Source: Aurantiacibacter luteus
GTDB taxonomy: Bacteria > Pseudomonadota > Alphaproteobacteria > Sphingomonadales > Sphingomonadaceae
DNA: 64,000 bases
Assembly (NCBI RefSeq): GCF_001010945.1
Contig: NZ_LBHB01000001.1
Span: 310,001 to 374,000, forward strand
Reading direction: 5' to 3'
Shown here: one piece after another, positions 1 to 64,000 of the stretch
How the letters are laid out: each line of letters opens with the position of its first letter
How positions within the stretch are numbered: the first letter of the stretch is position 1
Notes under the pieces: model-generated
Database searches by the model: none
Seen by the model: only the letters and a program-made list of their open reading frames with translations
What the model was told of the DNA's origin: nothing
Program-made: the position numbers and the translations under genes

Positions 1-655
1 CCTGCTGTGGCACGATGGCGCTCTGTACGAGAGCACTGGGCGCGAAGGCCAGTCGCAGGTGCGGCGGGTGACGCTGGACACCGGGGCGGTGGAGGCGAGC
101 AGCGCCTTGCCCGCCGAGCAATTCGGCGAAGGCATGACGCTGTGGGGCGATACGCTCGTCAGCCTGACGTGGCTGGACAAGGTCGTCCACCGCTGGGACC
201 TCGCCACCCTCGCGCCGCTCGGCACGCAGGACTTTCCCTTCGAGGGTTGGGGCCTGACCGGGGACGGCACGCACCTCATCGCCTCGGACGGCTCGTCCAC
301 GCTGCGCTTCCTCGATCCAGAGACGCTCGAGGTTGCGCGCGAGTTGGAGGTTACGCTGAACGGGCGCGCGGTCGACCAGCTGAACGAGCTCGAGTACGTG
401 GACGGGCTGATCGTCGCCAACGTGTGGCACACCGGCTTCCTGCTGTTCATCGATCCCGCCAGCGGCGCGGTGCGCCAGCTGGCCGACCTGCGCCCGCTGG
501 TCGAGGCCAACCTCGGCGACGATCCCGATGCGGTGCTGAACGGGGTGGCCTGGGATGCCGAGGGCGGGCGGCTGTTCGTCACCGGCAAGCTGTGGCCGCG
601 GCTCTACGAGATCCAGCTTGAGGAGCGCGAGGGCGCGGAGGTCGTCGCCCGCTGA
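1..655 (+). CDS. Glutaminyl-peptide cyclotransferase, 3' part (truncated by window edge)
   Basis: This is the C-terminal part of a beta-propeller glutaminyl-peptide cyclotransferase, a family that turns N-terminal glutamine into pyroglutamate, usually in the periplasm. The frame is open from base 2, so the gene starts outside the window; the GTG at 59 is internal because coding continues upstream of it (LLWHDGALYESTGREGQ). Family-like blocks visible are EQFGEGMT, a PFEGWGL segment, the LNELEYVDG segment and VLNGVAWD near the end, followed by FVTGKLWP. About 217 residues are present and the N-terminal region with any signal peptide is missing. A methyltransferase gene follows 40 bases downstream. 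The family assignment rests on these motifs read by eye. Confidence 0.85.
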   Translation, partial: LLWHDGALYESTGREGQSQVRRVTLDTGAVEASSALPAEQFGEGMTLWGDTLVSLTWLDKVVHRWDLATLAPLGTQDFPFEGWGLTGDGTHLIASDGSSTLRFLDPETLEVARELEVTLNGRAVDQLNELEYVDGLIVANVWHTGFLLFIDPASGAVRQLADLRPLVEANLGDDPDAVLNGVAWDAEGGRLFVTGKLWPRLYEIQLEEREGAEVVAR

Positions 656-695
656 GGGCAACCCGATCGCAACCCTTGTTTGCTAGGGCGGGGCC

Positions 696-1457
696 ATGTC
701 CGCCGAAGCAACCTTTCGTGCCGTCGCCAGCGAGCTCGGGATAGACCCCGACGACAAGTGGGTGGGCGGCTACGTCGATTACGAATGGGAACACCTGCGT
801 CCGGTCCTCGCGGCCTACGGCATCGCGCCGCAGGGGCGCGAGGTGCTGGAGTTCGGGTGCAATTTCGGCGCATCGGGTATCGTCATGGCGCGGCTTGGCG
901 CGCGGGTGACGGGGGTGGACGTGGAGGCGAGCAACGTGCGCCTCGCCAATGCCAACATCGCGCTTCACGGCGTGGAGGAGCGGGCGAAGGCGCTGCACGT
1001 GCCCGACACGCGCACCATGCCCTTCGCCGACGCGGCGTTCGACCTCGTGGTCGCTAATAGCGTGCTCGAATACGTGGCGCCAAGCCAGCTCGACGCGGTG
1101 ATGGCTGAAATCCACCGCGTGACGAAGCCCGGCGGCCAGCTGCTGGTGCTCGGCACCGCCAGCAGGCTCGCCCCGCGCGAGGTGCATTCGCGGCGCTGGC
1201 TGGTGAATTACCTGCCGCGCGCTTTCGATCGCATGGCCGGGAAAGAGTGGCAGCGCGGCCTCTCGCCAGTGGCCCTGTCGCGCGCACTGAGGGGCCGGTT
1301 CACGGTCGACGCGCCCGGGAGCTGGCTTACCGCCCGTCGCGCCGTGCACGGCCGTGTCTCGCTGCCCATGCGGCTGGTAGCCGGGGCGGGGCGGATCAGC
1401 GGACTCGCGCCTGGTTGGCTATCTCCCAATATCGAGCTGCTGTTGCGCCGCTGCTAG
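696..1457 (+). CDS. Class I SAM-dependent methyltransferase
   Basis: This is a 253-residue soluble methyltransferase of unknown substrate. Motif I (VLEFGCNFG, residues 50-58) is the SAM-binding glycine loop, and TGVDVE follows as the acidic end of strand 2. Motif IV-like LVVANSVLEYV and a post-motif ending in KPGGQLLVLG complete a Methyltransf_11-type Rossmann core. The C-terminal 100 residues, with many Arg, resemble lipid- or quinone-type methyltransferases only loosely, so no substrate is assigned. The ATG at 696 is preceded by a GGGCGGGG stretch. Its 3' end overlaps the convergent deacetylase-like gene by 62 bases. Confidence 0.85.
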   Translation: MSAEATFRAVASELGIDPDDKWVGGYVDYEWEHLRPVLAAYGIAPQGREVLEFGCNFGASGIVMARLGARVTGVDVEASNVRLANANIALHGVEERAKALHVPDTRTMPFADAAFDLVVANSVLEYVAPSQLDAVMAEIHRVTKPGGQLLVLGTASRLAPREVHSRRWLVNYLPRAFDRMAGKEWQRGLSPVALSRALRGRFTVDAPGSWLTARRAVHGRVSLPMRLVAGAGRISGLAPGWLSPNIELLLRRC

Positions 1458-2466
1458 GGTTCTTCTCGTCCTGCTCGGCATGGGGAACGCTTTCGCGGCC
1501 GTAGAGGAGGTTGCCGACGACCTGCTCGATCATGCGTTCGCCGTTGAGCAGCACCGCGCCCGGCAGCACCGGCGCATCGACCTGGCGGCGGGCGACCTGT
1601 GGCGGGTGGCTGACGTAGGTCGCGGTCTCCACGCCCTCCATCGCCGCGATGGCCTCGCACACGCGGGCGAAGCGTTCCTGGACGATGCGGTTGATGCGCT
1701 CGCGCTTGCGACAGAGCAGTTCGAAACTGTGCGAGACGAGGGTGAAGTCGGCGATGGCGTTGCCCCGCGCATGGCGCAGTGCGGCCACGATCTCGCGGTA
1801 GGAGAGGGCGGTGATCTGCGCGTGGCGCAGGCCGCCGAAGGCATCGCCGATGCAGCCCGCGGGCACCTCGATCACGCCGTGCCGCTCAAGCGGGCGGCGA
1901 TGTTCGGACCCGAGTCCGATCTCGCAATCGCCGCTACCCACCAGAGCCGGCGCGTGGCTGCTGTCATAGGTGACGCCCGCATCCGCCAGCGCGTGGAGCG
2001 TATCGTCGTTGGCGGCGTAATTCCCTGCGCGAAAGGCGACCGGGCGCGGCGCTCCGGCCTGCATCAGCAGGTCGATCCCGGTCTCGATCAGCGTGCGCTG
2101 TTCCTCGCGAGTGAAGTCCTTCATGTGGGTGCCGGTGCGCTTTCCCAACGGGTTGCGATTGCCCAGCAGGGCCAGCCATTCGGTATGAAGGTGCAATTGC
2201 ACGCCGTGCCCGCGCTTCAGGATCGGCTCGGTCACGTCCGCCACCGCGCGCTTGCCCCAGTAGAGGCCGGGCAGCGGATCGACGAAGAACACGCCCTTCA
2301 GGCCATGCGCGTCCATCACGTCCATCTGGTGGAAGATGCCCGCGTCGCCATCGGGCGTGCGCCCGCGGATCGAGCGGTCGAAATTGGCCGCGCGGCTGGC
2401 GTGTCCGTGCTTCGCGGTGAAGCCGAACTCGTACTCGGTATCGATGGTCAGGTAGACCTTGACCAC
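1396..2466 (-). CDS. Polysaccharide deacetylase-family (NodB-like) protein
   Basis: This is a 356-residue cytoplasmic-looking protein with NodB/CE4 features. An N-terminal TIDTE (catalytic Asp position) is followed by a metal-site QLHLHTEW block, a conserved arginine block FRAGNYAAND, and LVSHSFEL near the end. Such proteins remove acetyl groups from polysaccharides or act on similar amide bonds. The absence of a signal peptide suggests a cytoplasmic biosynthetic role or a non-classical substrate (inference). The start is GTG at 2466 with GGAG upstream. The C-terminal roughly 20 codons lie opposite the end of the methyltransferase gene. The gene lies 61 bases downstream of the DUF885 gene on the same strand and may be co-transcribed with it. 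Confidence 0.8.
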   Translation of the reverse strand: MVKVYLTIDTEYEFGFTAKHGHASRAANFDRSIRGRTPDGDAGIFHQMDVMDAHGLKGVFFVDPLPGLYWGKRAVADVTEPILKRGHGVQLHLHTEWLALLGNRNPLGKRTGTHMKDFTREEQRTLIETGIDLLMQAGAPRPVAFRAGNYAANDDTLHALADAGVTYDSSHAPALVGSGDCEIGLGSEHRRPLERHGVIEVPAGCIGDAFGGLRHAQITALSYREIVAALRHARGNAIADFTLVSHSFELLCRKRERINRIVQERFARVCEAIAAMEGVETATYVSHPPQVARRQVDAPVLPGAVLLNGERMIEQVVGNLLYGRESVPHAEQDEKNPSSGATAARYWEIANQARVR

Positions 2467-2527
2467 GAGGAACGCTCCGTTGCGCCGGCATCCGCGCGCC
2501 GGCGACGAAGGTCATAGCGGCAAGGGG

Positions 2528-4369
2528 TTAAGCTTCGGTTCGGGCGATGTACCTGCCAACGTTCGCGGCCAGCACGTCGAGCGGGGCATTGCCGCCGTCG
2601 ACCACGGCCTGGTCGAAGTCCCTGAGGTCGTAGCGGCCGCCGAGCGCCGTCATTGCCCGCTCGCGTTGGCGCAGGATTTCCAGCTTGCCCATCATGTAGC
2701 CGCAAGCCTGCCCCGGCCAGCTGCAATAACGGTCAACCTCGCTGGAGATGTCGTCGGGGTTGTCGCCGTTGCGCTCGACGAAGAAGTTGACCGCCTCGGC
2801 CCGGCTCCAGCGCTTGGAGTGCAGGCCCGTGTCCACCACCATGCGGCACGCGCGGAAGGCGGCGTCCTGCAGGTAGCCCAGCTTCCACACCGGGTTGTCG
2901 TCGTAGGCGCCCAGTTCGGATGCCAGCTGCTCGGCATAGAGAGCCCAGCCTTCGGAAAAGGCGTTGAACGCGAGGATCGAGCGGATGAGCGGCAGCGAGT
3001 TTGAATACTCTCCCTCCCACACGTGGCCGGGGATGGTTTCGTGGTGGACGAGGGTGGGGATCGAATAGCGCCGGTGCAGGTCGGTGGTGCGCAGGTTGAT
3101 CCACATCTTGCCCGGCACCGTGCCATCGACGCTGCCCGCCCCGCCGTATGCCGTCGGCGCGCCCGGCTCCTCCGCGAGGGGCAGGCGGCGAACTTCGAGA
3201 TTGCCCGGCATCACCCGGCGGAAGGCGCGGGGCATCTGGTCGCGTATCCAGCCGATCCGTTCCTGGATGAAGCTCATGATCTCGGCGCGGCCGGGATCGC
3301 CCTCGGCAAACTTGTAGCGCGGATCCTCGGCCAGCGCCGCCATGCGCGCGCCCACGCTGCCTTGGGTGTAGCCGACCGAACGCAGGATCGGGTCCATCTC
3401 GGCGTGGATCGTCTCCAGAGTGGCGAGGCCGAGTTCGTGGATCTCGTCGGGCGTGCGGGTGGTGGTGGTGCTGCTCTTGAGCGCCCAGCGATACCACTCG
3501 TCGCCGCCAGGCTGCGACCACATCCCCGGATCGCTGTCGGCGAGCCCTCGCTGGGTGCGCAGCTCGGCGAGCTGACTGGCCATGGCCGGAGCGATCCGGC
3601 CGGTGACGATCGCCTCGGCGCGCGCCTGCCAGTTGCCCGGAATGTTCGCCTCGGTGGTGCGCCGCACCAGCGATTCGACCATCGATCCGCCGGACGAAAC
3701 GTCGGCCAGCTGCGTGGTCATCTGGGTGATGGCCTTGTCGAGCAGGAAATCGGGCGGAACCACGCCCATGCCGCGCGCCGCCTGGATGCGCGCCAGCTCG
3801 CCTTCGAGCGTGGCGGGCATCGCCTCCAGCCGGGCGACATAGGCCTCGGCATCCTCGCGCGTGGCGATGGGGTGGTCGGAATCGAGGAAGCGCGGCAGGT
3901 CGATATAGGCGCCCACGTTCTGGATGACGGCATAGGGCGCGGTGCGCCAGCTGCCGACGGGGATGTCGCCGTAGGGCAGGGCAAAGCCCTCGACCGCGGT
4001 GGCATAGGCGCTTTCCACGACGGCGAAGCTGGTGCGCGTGGCCGGGTCAAGTCCGGCCTTGGGATAGGCGCGAACGCGTTCGAGATCGGCGCGCAGGGTG
4101 GCGGCGTAAGCATCTTGGCCGGCCTGCGAGGCATCGGCGAGTCGGCCGCGCAAATACGCGTGTTCTCCGGTGTCGACGCCGAGGCCGGTGGCGCGGGTCG
4201 GCTCGTGCCGCAGCAGGTTCCAGGCGACGTCGCTCAAGAGTTCCTCGCCGCTCATGGCGGGCACGGCGGGCGTGGTGACGCAGCCGGGCAAGACGGTGAG
4301 CGCGGTGGTGGCACCCATCGCGCCAATCAGCTGGCGACGGGAGAGCGAGATCCTGGGAGTGTTTTGCAT
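2528..4369 (-). CDS. DUF885 family protein, Tat-type lipoprotein, putative zinc peptidase
   Basis: This is a roughly 613-residue exported protein of the DUF885 family. The N-terminus carries a twin-arginine motif (LSRRQLIG) and then a lipobox-like VLPGC, so it is probably a Tat-exported lipoprotein. The family hallmark HHETIPGHVWE is present, followed by FSEGWALYAEQ. The HExxPGH plus downstream EGWAxYxE arrangement resembles the metal-binding helices of gluzincin peptidases, which is why a peptidase role is proposed (inference). ATG at 4369 was chosen over an in-frame TTG at 4387 because the shorter form gives a normal n-region. A small membrane-protein gene diverges upstream. Confidence 0.85.
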   Translation of the reverse strand: MQNTPRISLSRRQLIGAMGATTALTVLPGCVTTPAVPAMSGEELLSDVAWNLLRHEPTRATGLGVDTGEHAYLRGRLADASQAGQDAYAATLRADLERVRAYPKAGLDPATRTSFAVVESAYATAVEGFALPYGDIPVGSWRTAPYAVIQNVGAYIDLPRFLDSDHPIATREDAEAYVARLEAMPATLEGELARIQAARGMGVVPPDFLLDKAITQMTTQLADVSSGGSMVESLVRRTTEANIPGNWQARAEAIVTGRIAPAMASQLAELRTQRGLADSDPGMWSQPGGDEWYRWALKSSTTTTRTPDEIHELGLATLETIHAEMDPILRSVGYTQGSVGARMAALAEDPRYKFAEGDPGRAEIMSFIQERIGWIRDQMPRAFRRVMPGNLEVRRLPLAEEPGAPTAYGGAGSVDGTVPGKMWINLRTTDLHRRYSIPTLVHHETIPGHVWEGEYSNSLPLIRSILAFNAFSEGWALYAEQLASELGAYDDNPVWKLGYLQDAAFRACRMVVDTGLHSKRWSRAEAVNFFVERNGDNPDDISSEVDRYCSWPGQACGYMMGKLEILRQRERAMTALGGRYDLRDFDQAVVDGGNAPLDVLAANVGRYIARTEA

Positions 4370-4431
4370 GGGCGATTGGTTGCGCAAGCAACCGCTTGCG
4401 TCAAGCGAAAGGCCGCGCCACTGTTTCGCGC

Positions 4432-4635
4432 ATGACCGACCTCGTCCTCTCGCTCGTCGTGCTGGCTGCGATCGCGCTGCTGCTGGGTGCCGTGACGCTG
4501 TGGCGTCGCGGGGCGAGGAAGCAGGCGGGCCTGATGGCGCTGCTGGTCGCCATCATGGCGGCGAACGTCGTCATCTGGGTCGCACCCACTGCGGACGGCG
4601 ACACCCTCGCGGATGTCGCCGCCCGCTCCGAGTGA
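4432..4635 (+). CDS. Small two-helix membrane protein, unknown function
   Basis: This 67-residue protein has two hydrophobic segments (roughly residues 3-21 and 29-48) separated by a basic loop (WRRGARKQ) and a short acidic tail. The basic loop suggests both ends lie outside the cytoplasm (positive-inside rule). No family is recognised. It diverges from the DUF885 gene 62 bases away and converges on tonB. The last 37 bases, including the stop, are repeated almost exactly immediately downstream (4645-4681), a recent-looking tandem duplication out of frame by one base. Confidence 0.6.
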   Translation: MTDLVLSLVVLAAIALLLGAVTLWRRGARKQAGLMALLVAIMAANVVIWVAPTADGDTLADVAARSE

Positions 4636-4681
4636 GGACATTGGCGGCGACACCCTCGCGGATGCCGCCGCCCGCTCCGAA
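4596..4681. repeat. Tandem duplication of the 3' end of the small membrane-protein gene
   Basis: Bases 4596-4632 and 4645-4681 are 37-base direct copies with two differences, offset by 49 bases. The first copy encodes the end of the small membrane protein with its stop codon. The second copy keeps a comparable ending (DTLADAAARSE and stop) but in another frame and has no start. Confidence 0.8.
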
Positions 4682-4705
4682 TAGGCCCCGTGGGTCGGGG
4701 AGCGC

Positions 4706-5398
4706 CTATTCGGGAATGCGCCAGGTGACGCTGCCGGTGTAGGTGCCCACCACCCGCTCGCCCTGCGCATTGGTCGCCGCATCGAAGCGGGCGCGGCTCT
4801 GGATCAGGCGGCAGGTGGCGGCATCGAGCCCGTCGTGCCCGGTGCTGCTGGTGATCTCGCAGGCGTCGACCCGGCCGTTGCTGCCCACCACCAGGCGATA
4901 GCGCGCCGAACCCTCGTTCTCGCGTGCAAGGTCGCGGCGCGGGTAGTCGTCGTTGGTGATCCACCCGGTCGGCCCGTTTCGCGGGCTGGCGAGCGTCGGC
5001 GTGAAGGCCGGGGTGGGCGGAGGCGCGGGCGGGGCGGGCGGCACCACGATCGGCGGTCCGGGCGGATTGGCGAGCGGTACGGTCGGGCCCGGGTCGAAAC
5101 GCGGGAGCTCGACGAAGGTAGGGTTAGGCCGGTTGAGCGGGATCGGCGGCAGCGGCGCGGCGACGGGCGGGCTCGTGGGTGTGGGCGGCAGCTGGTCGAT
5201 CGGCTCCGGCGGCGGGGGAGGCGGGGGCAGCGGATCCTTCAGGTCGATGCCGATGATGCCGTCGTCTTCCTTTTCGATGATGCCTGTGACGGCCAGCCCG
5301 GTGACGAGCAGGGCGCCGATGCCCGCGTGGATGGCGACGACCGAGGCCGCCGCCTTCGCGCGGTCGGCCGGGGTGGCAACGGCGTTGGCATAGGACAT
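4706..5398 (-). CDS. tonB: TonB-family energy transducer
   Basis: This 230-residue protein has the three parts of TonB: an N-terminal membrane anchor (about residues 17-42), a long proline-rich periplasmic spacer (about 55-150, including a PPPPPPP run), and a C-terminal TonB domain (about 150-230) ending in GSVTWRIPE. TonB couples the ExbB/ExbD proton motor to outer-membrane receptors. The exbB/exbD genes are not in the window. The ATG at 5398 has a good ribosome binding site (GAGGAG, 8 bases upstream), and an inverted repeat lies in the promoter region. Confidence 0.93.
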   Translation of the reverse strand: MSYANAVATPADRAKAAASVVAIHAGIGALLVTGLAVTGIIEKEDDGIIGIDLKDPLPPPPPPPEPIDQLPPTPTSPPVAAPLPPIPLNRPNPTFVELPRFDPGPTVPLANPPGPPIVVPPAPPAPPPTPAFTPTLASPRNGPTGWITNDDYPRRDLARENEGSARYRLVVGSNGRVDACEITSSTGHDGLDAATCRLIQSRARFDAATNAQGERVVGTYTGSVTWRIPE

Positions 5399-5414
5399 GA
5401 CAAGGCTCCTCTCA

Positions 5415-5450
5415 GTGATGTTATAATATCACGATACATCATCACATCAC
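5415..5450 (-). promoter_or_regulatory. Putative tonB promoter and operator
   Basis: The AT-rich region upstream of tonB holds a perfect 7-base inverted repeat, GTGATGT at 5415-5421 and ACATCAC at 5444-5450, with a TATTATAA-like stretch between the arms when read on the minus strand. A TTGCAT lies upstream on that strand at -35-like spacing from TATCGT. A repressor such as Fur would fit a tonB gene, but the sequence does not match the classical Fur box closely. Confidence 0.4.
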
Positions 5451-5460
5451 GCTATGCAAG

Positions 5461-5493
5461 AGAGGCCCGGACAGCGCCTGCTGCCGGGCCTCT
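5461..5493 (-). terminator. Rho-independent terminator of the alpha/beta hydrolase gene
   Basis: A perfect 10-base stem (AGAGGCCCGG at 5461-5470, CCGGGCCTCT at 5484-5493) with a 13-base loop follows the hydrolase stop codon by about 30 bases. On the minus strand it ends in CTCTTGC, a weak U tract. On the plus strand it ends in TTTT, but no plus-strand gene precedes it. Confidence 0.6.
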
Positions 5494-5525
5494 TTTGGCG
5501 CGGGACCGCGCGGAATGCCTTGCGA

Positions 5526-6182
5526 TCAGGTGATCGGGCAGCTCGGGTCGAGGCGGAAGTCGAGGTAATTGTCCACCGAGGTCATCAGCTCGTCGATCTC
5601 GTTCTCGAAGAAGTGATTCGCGCGCGGGATTTCGTCGTGGTGGATGGTGATGTGCTTTTGCGTGCGCAGCTTGTCGACCAGCTTGGAAACCGCCTGCGGT
5701 TGCACCACGGTATCGGCCGTGCCCTGCACGAAGATGCCGCTCGCCGGGCAGGGCGCGAGGAAGCTGAAGTCGTACATGTTGGCGGGCGGGGCGATGGAAA
5801 TGAAGCCGCGGATTTCCGGGCGGCGCATCAGCAGCTGCATCCCGATCAGCGCGCCGAAGCTGACGCCCGCGACCCAGGTCACCTGCGCTTCCGGATGGAT
5901 CTGCTGCACCCAGTCGAGCGCGGATGCCGCGTCGCTGAGTTCGCCGATGCCGTTGTCGAAGCTGCCCTGGCTGCGGCCCACGCCGCGGAAATTGAAGCGC
6001 AGGGTGGCGAAACCGCGGTTGACGAAGGTCTTGTACAGCCGCTGCACGATGCGGTCGTTCATCGTGCCGCCGCCCTGCGAATGCGGATGCAGGATCATGG
6101 CGACGGGCGCGCGCGGACGCGGTCCGGGACTGAAACGACCTTCGAGACGGCCCTCGGGACCGGGAAAGATGACGTGCGGCAT
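5526..6182 (-). CDS. Alpha/beta hydrolase
   Basis: This is a 218-residue cytoplasmic alpha/beta hydrolase. The nucleophile elbow is GVSFG (Ser108), and the acid and histidine are probably Asp157 (GTADTVV) and His190 (RANHFF), giving a Ser-Asp-His triad. An FNFRGVGRSQG oxyanion-type block is also present. It resembles the small serine-aminopeptidase-like or dienelactone-hydrolase-like proteins, but the substrate is unknown. It diverges from the cysteine desulfurase genes 113 bases away, a neighbourhood that does not by itself define its job. Confidence 0.82.
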   Translation of the reverse strand: MPHVIFPGPEGRLEGRFSPGPRPRAPVAMILHPHSQGGGTMNDRIVQRLYKTFVNRGFATLRFNFRGVGRSQGSFDNGIGELSDAASALDWVQQIHPEAQVTWVAGVSFGALIGMQLLMRRPEIRGFISIAPPANMYDFSFLAPCPASGIFVQGTADTVVQPQAVSKLVDKLRTQKHITIHHDEIPRANHFFENEIDELMTSVDNYLDFRLDPSCPIT

Positions 6183-6295
6183 GGGCGGGTTCGGCCTTGC
6201 TGGAATGGTGGCCCGCCAGCGCAGCCGGGATCGACTGGCGCGGCGGAAGGTGGCGGCTATATAGGCACGGTGCCGATTTTCGCAATCATTCCGAG

Positions 6296-7342
6296 ATGAG
6301 CCGGATTTACCTCGATCACGCCGCCACCGCGCCGCTCCGGCCCGAGGCGCTTGCGGCCATGGAGGAGGGCTTCCGGGTCTGGGCCAACCCCAGTTCGCCC
6401 CACGCCGAGGGCCGCGCGGCGCGCGCCGCGCTGGAGGACGCGCGCGAACGCTGCAAGGCGGCGCTGGGCTGGCAGGGCGAGCTGATCTTCACGAGTGGCG
6501 CGAGCGAGGCGCTCGCCATCGCCCTGCAGCGCGCGAAGGCGGATCGCCGGATCGCCAGCGCGGTGGAGCACGACGCGGTGTTCCGCGCTGCGCCGGATGC
6601 CGAAGTGGTGCCGGTCGCGGGCGGCGCGGTCGATGGCGATGCGCTGGGCGCTCTGCTGGAAGCGGGAAGCAAGCCACTCCTCGCCGTCCAGCACGTCAAT
6701 TCCGAGACCGGCACGGTGCTGCTGCCGCGCGCGGGCAATCCGCTGGCCGAGCAGGTCCGCGCGGCGGGCGGACTGCTGCTGGCGGACTGCTCGCAGAGCG
6801 CGGGCAAGCTGCCGCTGCCCGACGCCGACATGGCCGCACTGGCCGCGCACAAGTTCGGCGGGCCCGTGGGCGTAGGCGCCTTGCTGGTGCGCGATTTCGC
6901 CATGCTCGAGCCGGTCGGCGGGCACGAGCGCGGCTATCGGCAGGGCACGGAGAACCTGCCCGCCGCGCTCGGCATGGCCGCCGCGCTCGAAGCCGCCGCG
7001 CATGACAAATGGCGCGCCGACGCCGAGCCGCAGTTCGCCTTCCGCGCGGTCCTGCGCGAAAGCGGCGCGATCGTGGAGCCGGGCTACCAGTGCGACTACA
7101 TCCTCGCCCTGACCCACCCCTCGCTCAGCGCGCAGGCGTTGCTGATCCGGCTCGACGCGATGGGCTTCGCGGTCTCGGCAGGGAGCGCATGCTCGTCCGG
7201 TTCATTGAAGCCGAGCCGCGTGCTGAAGGCCTTCGGGCTGGACGACGACACCGCGCGCCGAACGATCCGCGTCTCGCTCGGCTGGAATACCACGGCGGAG
7301 GAGCTGGACGCCTTTGCAAAGGCGTGGACTTCGCTCTCGTGA
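6296..7342 (+). CDS. Cysteine desulfurase, first of two tandem copies
   Basis: This is a 348-residue class V aminotransferase-fold, PLP-dependent protein that should take sulfur from cysteine as a persulfide. Visible features are YLDHAATAP at the N-terminus, VEHDAV (His for PLP stacking), HKFGG with the PLP lysine at 186, and GSACSSGSL with the catalytic Cys299, all of the IscS/NifS group I type. ATG at 6296 was chosen because family homology starts at MSRIYLDHAA; the open frame extends upstream without matching the family. It is somewhat shorter than IscS (about 400 residues). A paralogue and a ferredoxin follow. Confidence 0.9.
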   Translation: MSRIYLDHAATAPLRPEALAAMEEGFRVWANPSSPHAEGRAARAALEDARERCKAALGWQGELIFTSGASEALAIALQRAKADRRIASAVEHDAVFRAAPDAEVVPVAGGAVDGDALGALLEAGSKPLLAVQHVNSETGTVLLPRAGNPLAEQVRAAGGLLLADCSQSAGKLPLPDADMAALAAHKFGGPVGVGALLVRDFAMLEPVGGHERGYRQGTENLPAALGMAAALEAAAHDKWRADAEPQFAFRAVLRESGAIVEPGYQCDYILALTHPSLSAQALLIRLDAMGFAVSAGSACSSGSLKPSRVLKAFGLDDDTARRTIRVSLGWNTTAEELDAFAKAWTSLS

Positions 7343-7488
7343 TTGGACCCTCGCCCTTTCCTACACCGAGTGCAAAGGCCTATGGGTCGCCAATGATAAG
7401 CCTGCGATTTTCCCCGCCACCACGCGAAGTGTCAACTTTGGAAATGCAGCAAACGCTTGCTTTTGAGAGGTTTCTTGCGGCGCATCGC

Positions 7489-7501
7489 TTGACACTGTCA
7501 A
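7489..7501 (+). promoter_or_regulatory. Palindromic operator-like site upstream of the second desulfurase gene
   Basis: TTGACACTGTCAA is a palindrome of 6+1+6 bases located 26 bases before the start of the second cysteine desulfurase gene, and its TTGACA half could also be a -35 element. A further TGTCAA lies at 7430-7435. The 184-base gap between the two desulfurase genes holds no other recognisable feature. A regulator of Fe-S assembly could bind here (inference). Confidence 0.35.
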
Positions 7502-7526
7502 TTTCGCTCAGCGGGGACGAGCGCGC

Positions 7527-8597
7527 ATGATCTACCTCGATAACCAGGCCACCACCCCGCTCGCCCCCGAGGCGCGCGATGCCATGCTGCGCTGGCTCGA
7601 TACCGCGGACGGCACCGGGTTCGCCAACCCGCACAGCCCGCACCGAATGGGCCGACAGGCCGGCGCTGCCATCGACTTCGCGCGCGAGCAGGTCGCCGCG
7701 CTGCTGCCGCCGGGGGGCACCGTGCATTTCACCGGCAGCGCCTGCGAGGCGATCAACATCGCCATGCGCGGTCTGCCGGGCGACGGCCCGATCAGCGTTT
7801 CCGCCATCGAGCACGCCGCGGTCTACGAGACGGCCGAGGCGCTCGGCCACCGGCACCTGCTGAACGTCGCCGCCAACGGCCAGTGCAACACCAACCAGTC
7901 GCTGCCACAGGGCACCCGGCTGGTCTGCGTGATGCAGGTCAACAACGAGATCGGCACCATCCAGCCGACCGTCGAATGGCATCGCAAGGCCAAGGAGGAA
8001 AACGCGCTGTTCCTGTGCGACGCGGTGCAGAGCTACGGCAAGATGGAGGTGACGGGCGCGGACATGATCGCCATTTCCGCGCACAAGATCTACGGCCCCA
8101 AGGGCATCGGCGCGCTGTGGGTGCGCCACGGGCTGGAGCTCGATCCCTTCATCACCGGCGGGCGGCAGGAGGGCTTGCGCTCGGGCACGCTCAGCACCGC
8201 GCTCGTCACCGGGTTCGGCGCGGCGGCGGCGGCGGCGAAGGAGCGGATGGAGGACGACGCCGCCCACGCCGAGAAGCTGTGGACCCGCGCGCGCGAGATG
8301 TTCGCCGACAACTGGACCCTCAATGGTGACGAGGATACGCGCCTCCACGCTAACCTCAACGTGCGCCGCAAGGGCCTCGACGTGGCGCGGCTGATGAGCG
8401 AGTGTCGCGACGTCATGTTCTCCGCCGGGAGCGCCTGCGCCAGCGGATCGGGCAAGACCAGCCACGTGCTGAAGGCCATAGGCCTGAACGACGAGCAGGC
8501 GAAGAACTCGATCCGCGTGGGTTGGGGCCGCTACACCACGATGGAGCAACTGGAGCAGGGCGTGCAGACGATCCTCGACGCGGCGAACAGCCAGTGA
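7527..8597 (+). CDS. Cysteine desulfurase, second tandem copy
   Basis: This 356-residue class V PLP enzyme of the NifS/IscS type is clearly different in sequence from the preceding copy. It has YLDNQATTP, IEHAAVYE (His96), VNNEIGTIQP, HKIYGPKG with the PLP lysine at 187, and GSACASGSG with the catalytic Cys304. All active-site residues are present, so it is probably active. The 184-base gap before it, with a palindrome, suggests its own promoter. Its stop overlaps the GTG start of the ferredoxin gene, so the two are translationally coupled and probably work in Fe-S cluster assembly. Confidence 0.92.
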   Translation: MIYLDNQATTPLAPEARDAMLRWLDTADGTGFANPHSPHRMGRQAGAAIDFAREQVAALLPPGGTVHFTGSACEAINIAMRGLPGDGPISVSAIEHAAVYETAEALGHRHLLNVAANGQCNTNQSLPQGTRLVCVMQVNNEIGTIQPTVEWHRKAKEENALFLCDAVQSYGKMEVTGADMIAISAHKIYGPKGIGALWVRHGLELDPFITGGRQEGLRSGTLSTALVTGFGAAAAAAKERMEDDAAHAEKLWTRAREMFADNWTLNGDEDTRLHANLNVRRKGLDVARLMSECRDVMFSAGSACASGSGKTSHVLKAIGLNDEQAKNSIRVGWGRYTTMEQLEQGVQTILDAANSQ

Positions 8598-8923
8598 AGG
8601 TCCATTTCACCACGCGCAAGGGCGAACGGGTGACCGCCGAGGCCGCGCCGGGCGAGGTGCTGCTGGCGGTCGGGCAGGCCGCCGGGATGCCGCTGGAGGG
8701 CACCTGCGAGGGGCAGATGGCCTGCTCCACCTGCCACGTCATCGTGGGCAGCGAGTGGTTCGGCAAGCTGCCCGCCGCCAGCGAGGAGGAAGAGGACATG
8801 CTCGACCTCGCCGCCGACGTTCATGCCACCAGCCGCCTCTCGTGCCAGATCGTGCTGGACAATGGGCTGGACGGCATCTCGGTGCGCATCCCTGCCGACA
8901 GCAACGACGCGCAGGGGTTCTAG
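8594..8923 (+). CDS. [2Fe-2S] ferredoxin, adrenodoxin type
   Basis: This 109-residue ferredoxin has the Cys-X5-Cys-X2-Cys...Cys pattern at residues 38, 44, 47 and 84 (CEGQMACSTCH, then LSCQ), typical of Fdx/adrenodoxin proteins that feed electrons to Fe-S assembly or to P450 enzymes. The start is GTG at 8594, overlapping the desulfurase stop (GTGA). The coupling to a cysteine desulfurase supports the Fe-S assembly role. The acidic stretch SEEEEDM is typical of the partner-binding face. The 3' end overlaps the convergent DUF4349 gene by four bases. Confidence 0.92.
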   Translation: MKVHFTTRKGERVTAEAAPGEVLLAVGQAAGMPLEGTCEGQMACSTCHVIVGSEWFGKLPAASEEEEDMLDLAADVHATSRLSCQIVLDNGLDGISVRIPADSNDAQGF

Positions 8924-9783
8924 GCCTCGGCGGGAGCGCCCTGCAGCCGGCGCTTCGCCCAGCGCAGGCCGAGCGCCGCGCCCAGCAGCGGCAGGCCCAC
9001 CGCGGCGAGCAGGATGGCGATGGCGAGCAGCGTGCCCAGGATCGTGCCGACCGAGCCCATGGCCCCGCGCACGGGCGCAAGGAAGTCGCCGCCGACCGGC
9101 GCGGTGCTTTCGTAGCTGACGGTCATCCGGCTCATGGCGACCCGCCCCTGCGTCTGCGACAGGGTGGAGCGCGCGGCGTCGATCTCCTGCTGGACCGCGG
9201 CCAGTTCGCGCTCGGCCTGGACCAGTTCCTCGACGCTGCCGCTCCGGGTGCGGCGCACTTCGCGCAGTCGGTCGCGCAATTCGATGCGGCTGGCGAGGTA
9301 GGCTTCACTGTCGGTCAGCTGGCGGGAGACCTCGTCGGTGGAGATATCGGCGGAGAGCTGCTCGGCGCCCATGCCCTCGGCCTCTTCCTCCAGCAGCGCC
9401 CCGAAGGCGCGGGCGTGGCGTGTGGCGACGAGCATCTGCAGTTCGCCGGTGACGTCGTTGTCGTCGATGGAGCCGTGGGTGCTCAGGCCCGAGATGACGC
9501 AGCTTTGCGGTCCCTGCTGTTCGCACAGGGTGGCATGCTGGCGCTGCAAGCGGCGCAGGTCCTCGCCGGGAAGGGCAAAGGTGAAGCCGTACTCGTAGGC
9601 GAGCTGCGGAAGCGATGTGGAGAAGTCCGAAGACCCGTCCTCGACAGACTCGGCCGCCATATCGGTCGTGGCCGCCTCGATCTGCTCGGCACTTTCGCGG
9701 CGCGGGCCGCCCGCCTGGTCGCAGGCCGTCAGCACCAGCGGGCCGAGCGAAGCGGCGAGCATCAATTTCACTTTCCTACACAT
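8920..9783 (-). CDS. DUF4349 lipoprotein
   Basis: This roughly 287-residue lipoprotein has a signal peptide ending in LVLTAC (lipobox), a Thr/Ser/Glu-rich linker, and a DUF4349 domain with a predicted coiled coil around RIELRDRLREVRRTR and VQAERELAAVQQEI. A C-terminal membrane helix (about 250-275) is followed by basic residues (RWAKRRLQG). DUF4349 proteins are envelope proteins of unknown function. ATG at 9783 is preferred to GTG at 9804 because AGAGGA lies 7 bases upstream of it. The paired lipid anchor and C-terminal helix imply both ends are membrane-attached (inference). Confidence 0.82.
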   Translation of the reverse strand: MCRKVKLMLAASLGPLVLTACDQAGGPRRESAEQIEAATTDMAAESVEDGSSDFSTSLPQLAYEYGFTFALPGEDLRRLQRQHATLCEQQGPQSCVISGLSTHGSIDDNDVTGELQMLVATRHARAFGALLEEEAEGMGAEQLSADISTDEVSRQLTDSEAYLASRIELRDRLREVRRTRSGSVEELVQAERELAAVQQEIDAARSTLSQTQGRVAMSRMTVSYESTAPVGGDFLAPVRGAMGSVGTILGTLLAIAILLAAVGLPLLGAALGLRWAKRRLQGAPAEA

Positions 9784-9915
9784 GGCATGATCCTCTCGTG
9801 ACACATTTCCCGTCGCGACCGCGGTTGTTCCGCCTTATTGTCGCCACAATCTCACGAGGGCCGTGCGAAGGCAAGCCACATTTTCGCCACATTTGGACAC
9901 GGGCTGCGCCAGATA

Positions 9916-9949
9916 CAAAAAGCCCCGTCGCTCGGGTGAGCGACGGGGC
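9916..9949 (-). terminator. Rho-independent terminator of the PfpI gene
   Basis: A 12-base stem (GCCCCGTCGCTC at 9922-9933, GAGCGACGGGGC at 9938-9949) with a 4-base loop is followed on the minus strand by TTTTTG. It lies about 40 bases past the stop of the PfpI-family gene. Confidence 0.88.
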
Positions 9950-9987
9950 CTTTGGTCAGCCCGATATCGGGCGGCTAAAACGCTGGA

Positions 9988-10530
9988 TCAGGCGGCTTCC
10001 ATTTCCTCGGTTTCGAGAAGCTCGATGAAGGCTTCGCAGAAGGCCGGGATGTCGTCCGGGTTACGGCTGGTGACGAGGTTGCCATCGACCACGGCCTTTT
10101 CGTCGACGACGTCGGCCCCGGCATTCTCGAGGTCGGTGCGAACCGAGGGCCAGCTCGTTACACGGCGACCGTCGACGATGTCCGCCTCGACCAGCAGCCA
10201 CGGCCCGTGGCAGATTGCCGCGATAGGCTTGCCTGCTTCGTCGAAGGCGCGGACGAGTTCGACGGCCTTTTCCTCCATACGCAGGATATCGGGGTTCATC
10301 TGACCGCCGGGCAGCAGCAGTGCGTCGAAATCGCCTTCATCAGCCTCGGCCAAGGCCATGTCGACCTTCACGCTGTCGCCCCAGTCCTTCTGGTCCCAGC
10401 CCTTGATCTCGCCTTCTTCCGGGCTGACCACGACGCATTCGTAGCCTTCCTTTTCCAGCGTGGCCTTGGGTTGCTCGAGCTCCGACTGCTCGAAACCGTT
10501 GGTGGCGAGGATCATGATACGTTTGGCCAT
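9988..10530 (-). CDS. DJ-1/PfpI family protein (type 1 glutamine amidotransferase fold)
   Basis: This is a 180-residue protein of the PfpI/YhbO group, which is linked to stress protection, with deglycase, glyoxalase and protease activities variously reported. The nucleophile Cys107 and adjacent His108 sit in AAICHGPW, and the LLLPGGQMNPD block supplies the acidic partner region. Start ATG at 10530 has AGGAAAG upstream; the open frame continues upstream but without similarity. It diverges from parC with a 104-base intergenic region. Confidence 0.9.
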   Translation of the reverse strand: MAKRIMILATNGFEQSELEQPKATLEKEGYECVVVSPEEGEIKGWDQKDWGDSVKVDMALAEADEGDFDALLLPGGQMNPDILRMEEKAVELVRAFDEAGKPIAAICHGPWLLVEADIVDGRRVTSWPSVRTDLENAGADVVDEKAVVDGNLVTSRNPDDIPAFCEAFIELLETEEMEAA

Positions 10531-10634
10531 GGTTGGGGTCTTTCCTGTTTGATTGTGCTTGCCCGTCCAACGGATGGGGAAAGTGACGGTTTCCGCGCTG
10601 TCCGCCGAAAGGAGGCGGTGATAGGGCGAACCGC

Positions 10635-12932
10635 ATGGCATCCCCTCCCGACGAAACGACTGCCGAGGAAGGCATCGAGCGCGAACCGTTTGAAAGCGCC
10701 CTTGCAGAGCGTTACCTGGTCTATGCGCTGTCCACGATCACCGCCCGCTCGCTGCCCGACCTGCGCGACGGGCTGAAGCCGGTCCACCGCCGCATCCTCT
10801 GGGGCATGCGCGGCCTGCGCCTTTCACCCGACAGCGCCTTCAAGAAGTCGAGCCGCGTGGTCGGCGACGTGATGGGTAAGTTCCACCCGCACGGCAACGT
10901 GGCGCTCTACGATGCCATGGTCCGTCTCGCCCAGCCGTTCAGCCTGCGCTACCCGCTGGTCGAGGGGCAGGGCAACTTCGGCAACATCGACGGCGACGGC
11001 GCGGCGGCAGAACGGTATACCGAGTGCCGCCTGACGCGCACCGCCATGCAGCTGATGGCCGGGCTGGACGAGGGCACGGTCGACTTCGTGCCGACCTACA
11101 ACAACGAGGAGGAGGAACCCGTCCTCTTCCCCGGCCTGTTCCCCAACCTGCTCGCCAACGGGTCGAGCGGGATCGCGGTGGGCATGGCGACAAGCATCCC
11201 CAGCCACAACGTCGCCGAAGTGCTCGACGCGGCCGAGCTGGTGCTGTTCAACAAGGACGTCACCCACGCCGAGCTGATGGCGGTGTTCCAGGGTCCCGAC
11301 TTTGCCACCGGCGGACTGGTGGTGGACAGCGCCGAGGCCATTTCCCACGCCTACGAGACCGGGCGCGGCAGCTTCCGCGTGCGCGGCAAGTTCCATGCGC
11401 CCGAGGCCGATAACGAGGCGGATCGCGCGGCCGGCATCGAGAGGGCCAAGGGCGGCGGCTGGCAGCTTGTCATCAGCGAGATCCCCTACCAGGTGCCCAA
11501 GGGCAAGCTGATCGAGCAGATCGCCGCGCTCATCGGCGACCGCAAGCTGCCGATCCTGGAGGACGTGCGCGACGAGAGCGACGAGAACATCCGCATCGTC
11601 CTCGTGCCGCGCAGCCGCAACGTCGATCCGGAGCTGCTGAAGGAGAGCGTCTACAAGCTCACCGATCTCGAGACGCGCTTCAGCCTCAACCTCAACGTGC
11701 TCGACCACACGCGCACGCCGATGGTCATGGGGCTCAAGGAGCTGCTGACCCACTGGGTGGCGCACCAGATCGAGATCCTGCAGCGTCGCAGCCAGCATCG
11801 CCTTGCAAAGATCGCCGACCGGCTGGAGCTGGTCGAGGGCTACATCATCGCCTTCCTCAACCTCGACCGGGTGATCGCAATCATCCGCACCGAGGACGAG
11901 CCCAAGCCGGTGATGATGGCCGAGTTCGGCCTGACCGACCGGCAGGCCGAAGCAATCCTCAACATGCGCCTGCGCAGTTTGCGCAAGCTGGAAGAAATGC
12001 AGCTGCGGCAGGAAAAGGACGACCTGCTGAAGGAGCAGGCCGACCTCGAGGCCCTGCTCGCCAGTCCCGCCCGCCAGCGCACGCGATTGAAGAAGGACAT
12101 GGCGGCGCTGCGCAAGGAATACGCCGAGGACACCGCCCTTGGCGCCCGCCGCACGACCATCGCCGAGGCCGCGCCAACGGTCGAGTTCAATCCCGACGCG
12201 ATGATCGAGAAGGAACCCGTCACCGTTATCCTCAGCCAGAAGGGCTGGGTGCGCGCTGCCAAGGGCCATGTCGAACTGGGCAAGGACGGTGCAGGCGATT
12301 TCAAGTACAAGGAAGGCGACGGCCCGGCTTTTGCCGTCCACTGCCAGACCACCGACAAGCTGCTGATCGCCGGGGACGACGGCCGCTTCTTCACGCTGGG
12401 CGCGGACAAGCTGCCCGGCGCACGCGGCTTCGGCGAACCGGTGCGTAATACGCTCGACATCGATGCGGGCGCGCGAATCGTGGCGCTGATCGTGCACGAG
12501 AAGGGCAAGCAGTTGCTGCTCGCCAGCACCGTGGGCAAGGGCTTCGTCGCCGTGACCGACGAATTGCTCGCCGAGACGCGCAAGGGCCGGCAGGTGGTGA
12601 ACCTCAAAGGCGATGCGAAGCTGCTGGTCGCCCGCACCGTCGCGCCCGCGCACGATCACGTCGCGGTGGTCGGCGACAACCGCAAGCTCGTGGTCTTCGC
12701 GCTGGAGGAGATGCCGGTGATGAGCCGCGGGCAGGGCGTCACCCTGCAACGCTACCGCGACGGCGGCCTCGCGGATGCGACCACCTTCACGCTTGCGGAC
12801 GGCCTCAGCTGGACCATGGGCGGTGAGACCGGGCGCACGCGGACCGAGAACGAGATCGGGATGTGGAAAGTGGCGCGCGGCGCGGCCGGCCGCCTGCCGC
12901 CTCAGGGCTTTCCGAAGGACAACAGGTTCTGA
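10635..12932 (+). CDS. parC: DNA topoisomerase IV subunit A
   Basis: This 765-residue type IIA topoisomerase subunit cuts and rejoins DNA and, with ParE, separates daughter chromosomes. The N-terminal winged-helix domain has LPDLRDGLKPVHRRILW, the quinolone region reads HPHGNVALYD (residues 84-93), and the catalytic tyrosine is in AERYTE. A coiled-coil region (about 430-500) and a C-terminal set of beta-pinwheel repeats follow. The absence of the GyrA-box and the length point to ParC rather than GyrA. A purine-rich AGGAGG lies 19 bases upstream of the ATG, farther than usual. Confidence 0.93.
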   Translation: MASPPDETTAEEGIEREPFESALAERYLVYALSTITARSLPDLRDGLKPVHRRILWGMRGLRLSPDSAFKKSSRVVGDVMGKFHPHGNVALYDAMVRLAQPFSLRYPLVEGQGNFGNIDGDGAAAERYTECRLTRTAMQLMAGLDEGTVDFVPTYNNEEEEPVLFPGLFPNLLANGSSGIAVGMATSIPSHNVAEVLDAAELVLFNKDVTHAELMAVFQGPDFATGGLVVDSAEAISHAYETGRGSFRVRGKFHAPEADNEADRAAGIERAKGGGWQLVISEIPYQVPKGKLIEQIAALIGDRKLPILEDVRDESDENIRIVLVPRSRNVDPELLKESVYKLTDLETRFSLNLNVLDHTRTPMVMGLKELLTHWVAHQIEILQRRSQHRLAKIADRLELVEGYIIAFLNLDRVIAIIRTEDEPKPVMMAEFGLTDRQAEAILNMRLRSLRKLEEMQLRQEKDDLLKEQADLEALLASPARQRTRLKKDMAALRKEYAEDTALGARRTTIAEAAPTVEFNPDAMIEKEPVTVILSQKGWVRAAKGHVELGKDGAGDFKYKEGDGPAFAVHCQTTDKLLIAGDDGRFFTLGADKLPGARGFGEPVRNTLDIDAGARIVALIVHEKGKQLLLASTVGKGFVAVTDELLAETRKGRQVVNLKGDAKLLVARTVAPAHDHVAVVGDNRKLVVFALEEMPVMSRGQGVTLQRYRDGGLADATTFTLADGLSWTMGGETGRTRTENEIGMWKVARGAAGRLPPQGFPKDNRF

Positions 12933-12941
12933 GCTTTCAAA

Positions 12942-12973
12942 AAAGAAGGGCCGGCGGATCGCTCCGCCGGCCC
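12942..12973 (-). terminator. Rho-independent terminator with GCGA tetraloop
   Basis: On the minus strand a perfect 11-base stem (arms at 12948-12958 and 12963-12973) closes on a GCGA tetraloop and is followed by TTCTTTTTT. It serves the secreted-protein gene whose stop is at 12997, and it sits just past the convergent parC stop. Confidence 0.9.
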
Positions 12974-12996
12974 CTCGGGTCGTGTATGGCCTGGCC

Positions 12997-13494
12997 TCAG
13001 CCCGCGCCGTTCATCGCGGCCATGATCGCGGCCATGTCGGCGCGCACCATCAGCGTGCCCTCGGCATCGACGCCGAAGGCCTCGCGCGGCAGGGCGAGCG
13101 GGGTGTCCATGTGCGTGACCACGACGGTCTCGCCGTTGATCTCGGTCACCGGGCCGAGCGCCTGCGCATCGGCGGTGACGACGCTTGCGCCAACGGTCAG
13201 CGCGGCGGCAAGCGCGGCTTCCTGCTCGGCCAACATCGCACCGTAGGCGGTGTCGAGCTCGGCCTGCGTGGTGTTCAGCGTCCACGCGCCGTCACGCTCG
13301 GCAAAGGCCTCCACGCCCAGCGGAACCTGATGCGTGCCGGTATCCACCACCACGCCGGTGCCGTCGTTGGCAAGCACGGTGCCGATGGCCACGCCGTCGT
13401 TGCCGACGATCGTGGTGCCGACTTCCTGCGCGGCGGCGGGCGCGGCGACGAGGGCGGCAAGCGTAGCGGCGGCGGTGAGAGCGAATCTGGTCAT
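12997..13494 (-). CDS. Secreted protein with two PRC-barrel-like repeats, unknown function
   Basis: This 165-residue protein has a clear signal peptide ending at AAPAAAQE. The mature part appears to contain two weakly similar beta-rich units, one around VGTVLANDGTGVVVDTG...VPLGVEAFA and one around LGPVTEINGETVVV...LALPREAFG, the pattern of PRC-barrel-like small domains. A helical Ala/Glu-rich linker joins them. No catalytic motif is seen. ATG at 13494 starts the signal peptide; the upstream open frame is not protein-like. The periplasmic location is inferred from the signal. Confidence 0.65.
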   Translation of the reverse strand: MTRFALTAAATLAALVAAPAAAQEVGTTIVGNDGVAIGTVLANDGTGVVVDTGTHQVPLGVEAFAERDGAWTLNTTQAELDTAYGAMLAEQEAALAAALTVGASVVTADAQALGPVTEINGETVVVTHMDTPLALPREAFGVDAEGTLMVRADMAAIMAAMNGAG

Positions 13495-13706
13495 GCGATA
13501 ATTTCCTGTCTTGTCGCCCCCGGGCATGGTGCAGGGGCGAGAGTATATGGGTTCCGACGATGGCCGGAAAACTGGCGGACGGGCGGCAAGCCGATTGCGG
13601 CAGACACTAGGGGCCTTGTCGGGCCCCATCCCGTCGAAAACCCTTGTAGCAGGGCCGCCTGAACCCCTCCTGCACCGGATTTGCAGGCAAATTCAAGGGC
13701 TGCGGG

Positions 13707-14897
13707 TCAGGTGCGCTCGGCGGCAAGCAATTCGTCGAGCATTGCGTGGACGCGCTCGGCATCGGGGAAGCCTTCGTCGATCCAGCGATCCTGCACGGTG
13801 TTCAGCACCCGGGCGACCTCGGGTCCGGCCTTCACGCCGCGCTCCACCACCTGCCCGCCCTTCAGCGGGAACTGCGGGATTTCCCAGCCCTCGATGGGCG
13901 CGGTGCTCTCGCCCGCCAGCAGCAGTCGATCGAAGGCTTCCTCGCGGCCTAGCCGGAAGGCGAGGGCGCGCGGATCGCCAGGTGCGCCGTCGCGCTTGGC
14001 GGCGGTGACGAGGCGCTTTCGCATGGCAGTGGAGAGGCGCAGCCGGGCGGCGAGCGTCTCGGCCACGCGCGGATCGGCGGGAAGCAGCGCGGCGAGGCGG
14101 CGGATGGGCGAGGGCGGCAGGCCCGCCTCGGCTTCGGCTTGGACCAGCGCCTCGAATGCGTCGAGTTCAGCCTCGCCGGCTTCGGGCAGGACGACGCCGA
14201 GGACGCCCCTCTCCGCCATGCGCCGCACGGTGGCGACGGGATCGGTGACGGTCAGCAGGTTCTGCAATTCCCAGCCCACCCGCTCGCGGCTGAGGCCCTT
14301 GAGCGTGGGTGCGAGTTCGGCGCAGGCTTCCTCCGCGTCTGCGTCCAGCTCGCTGCCGAAGCGCGCCTGGAAACGGTAATAGCGCAGAATGCGCAGGTGA
14401 TCCTCTCGGATGCGCTCGCGCGCGTCGCCGATGAAGCGCACGCGGCTGGCGGCGAGATCCTCGAGCCCGCCGAACCAGTCGAACACCTCAAGCGTCATGG
14501 GGTGGGCGTAGAGCGCGTTGATGGTGAAATCGCGCCGCGCCGCGTCCTCGCGCCAATCGGCGGTAAAGGCGACCTCGGCATGGCGGCCGTCGGTGGCCGT
14601 GTCGTAGCGCAGCGTGGTGATCTCGACATGGCCGCCTTCGAGCACGGCGGTGACGGTGCCGTGGGCGATGCCGGTGGGCACCGAGCGGATGCCCGCCTCG
14701 TCCAGCCGGCGGATGACCTCGGCGGGCTGGTGCGTCGTCGCGGCGTCGATATCGTGCGCGCCGCTGCCGAGCAGCGTATCGCGCACCGCGCCGCCGACCC
14801 AGCGCATATTATCCGCGCCCAGCACCTCGACGAGGCGCATGAGGTCATCGCGGCTGCACCATTCTGCCGCGGGGAGTTTGCGCGCAATCTCAGCCAT
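13707..14897 (-). CDS. cca: CCA tRNA nucleotidyltransferase / poly(A) polymerase-family protein
   Basis: This 396-residue class II nucleotidyltransferase should add or repair the CCA end of tRNAs. The head domain has WVGGAVRD and the metal-binding HDIDAATT, followed by RRDFTINALY and the FIGDARERIREDHLRILRYYRF block. An alpha-helical body follows. The start ATG at 14897 overlaps the end of the upstream Nudix gene by eight bases. It is the last gene of a GNAT-DUF1285-Nudix-cca run. A weak GGGGCC/GGCCCC hairpin lies at 13610-13627. Confidence 0.93.
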   Translation of the reverse strand: MAEIARKLPAAEWCSRDDLMRLVEVLGADNMRWVGGAVRDTLLGSGAHDIDAATTHQPAEVIRRLDEAGIRSVPTGIAHGTVTAVLEGGHVEITTLRYDTATDGRHAEVAFTADWREDAARRDFTINALYAHPMTLEVFDWFGGLEDLAASRVRFIGDARERIREDHLRILRYYRFQARFGSELDADAEEACAELAPTLKGLSRERVGWELQNLLTVTDPVATVRRMAERGVLGVVLPEAGEAELDAFEALVQAEAEAGLPPSPIRRLAALLPADPRVAETLAARLRLSTAMRKRLVTAAKRDGAPGDPRALAFRLGREEAFDRLLLAGESTAPIEGWEIPQFPLKGGQVVERGVKAGPEVARVLNTVQDRWIDEGFPDAERVHAMLDELLAAERT

Positions 14898-15492
14898 CGA
14901 CCAGTTCCTTCCAAGCCAGCCGGTGCGACAGGTTGACGATGATCCCTGCGGTGATGCCCCAGATGCGATGGCCCTGCCAGTCGATCTCGGTGTAGGCGCG
15001 CTCGTGCCCTTTGAAGAGGCCGGTCTTGCCGACATGGTTGGCGGGATCGAGCACGAAGCGCAGCGGCGCCTCGAACCAGCCGGCGACCTCGCGCGGGTCC
15101 GGTCGGATGGGCAGGTCCGGGGGCACGAGCCCGAGCACCGGGGTCAGCATGAAGCCCGATCCGGTGACGAAGGGCTGCGCCGCGCCTACGACGCGCACCT
15201 GCGAAGGCTGGATGGCCAGTTCCTCCTCCGCCTCGCGCAGGGCGGCGGCCACGGCATCCTCGCCGGGCTCCAGTTTGCCGCCGGGAAAGGCGACCTGGCC
15301 GGGATGGGCCGCCATGGTCTCGGGGCGGTGGGTGAGCAGCAGGCCCGGCTCCGGGCGGTCGGTGACGGCGATGAGGACGGCCGCATCGCGCAGCGTCTCG
15401 CCCGCGATGTCGCTGTCGTCGCGCAGGCCCTCGATGCCGATGTGGTGGGTCGCCTCGAACAGGCGGGCGAGGCGGTCGAACAGCGCGCTCAT
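14890..15492 (-). CDS. nudL: Nudix hydrolase, CoA pyrophosphatase type
   Basis: This is a 200-residue Nudix protein. The Nudix box runs from about residue 72 to 94 (GKLEPGEDAVAAALREAEEEL), with Ala in place of the usual final Gly. The preceding LLLTHRPETMAAHPGQVAFP matches the extra signature of the CoA-pyrophosphatase subgroup (NudL/YeaB), enzymes that cleave CoA to phosphopantetheine and 3',5'-ADP. The ATG at 15492 overlaps the stop of the DUF1285 gene by four bases. Translational coupling on both sides suggests a single operon with cca. Confidence 0.9.
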   Translation of the reverse strand: MSALFDRLARLFEATHHIGIEGLRDDSDIAGETLRDAAVLIAVTDRPEPGLLLTHRPETMAAHPGQVAFPGGKLEPGEDAVAAALREAEEELAIQPSQVRVVGAAQPFVTGSGFMLTPVLGLVPPDLPIRPDPREVAGWFEAPLRFVLDPANHVGKTGLFKGHERAYTEIDWQGHRIWGITAGIIVNLSHRLAWKELVDG

Positions 15493-16037
15493 GCGGGGGC
15501 GAGCGAAAAGGTCGCGCCCTGGCTGGTCACTTCCAGCCCGTCGCCCTCGGCCAGCGCGTGCTCGGCCAGTTGCAGCCAGGTCGAGCGGTCGAGCCGCGCC
15601 TCGCTGCCGTGGCGCACGGCGAGGTAGATGGCGGGCGCGTCCGGGTCGCCCGCGGCGCGCAAGGGATGGTCCGGACCGGCGACCACGAACTCGTCGGTGT
15701 TCAGGCGAAAGGTCAGCGCGCCGCCTTCCGCCTTCATGTCCACCGCCATGAAGGCCGCGTCCTCGACTTCGATCGACTGGCGATAATGCGGGGTGACGAG
15801 CCAATGGGAGCCGTCCGCGTCGCGGCGCAGCAGGCTCGCGAAGGCGCGCACCATGCCCGGGCGGGTGATCGGGCTGCCGTCATGATACCAGGTGCCGCCC
15901 TCGGCGATCCGCATCCGGCTGTCGCTGGTCGCCTCGGGGTTCCACTGGTCCACCGGCGGCAACTTGCGCGCGGCGACGAGCTCGGCGATCTCGGCGAGGC
16001 TCAGGCCGGCAAGGTCGGGGGGAACGTCATAGGCCAT
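15489..16037 (-). CDS. DUF1285 domain protein
   Basis: This 182-residue cytoplasmic protein belongs to the DUF1285 family, recognised from LPPVDQWNPE, MRIAEGGTWYHDGSPI, and RLNTDEFVVAGPDHPLR. The family has no established biochemical function. It lies in an overlapping set with a Nudix hydrolase and cca, an arrangement common in alphaproteobacteria (from general knowledge), which hints at a role in nucleotide or RNA metabolism but does not prove it. Confidence 0.88.
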   Translation of the reverse strand: MAYDVPPDLAGLSLAEIAELVAARKLPPVDQWNPEATSDSRMRIAEGGTWYHDGSPITRPGMVRAFASLLRRDADGSHWLVTPHYRQSIEVEDAAFMAVDMKAEGGALTFRLNTDEFVVAGPDHPLRAAGDPDAPAIYLAVRHGSEARLDRSTWLQLAEHALAEGDGLEVTSQGATFSLAPA

Positions 16038-16063
16038 CGGTCAAGACCCGATGGCACGGCGCG

Positions 16064-16582
16064 TCAGCCAATCCAAGGGCCGAGCATGCCCTCGTCCGGC
16101 AGAACGCCCGGATTGTCGCAGCGAACCATCAGCCGGTGCCGCTCGAACGGACCGGGAAGCTGCCAGCCCTGCGTGGGTGCGGCGGTGAAGCCGAAGCGGG
16201 CGTAATACTCCGGATCGCCGACTAGGACCTGCGGCAGCGCGGCGCTTTTATCGATCGCCGATTGCATCGCCGCCATCAGCGCATGGCCGAAGCCTTCGCC
16301 CTGCCGTTCGGGCACGACGGCGACGGGTCCGACCATCAGCATGGGGTGGCGGCGGCCCTCGGCGTCGGTCAGCGCCACCGGCCAGACCTGGATGGTGCCC
16401 GCTAGCATGTCGCCCTCATCGAGCACCGCGAAACTCAGCGCGGGCAGCCAGTCCACGCTCTCGCGAACCTTGTATGACGTGCGCGCGCGCCGGTCCGGCC
16501 CGAAGGCGCGGTCGAGCAGCGCCTCGATCATCGCGGGTTCGACCGCCTCGAGCGGGATCAGGGTGGCGGCGGCTACATCCAT
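16064..16582 (-). CDS. GNAT-family N-acetyltransferase
   Basis: This 172-residue acetyltransferase has the acetyl-CoA binding block VGPVAVVPERQGEGFGHALM, with the Q/RxxGxG/A-type loop (residues about 88-100), and a GDPEYYARFGF motif typical of the YhbS/AAC-like GNAT subgroup. The acceptor is unknown. It begins the run toward cca with a 26-base gap to the DUF1285 gene, and lies 44 bases downstream of the sugar dehydrogenase gene on the same strand. Confidence 0.85.
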   Translation of the reverse strand: MDVAAATLIPLEAVEPAMIEALLDRAFGPDRRARTSYKVRESVDWLPALSFAVLDEGDMLAGTIQVWPVALTDAEGRRHPMLMVGPVAVVPERQGEGFGHALMAAMQSAIDKSAALPQVLVGDPEYYARFGFTAAPTQGWQLPGPFERHRLMVRCDNPGVLPDEGMLGPWIG

Positions 16583-16626
16583 GGGCGCGCGCCGATAGGG
16601 CCGGGCGCCTCCCCGCGCAACGGGAA

Positions 16627-17841
16627 TTAGCTACGCGGTGTCAGGCGCAGCAGCCGGCCGTTGTCGCCGTCCTCGATCACCCACACTGCCCCGTCGGGCG
16701 CCTGGGCGATGTCGCGCAGGCGATTGGGGAAGTCGTAACGCGCCGCTTCGCTCGCGCTGTTGCCGGCGGCGTTGGTGACGACGCGGCTGATCGACTTGGT
16801 CTTGAGGTTCGCCACCAGCACCTGTCCGCGCCAGTCTGCGAACATACCGCCGGTGTAGAAGATCATGTCGCCCGGGGCGATGACCGGGTTCCAGCTGATG
16901 GCCGGGTGGGCAAACCCGTCGTCGGCGGTGTGATCGGGGATGGTGTCGCCGTTGTACTGATCGCCGTTCGAGCGGACGGGCCAGCCGTAGTTGGCTCCCC
17001 GATCCACGCGGTTGAGCTCGTCACCGCCGGCGGGGCCGTGCTCGATTTCCCACAGCTGGCCCTGCGGATCGAAGGCGATGCCGAGCAGGTTGCGCTGGCC
17101 GTAGGTCCAGATCTCCGCCGTGGCATTGGTTGCTTGGGCGCGATCGGCGAAGGGATTGCCCGGCGCGGCGCGGCCGTTGGGCGTCAGGCGCACGACGGTG
17201 CCGAGGTTGTTGGACAAGTCCTGCGCCGGGGCCTGCTGCATCCGCTCGCCGCTGGTGACGAAGAGGTAGCGACCGTCGGGGCTGAAGGCCATCTTGTGGC
17301 TGAAGTGGCCGGGGCTCTCGATGGCGACACTCTGTTGCCAGATCTGCTGCAGGTTCTCGACCCGGCAGGCGGCGGCGTCGCAGGCGAGCGTGCCGCGGCC
17401 CACCACGGCACGCCGGGCATCGCCCTGGTCGGCCTTCACCCAGCTCAAGTAGATCGTGCGGCTGGTGGCGTAGTCGGGCGCAAAGGCCACGTCGCCGAGG
17501 CCGCCCTGTCCGCCGTAGGCCACTTGCGGCATCCCGCCGACTTCGCGCACCGTGCCCGTGGCCGGATCGTAGAGCTTGGCGGCGCCGCGCTTCTCGGTAA
17601 CGAACACGCGCCCGGTGCCCGGCTCGAACGCGAGCGCCCAGGGCTCGGCAAAGGTGCCGTGGCTGGCGGCGGCGAAGGGCGAATCCGAGGCGAGCGACAC
17701 GCGCTGACCCGCCACCACGCCATCGGCGGCAGCTATCGTCGGCGTCGAAGACGGCGTGGTTTCCCCCATTTCGCCTCCCTGACAGCTTGCGAGAGCGAGC
17801 GCGGCGGGGAATAGGGCGGTGGTCAGGATTGAGTGTCGCAT
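16627..17841 (-). CDS. PQQ-dependent sugar dehydrogenase-like lipoprotein
   Basis: This 404-residue protein has a lipoprotein signal (ALALASC) and a six-bladed propeller of the soluble glucose/sorbosone dehydrogenase family (YliI/Asd type). Typical blocks are WALAFEPGTGRVFVTEKRG, GGQGGLGDVAFAPDY, HFSHKMAFSPDGRYLFVTSGERM, and GPAGGDELNRVDRGANYGWP, the last part of the PQQ- and calcium-binding region. It should oxidise aldose sugars outside the cytoplasmic membrane. The ATG at 17841 shares its bases with the ATG of the divergent rnhB gene. Confidence 0.88.
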   Translation of the reverse strand: MRHSILTTALFPAALALASCQGGEMGETTPSSTPTIAAADGVVAGQRVSLASDSPFAAASHGTFAEPWALAFEPGTGRVFVTEKRGAAKLYDPATGTVREVGGMPQVAYGGQGGLGDVAFAPDYATSRTIYLSWVKADQGDARRAVVGRGTLACDAAACRVENLQQIWQQSVAIESPGHFSHKMAFSPDGRYLFVTSGERMQQAPAQDLSNNLGTVVRLTPNGRAAPGNPFADRAQATNATAEIWTYGQRNLLGIAFDPQGQLWEIEHGPAGGDELNRVDRGANYGWPVRSNGDQYNGDTIPDHTADDGFAHPAISWNPVIAPGDMIFYTGGMFADWRGQVLVANLKTKSISRVVTNAAGNSASEAARYDFPNRLRDIAQAPDGAVWVIEDGDNGRLLRLTPRS

Positions 17842-18478
17842 GCTTTCGGGAACCCCTTCGCCTGGATTTTGTGCCGGTCTCGGCCACGGACCACTGGTCG
17901 CGGGCGTGGACGAGGCGGGGCGCGGGCCCCTTGCCGGACCCGTGGTGGCCGCCGCCGTCCTGCTATGCAAGCCCGCACCCGCCGGGCTGGGCGATTCCAA
18001 GAAGCTGAGCGCCAAGGCCCGGGCCGAGGCGGAGGCGCGCATCCGCCGGCGCTGCGCCTTCGGCATCGGCGTGGTCGACGTCGCCACCATCGACAGGCTC
18101 AACATCTTCGGCGCGACGATGCTCGCCATGTGCCTTGCGATGGAGCAACTGTGCAATGCGGCCGGTCGCCACCAGATCGCCGCGCTGGTGGACGGTAACC
18201 TGACGCCTGCGGGCCGCAACCCGCGCTGGCGGTGGGAGGCGACGCCGATCGTCGGCGGTGACGCGCGCGAGGCGTGCATCGGTGCCGCCAGCATTCTCGC
18301 CAAGGAATACCGCGACCGGCTGATGGTGCAGGCCGCGCGCCGCCATCCGCAATACGGCTGGGACAGCAACAAGGGCTACGGATCGCAGAGCCACCTCGAG
18401 GCGTTGCGTCGCCACGGGCCGAGCCCGCTGCACCGCCGCAGCTTCGCGCCGGTGGCCCAGATGGAGCTATTTGCATGA
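17840..18478 (+). CDS. rnhB: Ribonuclease HII
   Basis: This roughly 212-residue RNase HII removes ribonucleotides and RNA primers from DNA. The catalytic DE pair is in VAGVDEAGRG (Asp24, Glu25), a third acid is in ALVDGN, and a fourth in the GGDAREACIGAASILAKEYRD block, followed by GWDSNKGYGSQSH. ATG at 17840 is preferred, but an in-frame GTG at 17819 is possible. Its start codon overlaps that of the divergent sugar dehydrogenase (CATG), so at least one promoter must lie inside the other gene. The stop overlaps the SDR start. Confidence 0.93.
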   Translation: MLSGTPSPGFCAGLGHGPLVAGVDEAGRGPLAGPVVAAAVLLCKPAPAGLGDSKKLSAKARAEAEARIRRRCAFGIGVVDVATIDRLNIFGATMLAMCLAMEQLCNAAGRHQIAALVDGNLTPAGRNPRWRWEATPIVGGDAREACIGAASILAKEYRDRLMVQAARRHPQYGWDSNKGYGSQSHLEALRRHGPSPLHRRSFAPVAQMELFA

Positions 18479-19389
18479 CGCCCGCACAGTCTTTCGCCTT
18501 TGCCGACATTCCCGACCAGACCGGCCGCACCGCGATGGTGACGGGCGCCAACACCGGCATCGGGTCGGAAATCGCCCGCCACCTCGCCATGAAGGGCGCG
18601 CGGGTGCTGCTGGCCTGCCGCGAGAGATCGCGCGCCGAAGCGGCGATGGCGAAAATCCGCAGCGAGCACGCCTCGGCGGACCTCGACTTCGTTCCGCTCG
18701 ACCTTGCCGGCCTCGCCAGCGTGGCGGGCGCGGTGGAGCAGGCGAAGTCAGAGCCGCGGCTAGACCTGCTCGTCAACAACGCGGGCGTGATGATGCCGCC
18801 GCTCTCCCACGCCACGGCGGGTGCCGAGCTGCAGTTCGCGGTCAATCACCTCGGCCATTTCGCACTTACCCTGCCGTTGATCGCCAAGCTGGCCGAGGGA
18901 CAGGCCCCGCGCGTCGTCGTGCAGTCGAGCATAGCCCACCGCCGGGCCGACATCGATTTCGACAACCTCGATGCGTCGCAAGGTTATGGTCGGAGCAAGT
19001 TCTACGGCCAGAGCAAGCTCGCCAACCTGTTGTTCGCGCTGGAGCTCGACCGCCGTCTGCGCGCCGCCAGCTCGCCGGTGGCCGCCATCGCCTGCCACCC
19101 GGGTGTTGCGGCATCGGAATTGACGCGGCACCTGCCCGGCGGCGCCTTGCTCAAGCCGTTGATGGCCTTTGCGCTCAACACGTCGGAGCAGGGCGCGCTG
19201 CCCGCGCTCCAGGCCGCGACCGACCCGAACGCCGAGGGCGGCGACTACTACGGCCCCTACGGTTTTCGCGAGATCAGCGGCAACACGTCGGCCCGCGCCC
19301 ACGCCATGCCCCGCGCCCACGACGAGGCACTGGCGGCGCGGCTGTGGACCGTTTCGGAAGAGATGACGGGCGTTACGCTCGCGGTCTGA
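18475..19389 (+). CDS. Short-chain dehydrogenase/reductase
   Basis: This 304-residue SDR oxidoreductase has the cofactor loop TGANTGIG (residues 23-30), LLVNNAGVM, QSSIAHRR, and the catalytic YGQSK, with the downstream HPGVAASEL block. The sequence resembles the retinol-dehydrogenase-like/WWOX subgroup, and RxxxR-type residues after strand 2 (ACRERSR) suggest NADP(H). The substrate is unknown. The ATGA overlap with rnhB shows translational coupling. Confidence 0.88.
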   Translation: MTPAQSFAFADIPDQTGRTAMVTGANTGIGSEIARHLAMKGARVLLACRERSRAEAAMAKIRSEHASADLDFVPLDLAGLASVAGAVEQAKSEPRLDLLVNNAGVMMPPLSHATAGAELQFAVNHLGHFALTLPLIAKLAEGQAPRVVVQSSIAHRRADIDFDNLDASQGYGRSKFYGQSKLANLLFALELDRRLRAASSPVAAIACHPGVAASELTRHLPGGALLKPLMAFALNTSEQGALPALQAATDPNAEGGDYYGPYGFREISGNTSARAHAMPRAHDEALAARLWTVSEEMTGVTLAV

Positions 19390-19390
19390 G

Positions 19391-19873
19391 CTATTCGTCG
19401 AAATTCCAGTAGCGGATGCCGGGGTTGAGCACGTGGGTCTCGTCCTGCGTCATGCCATCCAAGCAGCGCGCCGGCACGGGCTGGGCGAGAGAGACCCGCG
19501 CCGACAGGGCCGCTATGCTCTCGCCCGGTCCGCCGCCGCCGACCCGCACCTTGGTGCCGTCGCGGAAATATTCCTCGCTCGCCGGATCGTAGAGCCAGGG
19601 CCCCCGCGCATCCCGGCCGGTGACGACGCCGTCCTCGAACACCGGCAGCACGACGCTGCCATTCAGGCGGGCAAACAGCACACAATCGTTGCGGACCACT
19701 ATGCGACCCCCGCTCGCGGCAAGGAGGTAAATGCGATTCTCGTCGGCGGGGAGCGGGCGCTGGACCGCCGCATAGGGCCCGGGTCCGGTTGATGGGCCCG
19801 CAGGAGCCGGGGGCCCGGACGTGACGCAGGCGGAGAGCATGACGATGGGGATGAGACTTGCTGCTGTTTTCAT
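19391..19873 (-). CDS. Lipoprotein of unknown function
   Basis: This 160-residue lipoprotein has lipobox MLSAC (Cys at about residue 15) followed by a Pro/Gly/Ala-rich linker. The globular part contains a WLYDPASEEYFRDG segment and ends in GIRYWNFDE. Two further cysteines (NDCVLF, ARCLDG) could form a disulphide. No family is recognised. The ATG at 19873 starts the signal sequence. It converges on the SDR gene, with one base between the stops, and diverges from ccrM. Confidence 0.6.
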   Translation of the reverse strand: MKTAASLIPIVMLSACVTSGPPAPAGPSTGPGPYAAVQRPLPADENRIYLLAASGGRIVVRNDCVLFARLNGSVVLPVFEDGVVTGRDARGPWLYDPASEEYFRDGTKVRVGGGGPGESIAALSARVSLAQPVPARCLDGMTQDETHVLNPGIRYWNFDE

Positions 19874-20071
19874 ACCAGCGGTACGCGGCCACCCAATCGC
19901 AGGTTCCATCCATCGCATCAGCGAGTCCTTCGCGCCACACCACAAGATAGCGAGCCTACTTCACTGTGCCGGCCTCAACATCTTGTGCCGGACTCGCTTC
20001 GTTCCGCGCAAGAGCTGGGGCCTGCCCTGAAATTTGCCGCTTGACCGGCAGAGTTCGGGCGGGCCACACCC

Positions 20072-20080
20072 TGTGGATAA
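20072..20080 (-). promoter_or_regulatory. Perfect DnaA box immediately upstream of ccrM
   Basis: TTATCCACA, the consensus 9-mer for DnaA, reads on the minus strand three bases before the ccrM start codon. It is also the right half of a small inverted repeat, CCACA-CCC-TGTGG (20064-20076). Two GANTC sites (GAGTC at 19923-19927, GACTC at 19991-19995), the CcrM target, lie further upstream. Confidence 0.5.
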
Positions 20081-21235
<1,155 letters not shown>

Positions 21236-21242
21236 CCCGCTC

Positions 21243-22355
21243 ATGACTGCCCGCCTGTACATCCACCCGCTCACCGCCGTTTCCGGCCCGCAGGCCGTGG
21301 AGGGCGACGCGGTGCGACTGGCCGGCGGCATGGTCTATGCGCGCGAATTCGCTGTGATCGTGCGGCGCGACGGGAAGACGATCAGCCGCGAGGTGGTCAC
21401 CCCGTCGGGCATCGACTCGGCCCTCGCGCGGTTGCCGGACGAACTAGGCCCCGAGGGCGAGCGGCAGTGGTCGGGCCTCAGGACCGCCCACCCGCCGATG
21501 CAGCTGGGGAGCCGCACGGTGCGGCTCGACCAGCCGCAGGTCATGGGCATTCTCAACGTCACGCCCGACAGCTTTTCCGACGGTGGCCGCTTCATGGACG
21601 ATCCCGAGGAAATGCGTGCCCACGCCGCCGCCATGCACGAGGCCGGCGCGGCCATCATCGACATCGGCGGGGAAAGCACGCGGCCCGGCGCCAAGGCCGT
21701 CTGGGAAGGCGAGGAGGCGCAGCGCGTCGTTCCCGCCATCGAGCACTGTGTGGCGATGGGCGCGGCCGTAAGTATCGACACGCGCCGTCCCGCGGTGATG
21801 GAGGCGGCGGTCGTGGCGGGCGCGGCAATCATCAACGACGTCTCGGCCCTGCGCTACGACCCGCGCAGCCTCGAATTCGCGGCGGCGAGCGGCAAGCCCG
21901 TGGTGCTGATGCACGCGTCCGGCAACGGGGAGGACCTGCACGCCGAGCCCGACTACGAGGCCGTGGCCTTCGACGTGTTTGATTTCCTTAAGGACGCGCG
22001 CGACCGGGCGGTCGCCGGCGGGATTGCGCAGGATCGCATCGTGCTCGACCCCGGTGTGGGCTTCGGCAAGTCGCTGGCTGACAACCTCGCCGTTCTCAAC
22101 CATCTCGCCATGTATCATGCGCTCGGCTGCCCGCTGCTGCTCGGCGCGAGCCGCAAGCGGATGATCGGCGCGCTCAGCAACGAGGTGCCCGCGCACAGGC
22201 GCACCGGCGGCAGCCTGGCGCTGGCGCAGCTCGGGATGGACGCGGGCGTGCAACTGCTGCGGGTGCACGATGTGTTCGAGACGGTGCAGGCAAGGAACGT
22301 GTGGCGCGGACTGCGCGACGCGGCGCTTACCGATTTTGCGGGGCTGGTGAGCTAG
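21243..22355 (+). CDS. folP: Dihydropteroate synthase with N-terminal extension
   Basis: This 370-residue protein makes 7,8-dihydropteroate in folate synthesis, the target of sulfonamides. The TIM-barrel core starts near residue 98 with MGILNVTPDSFSDGG, then IIDIGGESTRPGA, IINDVSALRYD, VLMHASG, and LDPGVGFGKS, all classical DHPS motifs. An extra N-terminal region of about 95 residues is seen in many alphaproteobacterial enzymes. It starts seven bases after ccrM with GAGGA upstream, so the two are probably co-transcribed. The end overlaps the convergent lipoprotein gene by four bases. Confidence 0.93.
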   Translation: MTARLYIHPLTAVSGPQAVEGDAVRLAGGMVYAREFAVIVRRDGKTISREVVTPSGIDSALARLPDELGPEGERQWSGLRTAHPPMQLGSRTVRLDQPQVMGILNVTPDSFSDGGRFMDDPEEMRAHAAAMHEAGAAIIDIGGESTRPGAKAVWEGEEAQRVVPAIEHCVAMGAAVSIDTRRPAVMEAAVVAGAAIINDVSALRYDPRSLEFAAASGKPVVLMHASGNGEDLHAEPDYEAVAFDVFDFLKDARDRAVAGGIAQDRIVLDPGVGFGKSLADNLAVLNHLAMYHALGCPLLLGASRKRMIGALSNEVPAHRRTGGSLALAQLGMDAGVQLLRVHDVFETVQARNVWRGLRDAALTDFAGLVS

Positions 22356-22972
22356 CTTCTCGCCGCGGGATCGGCGGCGTGGATCGTTGCAAGCACTCTT
22401 GCCAGTTCCTCGTCCAGAGCCGGGTCGTCGTCATCGGACTGTTGCACCACCAGCAGGGTCCGGTCGCCGACGCCGGCGAAACTGTACTCCGCTTCGCGCG
22501 CTCCCTCGTTCACCACCACCGAAAACCCTTCGGAGCCATCCATCATCGCATCGTCGAGCGGCTCGATGTCGCCCCGCGCAAAAGCAGCGCGATATTCCGC
22601 TAGCGGGCGTTCGAGCAGGGCCAGCGAGAGGCCGCTTTCCTGTGCGGCATCGCAAGGGTCGGGTTGGTCGTCCTCGTCATAGCGGCATTGCGCGGCGCCG
22701 AGCCGGTCGGCCCGGGCAACAGGGATGAGTTTGGAGGCGAAGGCGGTATCGTCGAACGTCGGCGGGATGGCCAGCTTCACCTCGGTAGGGACCAGCCGGG
22801 AATCGTCGAAGCTGTAGAGGACCGGGCCAAGGCGCGCTGTGCGCAAGTGCACTTCGTCAGGACCTTCCACGGCAAGTGTCGAGGCCTGGTCTGCCTCCAC
22901 ACCACCCGGATCGCAGGCGACCATCATGATCGCGGCAATCGCACCGGCCGCCAGTTTCCACGCTTGACGCAT
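22352..22972 (-). CDS. Lipoprotein of unknown function
   Basis: This 206-residue acidic lipoprotein has a basic n-region, a hydrophobic core and the lipobox MMVAC. The mature part has one Cys pair candidate (QCRYDED and DPCDAAQ) and a C-terminal DDDDP stretch. No family or catalytic motif is recognised. It lies on the minus strand between folP, which it overlaps tail to tail, and the NtrC-like regulator, 85 bases away. Confidence 0.6.
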   Translation of the reverse strand: MRQAWKLAAGAIAAIMMVACDPGGVEADQASTLAVEGPDEVHLRTARLGPVLYSFDDSRLVPTEVKLAIPPTFDDTAFASKLIPVARADRLGAAQCRYDEDDQPDPCDAAQESGLSLALLERPLAEYRAAFARGDIEPLDDAMMDGSEGFSVVVNEGAREAEYSFAGVGDRTLLVVQQSDDDDPALDEELARVLATIHAADPAARS

Positions 22973-23057
22973 GTTAGTAAAATCGCACGAACCCGCTCTT
23001 AAGTTCCGGGTTTTGCGACGAGGCGATGCAAGCTTTTTCCGCGTCGCCTCACGGTCT

Positions 23058-24476
23058 TTACGCAGCGTTGTCGATACCCAGGTCCGACAGCTTGCGATAG
23101 AGCGTGGAGCGCCCGATGCCGAGCCGCCGCGCGACCTCCGTCATGCGGCCGCGATAGTGGCCGATGGCGAGGCGGATGACGTCGGCCTCGATCTCCTCCA
23201 GCGGGCGCAGGTTGCCGTCGCTCTCGTACAATTGCACGCCGGCGCTGTCGCGCACCGGGCGGCCCGAGGGGGCGATTTCGCCCACCAGTTCGCGCAGCTG
23301 CGGGAAATCGTCCGCGGTCAGCGCGTCGCCGTCGCAGAACACCGCCGCGCGGAACAGCACGGCCTGCAGCTGGCGCACGTTGCCCGGCCAGTCGAACGAG
23401 CCGAGCAGGCGCAGGGCATCGCCGGTGATGCCGAGCGGGCGCAGGCCCGGCTGCTGGCCGATCTGGTGCAGGAAATAGCGGGTCAGCGCGCCGAGGTCGC
23501 GGTCGCGCTCGCGCAGCGGCGGCAGGTGGATGCTGGTGCGGCTGAGCGCGGTCAGCAGGCTCTCGCGAAAATGCCCGGCGGCCACCAGGTCGGCGAGCGG
23601 CAGGTCGCTGGCCGAGATGATCCGCACGTCCACCTTGAAGGCATACTGCGCGCCGCGCGGCTTGAGCTGGCCGGTCTCGACCACCTGCGCCAGCCGGTCC
23701 TGCAGGTCGAGCGAGAGGCGGTCCACCTCGTCGAGCACCAGCGTGCCGCCGTCGCATTGCTGCAAGGCACCGACCTGCTGTTCGAAGGCGCCGGGAAAGG
23801 CGCCTTTCTCGTGGCCGAACAGGACCGATTCGAGGCTGCTCGTGGGGATGCCCGCGATGTTGAGTGCGCGGTAGGCGGTTTTCGCGCGGGGGCTTGCGCC
23901 GTGCAGGGCGCGGATGAGCATCTCCTTGCCGGTGCCCCGCTCGCCTTCGATCAGCACGTTGGAATGGCCGCGCGCCGCCTTGGCCGCCTTGGCCAGCGCA
24001 TCGCGGAATGCCGGCGCGGTGCCCACCATCGCGTCGAAGTCGAGGTTTGAGGGCATCTTCTCGCTTAGCGGTGTCAGCTCGTCGTGCTTCGAGCCGCGCG
24101 TGGTCGCATTGCGCAGCGCCTGCATGAGGCGCTCGGGCGCTACGGGTTTGACGAGATAGTCGGTCGCCCCTGCGCGCATGGCCTCCACCGCCAGTTGCGG
24201 ACTGGTGCTCTTCGTCAGCATCAGGATGGGCAGGGCGGGGCGGCGTTCCCTGAGCGCGGCGATCAGCTCGCAGGCGCGCTCGCCCGGCACGCCCTGTTCG
24301 AGGATGATGGCCGACAGCTGCATTCCCTGCCGCGTGCCGAGCGTGGCGATGGCGGTTTCCGAATCGCCGACGGTCAGCGTGCGCCATCCGTCGCGCGCCG
24401 CCAGCGCGGAGACCAGACGGGTCTGCGCCGGCTCGTCGTCGATGAGCATCAACAGTCGCGGTTCGGCTTCGGCCAT
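23058..24476 (-). CDS. NtrC-family regulator with degenerate receiver and GAFPGA loop
   Basis: This 472-residue protein has three parts. The receiver domain (1-120) keeps the acidic pair Asp13-Asp14, Thr88 and Lys110, but the phosphoacceptor position is Glu60 (IILEQGVPGE). The AAA+ domain (about 150-385) has Walker A GERGTGKE (178-185) and Walker B LVLDEVD, while the sigma-54-contacting loop reads GAFPGA (225-230) rather than GAFTGA. A Fis-type helix-turn-helix ends the protein (EVARRLGIGRSTLYRKL). It is thus a bacterial enhancer-binding-like regulator that probably works without phosphorylation. No sensor kinase is adjacent. ATG at 24476 was chosen over GTG at 24485. Confidence 0.88.
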   Translation of the reverse strand: MAEAEPRLLMLIDDEPAQTRLVSALAARDGWRTLTVGDSETAIATLGTRQGMQLSAIILEQGVPGERACELIAALRERRPALPILMLTKSTSPQLAVEAMRAGATDYLVKPVAPERLMQALRNATTRGSKHDELTPLSEKMPSNLDFDAMVGTAPAFRDALAKAAKAARGHSNVLIEGERGTGKEMLIRALHGASPRAKTAYRALNIAGIPTSSLESVLFGHEKGAFPGAFEQQVGALQQCDGGTLVLDEVDRLSLDLQDRLAQVVETGQLKPRGAQYAFKVDVRIISASDLPLADLVAAGHFRESLLTALSRTSIHLPPLRERDRDLGALTRYFLHQIGQQPGLRPLGITGDALRLLGSFDWPGNVRQLQAVLFRAAVFCDGDALTADDFPQLRELVGEIAPSGRPVRDSAGVQLYESDGNLRPLEEIEADVIRLAIGHYRGRMTEVARRLGIGRSTLYRKLSDLGIDNAA

Positions 24477-24570
24477 GGGTATCACCAGTCGCGCCCGGAC
24501 GAGGCGGGCAGGGAAACCCTTGCCTAGCGATCATGGGTAAAAGGGCGATTAAGCGATGCTTGGTCGCAGG

Positions 24571-24578
24571 TTAACCAT
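24571..24578 (+). promoter_or_regulatory. CtrA-type TTAACCAT motif
   Basis: TTAACCAT, a motif associated with CtrA in alphaproteobacteria, lies in the 212-base gap between the divergent NtrC-like regulator and the cytochrome oxidase subunit IV gene. It is a short motif and could occur by chance. Nothing else is recognised in this gap. Confidence 0.25.
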
Positions 24579-24688
24579 GCCGGCGGCGCGCGGCGTGGCA
24601 CAGCTGCGCCCACGGGGCTTGAGCGCGCGGCCCGGCGACGATACACGATGGGCGCACAATCATCCCAACGAGGGTCAGAGACGAGATC

Positions 24689-24811
24689 ATGGACAGCGCC
24701 AACGACATGAAAGCCCACAGCGGCACCTATTCCAGCTTCATCGCTTCGCTGAAGTGGATACTGCCGCTGATTGCGGTGATCACGGCACTCGTCGTCTTCA
24801 TCATCGCCTGA
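24689..24811 (+). CDS. aa3-type cytochrome c oxidase subunit IV-like small protein
   Basis: This 40-residue protein begins MDSANDMKAHSGTYSSF and ends in a single membrane helix (WILPLIAVITALVVFIIA). The NDMKAH-xx-TY-xx-F pattern followed by a Trp and one helix is the signature of bacterial aa3-type oxidase subunit IV. In Paracoccus and Rhodobacter this subunit is a small accessory part of cytochrome oxidase. Here it starts 11 bases upstream of the transhydrogenase gene pntAA, not with oxidase genes. Confidence 0.8.
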   Translation: MDSANDMKAHSGTYSSFIASLKWILPLIAVITALVVFIIA

Positions 24812-24822
24812 TCCGCGCCGAG

Positions 24823-25941
24823 GTGCGGATAGCGGTCCTGAAAGAGCGCGCCGCGGGAGAGAACCGCGTCGCCGCCACGCCGGAAACGGTGAAGAAGTTC
24901 ATCGCGCTGGGAGCAACAGTCGCGGTGGAGGAAGGGGCCGGGGCGGGCGCGTCGATCGGCGATGCCGCCTACGCCGACGCCGGAGCCGAAATCGCCTCCG
25001 CCGCGCAGGTCGTGGCGGGCGCGGACGTGGTGCTGGGCGTACAGGCGCCCGATCCCGCGATGCTGGCCGGTGCCGCGCCGGGTGCGTGGGTGGCGGCGAC
25101 CTTCGATCCCTTCGGTGCGCGCGAGCGGGTCGACGCCTATGCCAGCGCCGGGCTCGAGGCGCTGGCAATGGAATTCATGCCGCGCATCACCCGCGCGCAG
25201 AGCATGGACGTGCTCTCCAGCCAGTCCAACCTGGCTGGATACAAGGCGGTGATCGCCGCCGCCGACCGGTACGGCCGTGCCTTCCCTATGATGATGACGG
25301 CGGCGGGCACGGTGCAGGCTGCCAAGGTCTTCGTCATGGGCGTGGGCGTCGCGGGCCTGCAGGCCATCGCCACCGCCCGGCGGCTGGGCGCGCAGGTCTC
25401 CGCCACCGACGTCCGCTCTGCCACGAAAGAGCAGATTCAGTCGCTCGGCGCGAAGCCGGTATTCGTCGAGAGCGTCGCGGGCATCGAGGGTGAGGGAAGC
25501 GGCGGCTATGCCACCGAGATGAGCGAGGAATACCAGAGGGCGCAGGCCGAACTGGTGAGCGCGCACATTGCCAAGCAGGACATCGTCATCACCACCGCGC
25601 TGATCCCCGGCCGCGCCGCACCGCGCCTGATCACCGACGCGCAGATCGCCACCATGCGCCCGGGCAGCGTGATCTTCGACCTCGCCGTCGCGCAGGGCGG
25701 CAACGTGGAAGGTAGCGTGACCGACCAGGTGGTGGAGCGCCACGGCGTATCGATCATGGGTTTCGCCAACACCGCCGGGCATCTCGCGGCGGATGCGAGC
25801 GCGCTCTATTCGCGCAACCTCTACAACTTCCTCAGCGCCTTCTGGGACAAGGAAGCGGGGCGGCCCGTGCTGGACGAGGAGATCGGTGACGCCGTGCGCC
25901 TGACGCGCGGCGGGGCGGTGGCCAATTCCCGGTTGCAGTAA
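24823..25941 (+). CDS. pntAA: NAD(P) transhydrogenase subunit alpha, part 1
   Basis: This 372-residue NAD(H)-binding subunit (domain dI) of proton-translocating transhydrogenase has the AlaDH/PNT N-terminal block LKERAAGENRVAATPETV, then SQSNLAGY, and the nucleotide-binding VMGVGVAGLQAIATARRLGA. The likely start is GTG at 24823, matching the family's usual beginning. It is separated from the membrane subunit gene by a fasciclin gene and a terminator. The enzyme uses the proton gradient to make NADPH from NADH. Confidence 0.93.
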   Translation: MRIAVLKERAAGENRVAATPETVKKFIALGATVAVEEGAGAGASIGDAAYADAGAEIASAAQVVAGADVVLGVQAPDPAMLAGAAPGAWVAATFDPFGARERVDAYASAGLEALAMEFMPRITRAQSMDVLSSQSNLAGYKAVIAAADRYGRAFPMMMTAAGTVQAAKVFVMGVGVAGLQAIATARRLGAQVSATDVRSATKEQIQSLGAKPVFVESVAGIEGEGSGGYATEMSEEYQRAQAELVSAHIAKQDIVITTALIPGRAAPRLITDAQIATMRPGSVIFDLAVAQGGNVEGSVTDQVVERHGVSIMGFANTAGHLAADASALYSRNLYNFLSAFWDKEAGRPVLDEEIGDAVRLTRGGAVANSRLQ

Positions 25942-26036
25942 ACGGGCGGGCCCTAGCCTTTTGTCGGTAGCTGCACCCGAAGTCGTGTCTCGGCCGTAGT
26001 AGGGGGGAGACCCAACCGAAGACTGGATAAATTGAC

Positions 26037-26606
26037 ATGAAGAAGTTTGCTCTCCCCATCGTTCTCGCGCTCGGCATGGCGACGACCGGCTGCATGACCA
26101 TGGACACCGCCATGGGTGACGATGTCGCCTACGTCGACGGCGCGGCCATGTATGCCAACCGCACGATCGTCGCGAATGCCGCCAATTCGCCGATCCACAC
26201 CACGCTGGTGCAGGCGGTCGCGGCTGCCGGGCTGGTCGACACGCTGAATTCCGCCGGCCCCTTCACCGTGTTCGCTCCGACGGACGAGGCGTTCGGCCGA
26301 GTACCCGCCGCTACGCGCACCAGCCTGATGGCGCCTGCCAACCATGACATGCTGCGCAGCGTGCTGACCTATCACGTCGTCCCCGGCCGCGTTACCGCCG
26401 CCGACATCGCCGCGCGCATTCGCGCCGGAAATGGCACCGCGACCTACACGACCGTGCAGGGCGAGCCGCTGACCTTCCGCATGAACAACGGCAATGTGAT
26501 GATCATGGGCATGGGCGGCAGCAGCGCCTACGTCACGCAGGCGGACGTCATGCAGTCGAACGGCGTCATCCACGTCGTGAACGGGGTGCTTACCCCCGGC
26601 ATGTAA
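26037..26606 (+). CDS. Fasciclin-domain lipoprotein
   Basis: This 189-residue exported protein has a signal peptide ending in MATTGC (lipobox) and one FAS1 domain from about residue 45. The H1 region FTVFAPTDEAFG and H2 region NGVIHVVNGVLTPGM are both present, with the YH motif in VLTYHVVPGRV. FAS1 domains mediate adhesion or matrix contacts. Its position between pntAA and pntAB, 95 bases from the former and followed by a strong terminator, is odd for a surface protein. Confidence 0.9.
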   Translation: MKKFALPIVLALGMATTGCMTMDTAMGDDVAYVDGAAMYANRTIVANAANSPIHTTLVQAVAAAGLVDTLNSAGPFTVFAPTDEAFGRVPAATRTSLMAPANHDMLRSVLTYHVVPGRVTAADIAARIRAGNGTATYTTVQGEPLTFRMNNGNVMIMGMGGSSAYVTQADVMQSNGVIHVVNGVLTPGM

Positions 26607-26624
26607 TCACCGGCTGGTGAACTG

Positions 26625-26661
26625 AAAGGCGCCGGTATCCGTCGTGGGACCGGCGCCTTTT
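26625..26661 (+). terminator. Rho-independent terminator after the fasciclin gene
   Basis: A 12-base stem (AAAGGCGCCGGT at 26625-26636, ACCGGCGCCTTT at 26649-26660) with a 12-base loop ends in TTTT. It lies 19 bases past the fasciclin stop and would separate pntAA transcription from pntAB-pntB unless read through. Confidence 0.88.
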
Positions 26662-26737
26662 GCATATCCATATGCCGCTCGACACTCACCCACCCGTTTG
26701 CAATAGATAGGCCTGCCAAATCACGCGGGGGCTTATC

Positions 26738-27043
26738 TTGGACTTCATCGCCATACTCTCGATTTTCGTGCTGGCGTGCTTCGTCGGCTATTACGTCGTG
26801 TGGTCGGTCACCCCGGCGCTGCACACGCCGCTGATGGCGGTGACCAATGCGATCTCCAGCGTCATCATCGTCGGCGCGTTGATCGCGGCGGCAGCGAGCG
26901 GGGCTCCGGCGGCGAAGTGGCTGGGGCTGGCGGGCGTGGTGCTGGCCAGCGTCAACATCTTCGGCGGCTTCGCCGTCACCGAGCGGATGCTGGCGATGTA
27001 CAAGAAGAAGGACAAGCCTATCGCCAAGGGAAACAAGGCATGA
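26738..27043 (+). CDS. pntAB: NAD(P) transhydrogenase subunit alpha, part 2 (membrane)
   Basis: This 101-residue membrane subunit has about three hydrophobic helices and the family motif SVTPALHTPLMAVTNAISSV, followed by GGFAVTERMLAMYKKK at the end. The start is TTG at 26738 with GGGGG upstream. It overlaps pntB by four bases (ATGA), so the two are coupled. A separate promoter in the 76-base stretch after the terminator is likely, though none stands out. Confidence 0.92.
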   Translation: MDFIAILSIFVLACFVGYYVVWSVTPALHTPLMAVTNAISSVIIVGALIAAAASGAPAAKWLGLAGVVLASVNIFGGFAVTERMLAMYKKKDKPIAKGNKA

Positions 27044-28593
27044 TCCCCGCTCCCGAGATCGTGCCCGACCTCTCCACCGCCGCCGACGCCGCGCACGCGG
27101 TAAACCCGTGGGTGGCGCTGGCCTACCTGGTGGCGGGCGTATTCTTCATCCTCGCTCTGCGCGGCCTCTCCAGCCCGGCATCGAGCCGCTGCGGCAACCG
27201 CTTCGGCATGGCGGGAATGCTGATCGCCGTCGTGACGACACTGATGACGCACCTGCCCGTCAAATCGTGGTGCAGCGGTCCTGCAACAGGCACACCCGGC
27301 GGCCTGATGAGTTGCCCCGTACAGAGCGGGCTCGACACCGTTACGATCCTGCAAATCCTAGCCGCCATCGGTATCGGCGCAGTCATCGGTCTGACCACCG
27401 CCCGCCGCATCGCCATGACCGCGATGCCGCAACTCGTCGCCGCCTTCCACTCGCTCGTCGGCCTCGCGGCGGTGCTGGTGGCGGCAGCGGCGTTCATCAA
27501 CCCCGGCGCTTTCGGCATCCTCGGGCTCGACGGCAATATCCTCGCGGTCAGCCGGGTGGAGATGATGCTCGGCGCGGCAATCGGCGCTATCACCTTCTCT
27601 GGCTCAGTCATCGCCTTTGCCAAGCTCAACGGCAACATGAGCGGCGCGCCGATCCTGCTGCCTGCGCGGCACCTCATCAACCTCGGCACGCTGGCGGCGA
27701 TCCTCGTTGGCACCGCGCTCTACGCCCTTGCACCCAGCGCTGGGCCGGGTGAGGGCTGGCTGTTCTGGGCAATCCTCGTCGCCGCCTTCGTCATCGGCTT
27801 CCTCCTCATCATCCCCATCGGCGGGGCGGACATGCCGGTCGTGGTCTCGATGCTGAACAGCTATTCCGGCTGGGCCGCGGCGGCCATGGGCTTCACCCTG
27901 CACAACACCGCGATGATCATCACCGGCGCGCTGGTGGGATCGTCGGGCGCGATCCTCAGCTACATCATGTGCCGGGCCATGAACCGCAGCTTCCTCAGCG
28001 TGATCGCGGGCGGCTTCGGCGCGGATGCGGGCGCGAGCGGAGGCGAGAGCAAGGAACAGCGCCCGTGGAAGCAGGGCAGCGCGGAGGACGCCGCCTACAT
28101 GCTCCAGCAGGCCGAAAAGGTCATCGTCATTCCCGGCTACGGCATGGCCGTGGCGCAGGCGCAGCATGCCTTGCGGGAAATGGCCGACATGCTGGAGGAG
28201 CAGGGCGTGGAGGTGAAGTTCGCCATCCACCCCGTCGCCGGCCGCATGCCCGGCCACATGAACGTGCTGCTGGCAGAGGCCAGCGTGCCATACGAGAACG
28301 TGTTCGAGCTGGAAGACATCAACTCCGAGTTCGCGCAGGCCGACGTCGCCTTCATCATCGGCGCGAACGACGTGGTCAATCCGGCTGCCAAGACCGACAA
28401 GTCCAGCCCGATCTACGGCATGCCCGTGTTCGACGTGGACAAAGCCAAGCAGGTCTTCTTCATCAAGCGCAGCATGGGCGGCGTGGGCTATGCCGGCGTC
28501 GACAACGACGTGTTCTACATGAACCAGACGACCATGCTGCTGGCCGACGCCAAGAAGATGGTCGAGGAGATCAACAAGAATCTAGACGGTTAA
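27040..28593 (+). CDS. pntB: NAD(P) transhydrogenase subunit beta
   Basis: This 517-residue protein has about nine membrane helices (residues 20-330) and the NADP(H)-binding domain III (about 340-517) with VIVIPGYGMAVAQAQ, KFAIHPVAGRMPGHMNVLLAEA, GANDVVNPAA and VFFIKRSMGGVGYAGVDN. It completes the proton-pumping transhydrogenase with PntAA and PntAB. A short hairpin (28592-28599/28616-28623) without a U tract overlaps its stop. Confidence 0.94.
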   Translation: MIPAPEIVPDLSTAADAAHAVNPWVALAYLVAGVFFILALRGLSSPASSRCGNRFGMAGMLIAVVTTLMTHLPVKSWCSGPATGTPGGLMSCPVQSGLDTVTILQILAAIGIGAVIGLTTARRIAMTAMPQLVAAFHSLVGLAAVLVAAAAFINPGAFGILGLDGNILAVSRVEMMLGAAIGAITFSGSVIAFAKLNGNMSGAPILLPARHLINLGTLAAILVGTALYALAPSAGPGEGWLFWAILVAAFVIGFLLIIPIGGADMPVVVSMLNSYSGWAAAAMGFTLHNTAMIITGALVGSSGAILSYIMCRAMNRSFLSVIAGGFGADAGASGGESKEQRPWKQGSAEDAAYMLQQAEKVIVIPGYGMAVAQAQHALREMADMLEEQGVEVKFAIHPVAGRMPGHMNVLLAEASVPYENVFELEDINSEFAQADVAFIIGANDVVNPAAKTDKSSPIYGMPVFDVDKAKQVFFIKRSMGGVGYAGVDNDVFYMNQTTMLLADAKKMVEEINKNLDG

Positions 28594-28661
28594 CGGCGGA
28601 ACCGACCTGCCGCGCCCGCCGTTCCTGCGGCAATAATTGCAAAAAGCATGGGGGCACGACG

Positions 28662-29378
28662 TTGCGCAAACTGGGCCTGATCGGCGGCATGAGCTGGGTT
28701 TCGACCCATCGTTACTACGAGCGTATCAGCACAATCGTCCGTCGCCGGCGGGGTGGCCATGCGGCGCCCGACATGGTGATCGAAAGCATCGACTTTTCCG
28801 ACTGCTACCGGTTGCAGACCCCCGAGGAATGGCAGGTCGCCACCGACAAGATCGGCGCCGCGGCGGAACGGCTGGAAGCGGCCGGAGCGGGAATGCTGCT
28901 GATCGGCGCCAATGCCGTGCACAAGGTCTTTCGCGAGGTGTCTTCGCGCGTGAACGTGGATTTCCTGCACATAGCCGAGAGCCTCGGGCGCAAGATGGCC
29001 GCCGACGGCGTGCAGACCGCTGCGCTGCTCGGCACCCGCAGCGTGATGACCGAGAGCTACTATCGCCGCCATCTCGTGTCGCACGGCATCGACCTGCTGC
29101 CGCCCGAGATGAGCCAGGTCGATGCCCTCGAGCGGATGATCTACGACGACCTGATGGCCGGCAAGGCCAGTCGCGATGCCGAGCGCGCCGTCAAGACCAT
29201 GCTGACCGATCTCGGCCGCGATGGCGCGCAGGCGGTGGTGCTGGCCGCCGCCGAACTGGAGATGGTGGTCGACATCGATGCAACCGTCGTGCCGATCTAC
29301 GATGCCATGAGCGTCCATGCGGAGGCTGCCGCCGAATGGCTGCTGGGCGAGGACACGGACCCCGCGCCAGCCGGATAG
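28662..29378 (+). CDS. Asp/Glu racemase-family protein lacking both catalytic cysteines
   Basis: This 238-residue protein matches the aspartate/glutamate racemase family (YgeA type) over its full length, beginning KLGLIGGMSW and containing VHKVF, FLHIAES and ALLGTRSVM. The two catalytic cysteines of the family are replaced: the CTNTMH position reads GANAVH (Gly82) and the GCTE position reads AAAE (Ala196). The only cysteine is in DFSDCY. It therefore should not racemise amino acids by the known mechanism and is best seen as a pseudoenzyme or a changed activity. The start is TTG at 28662 with GGGGG upstream. Confidence 0.85.
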   Translation: MRKLGLIGGMSWVSTHRYYERISTIVRRRRGGHAAPDMVIESIDFSDCYRLQTPEEWQVATDKIGAAAERLEAAGAGMLLIGANAVHKVFREVSSRVNVDFLHIAESLGRKMAADGVQTAALLGTRSVMTESYYRRHLVSHGIDLLPPEMSQVDALERMIYDDLMAGKASRDAERAVKTMLTDLGRDGAQAVVLAAAELEMVVDIDATVVPIYDAMSVHAEAAAEWLLGEDTDPAPAG

Positions 29379-29457
29379 GCCTTTTCGCGCGGCAATCCGC
29401 CCGCGTTCCCCCGCTGTTCCCGTTGTCAGCACCGCCGCGCGACTCTAGCGCCGGACT

Positions 29458-30618
29458 ATGCCTCGCGCCCCCTACGCCGCCGATCCCGCCGCCAGTCGCG
29501 GGCGCGAATTCGCACCTGCCGGAGACGGCGCGCGCGGCCCGCGTACGGCCTTCCAGCGCGACCGCGACCGCATCATCCATTCGATCGCCTTCCGGCGCCT
29601 TGCCGGCAAGACGCAGGTCTTCATCGCGCCCGACGGCGACCACTACCGCGTCCGCCTGACGCACAGCCTGGAGGTGGCGCAGATCGGCCGCGTCGTCGCC
29701 CGCGCGCTGGGACTGGACGAGGACCTCACCGAGGCGCTGTGCCTCGCGCACGATCTCGGCCATCCGCCCTTCGGCCACTCGGGGGAGGATGCGCTGGAGG
29801 CCGCGCTCGAGCGCAGTGGCGGGTTCGACCACAACGGGCAGACGCTGCGCACTGTCATGCGGCTCGACAGCCCCTATTGCGAGCATCCGGGCCTCAACCT
29901 CAGCTGGGAGGTGCTTGAAGGCCTCGCCAAGCACAACGGCCCCGTCGCGCAGCCCGCCTGGGCGCTGGCCGAGCTCGACGCCGCCTTCCCGATGGACCTC
30001 GCCCGCTGGCCCTCGCTCGAGGCGCAGGTGGCCGCCATCGCCGACGATATCGCCTACGACAACCACGACATCGACGACGGCCTGCGCGCCGGCTTCCTGA
30101 AATTGGACGACCTGCTCGAACTCGACTTCATCGCCGAGCTTTGGGCCGACGTGCAGCGCCGCTTTCCCGATGCGAGCGAGGATCGGCAGCTGCGCGAGCT
30201 CACCCGCACCCAGATCGGCGCGATGGTGAACGACCTGCTGGAAACCACCCGCGCCAACCTCGCGGGCATCGAGACGATTGAAGGCGTGCGCGCCGCGGGC
30301 CGTCCGCTCGCCACCTTCTCGCCCACGATGGCCGCGCGTGAGCGACGCCTGAAGGCCTTCATGTACGAGCGGCTTTACCACCATGCCGAGCAGCTCAAAA
30401 CCGCCAACCTCGCCAAGGATGTCATCGGGCGGCTCTACGCCGCCTTCGACCAGGACCCGGCGCTGATGTCCGCCGGCTGGGCCGATCGCCTGCCCGCCGC
30501 CGAGCCCGATCGCGGGCGGCACATCGCGGACTATATCGCCGGCATGACCGACGGTTTCGCCATCGCGCAATATGCGCGTATCTTCGGCCGCGTGCCGGAA
30601 GGATTGTCCAATGTCTGA
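29458..30618 (+). CDS. dgt: dGTP triphosphohydrolase-like HD protein
   Basis: This 386-residue HD-domain protein belongs to the deoxyguanosinetriphosphate triphosphohydrolase-like group, enzymes that cut dNTPs to nucleosides and triphosphate. The metal-site residues appear in RLTHSLEVAQ, LAHDLGHPPFGH and AIADDIAYDNHD, and RDRDRIIHSIAFRRLAGKTQVF is the family's N-terminal block. It starts a four-gene overlapping run: the next gene begins eight bases before its stop. Confidence 0.92.
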   Translation: MPRAPYAADPAASRGREFAPAGDGARGPRTAFQRDRDRIIHSIAFRRLAGKTQVFIAPDGDHYRVRLTHSLEVAQIGRVVARALGLDEDLTEALCLAHDLGHPPFGHSGEDALEAALERSGGFDHNGQTLRTVMRLDSPYCEHPGLNLSWEVLEGLAKHNGPVAQPAWALAELDAAFPMDLARWPSLEAQVAAIADDIAYDNHDIDDGLRAGFLKLDDLLELDFIAELWADVQRRFPDASEDRQLRELTRTQIGAMVNDLLETTRANLAGIETIEGVRAAGRPLATFSPTMAARERRLKAFMYERLYHHAEQLKTANLAKDVIGRLYAAFDQDPALMSAGWADRLPAAEPDRGRHIADYIAGMTDGFAIAQYARIFGRVPEGLSNV

Positions 30619-31321
30619 AGACCTCCGCGTGCTGCTGGTCGGTGCAACCGGCCTTATCGGACGCACGATCATCGCACGCTCCCCCGCGCTGAGCGGGATC
30701 ATCCTCCAAGGCGTCGCGCGGCGCGAGATACCTTTCGGCGAGGGCGTGAGGATGGAGCTAGTGCTGGCCGAGAGCGACGCCTGGCCCAGTGTGATCGAAC
30801 AGCTCGCGCCCGACGGAGTGATCAGCGCGCTCGGCACCACGCGCAAGAAGGCGGGCAGCGACACGGCCTTCGCCGCGGTCGACCACGACCTAGTGCTGGA
30901 AGTGGCGAAGGCGGCCAAGCAAGCAGGCGTTCGCAACTTCGTGCAGATCAGCTCCGTCGGGGCCGATCCCTATTCGAAGAACACATACCTCAAGGTGAAG
31001 GGCGAGACCGAGGCGGACCTTCGCAAGCTGCGGCTGCGCCGGCTCGACATCCTGCGCCCCGGCCTGCTGCGCGGCAAGCGGCTAAACGACCTGCGCCCGG
31101 CCGAGAAGACCGGGCAGATGGTCGCGCCGCTGGCCGACATGTTCCTGCGCGGAGACAAGGCCAAGTACCGCTCGATCAAGGCGACGACTGTGGCCGATGC
31201 CGCCATCGCCTGCGCCACGGCCAAGGCGGGCGGCCAGTTCGTGCACGAGCACGAGGGCATCGTGCGCCTCGCCCGCGAGTTCGAGCGCGCGCTGGCAGCG
31301 CAGCGGGAGAACGCGGCATGA
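30611..31321 (+). CDS. NAD(P)-binding Rossmann-fold protein (HTATIP2-like)
   Basis: This 236-residue protein begins with a dinucleotide-binding loop (LLVGATGLIGRTI) and has a VISALGTTRKKAG block, FVQISSVGADP and YLKVKGETEADL, a pattern of the HTATIP2/NmrA-like atypical SDR group that bind NADPH. The YLKVK segment could supply the catalytic Tyr and Lys. The substrate is unknown. The ATG at 30611 overlaps dgt by eight bases and the stop overlaps the next start (ATGA). Confidence 0.85.
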   Translation: MSEDLRVLLVGATGLIGRTIIARSPALSGIILQGVARREIPFGEGVRMELVLAESDAWPSVIEQLAPDGVISALGTTRKKAGSDTAFAAVDHDLVLEVAKAAKQAGVRNFVQISSVGADPYSKNTYLKVKGETEADLRKLRLRRLDILRPGLLRGKRLNDLRPAEKTGQMVAPLADMFLRGDKAKYRSIKATTVADAAIACATAKAGGQFVHEHEGIVRLAREFERALAAQRENAA

Positions 31322-31785
31322 GCTGGGCGGCACTGTTCGGCTTCGCCAACCTGTGGGCGCTGGTGATGTGGGTCGTGCTCATCGCCATGCCGCGCAAGAA
31401 GCTGGCGCTCGCCGCGGTGATGTATGCGGGCGTGGGCCTCCTGTGCCTCGCCTATGCCGCGCTGCTGGTGCTGCTGGTCACGGGCACGCTTTCGGGCGGC
31501 GGACCGGGCGGGGGCAGAGGGGCCTCGTTCACCACGATCGAGGGCGTGCGCGCCATCTTCGCCACCGACGGCGGGGTGACGGTCGGCTGGATCCACTATC
31601 TCGCGCTCGACCTCTTCGCCGGCCTGTGGATCGCGCGGGACGCCGATGCCAAGCGCTTCTCGCGGCTGGTGCAGGCGCCGATACTGCTGCTGACCTTCCT
31701 CGCCGGACCCTTCGGCCTCGGCATCTGGCTGCTGGTGCGCGAGCGGCGCGCGCGGGCCGTGGGCAACCGGCGCGGCATTTCGTGA
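31318..31785 (+). CDS. ABA4-like (DUF4281) membrane protein
   Basis: This 155-residue membrane protein has about four hydrophobic segments and the family block GWIHYLALDLFAGLWIARDA followed by PFGLGIWLLVR. Plant ABA4 is needed for neoxanthin synthesis, so a carotenoid link is possible in a pigmented alphaproteobacterium, but the bacterial family has no proven function. It is coupled by four-base overlaps to both neighbours. Confidence 0.82.
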   Translation: MSWAALFGFANLWALVMWVVLIAMPRKKLALAAVMYAGVGLLCLAYAALLVLLVTGTLSGGGPGGGRGASFTTIEGVRAIFATDGGVTVGWIHYLALDLFAGLWIARDADAKRFSRLVQAPILLLTFLAGPFGLGIWLLVRERRARAVGNRRGIS

Positions 31786-32375
31786 AGCGCAAGGCGCCGG
31801 CGGCCGCGCGCAATCGGGAGCCGATTGCGGCCGTGCTGGCCGAGGAGTTGCCGCAAAGCGGGCTCGTGCTGGAGGTGGCGTCGGGCACGGGCGAACACGC
31901 GCTGCAATTCGCGCGCGCGTTCCCGCACCTCGGCTGGCAGCCGAGCGATCCCGATTCCGGTGCGCTGGAGTCGATAGCTGCGTGGCAGCGCGACGGTGGC
32001 TGCGCGAACCTGCTCGCGCCGGTCCGGCTCGATGCCGCGTCGGCTCGCTGGCCGGTCTCGCGTGCCGATGCCTTGGTATGCATCAACATGGTGCACATCA
32101 GTCCCGTCGAAGCCACCGAGGGCCTATTCGCCGGCGCGGCGCGGGTGCTGGGGGCGGGCGCGCCGCTGGTGCTCTATGGGCCCTACCTGGAGGACGGTAT
32201 CGAGACGGCACCCTTGAACCTTGCGTTCGATGCCAGCCTGAAAGCGCGCGACCCGCGCTGGGGACTGAGGCGCGCGGAGTGGCTGGACGAGATCGCCGCA
32301 AGGCACGGCCTCATCCGCACCCGCCGCGTCGCCATGCCCGCCAACAACCTCATGCTTGTCTATCGCAAGGCCTGA
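31782..32375 (+). CDS. DUF938 family SAM-dependent methyltransferase
   Basis: This 197-residue protein has the SAM loop VLEVASGTGEHALQFA, then the DUF938-specific WQPSDPD, CINMVHISP, LVLYGPYLEDG and a tail MPANNLMLVYRK. The family is predicted to methylate small molecules, with no settled substrate. The start is GTG at 31782, overlapping the ABA4-like stop (GTGA). It ends the four-gene run that begins with dgt. Confidence 0.88.
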   Translation: MKRKAPAAARNREPIAAVLAEELPQSGLVLEVASGTGEHALQFARAFPHLGWQPSDPDSGALESIAAWQRDGGCANLLAPVRLDAASARWPVSRADALVCINMVHISPVEATEGLFAGAARVLGAGAPLVLYGPYLEDGIETAPLNLAFDASLKARDPRWGLRRAEWLDEIAARHGLIRTRRVAMPANNLMLVYRKA

Positions 32376-32380
32376 CGTGA

Positions 32381-32408
32381 AAACGCCCGCAGGATCGCTC
32401 CGGCGGGC
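32381..32408 (-). terminator. Rho-independent terminator of the entericidin gene
   Basis: On the minus strand, GCCCGCCGGA-GCGA-TCCTGCGGGC forms a 10-base stem with one mismatch and a GCGA tetraloop, followed by GTTTTC. It serves the entericidin gene ending at 32437. The loop and its closing bases match the terminator at 12948-12973. Confidence 0.75.
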
Positions 32409-32436
32409 CCTCGGATTGCAGCATTGGGCGGCGCGA

Positions 32437-32565
32437 TCAGATCGCGCGGTCGCCTGCTTCGCCCACGCTCTCGATGTCGCGGCCGAGGCCCTTGATGGTG
32501 TTGCAGGCGGTGGCGGTCAGCGCCAGCGCCGACACGCCGAGGGCGATGATGATCTTGCGTAGCAT
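32437..32565 (-). CDS. Entericidin A/B family lipoprotein
   Basis: This 42-residue lipoprotein has a signal peptide with the lipobox ALTATAC and a mature part CNTIKGLGRDIESVGEAGD, the standard entericidin (EcnA/EcnB) ending. Entericidins are small membrane lipoproteins tied to stress-induced lysis in enteric bacteria; in alphaproteobacteria their role is unclear. AAGGAG lies nine bases before the ATG at 32565. It is a stand-alone gene with its own terminator. Confidence 0.85.
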   Translation of the reverse strand: MLRKIIIALGVSALALTATACNTIKGLGRDIESVGEAGDRAI

Positions 32566-32631
32566 GGGAAGAAACTCCTTGGGCGGACAGTTCGATGTCC
32601 CTGTTGGCACCAGGAACGGTCCGGGCGGCAA

Positions 32632-33585
32632 TCAGGTTCCGGTGGGCGGAGCCGTGCCCACGACGACCTGCTTGCGCAGCACCCGCTCGCGCCAGGCGAT
32701 GATGGTCCCGGCGACAATGATCAGCGGCGCGCCGATCCAGGTTGCCGCGGGTGGCAGCACGGCGAAGAACAGCCAGCCGTAGAGCGTCGCCCAGACGAGC
32801 GACGAGTAGTCCATGACGATGACGCTGGAGACCTCTCCGAAGCGCAAGGCCGCGGTGATGAGCAACTGGCCGAGCGTCCCCGCCACGCCGATCCCCACCA
32901 GCAGCAGGTAATCGCCGGGCGCATGGGCGCGCATGCTGAAGGGCAGGGCGGGCAGAACCAGCAGCGTGCTGAAGGCGGCGAACCAGAACACGATCGTCAC
33001 CGCCTGCTCCGTACGGCCGAGATCGCGGATATGCAGCGAGATGAGCGCGACCATGAAGGCGCCGCCAAGCGCCGCCGCCGCACCGCCAAGCGGTATCGCA
33101 TGGCCGCCGGGCTGGGCAATGACGAGCACGCCGACAAAGCCCACGATGACCGAAGACCAGCGCCACACGCCGACCCTCTCGTGCAGGATCAGGGTCGACA
33201 GGATCACCGCCCACAGCGGCGCGGTGAAGCTGAATGTCGTCGCCTCGGCCAGCGGCAGGAGGATCACCGCGCCGAAGTTCAGCACCATGCCGAAGAAGCC
33301 GTAGAGGCTGCGCACCAGGTGTGCGCGCGGCCTGGCGGTGCGAAGGATACCCGGCCCGCCGCGGGTTAGGGCATAGGCGAGCAGGATGGGAATGGCGATG
33401 CCCTGCCGCCAGAAGATGATCTCGGCAATGTGCACGCCGCGATCCGACGCCAGCTTGATCAGTGCCGCCATCGTGGCGATCCCGGCGATGCCGCCGAGCC
33501 GCAGCAGCAGCGCCAGCATGGGGCGATCGGTGGCCGGGGCATCCATCCCGCCGGCCTTACGCGGCGCACGGTGCCGGTCAATCAT
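32632..33585 (-). CDS. EamA/DMT-family transporter
   Basis: This is a membrane protein of about 300-317 residues with ten hydrophobic segments in two EamA repeats (around residues 25-150 and 165-300). Repeat hallmarks are FWRQGIAIP, LPLAEATTFSFTAPLWAVILSTLILHERVG and IVMDYSSLVWATLYGWLFF. The direction and substrate are unknown; the family exports or imports metabolites. Either ATG at 33585 or the internal ATG at 33546 could be the start, since both have weak upstream purine tracts. Confidence 0.85.
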   Translation of the reverse strand: MIDRHRAPRKAGGMDAPATDRPMLALLLRLGGIAGIATMAALIKLASDRGVHIAEIIFWRQGIAIPILLAYALTRGGPGILRTARPRAHLVRSLYGFFGMVLNFGAVILLPLAEATTFSFTAPLWAVILSTLILHERVGVWRWSSVIVGFVGVLVIAQPGGHAIPLGGAAAALGGAFMVALISLHIRDLGRTEQAVTIVFWFAAFSTLLVLPALPFSMRAHAPGDYLLLVGIGVAGTLGQLLITAALRFGEVSSVIVMDYSSLVWATLYGWLFFAVLPPAATWIGAPLIIVAGTIIAWRERVLRKQVVVGTAPPTGT

Positions 33586-33623
33586 TGTCCCCGTGGCCGC
33601 GGCTCGCCATATGCGCGCTCGCC

Positions 33624-33854
33624 ATGCACCTGCCCGATGCCATCCTCTTCGCCAGCGACGCGACCCGCTACGTGATCGTGGGCGCGGCGCTGCTCCTGCT
33701 CTCGGCCCTCGCCATGCGGGGCGACCGCCGCCGGGCGAAGAGGCGGGACATCGATGACGTCGGCATCATGCCCTGGCGCGACATCGCCGCGCTTGCCAGC
33801 ATGGGCGGCCTGATCGTGCTCACTTTCGGGATCATGGGGTGGATCAGGGGTTAA
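33624..33854 (+). CDS. Small two-helix membrane protein, unknown function
   Basis: This 76-residue protein has two hydrophobic segments (about 15-31 and 54-72) joined by a very basic loop (RGDRRRAKRRD) that should stay in the cytoplasm. No family is recognised. It diverges from the EamA transporter gene 38 bases away. The layout resembles the small protein at 4432-4635, but the sequences are not obviously related. Confidence 0.5.
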   Translation: MHLPDAILFASDATRYVIVGAALLLLSALAMRGDRRRAKRRDIDDVGIMPWRDIAALASMGGLIVLTFGIMGWIRG

Positions 33855-33881
33855 GATGACCAGACCTTGCCGCGCAATTTC

Positions 33882-33980
33882 GGTCGGCGACTAGCCGACC
33901 GCAAGGGCGACTGCCCGCCCGCAGCGGCGCGCAGCTAAGCGGAGCGCATCTAGCGAGGACGAAGCCGCGGAGGCGGCTTC
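33882..33980. other. Two short hairpins downstream of cpaF
   Basis: The 133-base gap between the small membrane-protein gene and the end of cpaF contains two perfect 8-base stems: CGGTCGGC/GCCGACCG at 33882-33902 and GAAGCCGC/GCGGCTTC at 33961-33980. Neither is followed by a U tract, so they may be weak terminators or mRNA 3' end structures. Confidence 0.4.
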
Positions 33981-33987
33981 GCAACAA

Positions 33988-35511
33988 TCACAAACAGGCT
34001 TCCAGGTACGCCTGGTCGAACCCGAACTGGCGGGCCTTTTCCAGCGTGTAGGGGCGCAGGCCCGACGAGCGGAATTCGCCGATGATCTTGCCGTCGTCGC
34101 CTTCGTCCAGGTACTCGAAGTTGAAGAGTTCCTGCGTCACGATCACGTCGCCTTCCATGCCGATCACCTCGGTGACGTTGGTCGTGCGGCGCGAACCGTC
34201 GCGCAGGCGCTTCACCTGCACGATAAGGTCGACCGATTCGGCGATCTGGCGGCTGATGGCTTCCTTGGGAATCTTGATGTCGCCCATCAGGATCATGTTT
34301 TCCATGCGGCCCAGGCACTCGCGCGGGCTGTTGGCGTGGAGCGTACACATGGAGCCGTCGTGGCCGGTGTTCATGGCGGCGAGAAGGTCGAAACACTCCG
34401 CGCCGCGAATCTCGCCCAGGATGATGCGGTCGGGGCGCATGCGCAGGGCGTTCTTCACGAGGTCGCCGATGGTGATGGCGCCTTGCCCTTCGAGGTTCGG
34501 CGGACGCGTTTCCAGCGGCAGCCAGTGCGGCTGCTGCAGGCGGAGTTCGGCCGCGTCCTCGATGGTCAGCACGCGCTCGCCCGGGTCGATCATCTTCGAC
34601 AGGGCATTGAGCATCGTCGTCTTGCCCGAACCCGTACCACCCGAGATGACGATGTTCATCCGGCAGGCCCCGGCGATCTTCAGCGCGGTCGCCATCTTGT
34701 CGTTCATCGAGCCGAAGCCCTTGAGCATGTCGATGGTGATGGGCTTTTCGGAGAATTTACGAATGGAGATCGCCGTGCCGCGCAGGCTGAGCGGCGGCAC
34801 GATGACGTTGACGCGGCTGCCGTCCTTGAGGCGAGCGTCGGCCAGCGGCGTGGTCTGGTCGACGCGGCGGCCGACCTGGTTCACGATCCGCTGGGCGATC
34901 TGGAACAGGTGGCCCTCGTCGCGGAACTTGATCGGCGCGATGACCAGCTTGCCCTTCTTTTCGATGTAGGTCTGGTCCGGACCGTTGACCATGATGTCGG
35001 TCACGTCGGGGTCGCCCAGCAGCTCCTCCAGCGGGCCGAAGCCGAGCAGCTCGTCGATCAGCACCTTTTCCAGCGCGAACTGCTCGCGGCGGTTGAGCGT
35101 GACCTTGAGCTCGGCCAGCACCTCCATGATGATCGGGCGGAATTCCTCCGACAGCTCTTCCTTGGTCAGGGTGGAGGCGGCTTCCGGATCGACGCGCTCG
35201 AGCAGGCGCGGCAGCACCTGCTCCTTGATCTTGTGGACGCTGGCCTCGAAACCGCCGACTTCCTGCTGTTCGTGCACCGCGTCGGATCGTTGCTGCAGGC
35301 GGTTGAGTGCGTCCTCCTTGTCGCGCGGACGGCCGGAGAGCGGCGAGCCCTCGCCGGGCAGCGGGGGGAACTGGTCGCCGCCGGGAAGGCCATCGTCATC
35401 AGATCGCGGGCCGGAGGGAACGCCACCGCGCATGGGCTTGGCGACCCCGAAGCTGGGGCGCGCGCCGGCTCCCATTCCAGCAGGTCCGCTCTTGCGTCCG
35501 AAAGCGCTCAT
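33988..35511 (-). CDS. cpaF: Tad/Flp pilus assembly ATPase CpaF
   Basis: This 507-residue secretion ATPase powers Tad (Flp) pilus assembly. It has a long Gly/Pro-rich N-terminal tail (about residues 1-75), the CpaF/TadA N-terminal helical domain, Walker A ISGGTGSGKTT, an Asp box around LTIEDAAELRL, Walker B ILGEIRGAE and a His box with MCTLHANSP. No other cpa/tad genes are in the window, so it either sits alone or its cluster is elsewhere. ATG at 35511 starts the family-like sequence, as the open frame beyond it is not protein-like. Confidence 0.93.
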   Translation of the reverse strand: MSAFGRKSGPAGMGAGARPSFGVAKPMRGGVPSGPRSDDDGLPGGDQFPPLPGEGSPLSGRPRDKEDALNRLQQRSDAVHEQQEVGGFEASVHKIKEQVLPRLLERVDPEAASTLTKEELSEEFRPIIMEVLAELKVTLNRREQFALEKVLIDELLGFGPLEELLGDPDVTDIMVNGPDQTYIEKKGKLVIAPIKFRDEGHLFQIAQRIVNQVGRRVDQTTPLADARLKDGSRVNVIVPPLSLRGTAISIRKFSEKPITIDMLKGFGSMNDKMATALKIAGACRMNIVISGGTGSGKTTMLNALSKMIDPGERVLTIEDAAELRLQQPHWLPLETRPPNLEGQGAITIGDLVKNALRMRPDRIILGEIRGAECFDLLAAMNTGHDGSMCTLHANSPRECLGRMENMILMGDIKIPKEAISRQIAESVDLIVQVKRLRDGSRRTTNVTEVIGMEGDVIVTQELFNFEYLDEGDDGKIIGEFRSSGLRPYTLEKARQFGFDQAYLEACL

Positions 35512-35728
35512 TCGATGCCCCTCGATTAATCCATTGTCTCTTTTACGTCTGCGAGACTTCCTTGCGCGGCCTGATGTGGCCCAGTTTGGTAAATAATTGG
35601 CAAACGTTAGCGTCCTGCGCGCGTCGCCCGCGCCAGCGCAGCACTGGCAAAGCCGGCGCAGGGACAGTAGGGCGACGACCGCGCGGCCCGCCTGGCGCGC
35701 CTTGTCCGCCAGCAAGACTGAACCCACG

Positions 35729-36634
35729 ATGCAACAATCCGACCGCGCCGGACTTCTTTTCACATTGACAGGGTTCTGCCTGCTGTCCGTTGGCGATGCG
35801 ATTATAAAGGGCGTGGCGGGAGAATGGACGCCGCCTGCGGTCGCGGCCTTTCGCTACGCGCTCGGTGCCGTGGGGCTGTCCCTGTTTCTCTATCAGCGCG
35901 AGGGAAGGGCGCCGTTCCTGAAAGTGCCGAAACCTGGCGTGCAGTTGCTGCGTGGCCTGGCGGTGGCGGGGGCGACGCTGGCGTTCTTTGGCAGTATCTG
36001 GTTGATGCCGCTGGCCGACGCGGTGGCAATCACGTTCACCCAGCCGATGTTTACCGCAATGCTCGCTGCAGCGTTTCTCGGCGAACGATTGCGGTTGCAC
36101 ACGGTGGCGGCGACATTGGTGGCTTTCGCCGGGGTGCTCATAATCCTGCGACCCAACTTCCTCGAAATAGGCTGGGCAGCACTCCTGCCACTGTTCTGCG
36201 CCTTTTGCATGGCCGTACTCGTGACCGCCAATCGCGCCGTGCGCGGCGCCGGCAGTGTGCTGGCTGCGCAGGCTTACGTCGCCATCGGCGGGGCGTTTAC
36301 ACTGGGCTTGGTGGTGACGCTGGGCACCCTTAGCGGGGATCCACGCGTTGCCTTTTACTGGCCCGAGTGGCATGTGCTCCTGCGCGTCGCCTTCGTCGCC
36401 TGTTCGGCTACGGCGGCGCACTGGCTGGTTTTCCTCGGCACCGAGCGCGCCGGAGCGGCCACGGTCGCGCCGATGACCTACGGGCAACTGCTGGTGGCGA
36501 CGAGCCTTGCGTGGATCTTCTTCGACGAGGCGCCCGACGCTGTCGCCATGCTGGGCGCCGCACTTATCGTGGGATCGGGGCTGTGGTTGTGGTGGCTGGG
36601 CCGGCGGCGGGATCTTGCCGGAACCACGCGGTGA
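35729..36634 (+). CDS. EamA/DMT-family transporter
   Basis: This 301-residue membrane protein has ten hydrophobic segments in two EamA repeats. Typical blocks are FRYALGAVGLSLFLY, LMPLADAVAITFTQPMFTAMLAAAFLGERLR and APMTYGQLLVATSLAWIFFDEAPD. It is not closely related to the transporter at 32632-33585 by eye. ATG at 35729 starts the first membrane segment region. The 217-base gap before it, shared with cpaF, contains an AT-rich stretch that may hold divergent promoters. The 3' end overlaps the convergent glycosyltransferase gene by 71 bases. Confidence 0.85.
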   Translation: MQQSDRAGLLFTLTGFCLLSVGDAIIKGVAGEWTPPAVAAFRYALGAVGLSLFLYQREGRAPFLKVPKPGVQLLRGLAVAGATLAFFGSIWLMPLADAVAITFTQPMFTAMLAAAFLGERLRLHTVAATLVAFAGVLIILRPNFLEIGWAALLPLFCAFCMAVLVTANRAVRGAGSVLAAQAYVAIGGAFTLGLVVTLGTLSGDPRVAFYWPEWHVLLRVAFVACSATAAHWLVFLGTERAGAATVAPMTYGQLLVATSLAWIFFDEAPDAVAMLGAALIVGSGLWLWWLGRRRDLAGTTR

Positions 36635-38114
36635 TCCGCCGCCCGTGCATTCCCACGTCAGGGCCACGCCGGTAATCGCTGGCTAGCGCCGTCTCGACCA
36701 TGAACTCTGCACGCTCGTTCTGAAGCGTCATCGGCTCGTCAGCGGTGACGATGACGGCGGGCCGTGTGGCGAGCACGCGGGCGACCTCTTCCGCTTGGTC
36801 GATGCCGAGCGCATCGTCCTCCAGAGCGTTGTTGAGATGATCCGGGTAGACGAAGCGTGTGGGCACGCAGCTGCCCGTCATGCGATAGAGTGCGGTCGGC
36901 CCGTCCCACAGCCACAGGCAATCGGTCGCCGAGACGTGCGGTGTGATCGCCTCCGAAAGCACAAGCGCGGCCTGCCGCTCGTTCTGCGAATCGCGCGCGC
37001 GTTGGGGAAGCTGCAGCAGCAGCGCGAGCGAGAGCGTCAGCACCACGCCGGGATAGGCGCGAAGGGGGCCGGTCCGCTCCAGTATGGGCACCGCCACCAA
37101 CGCCATCGGCGCGCTGAGCGCGGCGTAGTAATAGAGGTAGACCTCGCGTGGCAGGAACACGCTCGCGAGCGCGGCCAGCGACCAGCCGACGAAGAACAGC
37201 CAAACCGTCATTGGCTCGGGCCGCTTCATGCGAAAGGCCGCGTAGACACCGCAAGCGGCCAGCATCAATAGCGGCGATGTTCCGATCCAGTCCTCGCTCG
37301 CCCAGCGCCCTTCCGGCCCCGGATCACGTTCGAAAAAGCTCAGGAAATTGGCATAGAGAAAGGCATCGAGATGCCCCGCTAGAGCGTAGAAAAGGCCGAC
37401 GGCGAGGGTTGGCGCGAGGCCTGCGAGCGCAAACATCAAGGCACGGCCCGCAAGCTGCGGCAGACGGGCTCCGCGCCGATACTCGATCCATAAGGCCCAC
37501 ATCCCGAAGAAGACGCACTGCGGCAGCACTGTGTATTTCACCTGCAGCGCCAAGCCACCGAGCAGCATGGCGATCATCGAGCGCGCAGTGAAACGCGGGT
37601 GCGAGGTGTCCAGCAGTAACAGCGCCATGCCAAGAAGCAGCGGCAGGAAGAACACCTCGCTCTGCGCCGAGTAGCTGGCATAGGCACACATCACCATTGT
37701 CTGGATTGCGGCGGCGATAGTCGCCGAGCTGCGACTGGCCAGCAGCCGGGCGAGGCGGTAGGTCAGGAAGGCAGACGCCAGCGCGAATATTGCGCCGACC
37801 AACTGGTAGGCGAGCGGGCCCGGTCCCATCACGGCGTGGGCTGCGGCGAAGATGGCAAACAGGCCGAAAGGTTTGCGATCCCACCAGTCGACAAAAGGCA
37901 GCTCGCCGTAGGTCATGCGCCAGCCGATGAAGCTGTAGAGCTGTTCGTCGAAATCGGCGACGGGATCGCCGAACCAGATCGCGCGGGTAGCCAGCACCAT
38001 GAGCAGCAAGAGGGCAAGCGGCACCGCATCGCCGCGCCACGTCGCGCGCCATGTGTCGGCGAACGCCATATGCGGAAGTGCCGCAGCTCGCGGAGAGATA
38101 GTTTCGGTCCCCAT
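36564..38114 (-). CDS. GT-C glycosyltransferase, family 39-like membrane protein
   Basis: This 516-residue protein has about ten membrane helices and the N-terminal acidic motif VADFDEQLY in the first periplasmic loop, followed by WWDRKPFGLF, as in the PMT/ArnT (GT39/GT83) families that transfer sugars from lipid carriers. A C-terminal soluble part (about 390-516) contains LWLWDGPTALYRMTGSC. The acceptor is unknown, but the divergent SGNH and acyltransferase genes suggest surface polysaccharide decoration. The Thr/Pro-rich last residues are encoded opposite the end of the EamA gene. Confidence 0.85.
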   Translation of the reverse strand: MGTETISPRAAALPHMAFADTWRATWRGDAVPLALLLLMVLATRAIWFGDPVADFDEQLYSFIGWRMTYGELPFVDWWDRKPFGLFAIFAAAHAVMGPGPLAYQLVGAIFALASAFLTYRLARLLASRSSATIAAAIQTMVMCAYASYSAQSEVFFLPLLLGMALLLLDTSHPRFTARSMIAMLLGGLALQVKYTVLPQCVFFGMWALWIEYRRGARLPQLAGRALMFALAGLAPTLAVGLFYALAGHLDAFLYANFLSFFERDPGPEGRWASEDWIGTSPLLMLAACGVYAAFRMKRPEPMTVWLFFVGWSLAALASVFLPREVYLYYYAALSAPMALVAVPILERTGPLRAYPGVVLTLSLALLLQLPQRARDSQNERQAALVLSEAITPHVSATDCLWLWDGPTALYRMTGSCVPTRFVYPDHLNNALEDDALGIDQAEEVARVLATRPAVIVTADEPMTLQNERAEFMVETALASDYRRGPDVGMHGRRITAWFRQDPAAGPATTTTAPIPR

Positions 38115-38136
38115 TGTCGCGGTTCCTGCGCCGCAC

Positions 38137-38155
38137 ATGGTTAAGGAAGCTTTTA
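38137..38155 (-). promoter_or_regulatory. CtrA-like box upstream of the glycosyltransferase gene
   Basis: On the minus strand TAAA-N7-TTAACCAT (38137-38155) matches the CtrA consensus TTAA-N7-TTAAC with one mismatch. It lies 22 bases upstream of the glycosyltransferase start and about 80 bases upstream of the divergent SGNH gene, so it could control either. Confidence 0.4.
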
Positions 38156-38234
38156 GGCCTAAGTACTTGCTGCCGGTCGCTCGCTTTTCTGCATATTTGC
38201 CGGATCGCAACTGTTGGCCATTAGCAGCCGAAAC

Positions 38235-38873
38235 ATGATGCGACGATTTCGCTTCTGGATCGGTCTGCTGGGATGGGCGATCGTGCTGCTTGGCGCGAGC
38301 CTTCTGGCGGTGAGTGCTTGGGCCATTGCACCTTTCTCCAGCCGTCCCGGCCACGTACTTCACACCGCCGGATACCTGCTGCGCGCGCCGCTGGCCGATC
38401 GGATGGCGATAGGCGACAGCCGCATCTGGACAGCAAGCCCCCCGGAGGGAGCGCTCTTCGCCGCATATGGCGGCGCCAGCGCGCGAGAAATGTCGCGCGT
38501 CGTTGGCCTGCTTTGCAATTTGCATTCCGGCCCAGTCACGATTGCCTTGGGCGTCAACGACACCAAGCCGCACCGCATGAACCTGCCGGCGAGCGCGGCG
38601 TCGCTGGCAATGATGACGCGCGACTGCGAACGTCCCACTCTAGCGCTCGCGCGGATTTGGCCGGTCGAACCGGGAGTGGATCGGCACGCAGACTCGCCCG
38701 ACCCGGTATCGATCGACACGCTGAATCTTTCGATCGATGCCATCGCCGAGCGGTCGGGTATTCGTGTGCTGGCCGTGCCTGACCTCCCATCTCCGTTTAC
38801 TCGGGATGGCGTGCATTTCACGGACGAGGTCACGGCCGACTACGCCCACGAGTTGACGCGGTGGACGGATTAA
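38235..38873 (+). CDS. Membrane-anchored SGNH/GDSL-like protein
   Basis: This 212-residue protein has one N-terminal membrane helix (about residues 8-30) and an outside SGNH-hydrolase-like domain. The GDS block is MAIGDSR (Ser62), the Asn block is ALGVND (Asn108), and the Asp/His pair is in TRDGVHFTDE (Asp191, His194), so a catalytic triad is complete. Such domains often act with acyltransferase 3 proteins in O-acetylation of surface sugars. The next gene, an acyltransferase 3, overlaps its 3' end, supporting that role. ATG at 38235 is preferred to an upstream TTG. Confidence 0.75.
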   Translation: MMRRFRFWIGLLGWAIVLLGASLLAVSAWAIAPFSSRPGHVLHTAGYLLRAPLADRMAIGDSRIWTASPPEGALFAAYGGASAREMSRVVGLLCNLHSGPVTIALGVNDTKPHRMNLPASAASLAMMTRDCERPTLALARIWPVEPGVDRHADSPDPVSIDTLNLSIDAIAERSGIRVLAVPDLPSPFTRDGVHFTDEVTADYAHELTRWTD

Positions 38874-40009
38874 CCCGAAACCAAGCTCTTTCCCGCACAA
38901 GAGTGCCCATGCCGCGCGAAGCGTTCATCACGCCGGAAATGTCGATCCTGCTCGATGCGGTCCGCGCATTGGCGGCCCTGCTCGTGCTCGGCGGCCATAT
39001 CGTACAGGTCGGTCTCTACACCGGGCCTTACCCTTTCTCGCAGACGATGCAGCACAATGCGGTGATCGTATTCTTCGTACTGTCGGGCATCGTCATCGCG
39101 CATTCGGTCGACCGGCGACACGCAAGCTTTCGCGATTACGCGATCGCCCGCGCGGCCAGGATTCTGCCGGTTTCGCTCTTCGCAATCGTGTTTGGGACGG
39201 CGGCATACCTAGTTGCAGGGGAGCTGATTGCGCCATCGGCGGGAGATTGCTGGTATGGCGAACTCTCGCCCGCAGCCGTCATCCTTCCGGCTTTTTTCCT
39301 CAGCGAAAGCTGGAACGGCGTGGGCCCTGTGTGGAACCCGCCTTACTGGTCGCTTGTCTACGAAGTCTGGTTCTATGCAATATTCGCGGCCTTCGTGTTC
39401 GCGCCGCGCGGCTGGCGCTGGCCACTGATGGGGCTTTTGACAGCAATCGCCGGATGGCGCATCGTGTTGATGCTGCCGATCTGGGCGTTTGGTGCATGGC
39501 TCTCCCGGCACGCGTCGCGCCGGGTGGAGGCGGTGCGGGGTGTTCAATTGATAGCGATGGGAGCGATCTTGGTCGCGTTGTCGAACGGATGGGGTGCGTC
39601 CGTATCGGAACGGACGGCGGAATGGCATTCGGCTATCGGATACGATCTCAAACTATCACGCTATTTCCTTACGGACTGGCTCTTCGGGATCGGCATCGCA
39701 CTTGCGTTCATCGGGGTGAGGCCGCTCGCTAGACGCTATCGCGCCGGGCTGGACGCGATCCGTAGACCCATCGTTGCGCTCGCCGGCATATCATTCACGC
39801 TCTACCTTCTGCACTGGCCGATCCTGCTGTTGCTTGTCGCGGGCGGCTGGCAAGTAGGGAGAAGTCCGGCAGGTTTCGCTGCACTGGTCGTGGCCATCGT
39901 GCTCGCTTGCACCGCGATCGCCAGCGTTACCGAGCATCGCAATCGGAACATACGTGCCTGGCTTCATCGCCATCTGCAACGTCGGTCACCTGCGTTGGCG
40001 GCGGAATAG
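38861..40009 (+). CDS. Acyltransferase 3 (OafA/YrhL-type) membrane protein
   Basis: This roughly 382-residue membrane protein has about ten helices and the acyltransferase 3 signature: LDAVRALAALLVLGGH near the start, FFVLSGIVIAHS, RAARILPVSLF, NPPYWSLVYEVWFYAIF and a late LYLLHWPI. These proteins move acetyl groups from the cytoplasm to sugars outside. The GTG at 38861 overlaps the SGNH gene by 13 bases; the ATG at 38909 is an alternative start. The two adjacent genes together look like the split form of an OafB-type fused protein. Confidence 0.88.
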   Translation: MDGLTRNQALSRTRVPMPREAFITPEMSILLDAVRALAALLVLGGHIVQVGLYTGPYPFSQTMQHNAVIVFFVLSGIVIAHSVDRRHASFRDYAIARAARILPVSLFAIVFGTAAYLVAGELIAPSAGDCWYGELSPAAVILPAFFLSESWNGVGPVWNPPYWSLVYEVWFYAIFAAFVFAPRGWRWPLMGLLTAIAGWRIVLMLPIWAFGAWLSRHASRRVEAVRGVQLIAMGAILVALSNGWGASVSERTAEWHSAIGYDLKLSRYFLTDWLFGIGIALAFIGVRPLARRYRAGLDAIRRPIVALAGISFTLYLLHWPILLLLVAGGWQVGRSPAGFAALVVAIVLACTAIASVTEHRNRNIRAWLHRHLQRRSPALAAE

Positions 40010-40034
40010 AAAAAGGCGCCGCAAGCGCAGCGCC
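40010..40034 (-). terminator. Terminator of the atp operon
   Basis: On the minus strand GGCGCTGC-GCTT-GCGGCGCC forms an 8-base stem with one G-U pair, followed by TTTTTC. It lies 27 bases past the atpC stop, in the short gap to the convergent acyltransferase gene. Confidence 0.85.
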
Positions 40035-40060
40035 CTCTTCCCTTTTCGAGATAGGCCGGT

Positions 40061-40318
40061 TCAGCCCTCGACGTGCTCCGCCAGCACGGTCAGGCCGTTG
40101 TCGCCCACCTCGGCAAAGCCGCCGCGCACCTCGATGCGTTCGGGTTGGCTTGAGGCGGTCGCGTAGACCTCGATCGCGCCGTCGCGTACGGTGCTCATCA
40201 CCGGCGCATGGCCCTCGAGCACGCCGAAGTCGCCCTCGGTGCCGGGGACGACGACCATGTGGACATCTTCCGATCGGACCAGCTTGCTGGGGGTTACGAG
40301 TTCGAAGTGCAGGGCCAT
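40061..40318 (-). CDS. atpC: ATP synthase F1 subunit epsilon, short form
   Basis: This 85-residue epsilon subunit has only the beta-sandwich domain, with [10 protein letters not shown] at the start, [21 protein letters not shown] and [19 protein letters not shown]. The C-terminal two-helix arm that inhibits ATP hydrolysis in E. coli, which makes that protein about 138 residues, is absent, and the stop codon is followed directly by the operon terminator. It lies five bases downstream of atpD. Confidence 0.94.
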
Positions 40319-40323
40319 GGCGA

Positions 40324-41823
<1,500 letters not shown>

Positions 41824-41836
41824 TCAGTCGGCGGGA

Positions 41837-42181
41837 TCAGTCGGCGGTCTGGGCGCAGACGGCCTCGGCGTCCTGGATCATCCAGTTCTCGCCGCTCTCG
41901 TCGATGGCCAGCGTGGCGCTGTCGCGCATGTATTCGTCGCCGCCCAGCGCGTATTCGCAGCTGGCGGTGTCGGCGCCCATGGCGCGGCGGCAGACGGCCT
42001 GGGTCACAGGCTCGGCATCGGGGCAGGCCTCGGCGTGCAGACGGGTAAACAATGCTTCGTCGGCCGGGGCGAGCGTGGCGATCGGCGTCGGTGCGACGGT
42101 CGGGGTCGGCTCGGGCGCGGGCTCTTCGCCGCAGGCGGCAACGAGCGCGAACAGGGGCAGGGCGAAGAGGGTCTTGGTCAT
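41837..42181 (-). CDS. Small cysteine-rich lipoprotein inside the atp operon
   Basis: This 114-residue lipoprotein has lipobox ALVAAC, a Pro/Glu/Thr-rich spacer (EEPAPEPTPTVAPTP) and a compact domain with four more cysteines (EACPDAE, AVCRRAM, ASCEYAL, AVCAQTA) that could form two disulphides. No family is recognised. It sits between atpG and atpD on the same strand, 83 bases from atpG and 55 bases from atpD, so it is likely transcribed with the ATP synthase genes. Confidence 0.75.
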   Translation of the reverse strand: MTKTLFALPLFALVAACGEEPAPEPTPTVAPTPIATLAPADEALFTRLHAEACPDAEPVTQAVCRRAMGADTASCEYALGGDEYMRDSATLAIDESGENWMIQDAEAVCAQTAD

Positions 42182-42264
42182 GGTATTCTTTCTGAATGGT
42201 ATGCGCCGGTGCGCGGATGGAGGGTTCACGAAGGTAAACGCCCGCGCGCCGGGTTGTTTCTCGC

Positions 42265-43140
42265 CTACAGGGCTTCCGCACCTGCGATAATTTCGATGAG
42301 TTCGGTGGTGATCGCGGCCTGGCGGCTGCGGTTGTACTGGATGGTCAGCTTGTCGATCAGCTCGCCGGCGTTGCGGGTGGCGTTGTCCATGGCGGTCATG
42401 GAAGCGCCCTGTTCGCTCGCCTCACGCTCGATCAGCGCGCCGAAGACCTGTGTCTTGACGTAGCGCGGCAGCAGCTCGGCGAGGATCTCCTCCTCGTCGG
42501 GCTCGTAATCGACCGCTGCGCCGTTCGCCGCCACCACTTCGCCTTCCGGCGCAGGGACGGGGATCAGCTGCACGGTTACCGGGTCCTGCGCCAGCGCGGA
42601 CTTGAACACCGGGTAGACGAGGTGGGCGACGTCGAACTTGCCCTCTTCGAACATGGTCAGCAGTTCGTCGGCGATTTCCTCGGCCTCGGCGAAACCGGGG
42701 TTGCGCACGGTGCTGGTGTCGAACTCGCGGCTGACGTCCTTGGCGTAGTCGCGCTTGATCGGCGCACGGCCCTTCTTGCCGACGAGGTAGAACTCGACGT
42801 CCTTGCCCTGCGCCAGCAGCGCGCGGGCGCGGGTCTTGGCCTCTTTCACGATGTTTGAGTTGAGGCCGCCGCACAGGCCCTTGTCGGTGTTCACCACCAC
42901 CAGCAGGTTGCGCTTGTCGCTGCCCGTGCCCGCGAGCAGCTTCGGCCCGCCGTCGGTGTCCACCTTGCCCGCGATGCTCGCCATGACGGCGGAAAGGCGC
43001 GTGGCATAGGGCCGCGCAGCCTCGGCAGCGGCCTGTGCCTTGCGCAGTTTCGCCGCCGCGACCATCTGCTTGGCCTTGGTGATCTTCTGCGTCGACTTGA
43101 CCGACTTGATGCGGTCCTTGAGTTCCTTGAGTGAAGCCAC
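42265..43140 (-). CDS. atpG: ATP synthase F1 subunit gamma
   Basis: This 291-residue rotor shaft subunit has the conserved N-terminal helix [26 protein letters not shown] (spanning residues 2-27), LCGGLNSN in the middle, and the C-terminal helix with [28 protein letters not shown]. Length and ends are normal. A REPIN-like palindrome separates it from atpA. Confidence 0.97.
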
Positions 43141-43156
43141 TCTCGTTTCTCTTTCT

Positions 43157-43237
43157 CGTCATCCCAGCGAAAGCTGGGATCGGGTTCAATCAGGTCCGAC
43201 CTGGCGGCCAGCAATCCCAGCTTTCGCTGGGATGACG
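43157..43237. repeat. REPIN-like inverted pair between atpG and atpA
   Basis: Two perfect inverted 24-base arms (43157-43180 and 43214-43237) flank a 33-base spacer. Each arm starts CGTC and contains its own hairpin, ATCCCAGC-GAAA-GCTGGGAT, with a GAAA (GNRA) loop. The whole unit therefore folds as two small hairpins or one long stem. A near-identical unit lies at 56171-56248. The architecture of two REP-type hairpins in inverted orientation is that of a REPIN. Confidence 0.85.
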
Positions 43238-43242
43238 GCTAG

Positions 43243-44784
<1,542 letters not shown>

Positions 44785-44801
44785 TTAGTGTGAGGGAGCG
44801 C

Positions 44802-45359
44802 TCAGGCGCTCTTCATGGCTTGTGCAAGCGAGTTGAGACGGGTGCGGATCGAGCTGTCGATGCGCTGCGAGCCGATGGTGACGACCAGACCGCCGAGCAG
44901 GCTGGGATCGACGCGGCTGGAAAGCTTCACCGTGCGGCCTTCGCGGGCGCGCAGCTTCGATTCGAGGGTGGCGATCTGCTCGTCGGTCAGCGCATGCGCG
45001 CTGGCGACCTCGGCCTGCACCTCGCCGCGCTGGGCGGCGGCGATGGCGGAAAAGGCGCGAATGATCGCTGGGAGATCGGCGACGCGGCGATTGGTCGCCA
45101 ACACGCCGAGGAAATTGCGGGTCAGCTCCGACAGGCCGAGGTGATCGGCCATGCCGTTCATCACGCCGGCGATCTGGTGGCGCTTGATTTCCGGGTTGCG
45201 GATCAGCGCGCGCAGTTCGCCCGATTCGGCGAGGGCGGAGCGCAGACGTTCGAGATCGTTCTCGACAGCGGTGACCGTGCCGGCCTCGCTGGCGAGGTCG
45301 AACAGGGCACTGGCATAACGTCCTGCCAGGCTGGCCTTGATACCGGCGGTAAGTTCCAC
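44802..45359 (-). CDS. atpH: ATP synthase F1 subunit delta
   Basis: This 185-residue stator subunit has the N-terminal [13 protein letters not shown] block and C-terminal [26 protein letters not shown], both typical of delta/OSCP. The start is GTG at 45359. It is the first gene of the F1 operon; the F0 genes are elsewhere, as usual in alphaproteobacteria. The 129-base gap before it holds a small GCAGC/GCTGC hairpin and no clear promoter. Confidence 0.95.
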
Positions 45360-45488
45360 GCTGTGGGGTCCTCTTGGGTCCGGGTGACGGAGATCGGGGC
45401 AAAGGGAATCAGGATGCGCAAAAGCACCCTGCCAAAGCTGGCGCGCGCCTAGCAGCCGTATTGCTGCGATGCAACCCGGTGGGTCGGA

Positions 45489-47039
45489 CTAGCTCTCGCC
45501 TTCTGGCGCGGAAGCCGTACAGCGATAGACCAGCCGCTCATTCGGTGTCGAGGGCAGGGCCGAGGTGACGGCGTCCTGCGCGGTGCCGAACGCGCGCGCT
45601 TCGGCCTCGCTAGCTCCGCACTGCGGCGCGGTGAAGCCGCCGCGGGCGGTGCGCGCCTGGGTCATGGCCTCGCGGCCCAGCAGGTAGCGTTCCATCGTCA
45701 GTTCGCTCGACGCGGGATCGAAGCGGTTGACCGAGACCGCCGCCTCGTTCGCGGGCACGAAGACGCGGGCCCAGGTGCCGTCGGTGCGGCCGTACTGCGT
45801 GCGGTCGTTGACGCAGCCGTCCTCGCGCCAGGCGAAGGGCAGGTCCCGCGCCGGAGCGCCGGTGACGCGGCTGCGACTCTCGTCGAGCGTGCAGATGTAG
45901 TCGCCGCCGCCCGCTCCGCCAGCGACGACGGGGCCGGTATCGGCGCCTCGCGCCTCGTCGTGCAGCGCGTCTTCCACCCGGCGGTCGATCTCCTCGAATG
46001 GTGGGCGAGTGAACCAAGCGACCACGCCTCCGATCAGCGCGGCCAGCGCCAGCGCGCCCGCCACCGCGCGTCGGCGCAGTTCCTGCCGCACGTGGAACCA
46101 CGCCGCGACGAGGCCTGCCGCCGTGGCGACGAGGAGGGCGAGGAAGGCGAGCGCCATGCCGTTCGCCCGTTCGTCCATCACGGCATAGCCCGCCGTGCGG
46201 CGCAGTTCCCCGGTGCGGGCGGCAAGCTCTTCTGCGCTCTGGCGGGATGCGGCGGCGATGCGGGCGGCCTCGGCATCGCGGCGGGCCTGCTCCTCGGCAT
46301 CGAGCGCGGCAAGACTGCGGCAGGCGCCCGAACTCATCTGCGGGCTAACATCGTTGGCACGCAGGAAAGGCAGCAGCTCGCGGGTGGAAACGGCAAAGAA
46401 GAACTCCGCGTCCGATCCCTGGCTCTCCGCGCCGAAGCTGTTGACGCCGATCACCCGCCCGCACTCGTCCACCAGCGGCCCGCCGCTGTTGCCCGCGGCT
46501 ATGGGCGCGGTGTGCAGCAGGGTGTCCATCTCCCTGCTGGGGCGGCGGCCGGAGAGAAAGCCGGTGGCGGTAACGGGCGGCTGGGCGCGGAACAGGTCGG
46601 CGAACTCGAGTCCCTGCGCCAGGTCCACGTTGGCCGGATAGCCTATGGCGATCACCGCGCCACTGGTCGGCGGATTGCCCGATATCGTAAGGGGCGGCAG
46701 GCCGAGGTTCGAAGTGGTGGCGAGCAGGGCGAGGTCGTTGCGCTCGCTGACCGCCACGATGCGGGCATAGACGGCTTCCTCCCCGTCGGCGGGGACGATG
46801 CCGATGGCAAGCCGCTCGTCCTCCAGCGCCTGCCGGATCACGTGGGCATTGGTGACGATCCGCTCGCGCCCGACGGCAAAGCCGGTGCCGTGCGAGACTG
46901 GCAGCAGTTCCGGCCCGTCGTTGCCGATGATGACGACGCGCACCACGCCGCGCGATGCCGCCTCGACGTCCGCCGGATCGGCCAGCACGGGCGTGGCGAG
47001 GGCGGCGAGCATGGCGAACAGGGCAACGAAGAAGCGCAT
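45489..47039 (-). CDS. Trypsin-like serine protease with C-terminal membrane segments
   Basis: This 516-residue protein has a signal peptide (ending PVLADP) and an S1C-type protease domain with the complete triad: His66 (VTNAHVI), Asp102 (RNDLALL) and Ser185 (AAGNSGGP). A helical Ala/Arg-rich linker, two membrane helices (about 292-312 and 325-340) and a periplasmic or cytoplasmic tail with three cysteines follow. There is no PDZ domain, unlike DegP/DegS. The last third is of unknown type. Confidence 0.85.
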   Translation of the reverse strand: MRFFVALFAMLAALATPVLADPADVEAASRGVVRVVIIGNDGPELLPVSHGTGFAVGRERIVTNAHVIRQALEDERLAIGIVPADGEEAVYARIVAVSERNDLALLATTSNLGLPPLTISGNPPTSGAVIAIGYPANVDLAQGLEFADLFRAQPPVTATGFLSGRRPSREMDTLLHTAPIAAGNSGGPLVDECGRVIGVNSFGAESQGSDAEFFFAVSTRELLPFLRANDVSPQMSSGACRSLAALDAEEQARRDAEAARIAAASRQSAEELAARTGELRRTAGYAVMDERANGMALAFLALLVATAAGLVAAWFHVRQELRRRAVAGALALAALIGGVVAWFTRPPFEEIDRRVEDALHDEARGADTGPVVAGGAGGGDYICTLDESRSRVTGAPARDLPFAWREDGCVNDRTQYGRTDGTWARVFVPANEAAVSVNRFDPASSELTMERYLLGREAMTQARTARGGFTAPQCGASEAEARAFGTAQDAVTSALPSTPNERLVYRCTASAPEGES

Positions 47040-47120
47040 CGCCAGCCGTTTTGGCCGCGCCGGACATTGACCGCAAGGTTCGGGACGCGCAGGCGTGTGG
47101 GCATCCGCTAACTGTGCCGC

Positions 47121-48152
47121 ATGACGAACGCCTCTCTTACTGACGACCAGCGCTGGCAGATCGCGCTCGCGAAAGACCGCCGCTTCGACGGCGTGTTTGT
47201 CACGGGCGTGCATTCGACCGGCATCTATTGCCGCCCCAGCTGCCCGGCGCGCGCTCCGAAGCGGGTGAACGTGCGGTTCTATGCCGGGCCCGCCGATGCC
47301 GAGGCGGCGGGCCTGCGCGCCTGCAAGCGCTGTGCGCCCGATCGTCAGAGCCGCGACGAGGCCGCCGTGCTCGCGGTTCTCAAGCTGCTGCGCGAGGCGG
47401 AGGGGCCGGTGCCGCTCGAGCGGCTGGGCGCGGCGACCGGGTATTCGCCCGCGCACCTTCAGCGCGTCTTCACCCGCGCCGTGGGCCTCTCGCCCGCCGC
47501 CTACGCCCGCGCATTGCGACGCGAGCGGGCGGACGCGGCGCTGATTGGAGAGGAGAGGGTAACCGATGCCATATACGAGGCGGGCTATGCCGCGCCATCG
47601 CGATTCTACGACGAAAGGAAGGACAGGGGAATGAGCGCCAGCGATTGGAGCCGGGGCGGGGCCGGACGGCGGATCGAATGGGCAAGCGTGGCAACGACGC
47701 TCGGCCCCATGCTGGTCGCCGCGACCGAGAAGGGCGTTTGCTGCCTCGCTTTCGGCGAGGGCGAGGCTGAGCTGCGCGCCCGTTTCCCGCGCGCCGAGCT
47801 GGCCGAGGGGGGCGCGGACTTCCGCGACCTGCTCGCCCGCGTGGTGGCGGCGGTGGAAGCACCGGGAACGGGCGACCAAATCCCGCTCGACGTGAAGGGC
47901 ACCGCCTTCCAGCAGCGCGTGTGGGACGAACTGCGCCGCATCCCGCCGGGCGAGACGCTGAGCTACGGCCAGCTCGCCGCGCGGGTGGGCAATCCGAAGG
48001 CCAGCCGCGCGGTCGGCGGTGCGAACGGGGCAAACAACGTCGCCGTGCTGATCCCGTGCCACCGCGTGATCGCGGCGGACGGAACGCTCGGCGGCTATGC
48101 CTATGGCCTCGATATCAAGCGCGAACTGTTGAATCGCGAGAACTCCGGCTGA
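47121..48152 (+). CDS. ada: Ada-type methylated-DNA--protein-cysteine methyltransferase and regulator
   Basis: This 343-residue protein combines three parts: a zinc domain with four cysteines (Cys37, Cys41, Cys68, Cys71; IYCRPSCPAR and RACKRCAPD) that takes methyl groups from phosphotriesters, an AraC-type helix-turn-helix (about 85-170), and the O6-alkylguanine transferase domain with the acceptor IPCHRV (Cys313). It repairs alkylated DNA and activates the adaptive response in E. coli. No alkB or alkA is adjacent. It diverges from the protease gene. Confidence 0.93.
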   Translation: MTNASLTDDQRWQIALAKDRRFDGVFVTGVHSTGIYCRPSCPARAPKRVNVRFYAGPADAEAAGLRACKRCAPDRQSRDEAAVLAVLKLLREAEGPVPLERLGAATGYSPAHLQRVFTRAVGLSPAAYARALRRERADAALIGEERVTDAIYEAGYAAPSRFYDERKDRGMSASDWSRGGAGRRIEWASVATTLGPMLVAATEKGVCCLAFGEGEAELRARFPRAELAEGGADFRDLLARVVAAVEAPGTGDQIPLDVKGTAFQQRVWDELRRIPPGETLSYGQLAARVGNPKASRAVGGANGANNVAVLIPCHRVIAADGTLGGYAYGLDIKRELLNRENSG

Positions 48153-48199
48153 CAGGCTGTGCGCGTGCTCGTATGGCCCTAGGCAACTGGGAGAATACG

Positions 48200-49105
48200 A
48201 TGGTCGAGACAGTTGAAAACGCCGCGACTGAACGGCCCTTGTGGCTAAAGATCTGGCAATTTCCGCTGGTCGCGATGATCGTCGCCATCGTGCTGATCCT
48301 GTTGATGACGGCATTAGTGCAGCTGTTTTCCGAAGTCGTGCTGAATGATGCGCTGGGCGAACCTGGAAGCATGATTGCGACCGTGGTGCTGCTCGTCGCC
48401 GCGCTGACCTCGATCTACAAAGTCGCCATTCGCAGGCTCGGGCGCAAAAAGCGTGACGACCTGCCGCTGCCCCCGATGCTGCGCGACACGGGACTGGGCT
48501 TTGCGGGCGGTGCCGTACTTATCAGCCTGTGTGTTGGGCTGGCGGCGCTTTTTGGGGTCTATCGCATTCAGGGCGGCGACAACTTCACGGACTGGCCGAC
48601 GATCGTCTTTCTGTTCGGCGTTTATGCAGGATTCTTCGAGGAACTGCTGATGCGCGGCATCGTGCTGCGCTGGCTGGAGGAGATGACCGGAACCTGGATC
48701 GCGCTGGCCATTAGCTCACTGCTGTTCGGCTTCGGCCATGCGTGGAACGATAACGCCACCGTCGTCAGCTCGACCGCCATCGCCATCGAGGCAGGAATCC
48801 TGCTCGGCGCGGCCTACATCCTCACACGATCGCTTTGGCTGGCTATTGGCCTACACGCCGGGTGGAACGTGGTGCAGGCGCTTTGGGACGTGCCTGTCAG
48901 CGGCAACCCCACTGTCGGGCCGGTCGCGGCAACCTTGGAAGGACCAGATCTGTTGGCAGGTGGCGGCTTCGGGCTCGAGGCGACCGTCTTTGCCCTGATC
49001 GTGGCGACGAGCGCGGGGGTGTGGATGCTGGTGCTGGCCGCGCGGCGTAGGCGGATTGTGCGGCCGATGTGGAGCCGCAGAGGTGCGGACATAACCCCCA
49101 GTTGA
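48200..49105 (+). CDS. CPBP-family intramembrane metalloprotease
   Basis: This 301-residue membrane protein has about eight hydrophobic segments and the complete CPBP (Abi) motifs: motif 1 FFEELLMRG (Glu147, Glu148, Arg152), motif 2 FGFGHAWN (His180) and motif 3 GLHAGWNVV (His219, Asn223). Relatives include Rce1, and in bacteria proteins tied to bacteriocin self-immunity or signalling, so the substrate is open. ATG at 48200 is preferred to ATG at 48173 because GGGAG lies six bases upstream. Confidence 0.88.
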   Translation: MVETVENAATERPLWLKIWQFPLVAMIVAIVLILLMTALVQLFSEVVLNDALGEPGSMIATVVLLVAALTSIYKVAIRRLGRKKRDDLPLPPMLRDTGLGFAGGAVLISLCVGLAALFGVYRIQGGDNFTDWPTIVFLFGVYAGFFEELLMRGIVLRWLEEMTGTWIALAISSLLFGFGHAWNDNATVVSSTAIAIEAGILLGAAYILTRSLWLAIGLHAGWNVVQALWDVPVSGNPTVGPVAATLEGPDLLAGGGFGLEATVFALIVATSAGVWMLVLAARRRRIVRPMWSRRGADITPS

Positions 49106-49298
49106 TTTCTCGGCATGCTGTGGCGGGAACTGTCAATCTCGTTAATGTTTCGATATAGAGATGCAAAGATGGCGCTGGAGCTTGAATTGTCTGGGGGCGA
49201 GGGGAGCCACGCTAAGTAAGTCTGCGTATTGTCACACCGTGCCAGCAAACTGACTAGAAGGCCTGACAAATGAGCCGTTTCGTGATGCTACCGATCTG

Positions 49299-49688
49299 TT
49301 GCGCCGAGTGAGGCCGGACGATCCTGACATGGATGCGATCATTCGCGCGATGGTTGCGGGTGCGCTGGACCACTACAGATGGCCAGTTGAAGAGAGCGAC
49401 CTTACCAAATTGATAGCAGACGCGAAAGAGCGCGAGCTGATATGGCGCAAGGAAGAGTCAGCGCGTGAAGATGCCAAGCGGCGGATCGCCGATCTCACGT
49501 CTCGGGAACGACAGGTGCTTGTATTGATCGGGCGTGGTTTCAGCAACAAGGGTGTCGCCCGAGAATTGGGGATTAGCCCGCGCACGGTCGAGGTTCACCG
49601 CGCAAATCTGTACGAAAAAATCAGTGCAGTCTCGACGGCCGACGCTGTCCGGATCGGAATCCAGGCAGGTCTTGACCTGGATGCGTGA
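49299..49688 (+). CDS. Small LuxR/FixJ-type DNA-binding regulator, start uncertain
   Basis: This protein of about 129 residues has a C-terminal LuxR-type helix-turn-helix (LTSRERQVLVLIGRGFSNKGVARELG and SPRTVEVHRANLYEKI, about residues 67-115). The N-terminal part is short and helical with no receiver or sensor domain. TTG at 49299, GTG at 49308 and ATG at 49329 are possible starts. The same frame reads as protein back to 49254 (TNEPFRDATDLLRRV), with only CTG at 49263 as an upstream start. A 13-codon ORF at 49270-49311 with AGAAGG eight bases upstream overlaps the GTG start. GC content here is lower than in the neighbours. Confidence 0.75.
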   Translation: MRRVRPDDPDMDAIIRAMVAGALDHYRWPVEESDLTKLIADAKERELIWRKEESAREDAKRRIADLTSRERQVLVLIGRGFSNKGVARELGISPRTVEVHRANLYEKISAVSTADAVRIGIQAGLDLDA

Positions 49689-50016
49689 AGAACTGCTCTG
49701 ATGCCTTTTCGCGGACGTCCAGAACACAACCGAGCCAAGCTTCAAGGATAGCTTGTGACGAGGTTCGCGCTGATTTTTCAGCAACCGCGCCAAACCATAA
49801 GCCTTTGACTTTCACCACGTAGTGACCGTCCGGCTTGCTAATGGTGATTGGGAGATGTTCGGCGACCAGTGATCGCGCGGCTTTGTCAAAATAACCGCCA
49901 TCAAGGAGCACTTCGAAAGCGCCTTCCTCTATCTTAACCCCGAACATATCACTGATCGGACCCGGGGCGAGCTGTAAAAGATGAAAGGCATGGCGAAGGG
50001 CGCTCTCAAGTTCCAT
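49621..50016 (-). CDS. Orphan protein in AT-rich patch, start uncertain
   Basis: This protein is at least 131 residues long and of unknown family, with a beta-rich core (GAFEVLLDGGYFDKAARSLV, ITISKPDGHYVVKVKG). ATG at 50016 has GGAG upstream, and TTG at 50037 is also possible. The reading frame stays open and protein-like upstream to a stop near 50124 (SLSPREWFDRIGWLQL), with only CTG at 50118 as an early start. The C-terminal 23 residues lie opposite the end of the LuxR-type gene and look low in conservation value. The pair may have arrived by transfer (inference from base composition). Confidence 0.5.
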   Translation of the reverse strand: MELESALRHAFHLLQLAPGPISDMFGVKIEEGAFEVLLDGGYFDKAARSLVAEHLPITISKPDGHYVVKVKGLWFGAVAEKSARTSSQAILEAWLGCVLDVREKASEQFFTHPGQDLPGFRSGQRRPSRLH

Positions 50017-50155
50017 TCGATCGGACTCCACCTGCAATTGGAGCCAGCCAATACGATCGAACCATTCTCGCGGCGAAAGGGATAAAGCGATTGTGGCCTC
50101 GGAGCTTGCAAACTTCAGAAAAGTTTAAAATAATATATAACAATCGATGCGCAAT

Positions 50156-51799
<1,644 letters not shown>

Positions 51800-51870
51800 C
51801 GCAAGGCAAATGGGCAGGCCGCACGGAGAGTTCCGCCGCCTGCCCTAAAGCCCGTGGACGAAAGACGCGG

Positions 51871-53487
51871 TCAGGCGTCCTTGCAGCCCATAGCCTCGAC
51901 CTCGGCCTCGAACTCGTCGCGGCGCGCCTCGCGTGCGGCCTCGTCGAGATACTCGCCGGGATGGTCGGGGCGGAATTCCTCGAGCAGCGGCTCGCGCTCG
52001 CCGGCCTCGAACATGTCGAACTTCTTGCGCACGACGCACTGGTACTCGCCGCGCCCGTCCCACCACTGTGCGCCCACCGCGCGGGCATCGGCCACGCGGT
52101 TCTCGTCGAGCAGCATGTAGACCAGCGCCCGGCGCACATTCTGGTCGTAGGCGGCGTAGCGGAACGAAGCCTCCAGCGCGACCTTGGCATCTTCCGGCTC
52201 GCCCGGCTGGTCGTCGAGCAGGTAGGTCAGGTAATAGCCGTAGAGCGGGTAGGCGTGATCGTTCTCCAGGTTGTTGGCGGCGGCGAACCGGCGGCGCGCC
52301 TCGGCGATTTGCGAGGGGGCGTCGAACGATCGGCGCAGGGCAATGTCGGCGTAATAGTTGGCGGCATCGCTGGACTGCGGATCGAGCGCCATCGCGCGGC
52401 GGGCGAGCGCCTCGGCCTCGTCGTAGTTGCGCGCGTCGAATTCGGCCTCGGTCGCGGCGAGCAGGACGGAGAAGTCGTCCGGATATTGCGCGACGAGGCT
52501 GCGCGCTTCGCCCACCAGCCGACGGGCCTGGTCCTCGTCCACCCCGCGCTTGGAGCGTATCATCATCATCATGCGCGCTTCCTCGGGCGCGGACAGGCGG
52601 TGCACCTCGACCGCGGGATCGGCGGCCACGGCATAGGGCACGCGCAGGGTGCGCGCGCGGCCCTGGCGGAATTCCTCCAGCTCCTGCCGCATCACCTCGA
52701 GATCGCCGAAGGCCTGCTCGGCCGCCTCCATGCGCGACGCACCATTGGCGATCGCCTGCATGTAGGCGCCCATCTGCCCGCGCCGGGCTGGATTGAGATT
52801 GAGGTGGCTGGCGATCAGCCAGCCGTGGCCATAGGTGCGCGCCACGTAGTCACGGTTGGGGCCGGGCTGCGGGTCGAAGGTGGCGGCAAGGTCGATCGGC
52901 ACGGTGGCGAGCGCGCCGCTGCGGGTGCCGGGCACCTCGCCGATGACGAAATTGTCCTCGTTGAACTCGATGTTGTAGAACAGCTCGGCGAACCCTTCGG
53001 AGTACCACAGCGGGTAGGGCGCGTCGCGGTGCTGGTACATGAAGTAGTGCACGTATTCGTGGAACAGCACGCCGCGCGGATCGGCCTGCATGTCGCGCGA
53101 CATATCCTGGCTGCGGCTTCGGGTGCGGCGGCGCTCCAGCTGGCGAGGTACGAAGGCAACCGAGCCGGTGGCGCGCGGGATGAAGAACCCGGCGACGCCA
53201 GAATTGCGGCTGCCCGCCGCCAGTGCCGACATGTCCGAAGGTTCGCCGTAGCGGAACACCGTCAGCTTGCTCGATTCTGGCAGGTCGGTATTGCCCGCGC
53301 CCGTCAGCAGCGAGATCGCCTCGTCCAGCCGTTCGAGATCCTGCACGAACTCGCGAGTGCCCTCTTCGCTGTCCTCGGAATAGACGATAAAGTGTTCGGA
53401 TTCGGCGCGATACCAGTCCGCGGCCAGCGCAGGGCTGGTGGCAAGCGTGGCGGTGGCAAGTGCGGTGATGGCAGCGAAAAAGCGCAT
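51871..53487 (-). CDS. Exported HExxH metallopeptidase-like protein with TPR-like C-terminus
   Basis: This 538-residue protein has a signal peptide (ending SPALAADW) and a gluzincin-like zinc site: HEYVH (His143, Glu144, His147) with the third ligand likely Glu164 or Glu168 in WYSEGFAELF. The C-terminal half (about 310-490) is helical with TPR-like spacing (ATEAEFDARNYDEAEALARRAMALDP). This arrangement is common in DUF1570-like exported proteins with unproven peptidase activity. It could be co-transcribed with the photolyase gene. Confidence 0.75.
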   Translation of the reverse strand: MRFFAAITALATATLATSPALAADWYRAESEHFIVYSEDSEEGTREFVQDLERLDEAISLLTGAGNTDLPESSKLTVFRYGEPSDMSALAAGSRNSGVAGFFIPRATGSVAFVPRQLERRRTRSRSQDMSRDMQADPRGVLFHEYVHYFMYQHRDAPYPLWYSEGFAELFYNIEFNEDNFVIGEVPGTRSGALATVPIDLAATFDPQPGPNRDYVARTYGHGWLIASHLNLNPARRGQMGAYMQAIANGASRMEAAEQAFGDLEVMRQELEEFRQGRARTLRVPYAVAADPAVEVHRLSAPEEARMMMMIRSKRGVDEDQARRLVGEARSLVAQYPDDFSVLLAATEAEFDARNYDEAEALARRAMALDPQSSDAANYYADIALRRSFDAPSQIAEARRRFAAANNLENDHAYPLYGYYLTYLLDDQPGEPEDAKVALEASFRYAAYDQNVRRALVYMLLDENRVADARAVGAQWWDGRGEYQCVVRKKFDMFEAGEREPLLEEFRPDHPGEYLDEAAREARRDEFEAEVEAMGCKDA

Positions 53488-53558
53488 GAAAATCTCCCCA
53501 ATCCGGGCAGAAGGTTATGCGATTCGTCGCTGGCAATCAACGCCTTGGCGCTGGGTAT

Positions 53559-56159
<2,601 letters not shown>

Positions 56160-56170
56160 TTTCAAATTTC

Positions 56171-56248
56171 CGTCATCCCAGCGGAAGCTGGGATCGATTT
56201 CGTAATCGTGGTGCAGGCGGATAGCGGTCCCAGCTTTCGCTGGGACGA
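56171..56248. repeat. REPIN-like inverted pair between the metH halves
   Basis: The arm at 56171-56195 (CGTCATCCCAGC-GGAA-GCTGGGATC) and the inverted arm at 56226-56248 (GGTCCCAGC-TTTC-GCTGGGACG) have the same hairpin cores and spacing as the element at 43157-43237, with a few differences. It fills the 92-base gap between the two metH genes. Confidence 0.8.
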
Positions 56249-56251
56249 CTT

Positions 56252-57298
56252 TTAGGCGGCAATCGTAAACGGTTCCAGCCCGGCGAGGCGCATGGCCGGC
56301 GCGGGCGAGGGGACGGCGCGGGGGGCTACGCCATCAACGGCGCGGGCCATGGCGGCGATGTGCGCGGGCGTGGAGCCGCAGCAACCGCCCAGGATGTTGA
56401 CGCGGCCCGCGTTGGCCCACTCGCCGACCAGGCCAGCGGTGGTGTGCGGTTCCTCGTCGTATTCGCCCAGTTCGTTGGGCAGGCCGGCGTTGGGATAGGC
56501 AAGCAGCAGGGTGTCGGCGATGCCGGAGAGCAGCTGCACGTGCGGGCGAAGCTGCTCCGCGCCGAAGCTGCAGTTGAGGCCGACCGCGACCGGGTTCGCA
56601 TGGCGCACGGCGTACCAGAAGGCCTCGACCGTGTGGCCCGAGAGGTTGCGGCCCGAGAGATCCGTCAGCGTCATCGAGAGCATCAGCGGCACGTCGCGGC
56701 CCAGCGCCTTGGCGAGCTGGCGCACGGCCATGATCCCGGCCTTGGCGTTGAGGGTGTCGAAGATCGTCTCGATCAGAATGAAGTCCGCGCCGCCCTCGAC
56801 CAGCGCTTCGGCCTGCTGGCGATAGACGTCGGTCAGGTAGTCGAAGTCGATCTCGCGGTAGCCGGGGTCTTCCACGTCGGGGCTGAGGGAGAGGGTCTTG
56901 TTGGTCGGGCCGATGGCCCCGGCCACGAAACGGGGCTTGCCGTCCTGCGCGGCGAAATCGTCGGCGGCCTTGCGGGCGATGCGCGCGGCGGCGAGGTTGA
57001 TCTCGGCCACCAGGTTCTCCGCCGCGTAGTCCGCCTGACTGATGCGGTTGGCGGAAAAGGTGTTGGTGGAGACCACGTCCGACCCGGCGGCGAGATAGTC
57101 GCGCGTCACCGCGTCGATCACGTCGGGGCGGGAGAGGGCGAGAATGTCGTTGTTGCCCTTCTGGTCGGCGCCGAGGCCGAGCGTTCCGGCGAAGTCCTCT
57201 TCCGACAGCCGGCGGTTCTGGATCTCGGTCCCGAAGGCGCCGTCGAACAGCAGGATGCGCTCCGCGGCGGCGGCGAGCAGGGCTTCGCGCGCATTCAT
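56252..57298 (-). CDS. metH: Methionine synthase, homocysteine-binding part
   Basis: This 348-residue protein is the homocysteine S-methyltransferase domain of MetH. It has [12 protein letters not shown] at the start, [17 protein letters not shown], and the zinc-binding cysteines in GLNCSFGA and GGCCGSTP. It should act with the downstream protein carrying the folate, B12 and SAM domains. The ATG at 57298 overlaps the metF stop by four bases (ATGA), so the order is metF, metH part 1, metH part 2. Confidence 0.94.
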
Positions 57299-58248
57299 GC
57301 CGCCTGCTCCAGCAGGTTTTCGCGCACGGGGCGCAGGCCGAGCAGGTGACAGGTGGCGTAGGCCAGCTCGCTCTTGTTGAGGGTATAGAAGTGGAACTCG
57401 CGCACCCCCTCGGCATAGAGGCGGCGGCTGAACTCGGCATTGACCGTGGCGGAAACCAGCTCGCGCGCCTGCGGGTGGTCGTCCAGCCCGTCGAACAGCT
57501 CGACGATCCAGTCGGGGAGGGTCGCCCCGCACTGGTCGGCCATCTGCTTGGTGCGGGAAAGGTTGTGGACCGGCAGGATGCCCGGCACGATCGGCTTGTC
57601 AATACCGATGGCCACGGCGCGGTCGCGGAAGCGCAGGAAGGCGTCGGAGCTGAAGAAGAACTGCGTGATCGCCCGGTTCGCGCCCGCGTCCAGCTTGCGT
57701 TTGAGGTAGGCGAGTTCCTCGTCGGCACATTTGGCTTCCGGGTGCATCTCCGGATAGGCGGAAACCGAGACGTCGAACGGGTGCCGCTCCAGCAGCCCCT
57801 CGACCAGTTCGGCGGCGCAGGAATAGCCTTCCGGGTGCGCTTCGAACGGATGGTCGAGCTTGCCCGCCTCGTTGGGCATGTCGCCGCGCAGCGCGACCAC
57901 GCGGGTGATGCCTTCGTCCCAGAACTTGTCTGCCATGGCCAGCGTCTGGTCGCGGCTGGCGCCGACGCAGGTGAGGTGCGCGGCGACAGGCACATGGACC
58001 TCGCGTGCGATACGGGTAGCGGTGGCGAGGCTGCGCTCACGCGTGGAGCCGCCCGCGCCGTAGGTGACCGAAACGAAGCTGGGCCCGAGCGTGGCGAGCG
58101 AATGGACCGCCCGCAGCATCGAATCCTCGGCTTTTTCGGTCTTCGAAGGAAATACCTCGAACGACACGGTGACGTCACCCGGCAGCCCGGCGAACAGTGG
58201 CTGGTTGGCGAAATGGGCGGCTTGCGCTGGATAGTCGGGGGGCGTCAT
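57295..58248 (-). CDS. metF: Methylenetetrahydrofolate reductase
   Basis: This 317-residue flavoprotein makes 5-methyl-THF for methionine synthase. The TIM-barrel blocks VSFEVFPSKTEKAE, FVSVTYGAGGSTRERS, VVALRGDMPNE and ITQFFFSSDAFLRF are all present. Its coupling to the two metH genes gives a complete methyl-transfer module. The 102-base gap before it contains a 7-base stem-loop; no SAM riboswitch was recognised. Confidence 0.96.
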   Translation of the reverse strand: MTPPDYPAQAAHFANQPLFAGLPGDVTVSFEVFPSKTEKAEDSMLRAVHSLATLGPSFVSVTYGAGGSTRERSLATATRIAREVHVPVAAHLTCVGASRDQTLAMADKFWDEGITRVVALRGDMPNEAGKLDHPFEAHPEGYSCAAELVEGLLERHPFDVSVSAYPEMHPEAKCADEELAYLKRKLDAGANRAITQFFFSSDAFLRFRDRAVAIGIDKPIVPGILPVHNLSRTKQMADQCGATLPDWIVELFDGLDDHPQARELVSATVNAEFSRRLYAEGVREFHFYTLNKSELAYATCHLLGLRPVRENLLEQAA

Positions 58249-58302
58249 GGATCGCGATACGGCTGTCAGAAGGTTGGGCGGCGCTTCATGCCCGTAAGCG
58301 GC

Positions 58303-58323
58303 GCGAAATCAAACCTATTTCGC
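58303..58323. other. Stem-loop between priA and metF
   Basis: GCGAAAT (58303-58309) and ATTTCGC (58317-58323) form a perfect 7-base stem with a 7-base loop in the gap between priA and metF. It lacks a U tract, so it may be a weak terminator or a leader structure of metF. Confidence 0.35.
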
Positions 58324-58350
58324 ATACGCGAACGCATAGCAGGCCTTGCC

Positions 58351-60534
58351 TCAGACGAAACTGTAGGGGTCGATGTCCACCCCCACGCGCACGCCAGGCG
58401 GAAGATCGACGCCGCCCAGCCACTGGCGGATGACCTTCTGCAGCTCCGCGCTGCGCCGGGCGTTGAGCAGCAGGCGATAGCGGTAGCGGCCGCGCAAGAG
58501 GGCAAGCGGGGCGGGCGCGGGGCCGAGCACATGGACGTCGTCGAGGAATGGGCGCGTCGCGCCAATGCGGTTCGCCGCCTCGCGCGCCTCGGCCTCGTCC
58601 TCGCTGGAGACGATGATGGCGGCCCAGCGCCCGAACGGCGGTGCACCCGCGTGGCGGCGGTTGTCGGTCTCCGCCTCGTAAAAGGCGTCGCGGTCGCCGC
58701 TCGCCAGCGCGGCGATGACGGGGGCGTCGGGATGGCGCGTCTGGATCAGCACCTCGCCCGGCTTCGCGCCGCGTCCTGCGCGCCCGGCAACCTGCGCCAC
58801 CTGCTGGTACGTGCGCTCCGCCGCGCGCAGGTCGCCGCCTTCGAGGCCGAGGTCGGCGTCGATCACGCCCACCAGCGTCAGCTCGGGAAAGTGGAAGCCC
58901 TTGGTGACGAGCTGCGTGCCCACGATGACGTCGATGGCCCCAGCCTCGGTCATGGCGACGAACTCGGCGGCCTTGGCGGGCGAGTGGATGGTGTCGGAGG
59001 TAACGACCGCGACGCGGGCATCGGGAAGGATCTCGGCCACCTCGTCCGCGATGCGTTCCACGCCCGGGCCGCAGGCGACGAGGCAATCGGGCTCGCCGCA
59101 TTCGGGGCAGGTCTCGGGGGGCTTGGTCTCATGCCCGCAGTGGTGGCAGGCGAGGCGGCGGCTGAGGCGATGCTCGACCAGCCAGGCGCTGCAATTGGGG
59201 CACTGGAAGCGGAAGCCGCAGTTGCGGCACAGCGTCAGCGGGGCATAGCCGCGGCGGTTGAGGAACAGGAGCGATTGCTCGCCCTTGGCCAGCCGGTCCT
59301 GCAAGGCGGCGCGCAGCGGAGCCGCGATCCACGCGCCGCGGCCCGGCTGCTCTTCGGTCAGGTCCACAAGATGCACTTCGGGCAGCTGCGCCCCGCCGAA
59401 ACGGCTGGGCAGCACCAATTTCTTGTAGGTGCCGGTGTCGGCCATGTGCAGGCTCTCGAGCGCCGGGGTGGCGCTGGCGAGAATCACCGGAATGCCCTCG
59501 AAATAGCCGCGCATCACGGCGACGTCGCGCGCGTTGTAGCGCACGCCGTCCTCCTGCTTGAAGCTGATCTCGTGCGCCTCGTCGACCACGATCAGGCCGA
59601 GCGCGGCATAGGGCAGGAACAGCGCCGAGCGCGCGCCGACCACCACCTGCGCGCCGCCGTTCTCTGGCCGACTGGCGATGGCGCGCCAGGCGCGGCGGCG
59701 CTCGGTCGATTTCAGGCTGGAGTGCCAGGTGACGGGCGCGGCGCCAAACCGCGCCTCGAACCGCGACAGGAACGCTTGGGTCAGCGCGATTTCGGGCAGC
59801 AGGACGAGCACCTGGCGACCGGCGGCGATGGCTGCGGCGACGGCTTCGAAATAGGTCTCGGTCTTGCCCGATCCGGTCACCCCGTCGAGCAGGAAGGGCG
59901 CGAATGTCGCCTCGCCCACCGCCGCCACCAGCCGCTCCGCCACCTCGGCCTGCTCGGGGCTGAGATCGGGCGCGTCGAAATCGGCGCGCGCGGGCGGGTA
60001 GGGGCGGTCGACGTCGACCTCCACCGGCTCCAGCACGCCCTGGTTGACGAGGCCGCGCAGCACGCCCTCGGAAACGCCCGAGAGCCCCGCCAGCTCGCGG
60101 ATCGTCGCCTGCTCGCCGTCCAGCGCCTCGATCGCCCGCTCGCGCTGCGCGGTCATGCGCTCCGGCATCCCGCCCGACAGCCGGTATTCAGTCATCGTCG
60201 CGGGACCGCGCAGCGCGCCGCCGCTGGCTATCACCATGCGCGCGACCGCCGACATTGGCGCGACGTAATAGTCCGCCGTCCACTCGATCAGGCGACGCAG
60301 CTCCGCGCGGATCGGCGGCACGTCGAGCACGCTGAACAGCGGGCGCAGTTTGGATTCAGGAACGGGTAAAGTGGGAAGGTGTTCTTCCTCCCAGACGATC
60401 CCTGTCACCTGCCGGGGCCCGAGCGGCGCGACCACCACGCTGCCGTACGGTGCTTCCACTCCCTCCGGCACGCGATAGTCGAGCGGCCCAAGTGCGGCGT
60501 TCATGACGAGTAGGCGTACGCGGGTGGCAGACAT
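58351..60534 (-). CDS. priA: Primosomal protein N', replication restart helicase
   Basis: This 727-residue helicase restarts stalled replication forks. It has Walker A GVTGSGKTE, the DEAH-type VVDEAHE, helicase motif VGARSALFLP, and two zinc sites from eight cysteines (CRNCGFRFQCPNC and CHHCGHE, then TCPECG). The C-terminal AGRAGRG motif VI is present. ATG at 60534 was chosen because MSATRVRLLV starts the family region; the open frame continues upstream. It diverges from the DUF4197 gene 54 bases away. Confidence 0.95.
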   Translation of the reverse strand: MSATRVRLLVMNAALGPLDYRVPEGVEAPYGSVVVAPLGPRQVTGIVWEEEHLPTLPVPESKLRPLFSVLDVPPIRAELRRLIEWTADYYVAPMSAVARMVIASGGALRGPATMTEYRLSGGMPERMTAQRERAIEALDGEQATIRELAGLSGVSEGVLRGLVNQGVLEPVEVDVDRPYPPARADFDAPDLSPEQAEVAERLVAAVGEATFAPFLLDGVTGSGKTETYFEAVAAAIAAGRQVLVLLPEIALTQAFLSRFEARFGAAPVTWHSSLKSTERRRAWRAIASRPENGGAQVVVGARSALFLPYAALGLIVVDEAHEISFKQEDGVRYNARDVAVMRGYFEGIPVILASATPALESLHMADTGTYKKLVLPSRFGGAQLPEVHLVDLTEEQPGRGAWIAAPLRAALQDRLAKGEQSLLFLNRRGYAPLTLCRNCGFRFQCPNCSAWLVEHRLSRRLACHHCGHETKPPETCPECGEPDCLVACGPGVERIADEVAEILPDARVAVVTSDTIHSPAKAAEFVAMTEAGAIDVIVGTQLVTKGFHFPELTLVGVIDADLGLEGGDLRAAERTYQQVAQVAGRAGRGAKPGEVLIQTRHPDAPVIAALASGDRDAFYEAETDNRRHAGAPPFGRWAAIIVSSEDEAEAREAANRIGATRPFLDDVHVLGPAPAPLALLRGRYRYRLLLNARRSAELQKVIRQWLGGVDLPPGVRVGVDIDPYSFV

Positions 60535-60588
60535 CGGGACCACATATGGGCGCCGCCCCCGTTGCGCGGCAAGGTTAGGAGTCGCGTT

Positions 60589-61299
60589 ATGTCCGAATTG
60601 GCCAACACTTCCGTCATCCACAGCGTCGCCAGCCGTCGCAAGTTCATCGCCGGCGTCGGCCTGGGCGCGGGCGTGATCGCGCTTCCTGGCTGCGCCAGCT
60701 ACGGCGGCTGGACGATGGAGGACGCGATCCGCCGCCTGCTCTATCTCTCCAGCGAGCGCGCCTTTGCCCGGATGCTTGCACCCGGCGGCTTCTGGGAAAA
60801 CCAGGTCGGCGCGCTGGGACTGGAAAACCTGCTCGGCACGCGAGGCGGGGTGCTCGCCAATATCCTCACTTCCAGCCTCTTCCGCGACCGGCTGGCGGAT
60901 GCCTTTGCCGACATCGCCATCGAGGGCGCCTACCGCGCCGCGCCGCTGGTGACAGACGCGGTACGCGTGATCGGCTTCCAGAACGCGCTGGCACTGGTGC
61001 AGGGCGGGCCGACCGCGGCGACCGGCTTCCTGCGCCAGAACCTGGGCATGACGCTGGTGGAGGCCATGGTCCCCGAACTCGGCCGCGCCATGCGCGTGGC
61101 GAACGAGCCGCTGGTCGGCCAGCTACTGGCGGCGGCCACCGGCGTCGACGTGGGCGGCATTGCCAACACCCTCTCGCGCAATATCGACAACGCCATCTGG
61201 AACGAGATGGGCTTCGAGGAAACCGCCATCCGCCGCGACCCGCGCGCCACCAACGATCCGGTGCTGATCGGCGTCTTCGGGACGGCGGGCGCGTTCTGA
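60589..61299 (+). CDS. DUF4197 family protein with Tat and lipobox-like signals
   Basis: This 236-residue exported protein has a twin-arginine motif (SRRKFIAG) followed by a hydrophobic stretch and a lipobox-like ALPGC, so it is likely a Tat-exported lipoprotein. The mature part fits DUF4197, a mostly helical periplasmic family of unknown function (EDAIRRLLYLSSERAFARML at the start of the domain). The ATG at 60589 precedes the signal. The downstream lipoprotein gene starts two bases past its stop. Confidence 0.82.
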   Translation: MSELANTSVIHSVASRRKFIAGVGLGAGVIALPGCASYGGWTMEDAIRRLLYLSSERAFARMLAPGGFWENQVGALGLENLLGTRGGVLANILTSSLFRDRLADAFADIAIEGAYRAAPLVTDAVRVIGFQNALALVQGGPTAATGFLRQNLGMTLVEAMVPELGRAMRVANEPLVGQLLAAATGVDVGGIANTLSRNIDNAIWNEMGFEETAIRRDPRATNDPVLIGVFGTAGAF

Positions 61300-61301
61300 C
61301 C

Positions 61302-62111
61302 GTGCGGCGGGCATGGACCCAGGCAGCGGCGGCCATCGCGCTGTCCGCCTGCCAGACCGTGCCCGCACAAATATCAGACCCCGTCGGTGTCCAGCTTTAC
61401 ACCGTTCGCGCGGACATGGACCGCGACCCCGTCGCCACTCTACGCCGCGTGGCCGCGCTCGGCTTCGACGAGGTCGAGTACTACCGCACCTACGGCGACC
61501 GGTCCGCCGCCCTGTGCCGGGAAACCCGCGCGTTGGGGCTGGAGGTCGCCGCGGTCCACGTTCCGTGGGAACTGCTGCGCGACGATCCGGAACGCGCCAT
61601 CGCCGAGGCAAGGGCCATGTGCGCCGACACCATCATGCTCGCCTGGCTTCCGCCCGAAGAGCGCCGCACGCTGGCCCAGTGGCGCGGCTGGATCGCGCGG
61701 ATGAACGCCGTCGCCGCCATCGCCCGCGCCGAGGGAATGGCCTTTGCCTACCACGCCCACGATTTCGAATTCGCTCCCGTCGAGGGCCAGCGCCCCATCG
61801 ACCTGCTGATGGCCGACCTCGACCCCGCCATCGGCTTCGAACTCGACACCTATTGGGTCGCGCGCGGGGGCGAGGATCCGGTGGCCTTCTATCGCGCCCA
61901 CGCCGGCCGGGTGACGCACTTCCACCTGAAGGACATGGCCGCCGACGGCGCCATGGCCGATGTCGGCGCGGGCACCTTGGATTTTGCCGCCCTGCGCCGG
62001 GCGGTGGGCGACCGCCCGGTCCACTGGCTTGTCGAACGCGACGACGCGCCCGACCCATGGGCCAGCCTCGCCTCGAGCCTGCCAGCCGCCGCACGGACCT
62101 TTGGCCGCTAG
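61302..62111 (+). CDS. TIM-barrel sugar isomerase/epimerase-like lipoprotein
   Basis: This 269-residue protein has a short signal peptide with lipobox IALSAC and an AP-endonuclease-2 type TIM barrel. Family blocks are [30 protein letters not shown] with metal-binding residues, [20 protein letters not shown] and HWLVERDD. Most relatives are sugar isomerases or epimerases acting on sugars; this one is probably outside the cytoplasm. The start is GTG at 61302, coupled to the DUF4197 gene. Confidence 0.85.
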
Positions 62112-62151
62112 GCTTGGCGAGGGCTGCGTCCTGCTTCATAGCCGCCCCGCA

Positions 62152-63972
62152 ATGTCAGACGAATCCCCCCTCGACCGTTTCCGCCTCGCGCTGACCGGCG
62201 CCACCCGCGCCATTGCCGGCGATGCCGAGGTGGACGTGGGCTTTACCGCCGATGCCGCCAGCGAAATGGGCAAGAGCGTGCGCGTGCCCATGCCCGCGCG
62301 GAGCGTTCCCGCCGCCGACGCGCAGGAAGCGCGCGGGTTCGCCGACAGTTTCGCCCTGCGCCTGCGCCATCACGACGCGCGCCTGCACGACCGCGGCCGC
62401 CCTGTAGATGCCGACGCGCGCGCCTGCTACGACGCCATCGAGCGCGTGCGCTACGAGGCCATCGGCGAAACCGGATACGCCGGGATGCGCGGCAACATGG
62501 CCGCCATGCAGGACCGCCGCGCCATGGGTAGCGCGCTTGCCCGCGCCACCACGGCGGACGAAGTGCCGCTCCACGCCGCGCTCGCGCTGATGCTGCGCGA
62601 ACAGCTGACCGGGCAGGCCCCGCCCGCCGCCGCGCGCCAAGGCGTCGAACTGGTGCGCGAGCACATCGAGGCGCGCACCGGCGACGATTTCGAGCAGCTC
62701 GCCGAGGCGCTGCACGACCAGCGGGCCTTCCAGAAGCTGGGCCTCGACATGCTGCGCCATCTCGACATGGTTCCCGCCGAGCTCGACCCCGAGGACGGCG
62801 GCGAGGACGATGACGGCGACGAGGCCGACGGCGAGGAGGAAGCGCCCGAGAACAACGAGGACACCGACCAGCCGCGCGAGAGCCCCGACGCTCGCTCCGA
62901 AGCCGCCGAGGGCGAGGACGGCGAGGGCGAGAGCGAGGACCAGGCGCCCGGCGAGGACGAATTGGCCGAGGGCGACCCGGGCGACGACGGCGAGGAAATG
63001 ATGCTCCCGCAGCGCCGCAACGCGCCGTGGCAGGACATTCCCGACAGCTTCGACTACCAGGCCTTCACCACGGAATACGACGAGGTCGTCGAGGCGACGG
63101 ACCTGTGCGATTTCGAGGAACTCGATCGCCTGCGCGCCTATCTCGATAGCCAGCTGGCGGGCCTCGCGGGCGTCGTCACCCGGCTCGCCAACAGGCTCCA
63201 GCGCCGCCTGATGGCGCAGCAGAACCGCGCCTGGGATTTCGACCAGGAGGAGGGGATGCTCGACGCCGCCCGGCTGGCGCGCGTGATCATCAGCCCGGGC
63301 ACCTCACTCAGCTACAAGGTCGAGCAGGAACAGGACTTCAAGGACACCGTCGTCACCCTGCTGATCGACAATTCGGGCTCCATGCGCGGACGCCCGATCT
63401 CCATTGCTGCCATCAGCGCCGACATCCTCGCGCGCACGCTGGAGCGTTGCGGGGTGAAGGTGGAGGTGCTGGGCTTCACCACCCGCGCCTGGAAGGGCGG
63501 GCAGAGCCGCGAGCGCTGGCTGGCCGACGGCCGCCCCGAACACCCCGGCCGCCTCAACGACTTGAGGCACATCATCTACAAGAAAGCCGACGAGCCCATG
63601 CGCCGCGCCCGCCGCAGCCTCGGCCTGATGATGCGCGAGGGGCTGCTGAAGGAGAACATCGATGGCGAAGCGCTGCTCTGGGCCCACGAGCGCTTGCTCG
63701 CGAGACCAGAGGACCGCCGCATCCTGATGGTCATATCCGACGGTGCGCCGGTCGACGATTCGACGCTGTCGGTGAACTCGGCCGGTTACCTCGAGGCGCA
63801 CCTGCGCAAGGTGATCGAGTGGATCGAAAAGGTCAGCCCCGTGCAGCTAGTAGCCATCGGCATCGGCCACGACGTGACGCGATACTACAAGAAGGCGGTG
63901 ACGATCATGGACGTCGAACAGCTCGGCGGCACGATCATCGAGCAGCTGGCGGACCTGTTCGAGGTGGAGTGA
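62152..63972 (+). CDS. cobT: Cobaltochelatase subunit CobT
   Basis: This 606-residue subunit belongs to the aerobic cobalamin-pathway cobaltochelatase CobNST. It has an N-terminal CobT domain, an acidic linker (about residues 211-283, dominated by Asp and Glu), and a C-terminal von Willebrand A domain with the MIDAS motif LIDNSGSM (Asp406). Its AAA+ partner CobS is not in the window. ATG at 62152 starts the family region. The product fits the organism's use of B12-dependent MetH. The stop overlaps the next start (TGATG). Confidence 0.93.
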
Positions 63973-64000
63973 TGCGTAAGCTCCTTGTCCTCGCCGTTAT
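63972..64000 (+). CDS. Start of an exported protein (truncated by window edge)
   Basis: Only the first nine codons (MRKLLVLAV) are in the window. The basic start and hydrophobic run suggest a signal peptide. The ATG overlaps the cobT stop codon, so it is probably in the same operon. Confidence 0.4.

Follow-up and report, generated by a model that had tools for sequence, protein, structure and literature searches.

An NtrC-type regulator beside pntA in Sphingomonadaceae that has probably abandoned sigma-54 activation, with a private glutamate at the phosphoacceptor site in Aurantiacibacter luteus

The closest described counterparts of the regulator analysed here are two other alphaproteobacterial NtrC-type proteins without a usable GAFTGA loop, the NtrC proteins of Rhodobacter capsulatus and Caulobacter, which are reported or argued to work at sigma-70 promoters (PMC10274813). 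Caulobacter NtrC requires its Walker A and Walker B motifs for growth on ammonium (PMC10274813). HupR, TyrR, DhaR and VpsR are likewise descendants of sigma-54 activators that lack the GAFTGA contact, with differing targets; the first three are termed sigma-70 dependent, while the loss in VpsR is inferred, and the same 2011 paper notes about 110 homologues with minor deviations from GAFTGA, among which proline is the preferred replacement for Thr/Ser (PMC3162934). DVU2960 of Desulfovibrio vulgaris is also a GAFPGA enhancer-binding protein whose sigma-54 function is unclear; it is entered as a single-component regulator and so would have no receiver, unlike the regulator described here (PMC4641369). 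We liken our protein to DVU2960 and to the HupR group by description. TacA of Caulobacter is NtrC-like too, but it is a sigma-54 user with a known phosphorelay, a direct target of CtrA and the bearer of a C-terminal Ala-Gly ClpXP signal (PMC7010744), and it carries GAFTGA (PMC10274813). Among aspartate-less receivers glutamate is the commonest replacement, as it is in our regulator (PMC12632262).

Sigma-54-independent relatives, GAFPGA itself and the preference for proline are already in print (PMC3162934). What appears to be new is an order-wide orthologous series running from intact to disabled beside one conserved neighbour, together with reversed rates of change in its domains and, in the receiver, an Asp to Glu substitution that is private. 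We found no account of this regulator family, nor anything on pntA with such a regulator or on RpoN activators of sphingomonads, in a literature search that reached few subscription papers.

The window, by which we mean the whole 64,000-nucleotide stretch of A. luteus DNA that was analysed, had been described in a sequence-only reading as carrying an NtrC-like regulator at 23058-24476. The coordinates were borne out, and the gene lies on the minus strand:
23058..24476, minus: NtrC-like response regulator CDS, P0001, 472 aa (ORF from ATG; Pfam architecture)
24105..24455, minus: receiver domain, residues 8-124 (Pfam Response_reg 10-122; AlphaFold2 model)
23511..24035, minus: AAA+ sigma-54 interaction domain, residues 148-322 (Pfam Sigma54_activat 151-316; model superposed on 1ny6)
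23298..23510, minus: AAA+ lid, residues 323-393 (Pfam AAA_lid_14 322-393)
23085..23201, minus: Fis-type HTH, residues 426-464, the best-conserved part of the family (Pfam HTH_8)

The reading frame has no internal stop, and Response_reg, Sigma54_activat, AAA_lid_14 and HTH_8 all score over their respective Pfam cut-offs, giving the receiver, AAA+ and Fis HTH layout of a group I (NtrC type) sigma-54 enhancer-binding protein. By sequence, the top relatives in the PDB are NtrC1, NifA, LuxO, ZraR and NtrX. An AlphaFold2 model was built with 36 family members as input (mean pLDDT 82.6, pTM 0.58); Foldseek aligned the AAA+ region of this model with 1ny6, the ATPase of NtrC1, at a TMt of 0.93-0.94, which suggests that the AAA+ fold would be intact. 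More specific names were tried and rejected: NtrC (TIGR01818) at 303.4 bits against an NCBIfam cut-off of 558.6, NtrX (NF051870) at 243.4 against 600, and FlbD (NF050807) at 228.5 against 750.

The genes around the regulator were scanned in the same window:
24823..25941, plus: pntA, NAD(P) transhydrogenase alpha, conserved divergent neighbour (neighbour scan)
24689..24811, plus: small ORF, aa3-type cytochrome c oxidase subunit IV family (PF07835, 24.0 bits against a cut-off of 22)
26037-26606, plus: fasciclin-domain ORF between pntA and the remaining pnt operon (neighbour scan)
22352-22972, minus: 206-aa ORF downstream of the regulator (neither Pfam nor NCBIfam gave a match at E up to 0.001)
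20084-21235, plus: ccrM-like adenine methyltransferase (CcrM model, 616 bits, under the cut-off of 830)

pntA is the divergent neighbour in all eight named Sphingomonadales loci and in Parvularcula, and stands farther upstream of the regulator in two Bradyrhizobium loci, in Afipia and in one Roseibium. Simple N-terminal patterns placed pntA within 700 bases at no fewer than 77 of the 108 family loci as against at least one of the 24 outgroup loci, and the small coxIV-like ORF at no fewer than 76 of the 108 (four of the eight named loci included) as against at least two of the 24; such patterns miss some genes, and these counts are therefore lower bounds. The ccrM-like gene lies two genes from the regulator, small ORFs aside, and is nearby in seven of the eight named loci. 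An ORF 37.5% identical to the fasciclin-domain ORF occupies the same place in locus L014, and none was seen in L012. The scan of six neighbours brought up no kinase (ccrM-like, folP, an unclassified ORF, coxIV, pntA and the fasciclin-domain ORF).

The consensus strings used as motif references are GAFTGA, TGGCAC-N5-TTGCW for sigma-54 promoters and TTAA-N7-TTAA for CtrA sites. Alignment with Aquifex NtrC1 from the PDB located the residues on which a sigma-54 motor is judged:
23787..23804, minus: GAFPGA for GAFTGA, residues 225-230 (Pro228 codon CCC at 23793-23795; NtrC1 alignment)
23922..23945, minus: Walker A GERGTGKE, residues 178-185, with Lys184 (Lys intact in 91 of 92 Thr-less orthologues)
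23547..23549, minus: codon 310, Ala for the arginine finger, R299 of NtrC1 (alignment with NtrC1)

The alignment sets GAFPGA squarely opposite GAFTGA, as the sequence-only reading had it, so in this loop the regulator departs from the group I pattern; it departs again at the arginine finger, where it has Ala310, with Arg304 present. Its Walker motifs had been called intact, and Lys184, Asp249 and Glu250 are indeed in place. Glu250 aligns with E239 of NtrC1, E239 and R299 being the Walker B Glu and the arginine finger of that protein (PMC7175178). Read from the alignment only, the sensor-I Asn at position 291 is replaced by Asp and the Walker B stretch is DEVD. Since the Walker B Asp and Glu and Arg304 are intact, some ATPase activity is possible. 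The regulator is thus an otherwise NtrC-like protein that has lost the GAFTGA contact by its sequence, of the Rhodobacter NtrC and HupR kind, and the earlier comparison with Rhodobacter NtrC was a fair one. The likeness has its limits: in the Rhodobacter and Caulobacter proteins the loop is deleted, whereas here one residue is swapped (PMC10274813). Moreover, those two proteins are nitrogen regulators, whereas ours falls under the NtrC cut-off, sits beside pntA and has no arginine finger.

Orthologues were then compared across the order, where 377 of 396 genomes yielded a match at E up to 1e-60, in some cases a paralogue-grade one. The family sample of 108 rows is non-random, combining 60 loci from the order-wide search, 40 chosen for spread and eight named loci, a few of which nearly repeat other rows; genomes G153 and G286 gave no locus and were left out. 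At the GAFTGA Thr position the 108 Sphingomonadaceae orthologues have Pro in 66, Ala in 26 and Thr in 16, while all 24 orthologues from the order's other families have Thr. Within the genus an orthologue was found in 38 of 40 genomes (all 33 near-complete genomes have one; the two that yielded none are 69 and 70% complete), and both the Thr (Pro 27, Ala 11) and Arg310 are absent from all 38. Among the 92 Thr-less orthologues Arg304 and Arg310 are both lost in 47, one is lost in 38 and neither in seven, so that 85 lack at least one arginine-finger residue; sensor-I Thr is retained in five, sensor-I Asn in 72, Walker B Glu in 75 and Walker A Lys in 91. On a 95-row tree GAFTGA is basal and the supported branches force at least four changes, the best tree having six; the tree comes from a quick search with SH-aLRT support only, and 28 of its 92 inner branches are open. 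The 16 family members that keep GAFTGA include one close to our genome (L106) and two that are more basal (L122 and L124), and loss of the Thr may therefore not be one-way.

The receiver was aligned in the same way, and one codon stands out:
24297..24299, minus: codon 60, GAA, which puts Glu at the phosphoacceptor site (the remaining 37 of 38 genus orthologues have GAC or GAT)

The Asp of LLDLLLP in NtrC1 falls opposite Glu60, while Asp13, Asp14, Thr88 and Lys110 are retained, so four of the five key residues are present, just as had been noticed from the letters. Since a receiver without at least one of the five conserved residues counts as a pseudo-receiver (PMC12632262), Glu60 makes this one. 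Across 174 columns that are at least 97% conserved in 74 relatives, D60E is the sole departure of the regulator; six other rows depart at 0, 1, 2, 0, 0 and 2 columns, so a count of one is ordinary and its location is not. Position 60 is Asp in 103 of the 108 Sphingomonadaceae orthologues, with Ser in two and Glu (our own), Thr and His in one each. In the genus it is Asp in 37 of 38, including the nearest sister (88% identity), which rules out Glu60 as a genus trait. In contrast to other aspartate-less receivers, the state is found here in a single genome of a family that mostly has Asp. Asp60 is also retained in 87 of the 92 Thr-less orthologues, so phosphorylation may well persist in most of the family.

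The sequence-only reading had treated Glu60 and Pro228 as one combination and proposed that their conservation be checked in orthologues. Loss of the Thr, to Pro or Ala, did prove general in the genus, but Glu60 is private, as far as seen, to the A. luteus genome (one of 38 in the genus, one of 108 more widely), and Pro228 is older and shared. With such different distributions a joint origin of the two changes is ruled out.

In TacA, D54E acts as a phosphomimic (PMC7010744), and D56E of Caulobacter NtrC gives partial phosphate mimicry (PMC10274813); in EpsW, D58E is no phosphate mimic and D13K is inactive too, and glutamate does not mimic phosphate in every case (PMC4671073, PMC12632262). We put the chance that Glu60 is a partial phosphomimic at about even. 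Only slightly less probable is that the substitution reflects drift in a receiver for which phosphorylation no longer matters here, rather than a gained on-state. Drift would fit the history of the genus, where Asp14 was lost in a 12-species clade by a single change on the tree (today Asn in five, Lys in five, Ser in one and Arg in one). It would also fit the behaviour of Trp62, two residues beyond the acceptor and missing from both the regulator and its nearest sister: Trp62 is absent in 10 of 12 receivers with key-residue loss as against 1 of 63 intact receivers, and within the genus in 12 of 12 receivers without Asp14 as against 3 of 26 with it. However, correction for kinship leaves only four independent pairs, of which two or three agree and none opposes (sign test, median p 0.25), and one pair for the Asp14 comparison in the genus; with so few pairs the link between Trp62 and receiver lesions is a hint. 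Retention of the other four key residues and the single departure among 174 conserved columns also speak against a receiver adrift. A point against the reading that we prefer, given below, is that the receiver has sped up only modestly in our own lineage (compared with four sisters, chi-square 1.0 to 5.4).

Six congeners (L282, L287, L288, L296, L304 and L297) have Lys or Arg at receiver residue 14, which we take to be CheY position 13 in CheY numbering, the site of CheY D13K. The latter is an activating change (PMC4671073).

Rates of change differ between the domains. Among the Thr-less rows, 74 share 60% identity or more with the regulator, and for these the ratio of AAA+ to receiver divergence is 1.78 (bootstrap 1.40-2.15). 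The corresponding value is 0.59 for GAFTGA orthologues, 0.58 for the outgroup, 0.67 for a set of 61 distant enhancer-binding proteins and 1.35 for 13 genus rows; in 18 Thr-less rows of other lineages the shift is weaker (0.85). The HTH, in contrast, has a median distance of 0.044, with 31 of its 47 columns invariant in the 74 rows. Pairwise dN/dS over the whole gene against four near relatives is 0.06-0.19, some dS values being saturated, and is highest in the AAA+ domain and lid; the regulator gene is under purifying selection. A conserved predicted AAA+ fold and Walker A motif with decaying catalytic residues, in a genome that encodes other enhancer-binding proteins, could indicate a non-catalytic partner that tunes another such protein in mixed rings. 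We consider this improbable, because the regulator's own HTH is its best-conserved part, suggesting DNA targets of its own, and no such partner is found among the six neighbours scanned.

The suggestion that the genome be searched for rpoN was followed, and the gene is present. Of 396 genomes of the order 393 have it, 392 of them with a score above the family cut-off, and all 373 near-complete genomes are among those that do; the three genomes without a match are 53, 67 and 78% complete. Disappearance of sigma-54 is therefore not the cause of the loss of the GAFTGA Thr, and rpoN loss as a driver of the AAA+ change is ruled out. Four other AAA+ regulators of the genome carry GAFTGA, and there are six exact matches to the sigma-54 promoter, one of them beside a GAFTGA regulator; with up to one mismatch the matches number 52 as against 84 in the reversed control, so we place weight only on the six. 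Sigma-54 is presumably in use in this genome through other activators. Two further AAA+ regulators of the genome (L005 and L007) are also without GAFTGA, showing an alignment gap at the loop. No -24/-12 site of at least 9 of 11 letters occurs in the 330 bases upstream of any of 132 loci (16 GAFTGA, 92 Thr-less and 24 outgroup); because it is equally absent at GAFTGA loci, this absence does not discriminate, and it is merely permissive for a sigma-70 reading.

With rpoN, sigma-54 promoters and intact Walker A and B motifs at hand, GAFPGA might be tolerated, the regulator still activating sigma-54 promoters with less efficiency. This is very improbable: Thr to Pro at the same place inactivated Bradyrhizobium japonicum NifA (as cited in PMC4641369), the arginine finger is gone too, and the AAA+ domain is relaxed. 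On the same grounds, we judge it highly probable from the sequence that the regulator no longer activates sigma-54 promoters; the earlier claim of a lost sigma-54 contact is thus very probably right, all the more as Pro or Ala stands at this position in 92 of 108 family orthologues. Least probable of all is that the gene is decaying and retains little function, for although the AAA+ domain changes faster, the lineage has extra changes (28-33 query-only against 12-16 sister-only), the copy in genome G053 is split in two frames and some family genomes have no regulator, dN/dS is far under 1, there are no stops, the HTH is nearly frozen, every near-complete genus genome has the gene and its upstream box is conserved.

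The reading we prefer, with a probability of roughly 0.6, is that of a DNA-binding regulator whose AAA+ engine is disabled, which would act at sigma-70 promoters or as a repressor without activating sigma-54, and in which Glu60 perhaps confers partial independence of phosphorylation. The ancestor of this order-wide NtrC-type regulator was probably an ordinary sigma-54 activator. Its engine would then have been decommissioned through replacement of the sigma-54-contact Thr by Pro or Ala, loss of the arginine finger and alteration of sensor I. What was preserved is Walker A, the fold, the receiver and, most of all, the HTH; the protein may yet bind ATP and oligomerise. Action without sigma-54 could take the form of activation of sigma-70 polymerase, as reported for Rhodobacter NtrC, or of repression; analogy with the Rhodobacter and Caulobacter proteins (PMC10274813) and the cases in PMC3162934 makes one or other of these modes likely. 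In A. luteus the change from Asp60 to Glu would have turned the receiver into an aspartate-less pseudo-receiver, its likeliest effect being a partly active state that needs no kinase. The sequence changes and where they occur, the rate shift, purifying selection, synteny and the upstream box are observations; the loss of sigma-54 activation, the sigma-70 or repressor role, phosphomimicry by Glu60 and regulation through abundance are drawn from them by inference.

A partly active state of this sort would leave the amount of protein to set the output, through a conserved promoter box and possibly through ClpXP acting at a C-terminal Ala-Ala, although we regard control by abundance as doubtful. 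The relevant features are these:
24537..24553, unstranded: the regulator's upstream box, GTAAA-N7-TTAAG (102 of 108 family loci match it in 9 or more of 10 letters)
24618..24645, plus: predicted sigma-70-like CTTGAG / GATACA pair towards pntA (conserved among 15 near relatives aligned)
23061..23066, minus: C-terminal Ala-Ala, a candidate tag for ClpXP (AA is the ending of 102 of 109 family rows, our own gene counted twice)

The box lies a median of 54 bases upstream and is found in about 0.5% of shuffled sequences and in 1 of 24 outgroup loci. At 9 of 10 letters or better it is absent from all 13 pntA loci that lack the regulator, where the highest score is 8 of 10; four of these loci (G244, G246, G278 and G385) come from genomes whose best match in the order search is paralogue-grade by E-value, its place being unlisted. 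Four divergent genomes with the regulator beside or near pntA score 9, 8, 8 and 7, so that one passes. Within the main family, therefore, the box tracks the regulator and not pntA. In form it is close to a CtrA site of which one half is altered. Exact TTAA-N7-TTAA is carried by none of 108 family loci, by 3 of 24 outgroup loci (mean of 0.33 in shuffled sequences) and by 4 of 11 other alphaproteobacterial loci, and the CtrA reading is only suggestive. The genome holds one exact GGTAAAN7TTAAG, at its own locus, and 11 matches with up to one mismatch as against 12 in the reversed control; a listing of the ORFs near these matches suggested no common theme, and no regulon emerged. A link to CcrM methylation was sought without success: across 108 loci, the 191 bases that precede the regulator are depleted in GANTC and not enriched (38 occurrences, as against 74 by shuffling). 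At 24570-24579, in the interval from the box to the -35-like element, stands GTTAACCATG, which we take to be a CtrA-like half site and which is also present in L094.

The Ala-Ala end is shared by none of 24 order outgroup rows and by 3 of 11 other alphaproteobacterial rows. The genome also has a DUF1465 gene (PF07323), presumably encoding RcdA, a ClpXP adaptor; of 14 control genomes, Caulobacter alone has this gene. For orthology to TacA, to which we liken the regulator by description, the Ala-Ala end and the CtrA-like box are only suggestive. A more sweeping version, which we think unlikely, has the orthologous family moving from sigma-54 motor to phosphorylation-independent, abundance-controlled DNA-binding regulator: in this genus the receiver would have been locked on by two routes, Asp60 to Glu in our genome and, in another clade, Lys or Arg at Asp14 (6 of 38 species), with the CtrA-like box and the ClpXP-type tail assuming control.

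How an enhancer-binding protein quits the role of sigma-54 motor and is nevertheless retained is, in our judgement, poorly understood. Here one gene with one neighbour and a near-identical HTH can be compared among relatives, some of them named and cultured, in which it is intact, disabled in part or disabled more fully, so that the steps could be tested by orthologue swaps; the family offers a natural series for studying how switches of this kind come to act differently. Natural pseudo-receivers are found as well, in the Glu60 genome and in the clade without Asp14; the activation of such receivers is termed a mystery in the abstract of PMC12632262.

Two minor observations concern other members. 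G053, which lies outside the 13 regulator-less loci, has a 41-44% identical regulator copy, split in two frames, about 1.6 kb from pntA; this divergent orthologue (L306, 435-1837) occupies two overlapping frames, by a possible frameshift or assembly error, upstream of pntA with another ORF between. In L144, L147 and L148 (genus g12) the acceptor has become Thr or Ser and the GAFTGA Thr and other AAA+ residues are gone, while the HTH stretch is unchanged.
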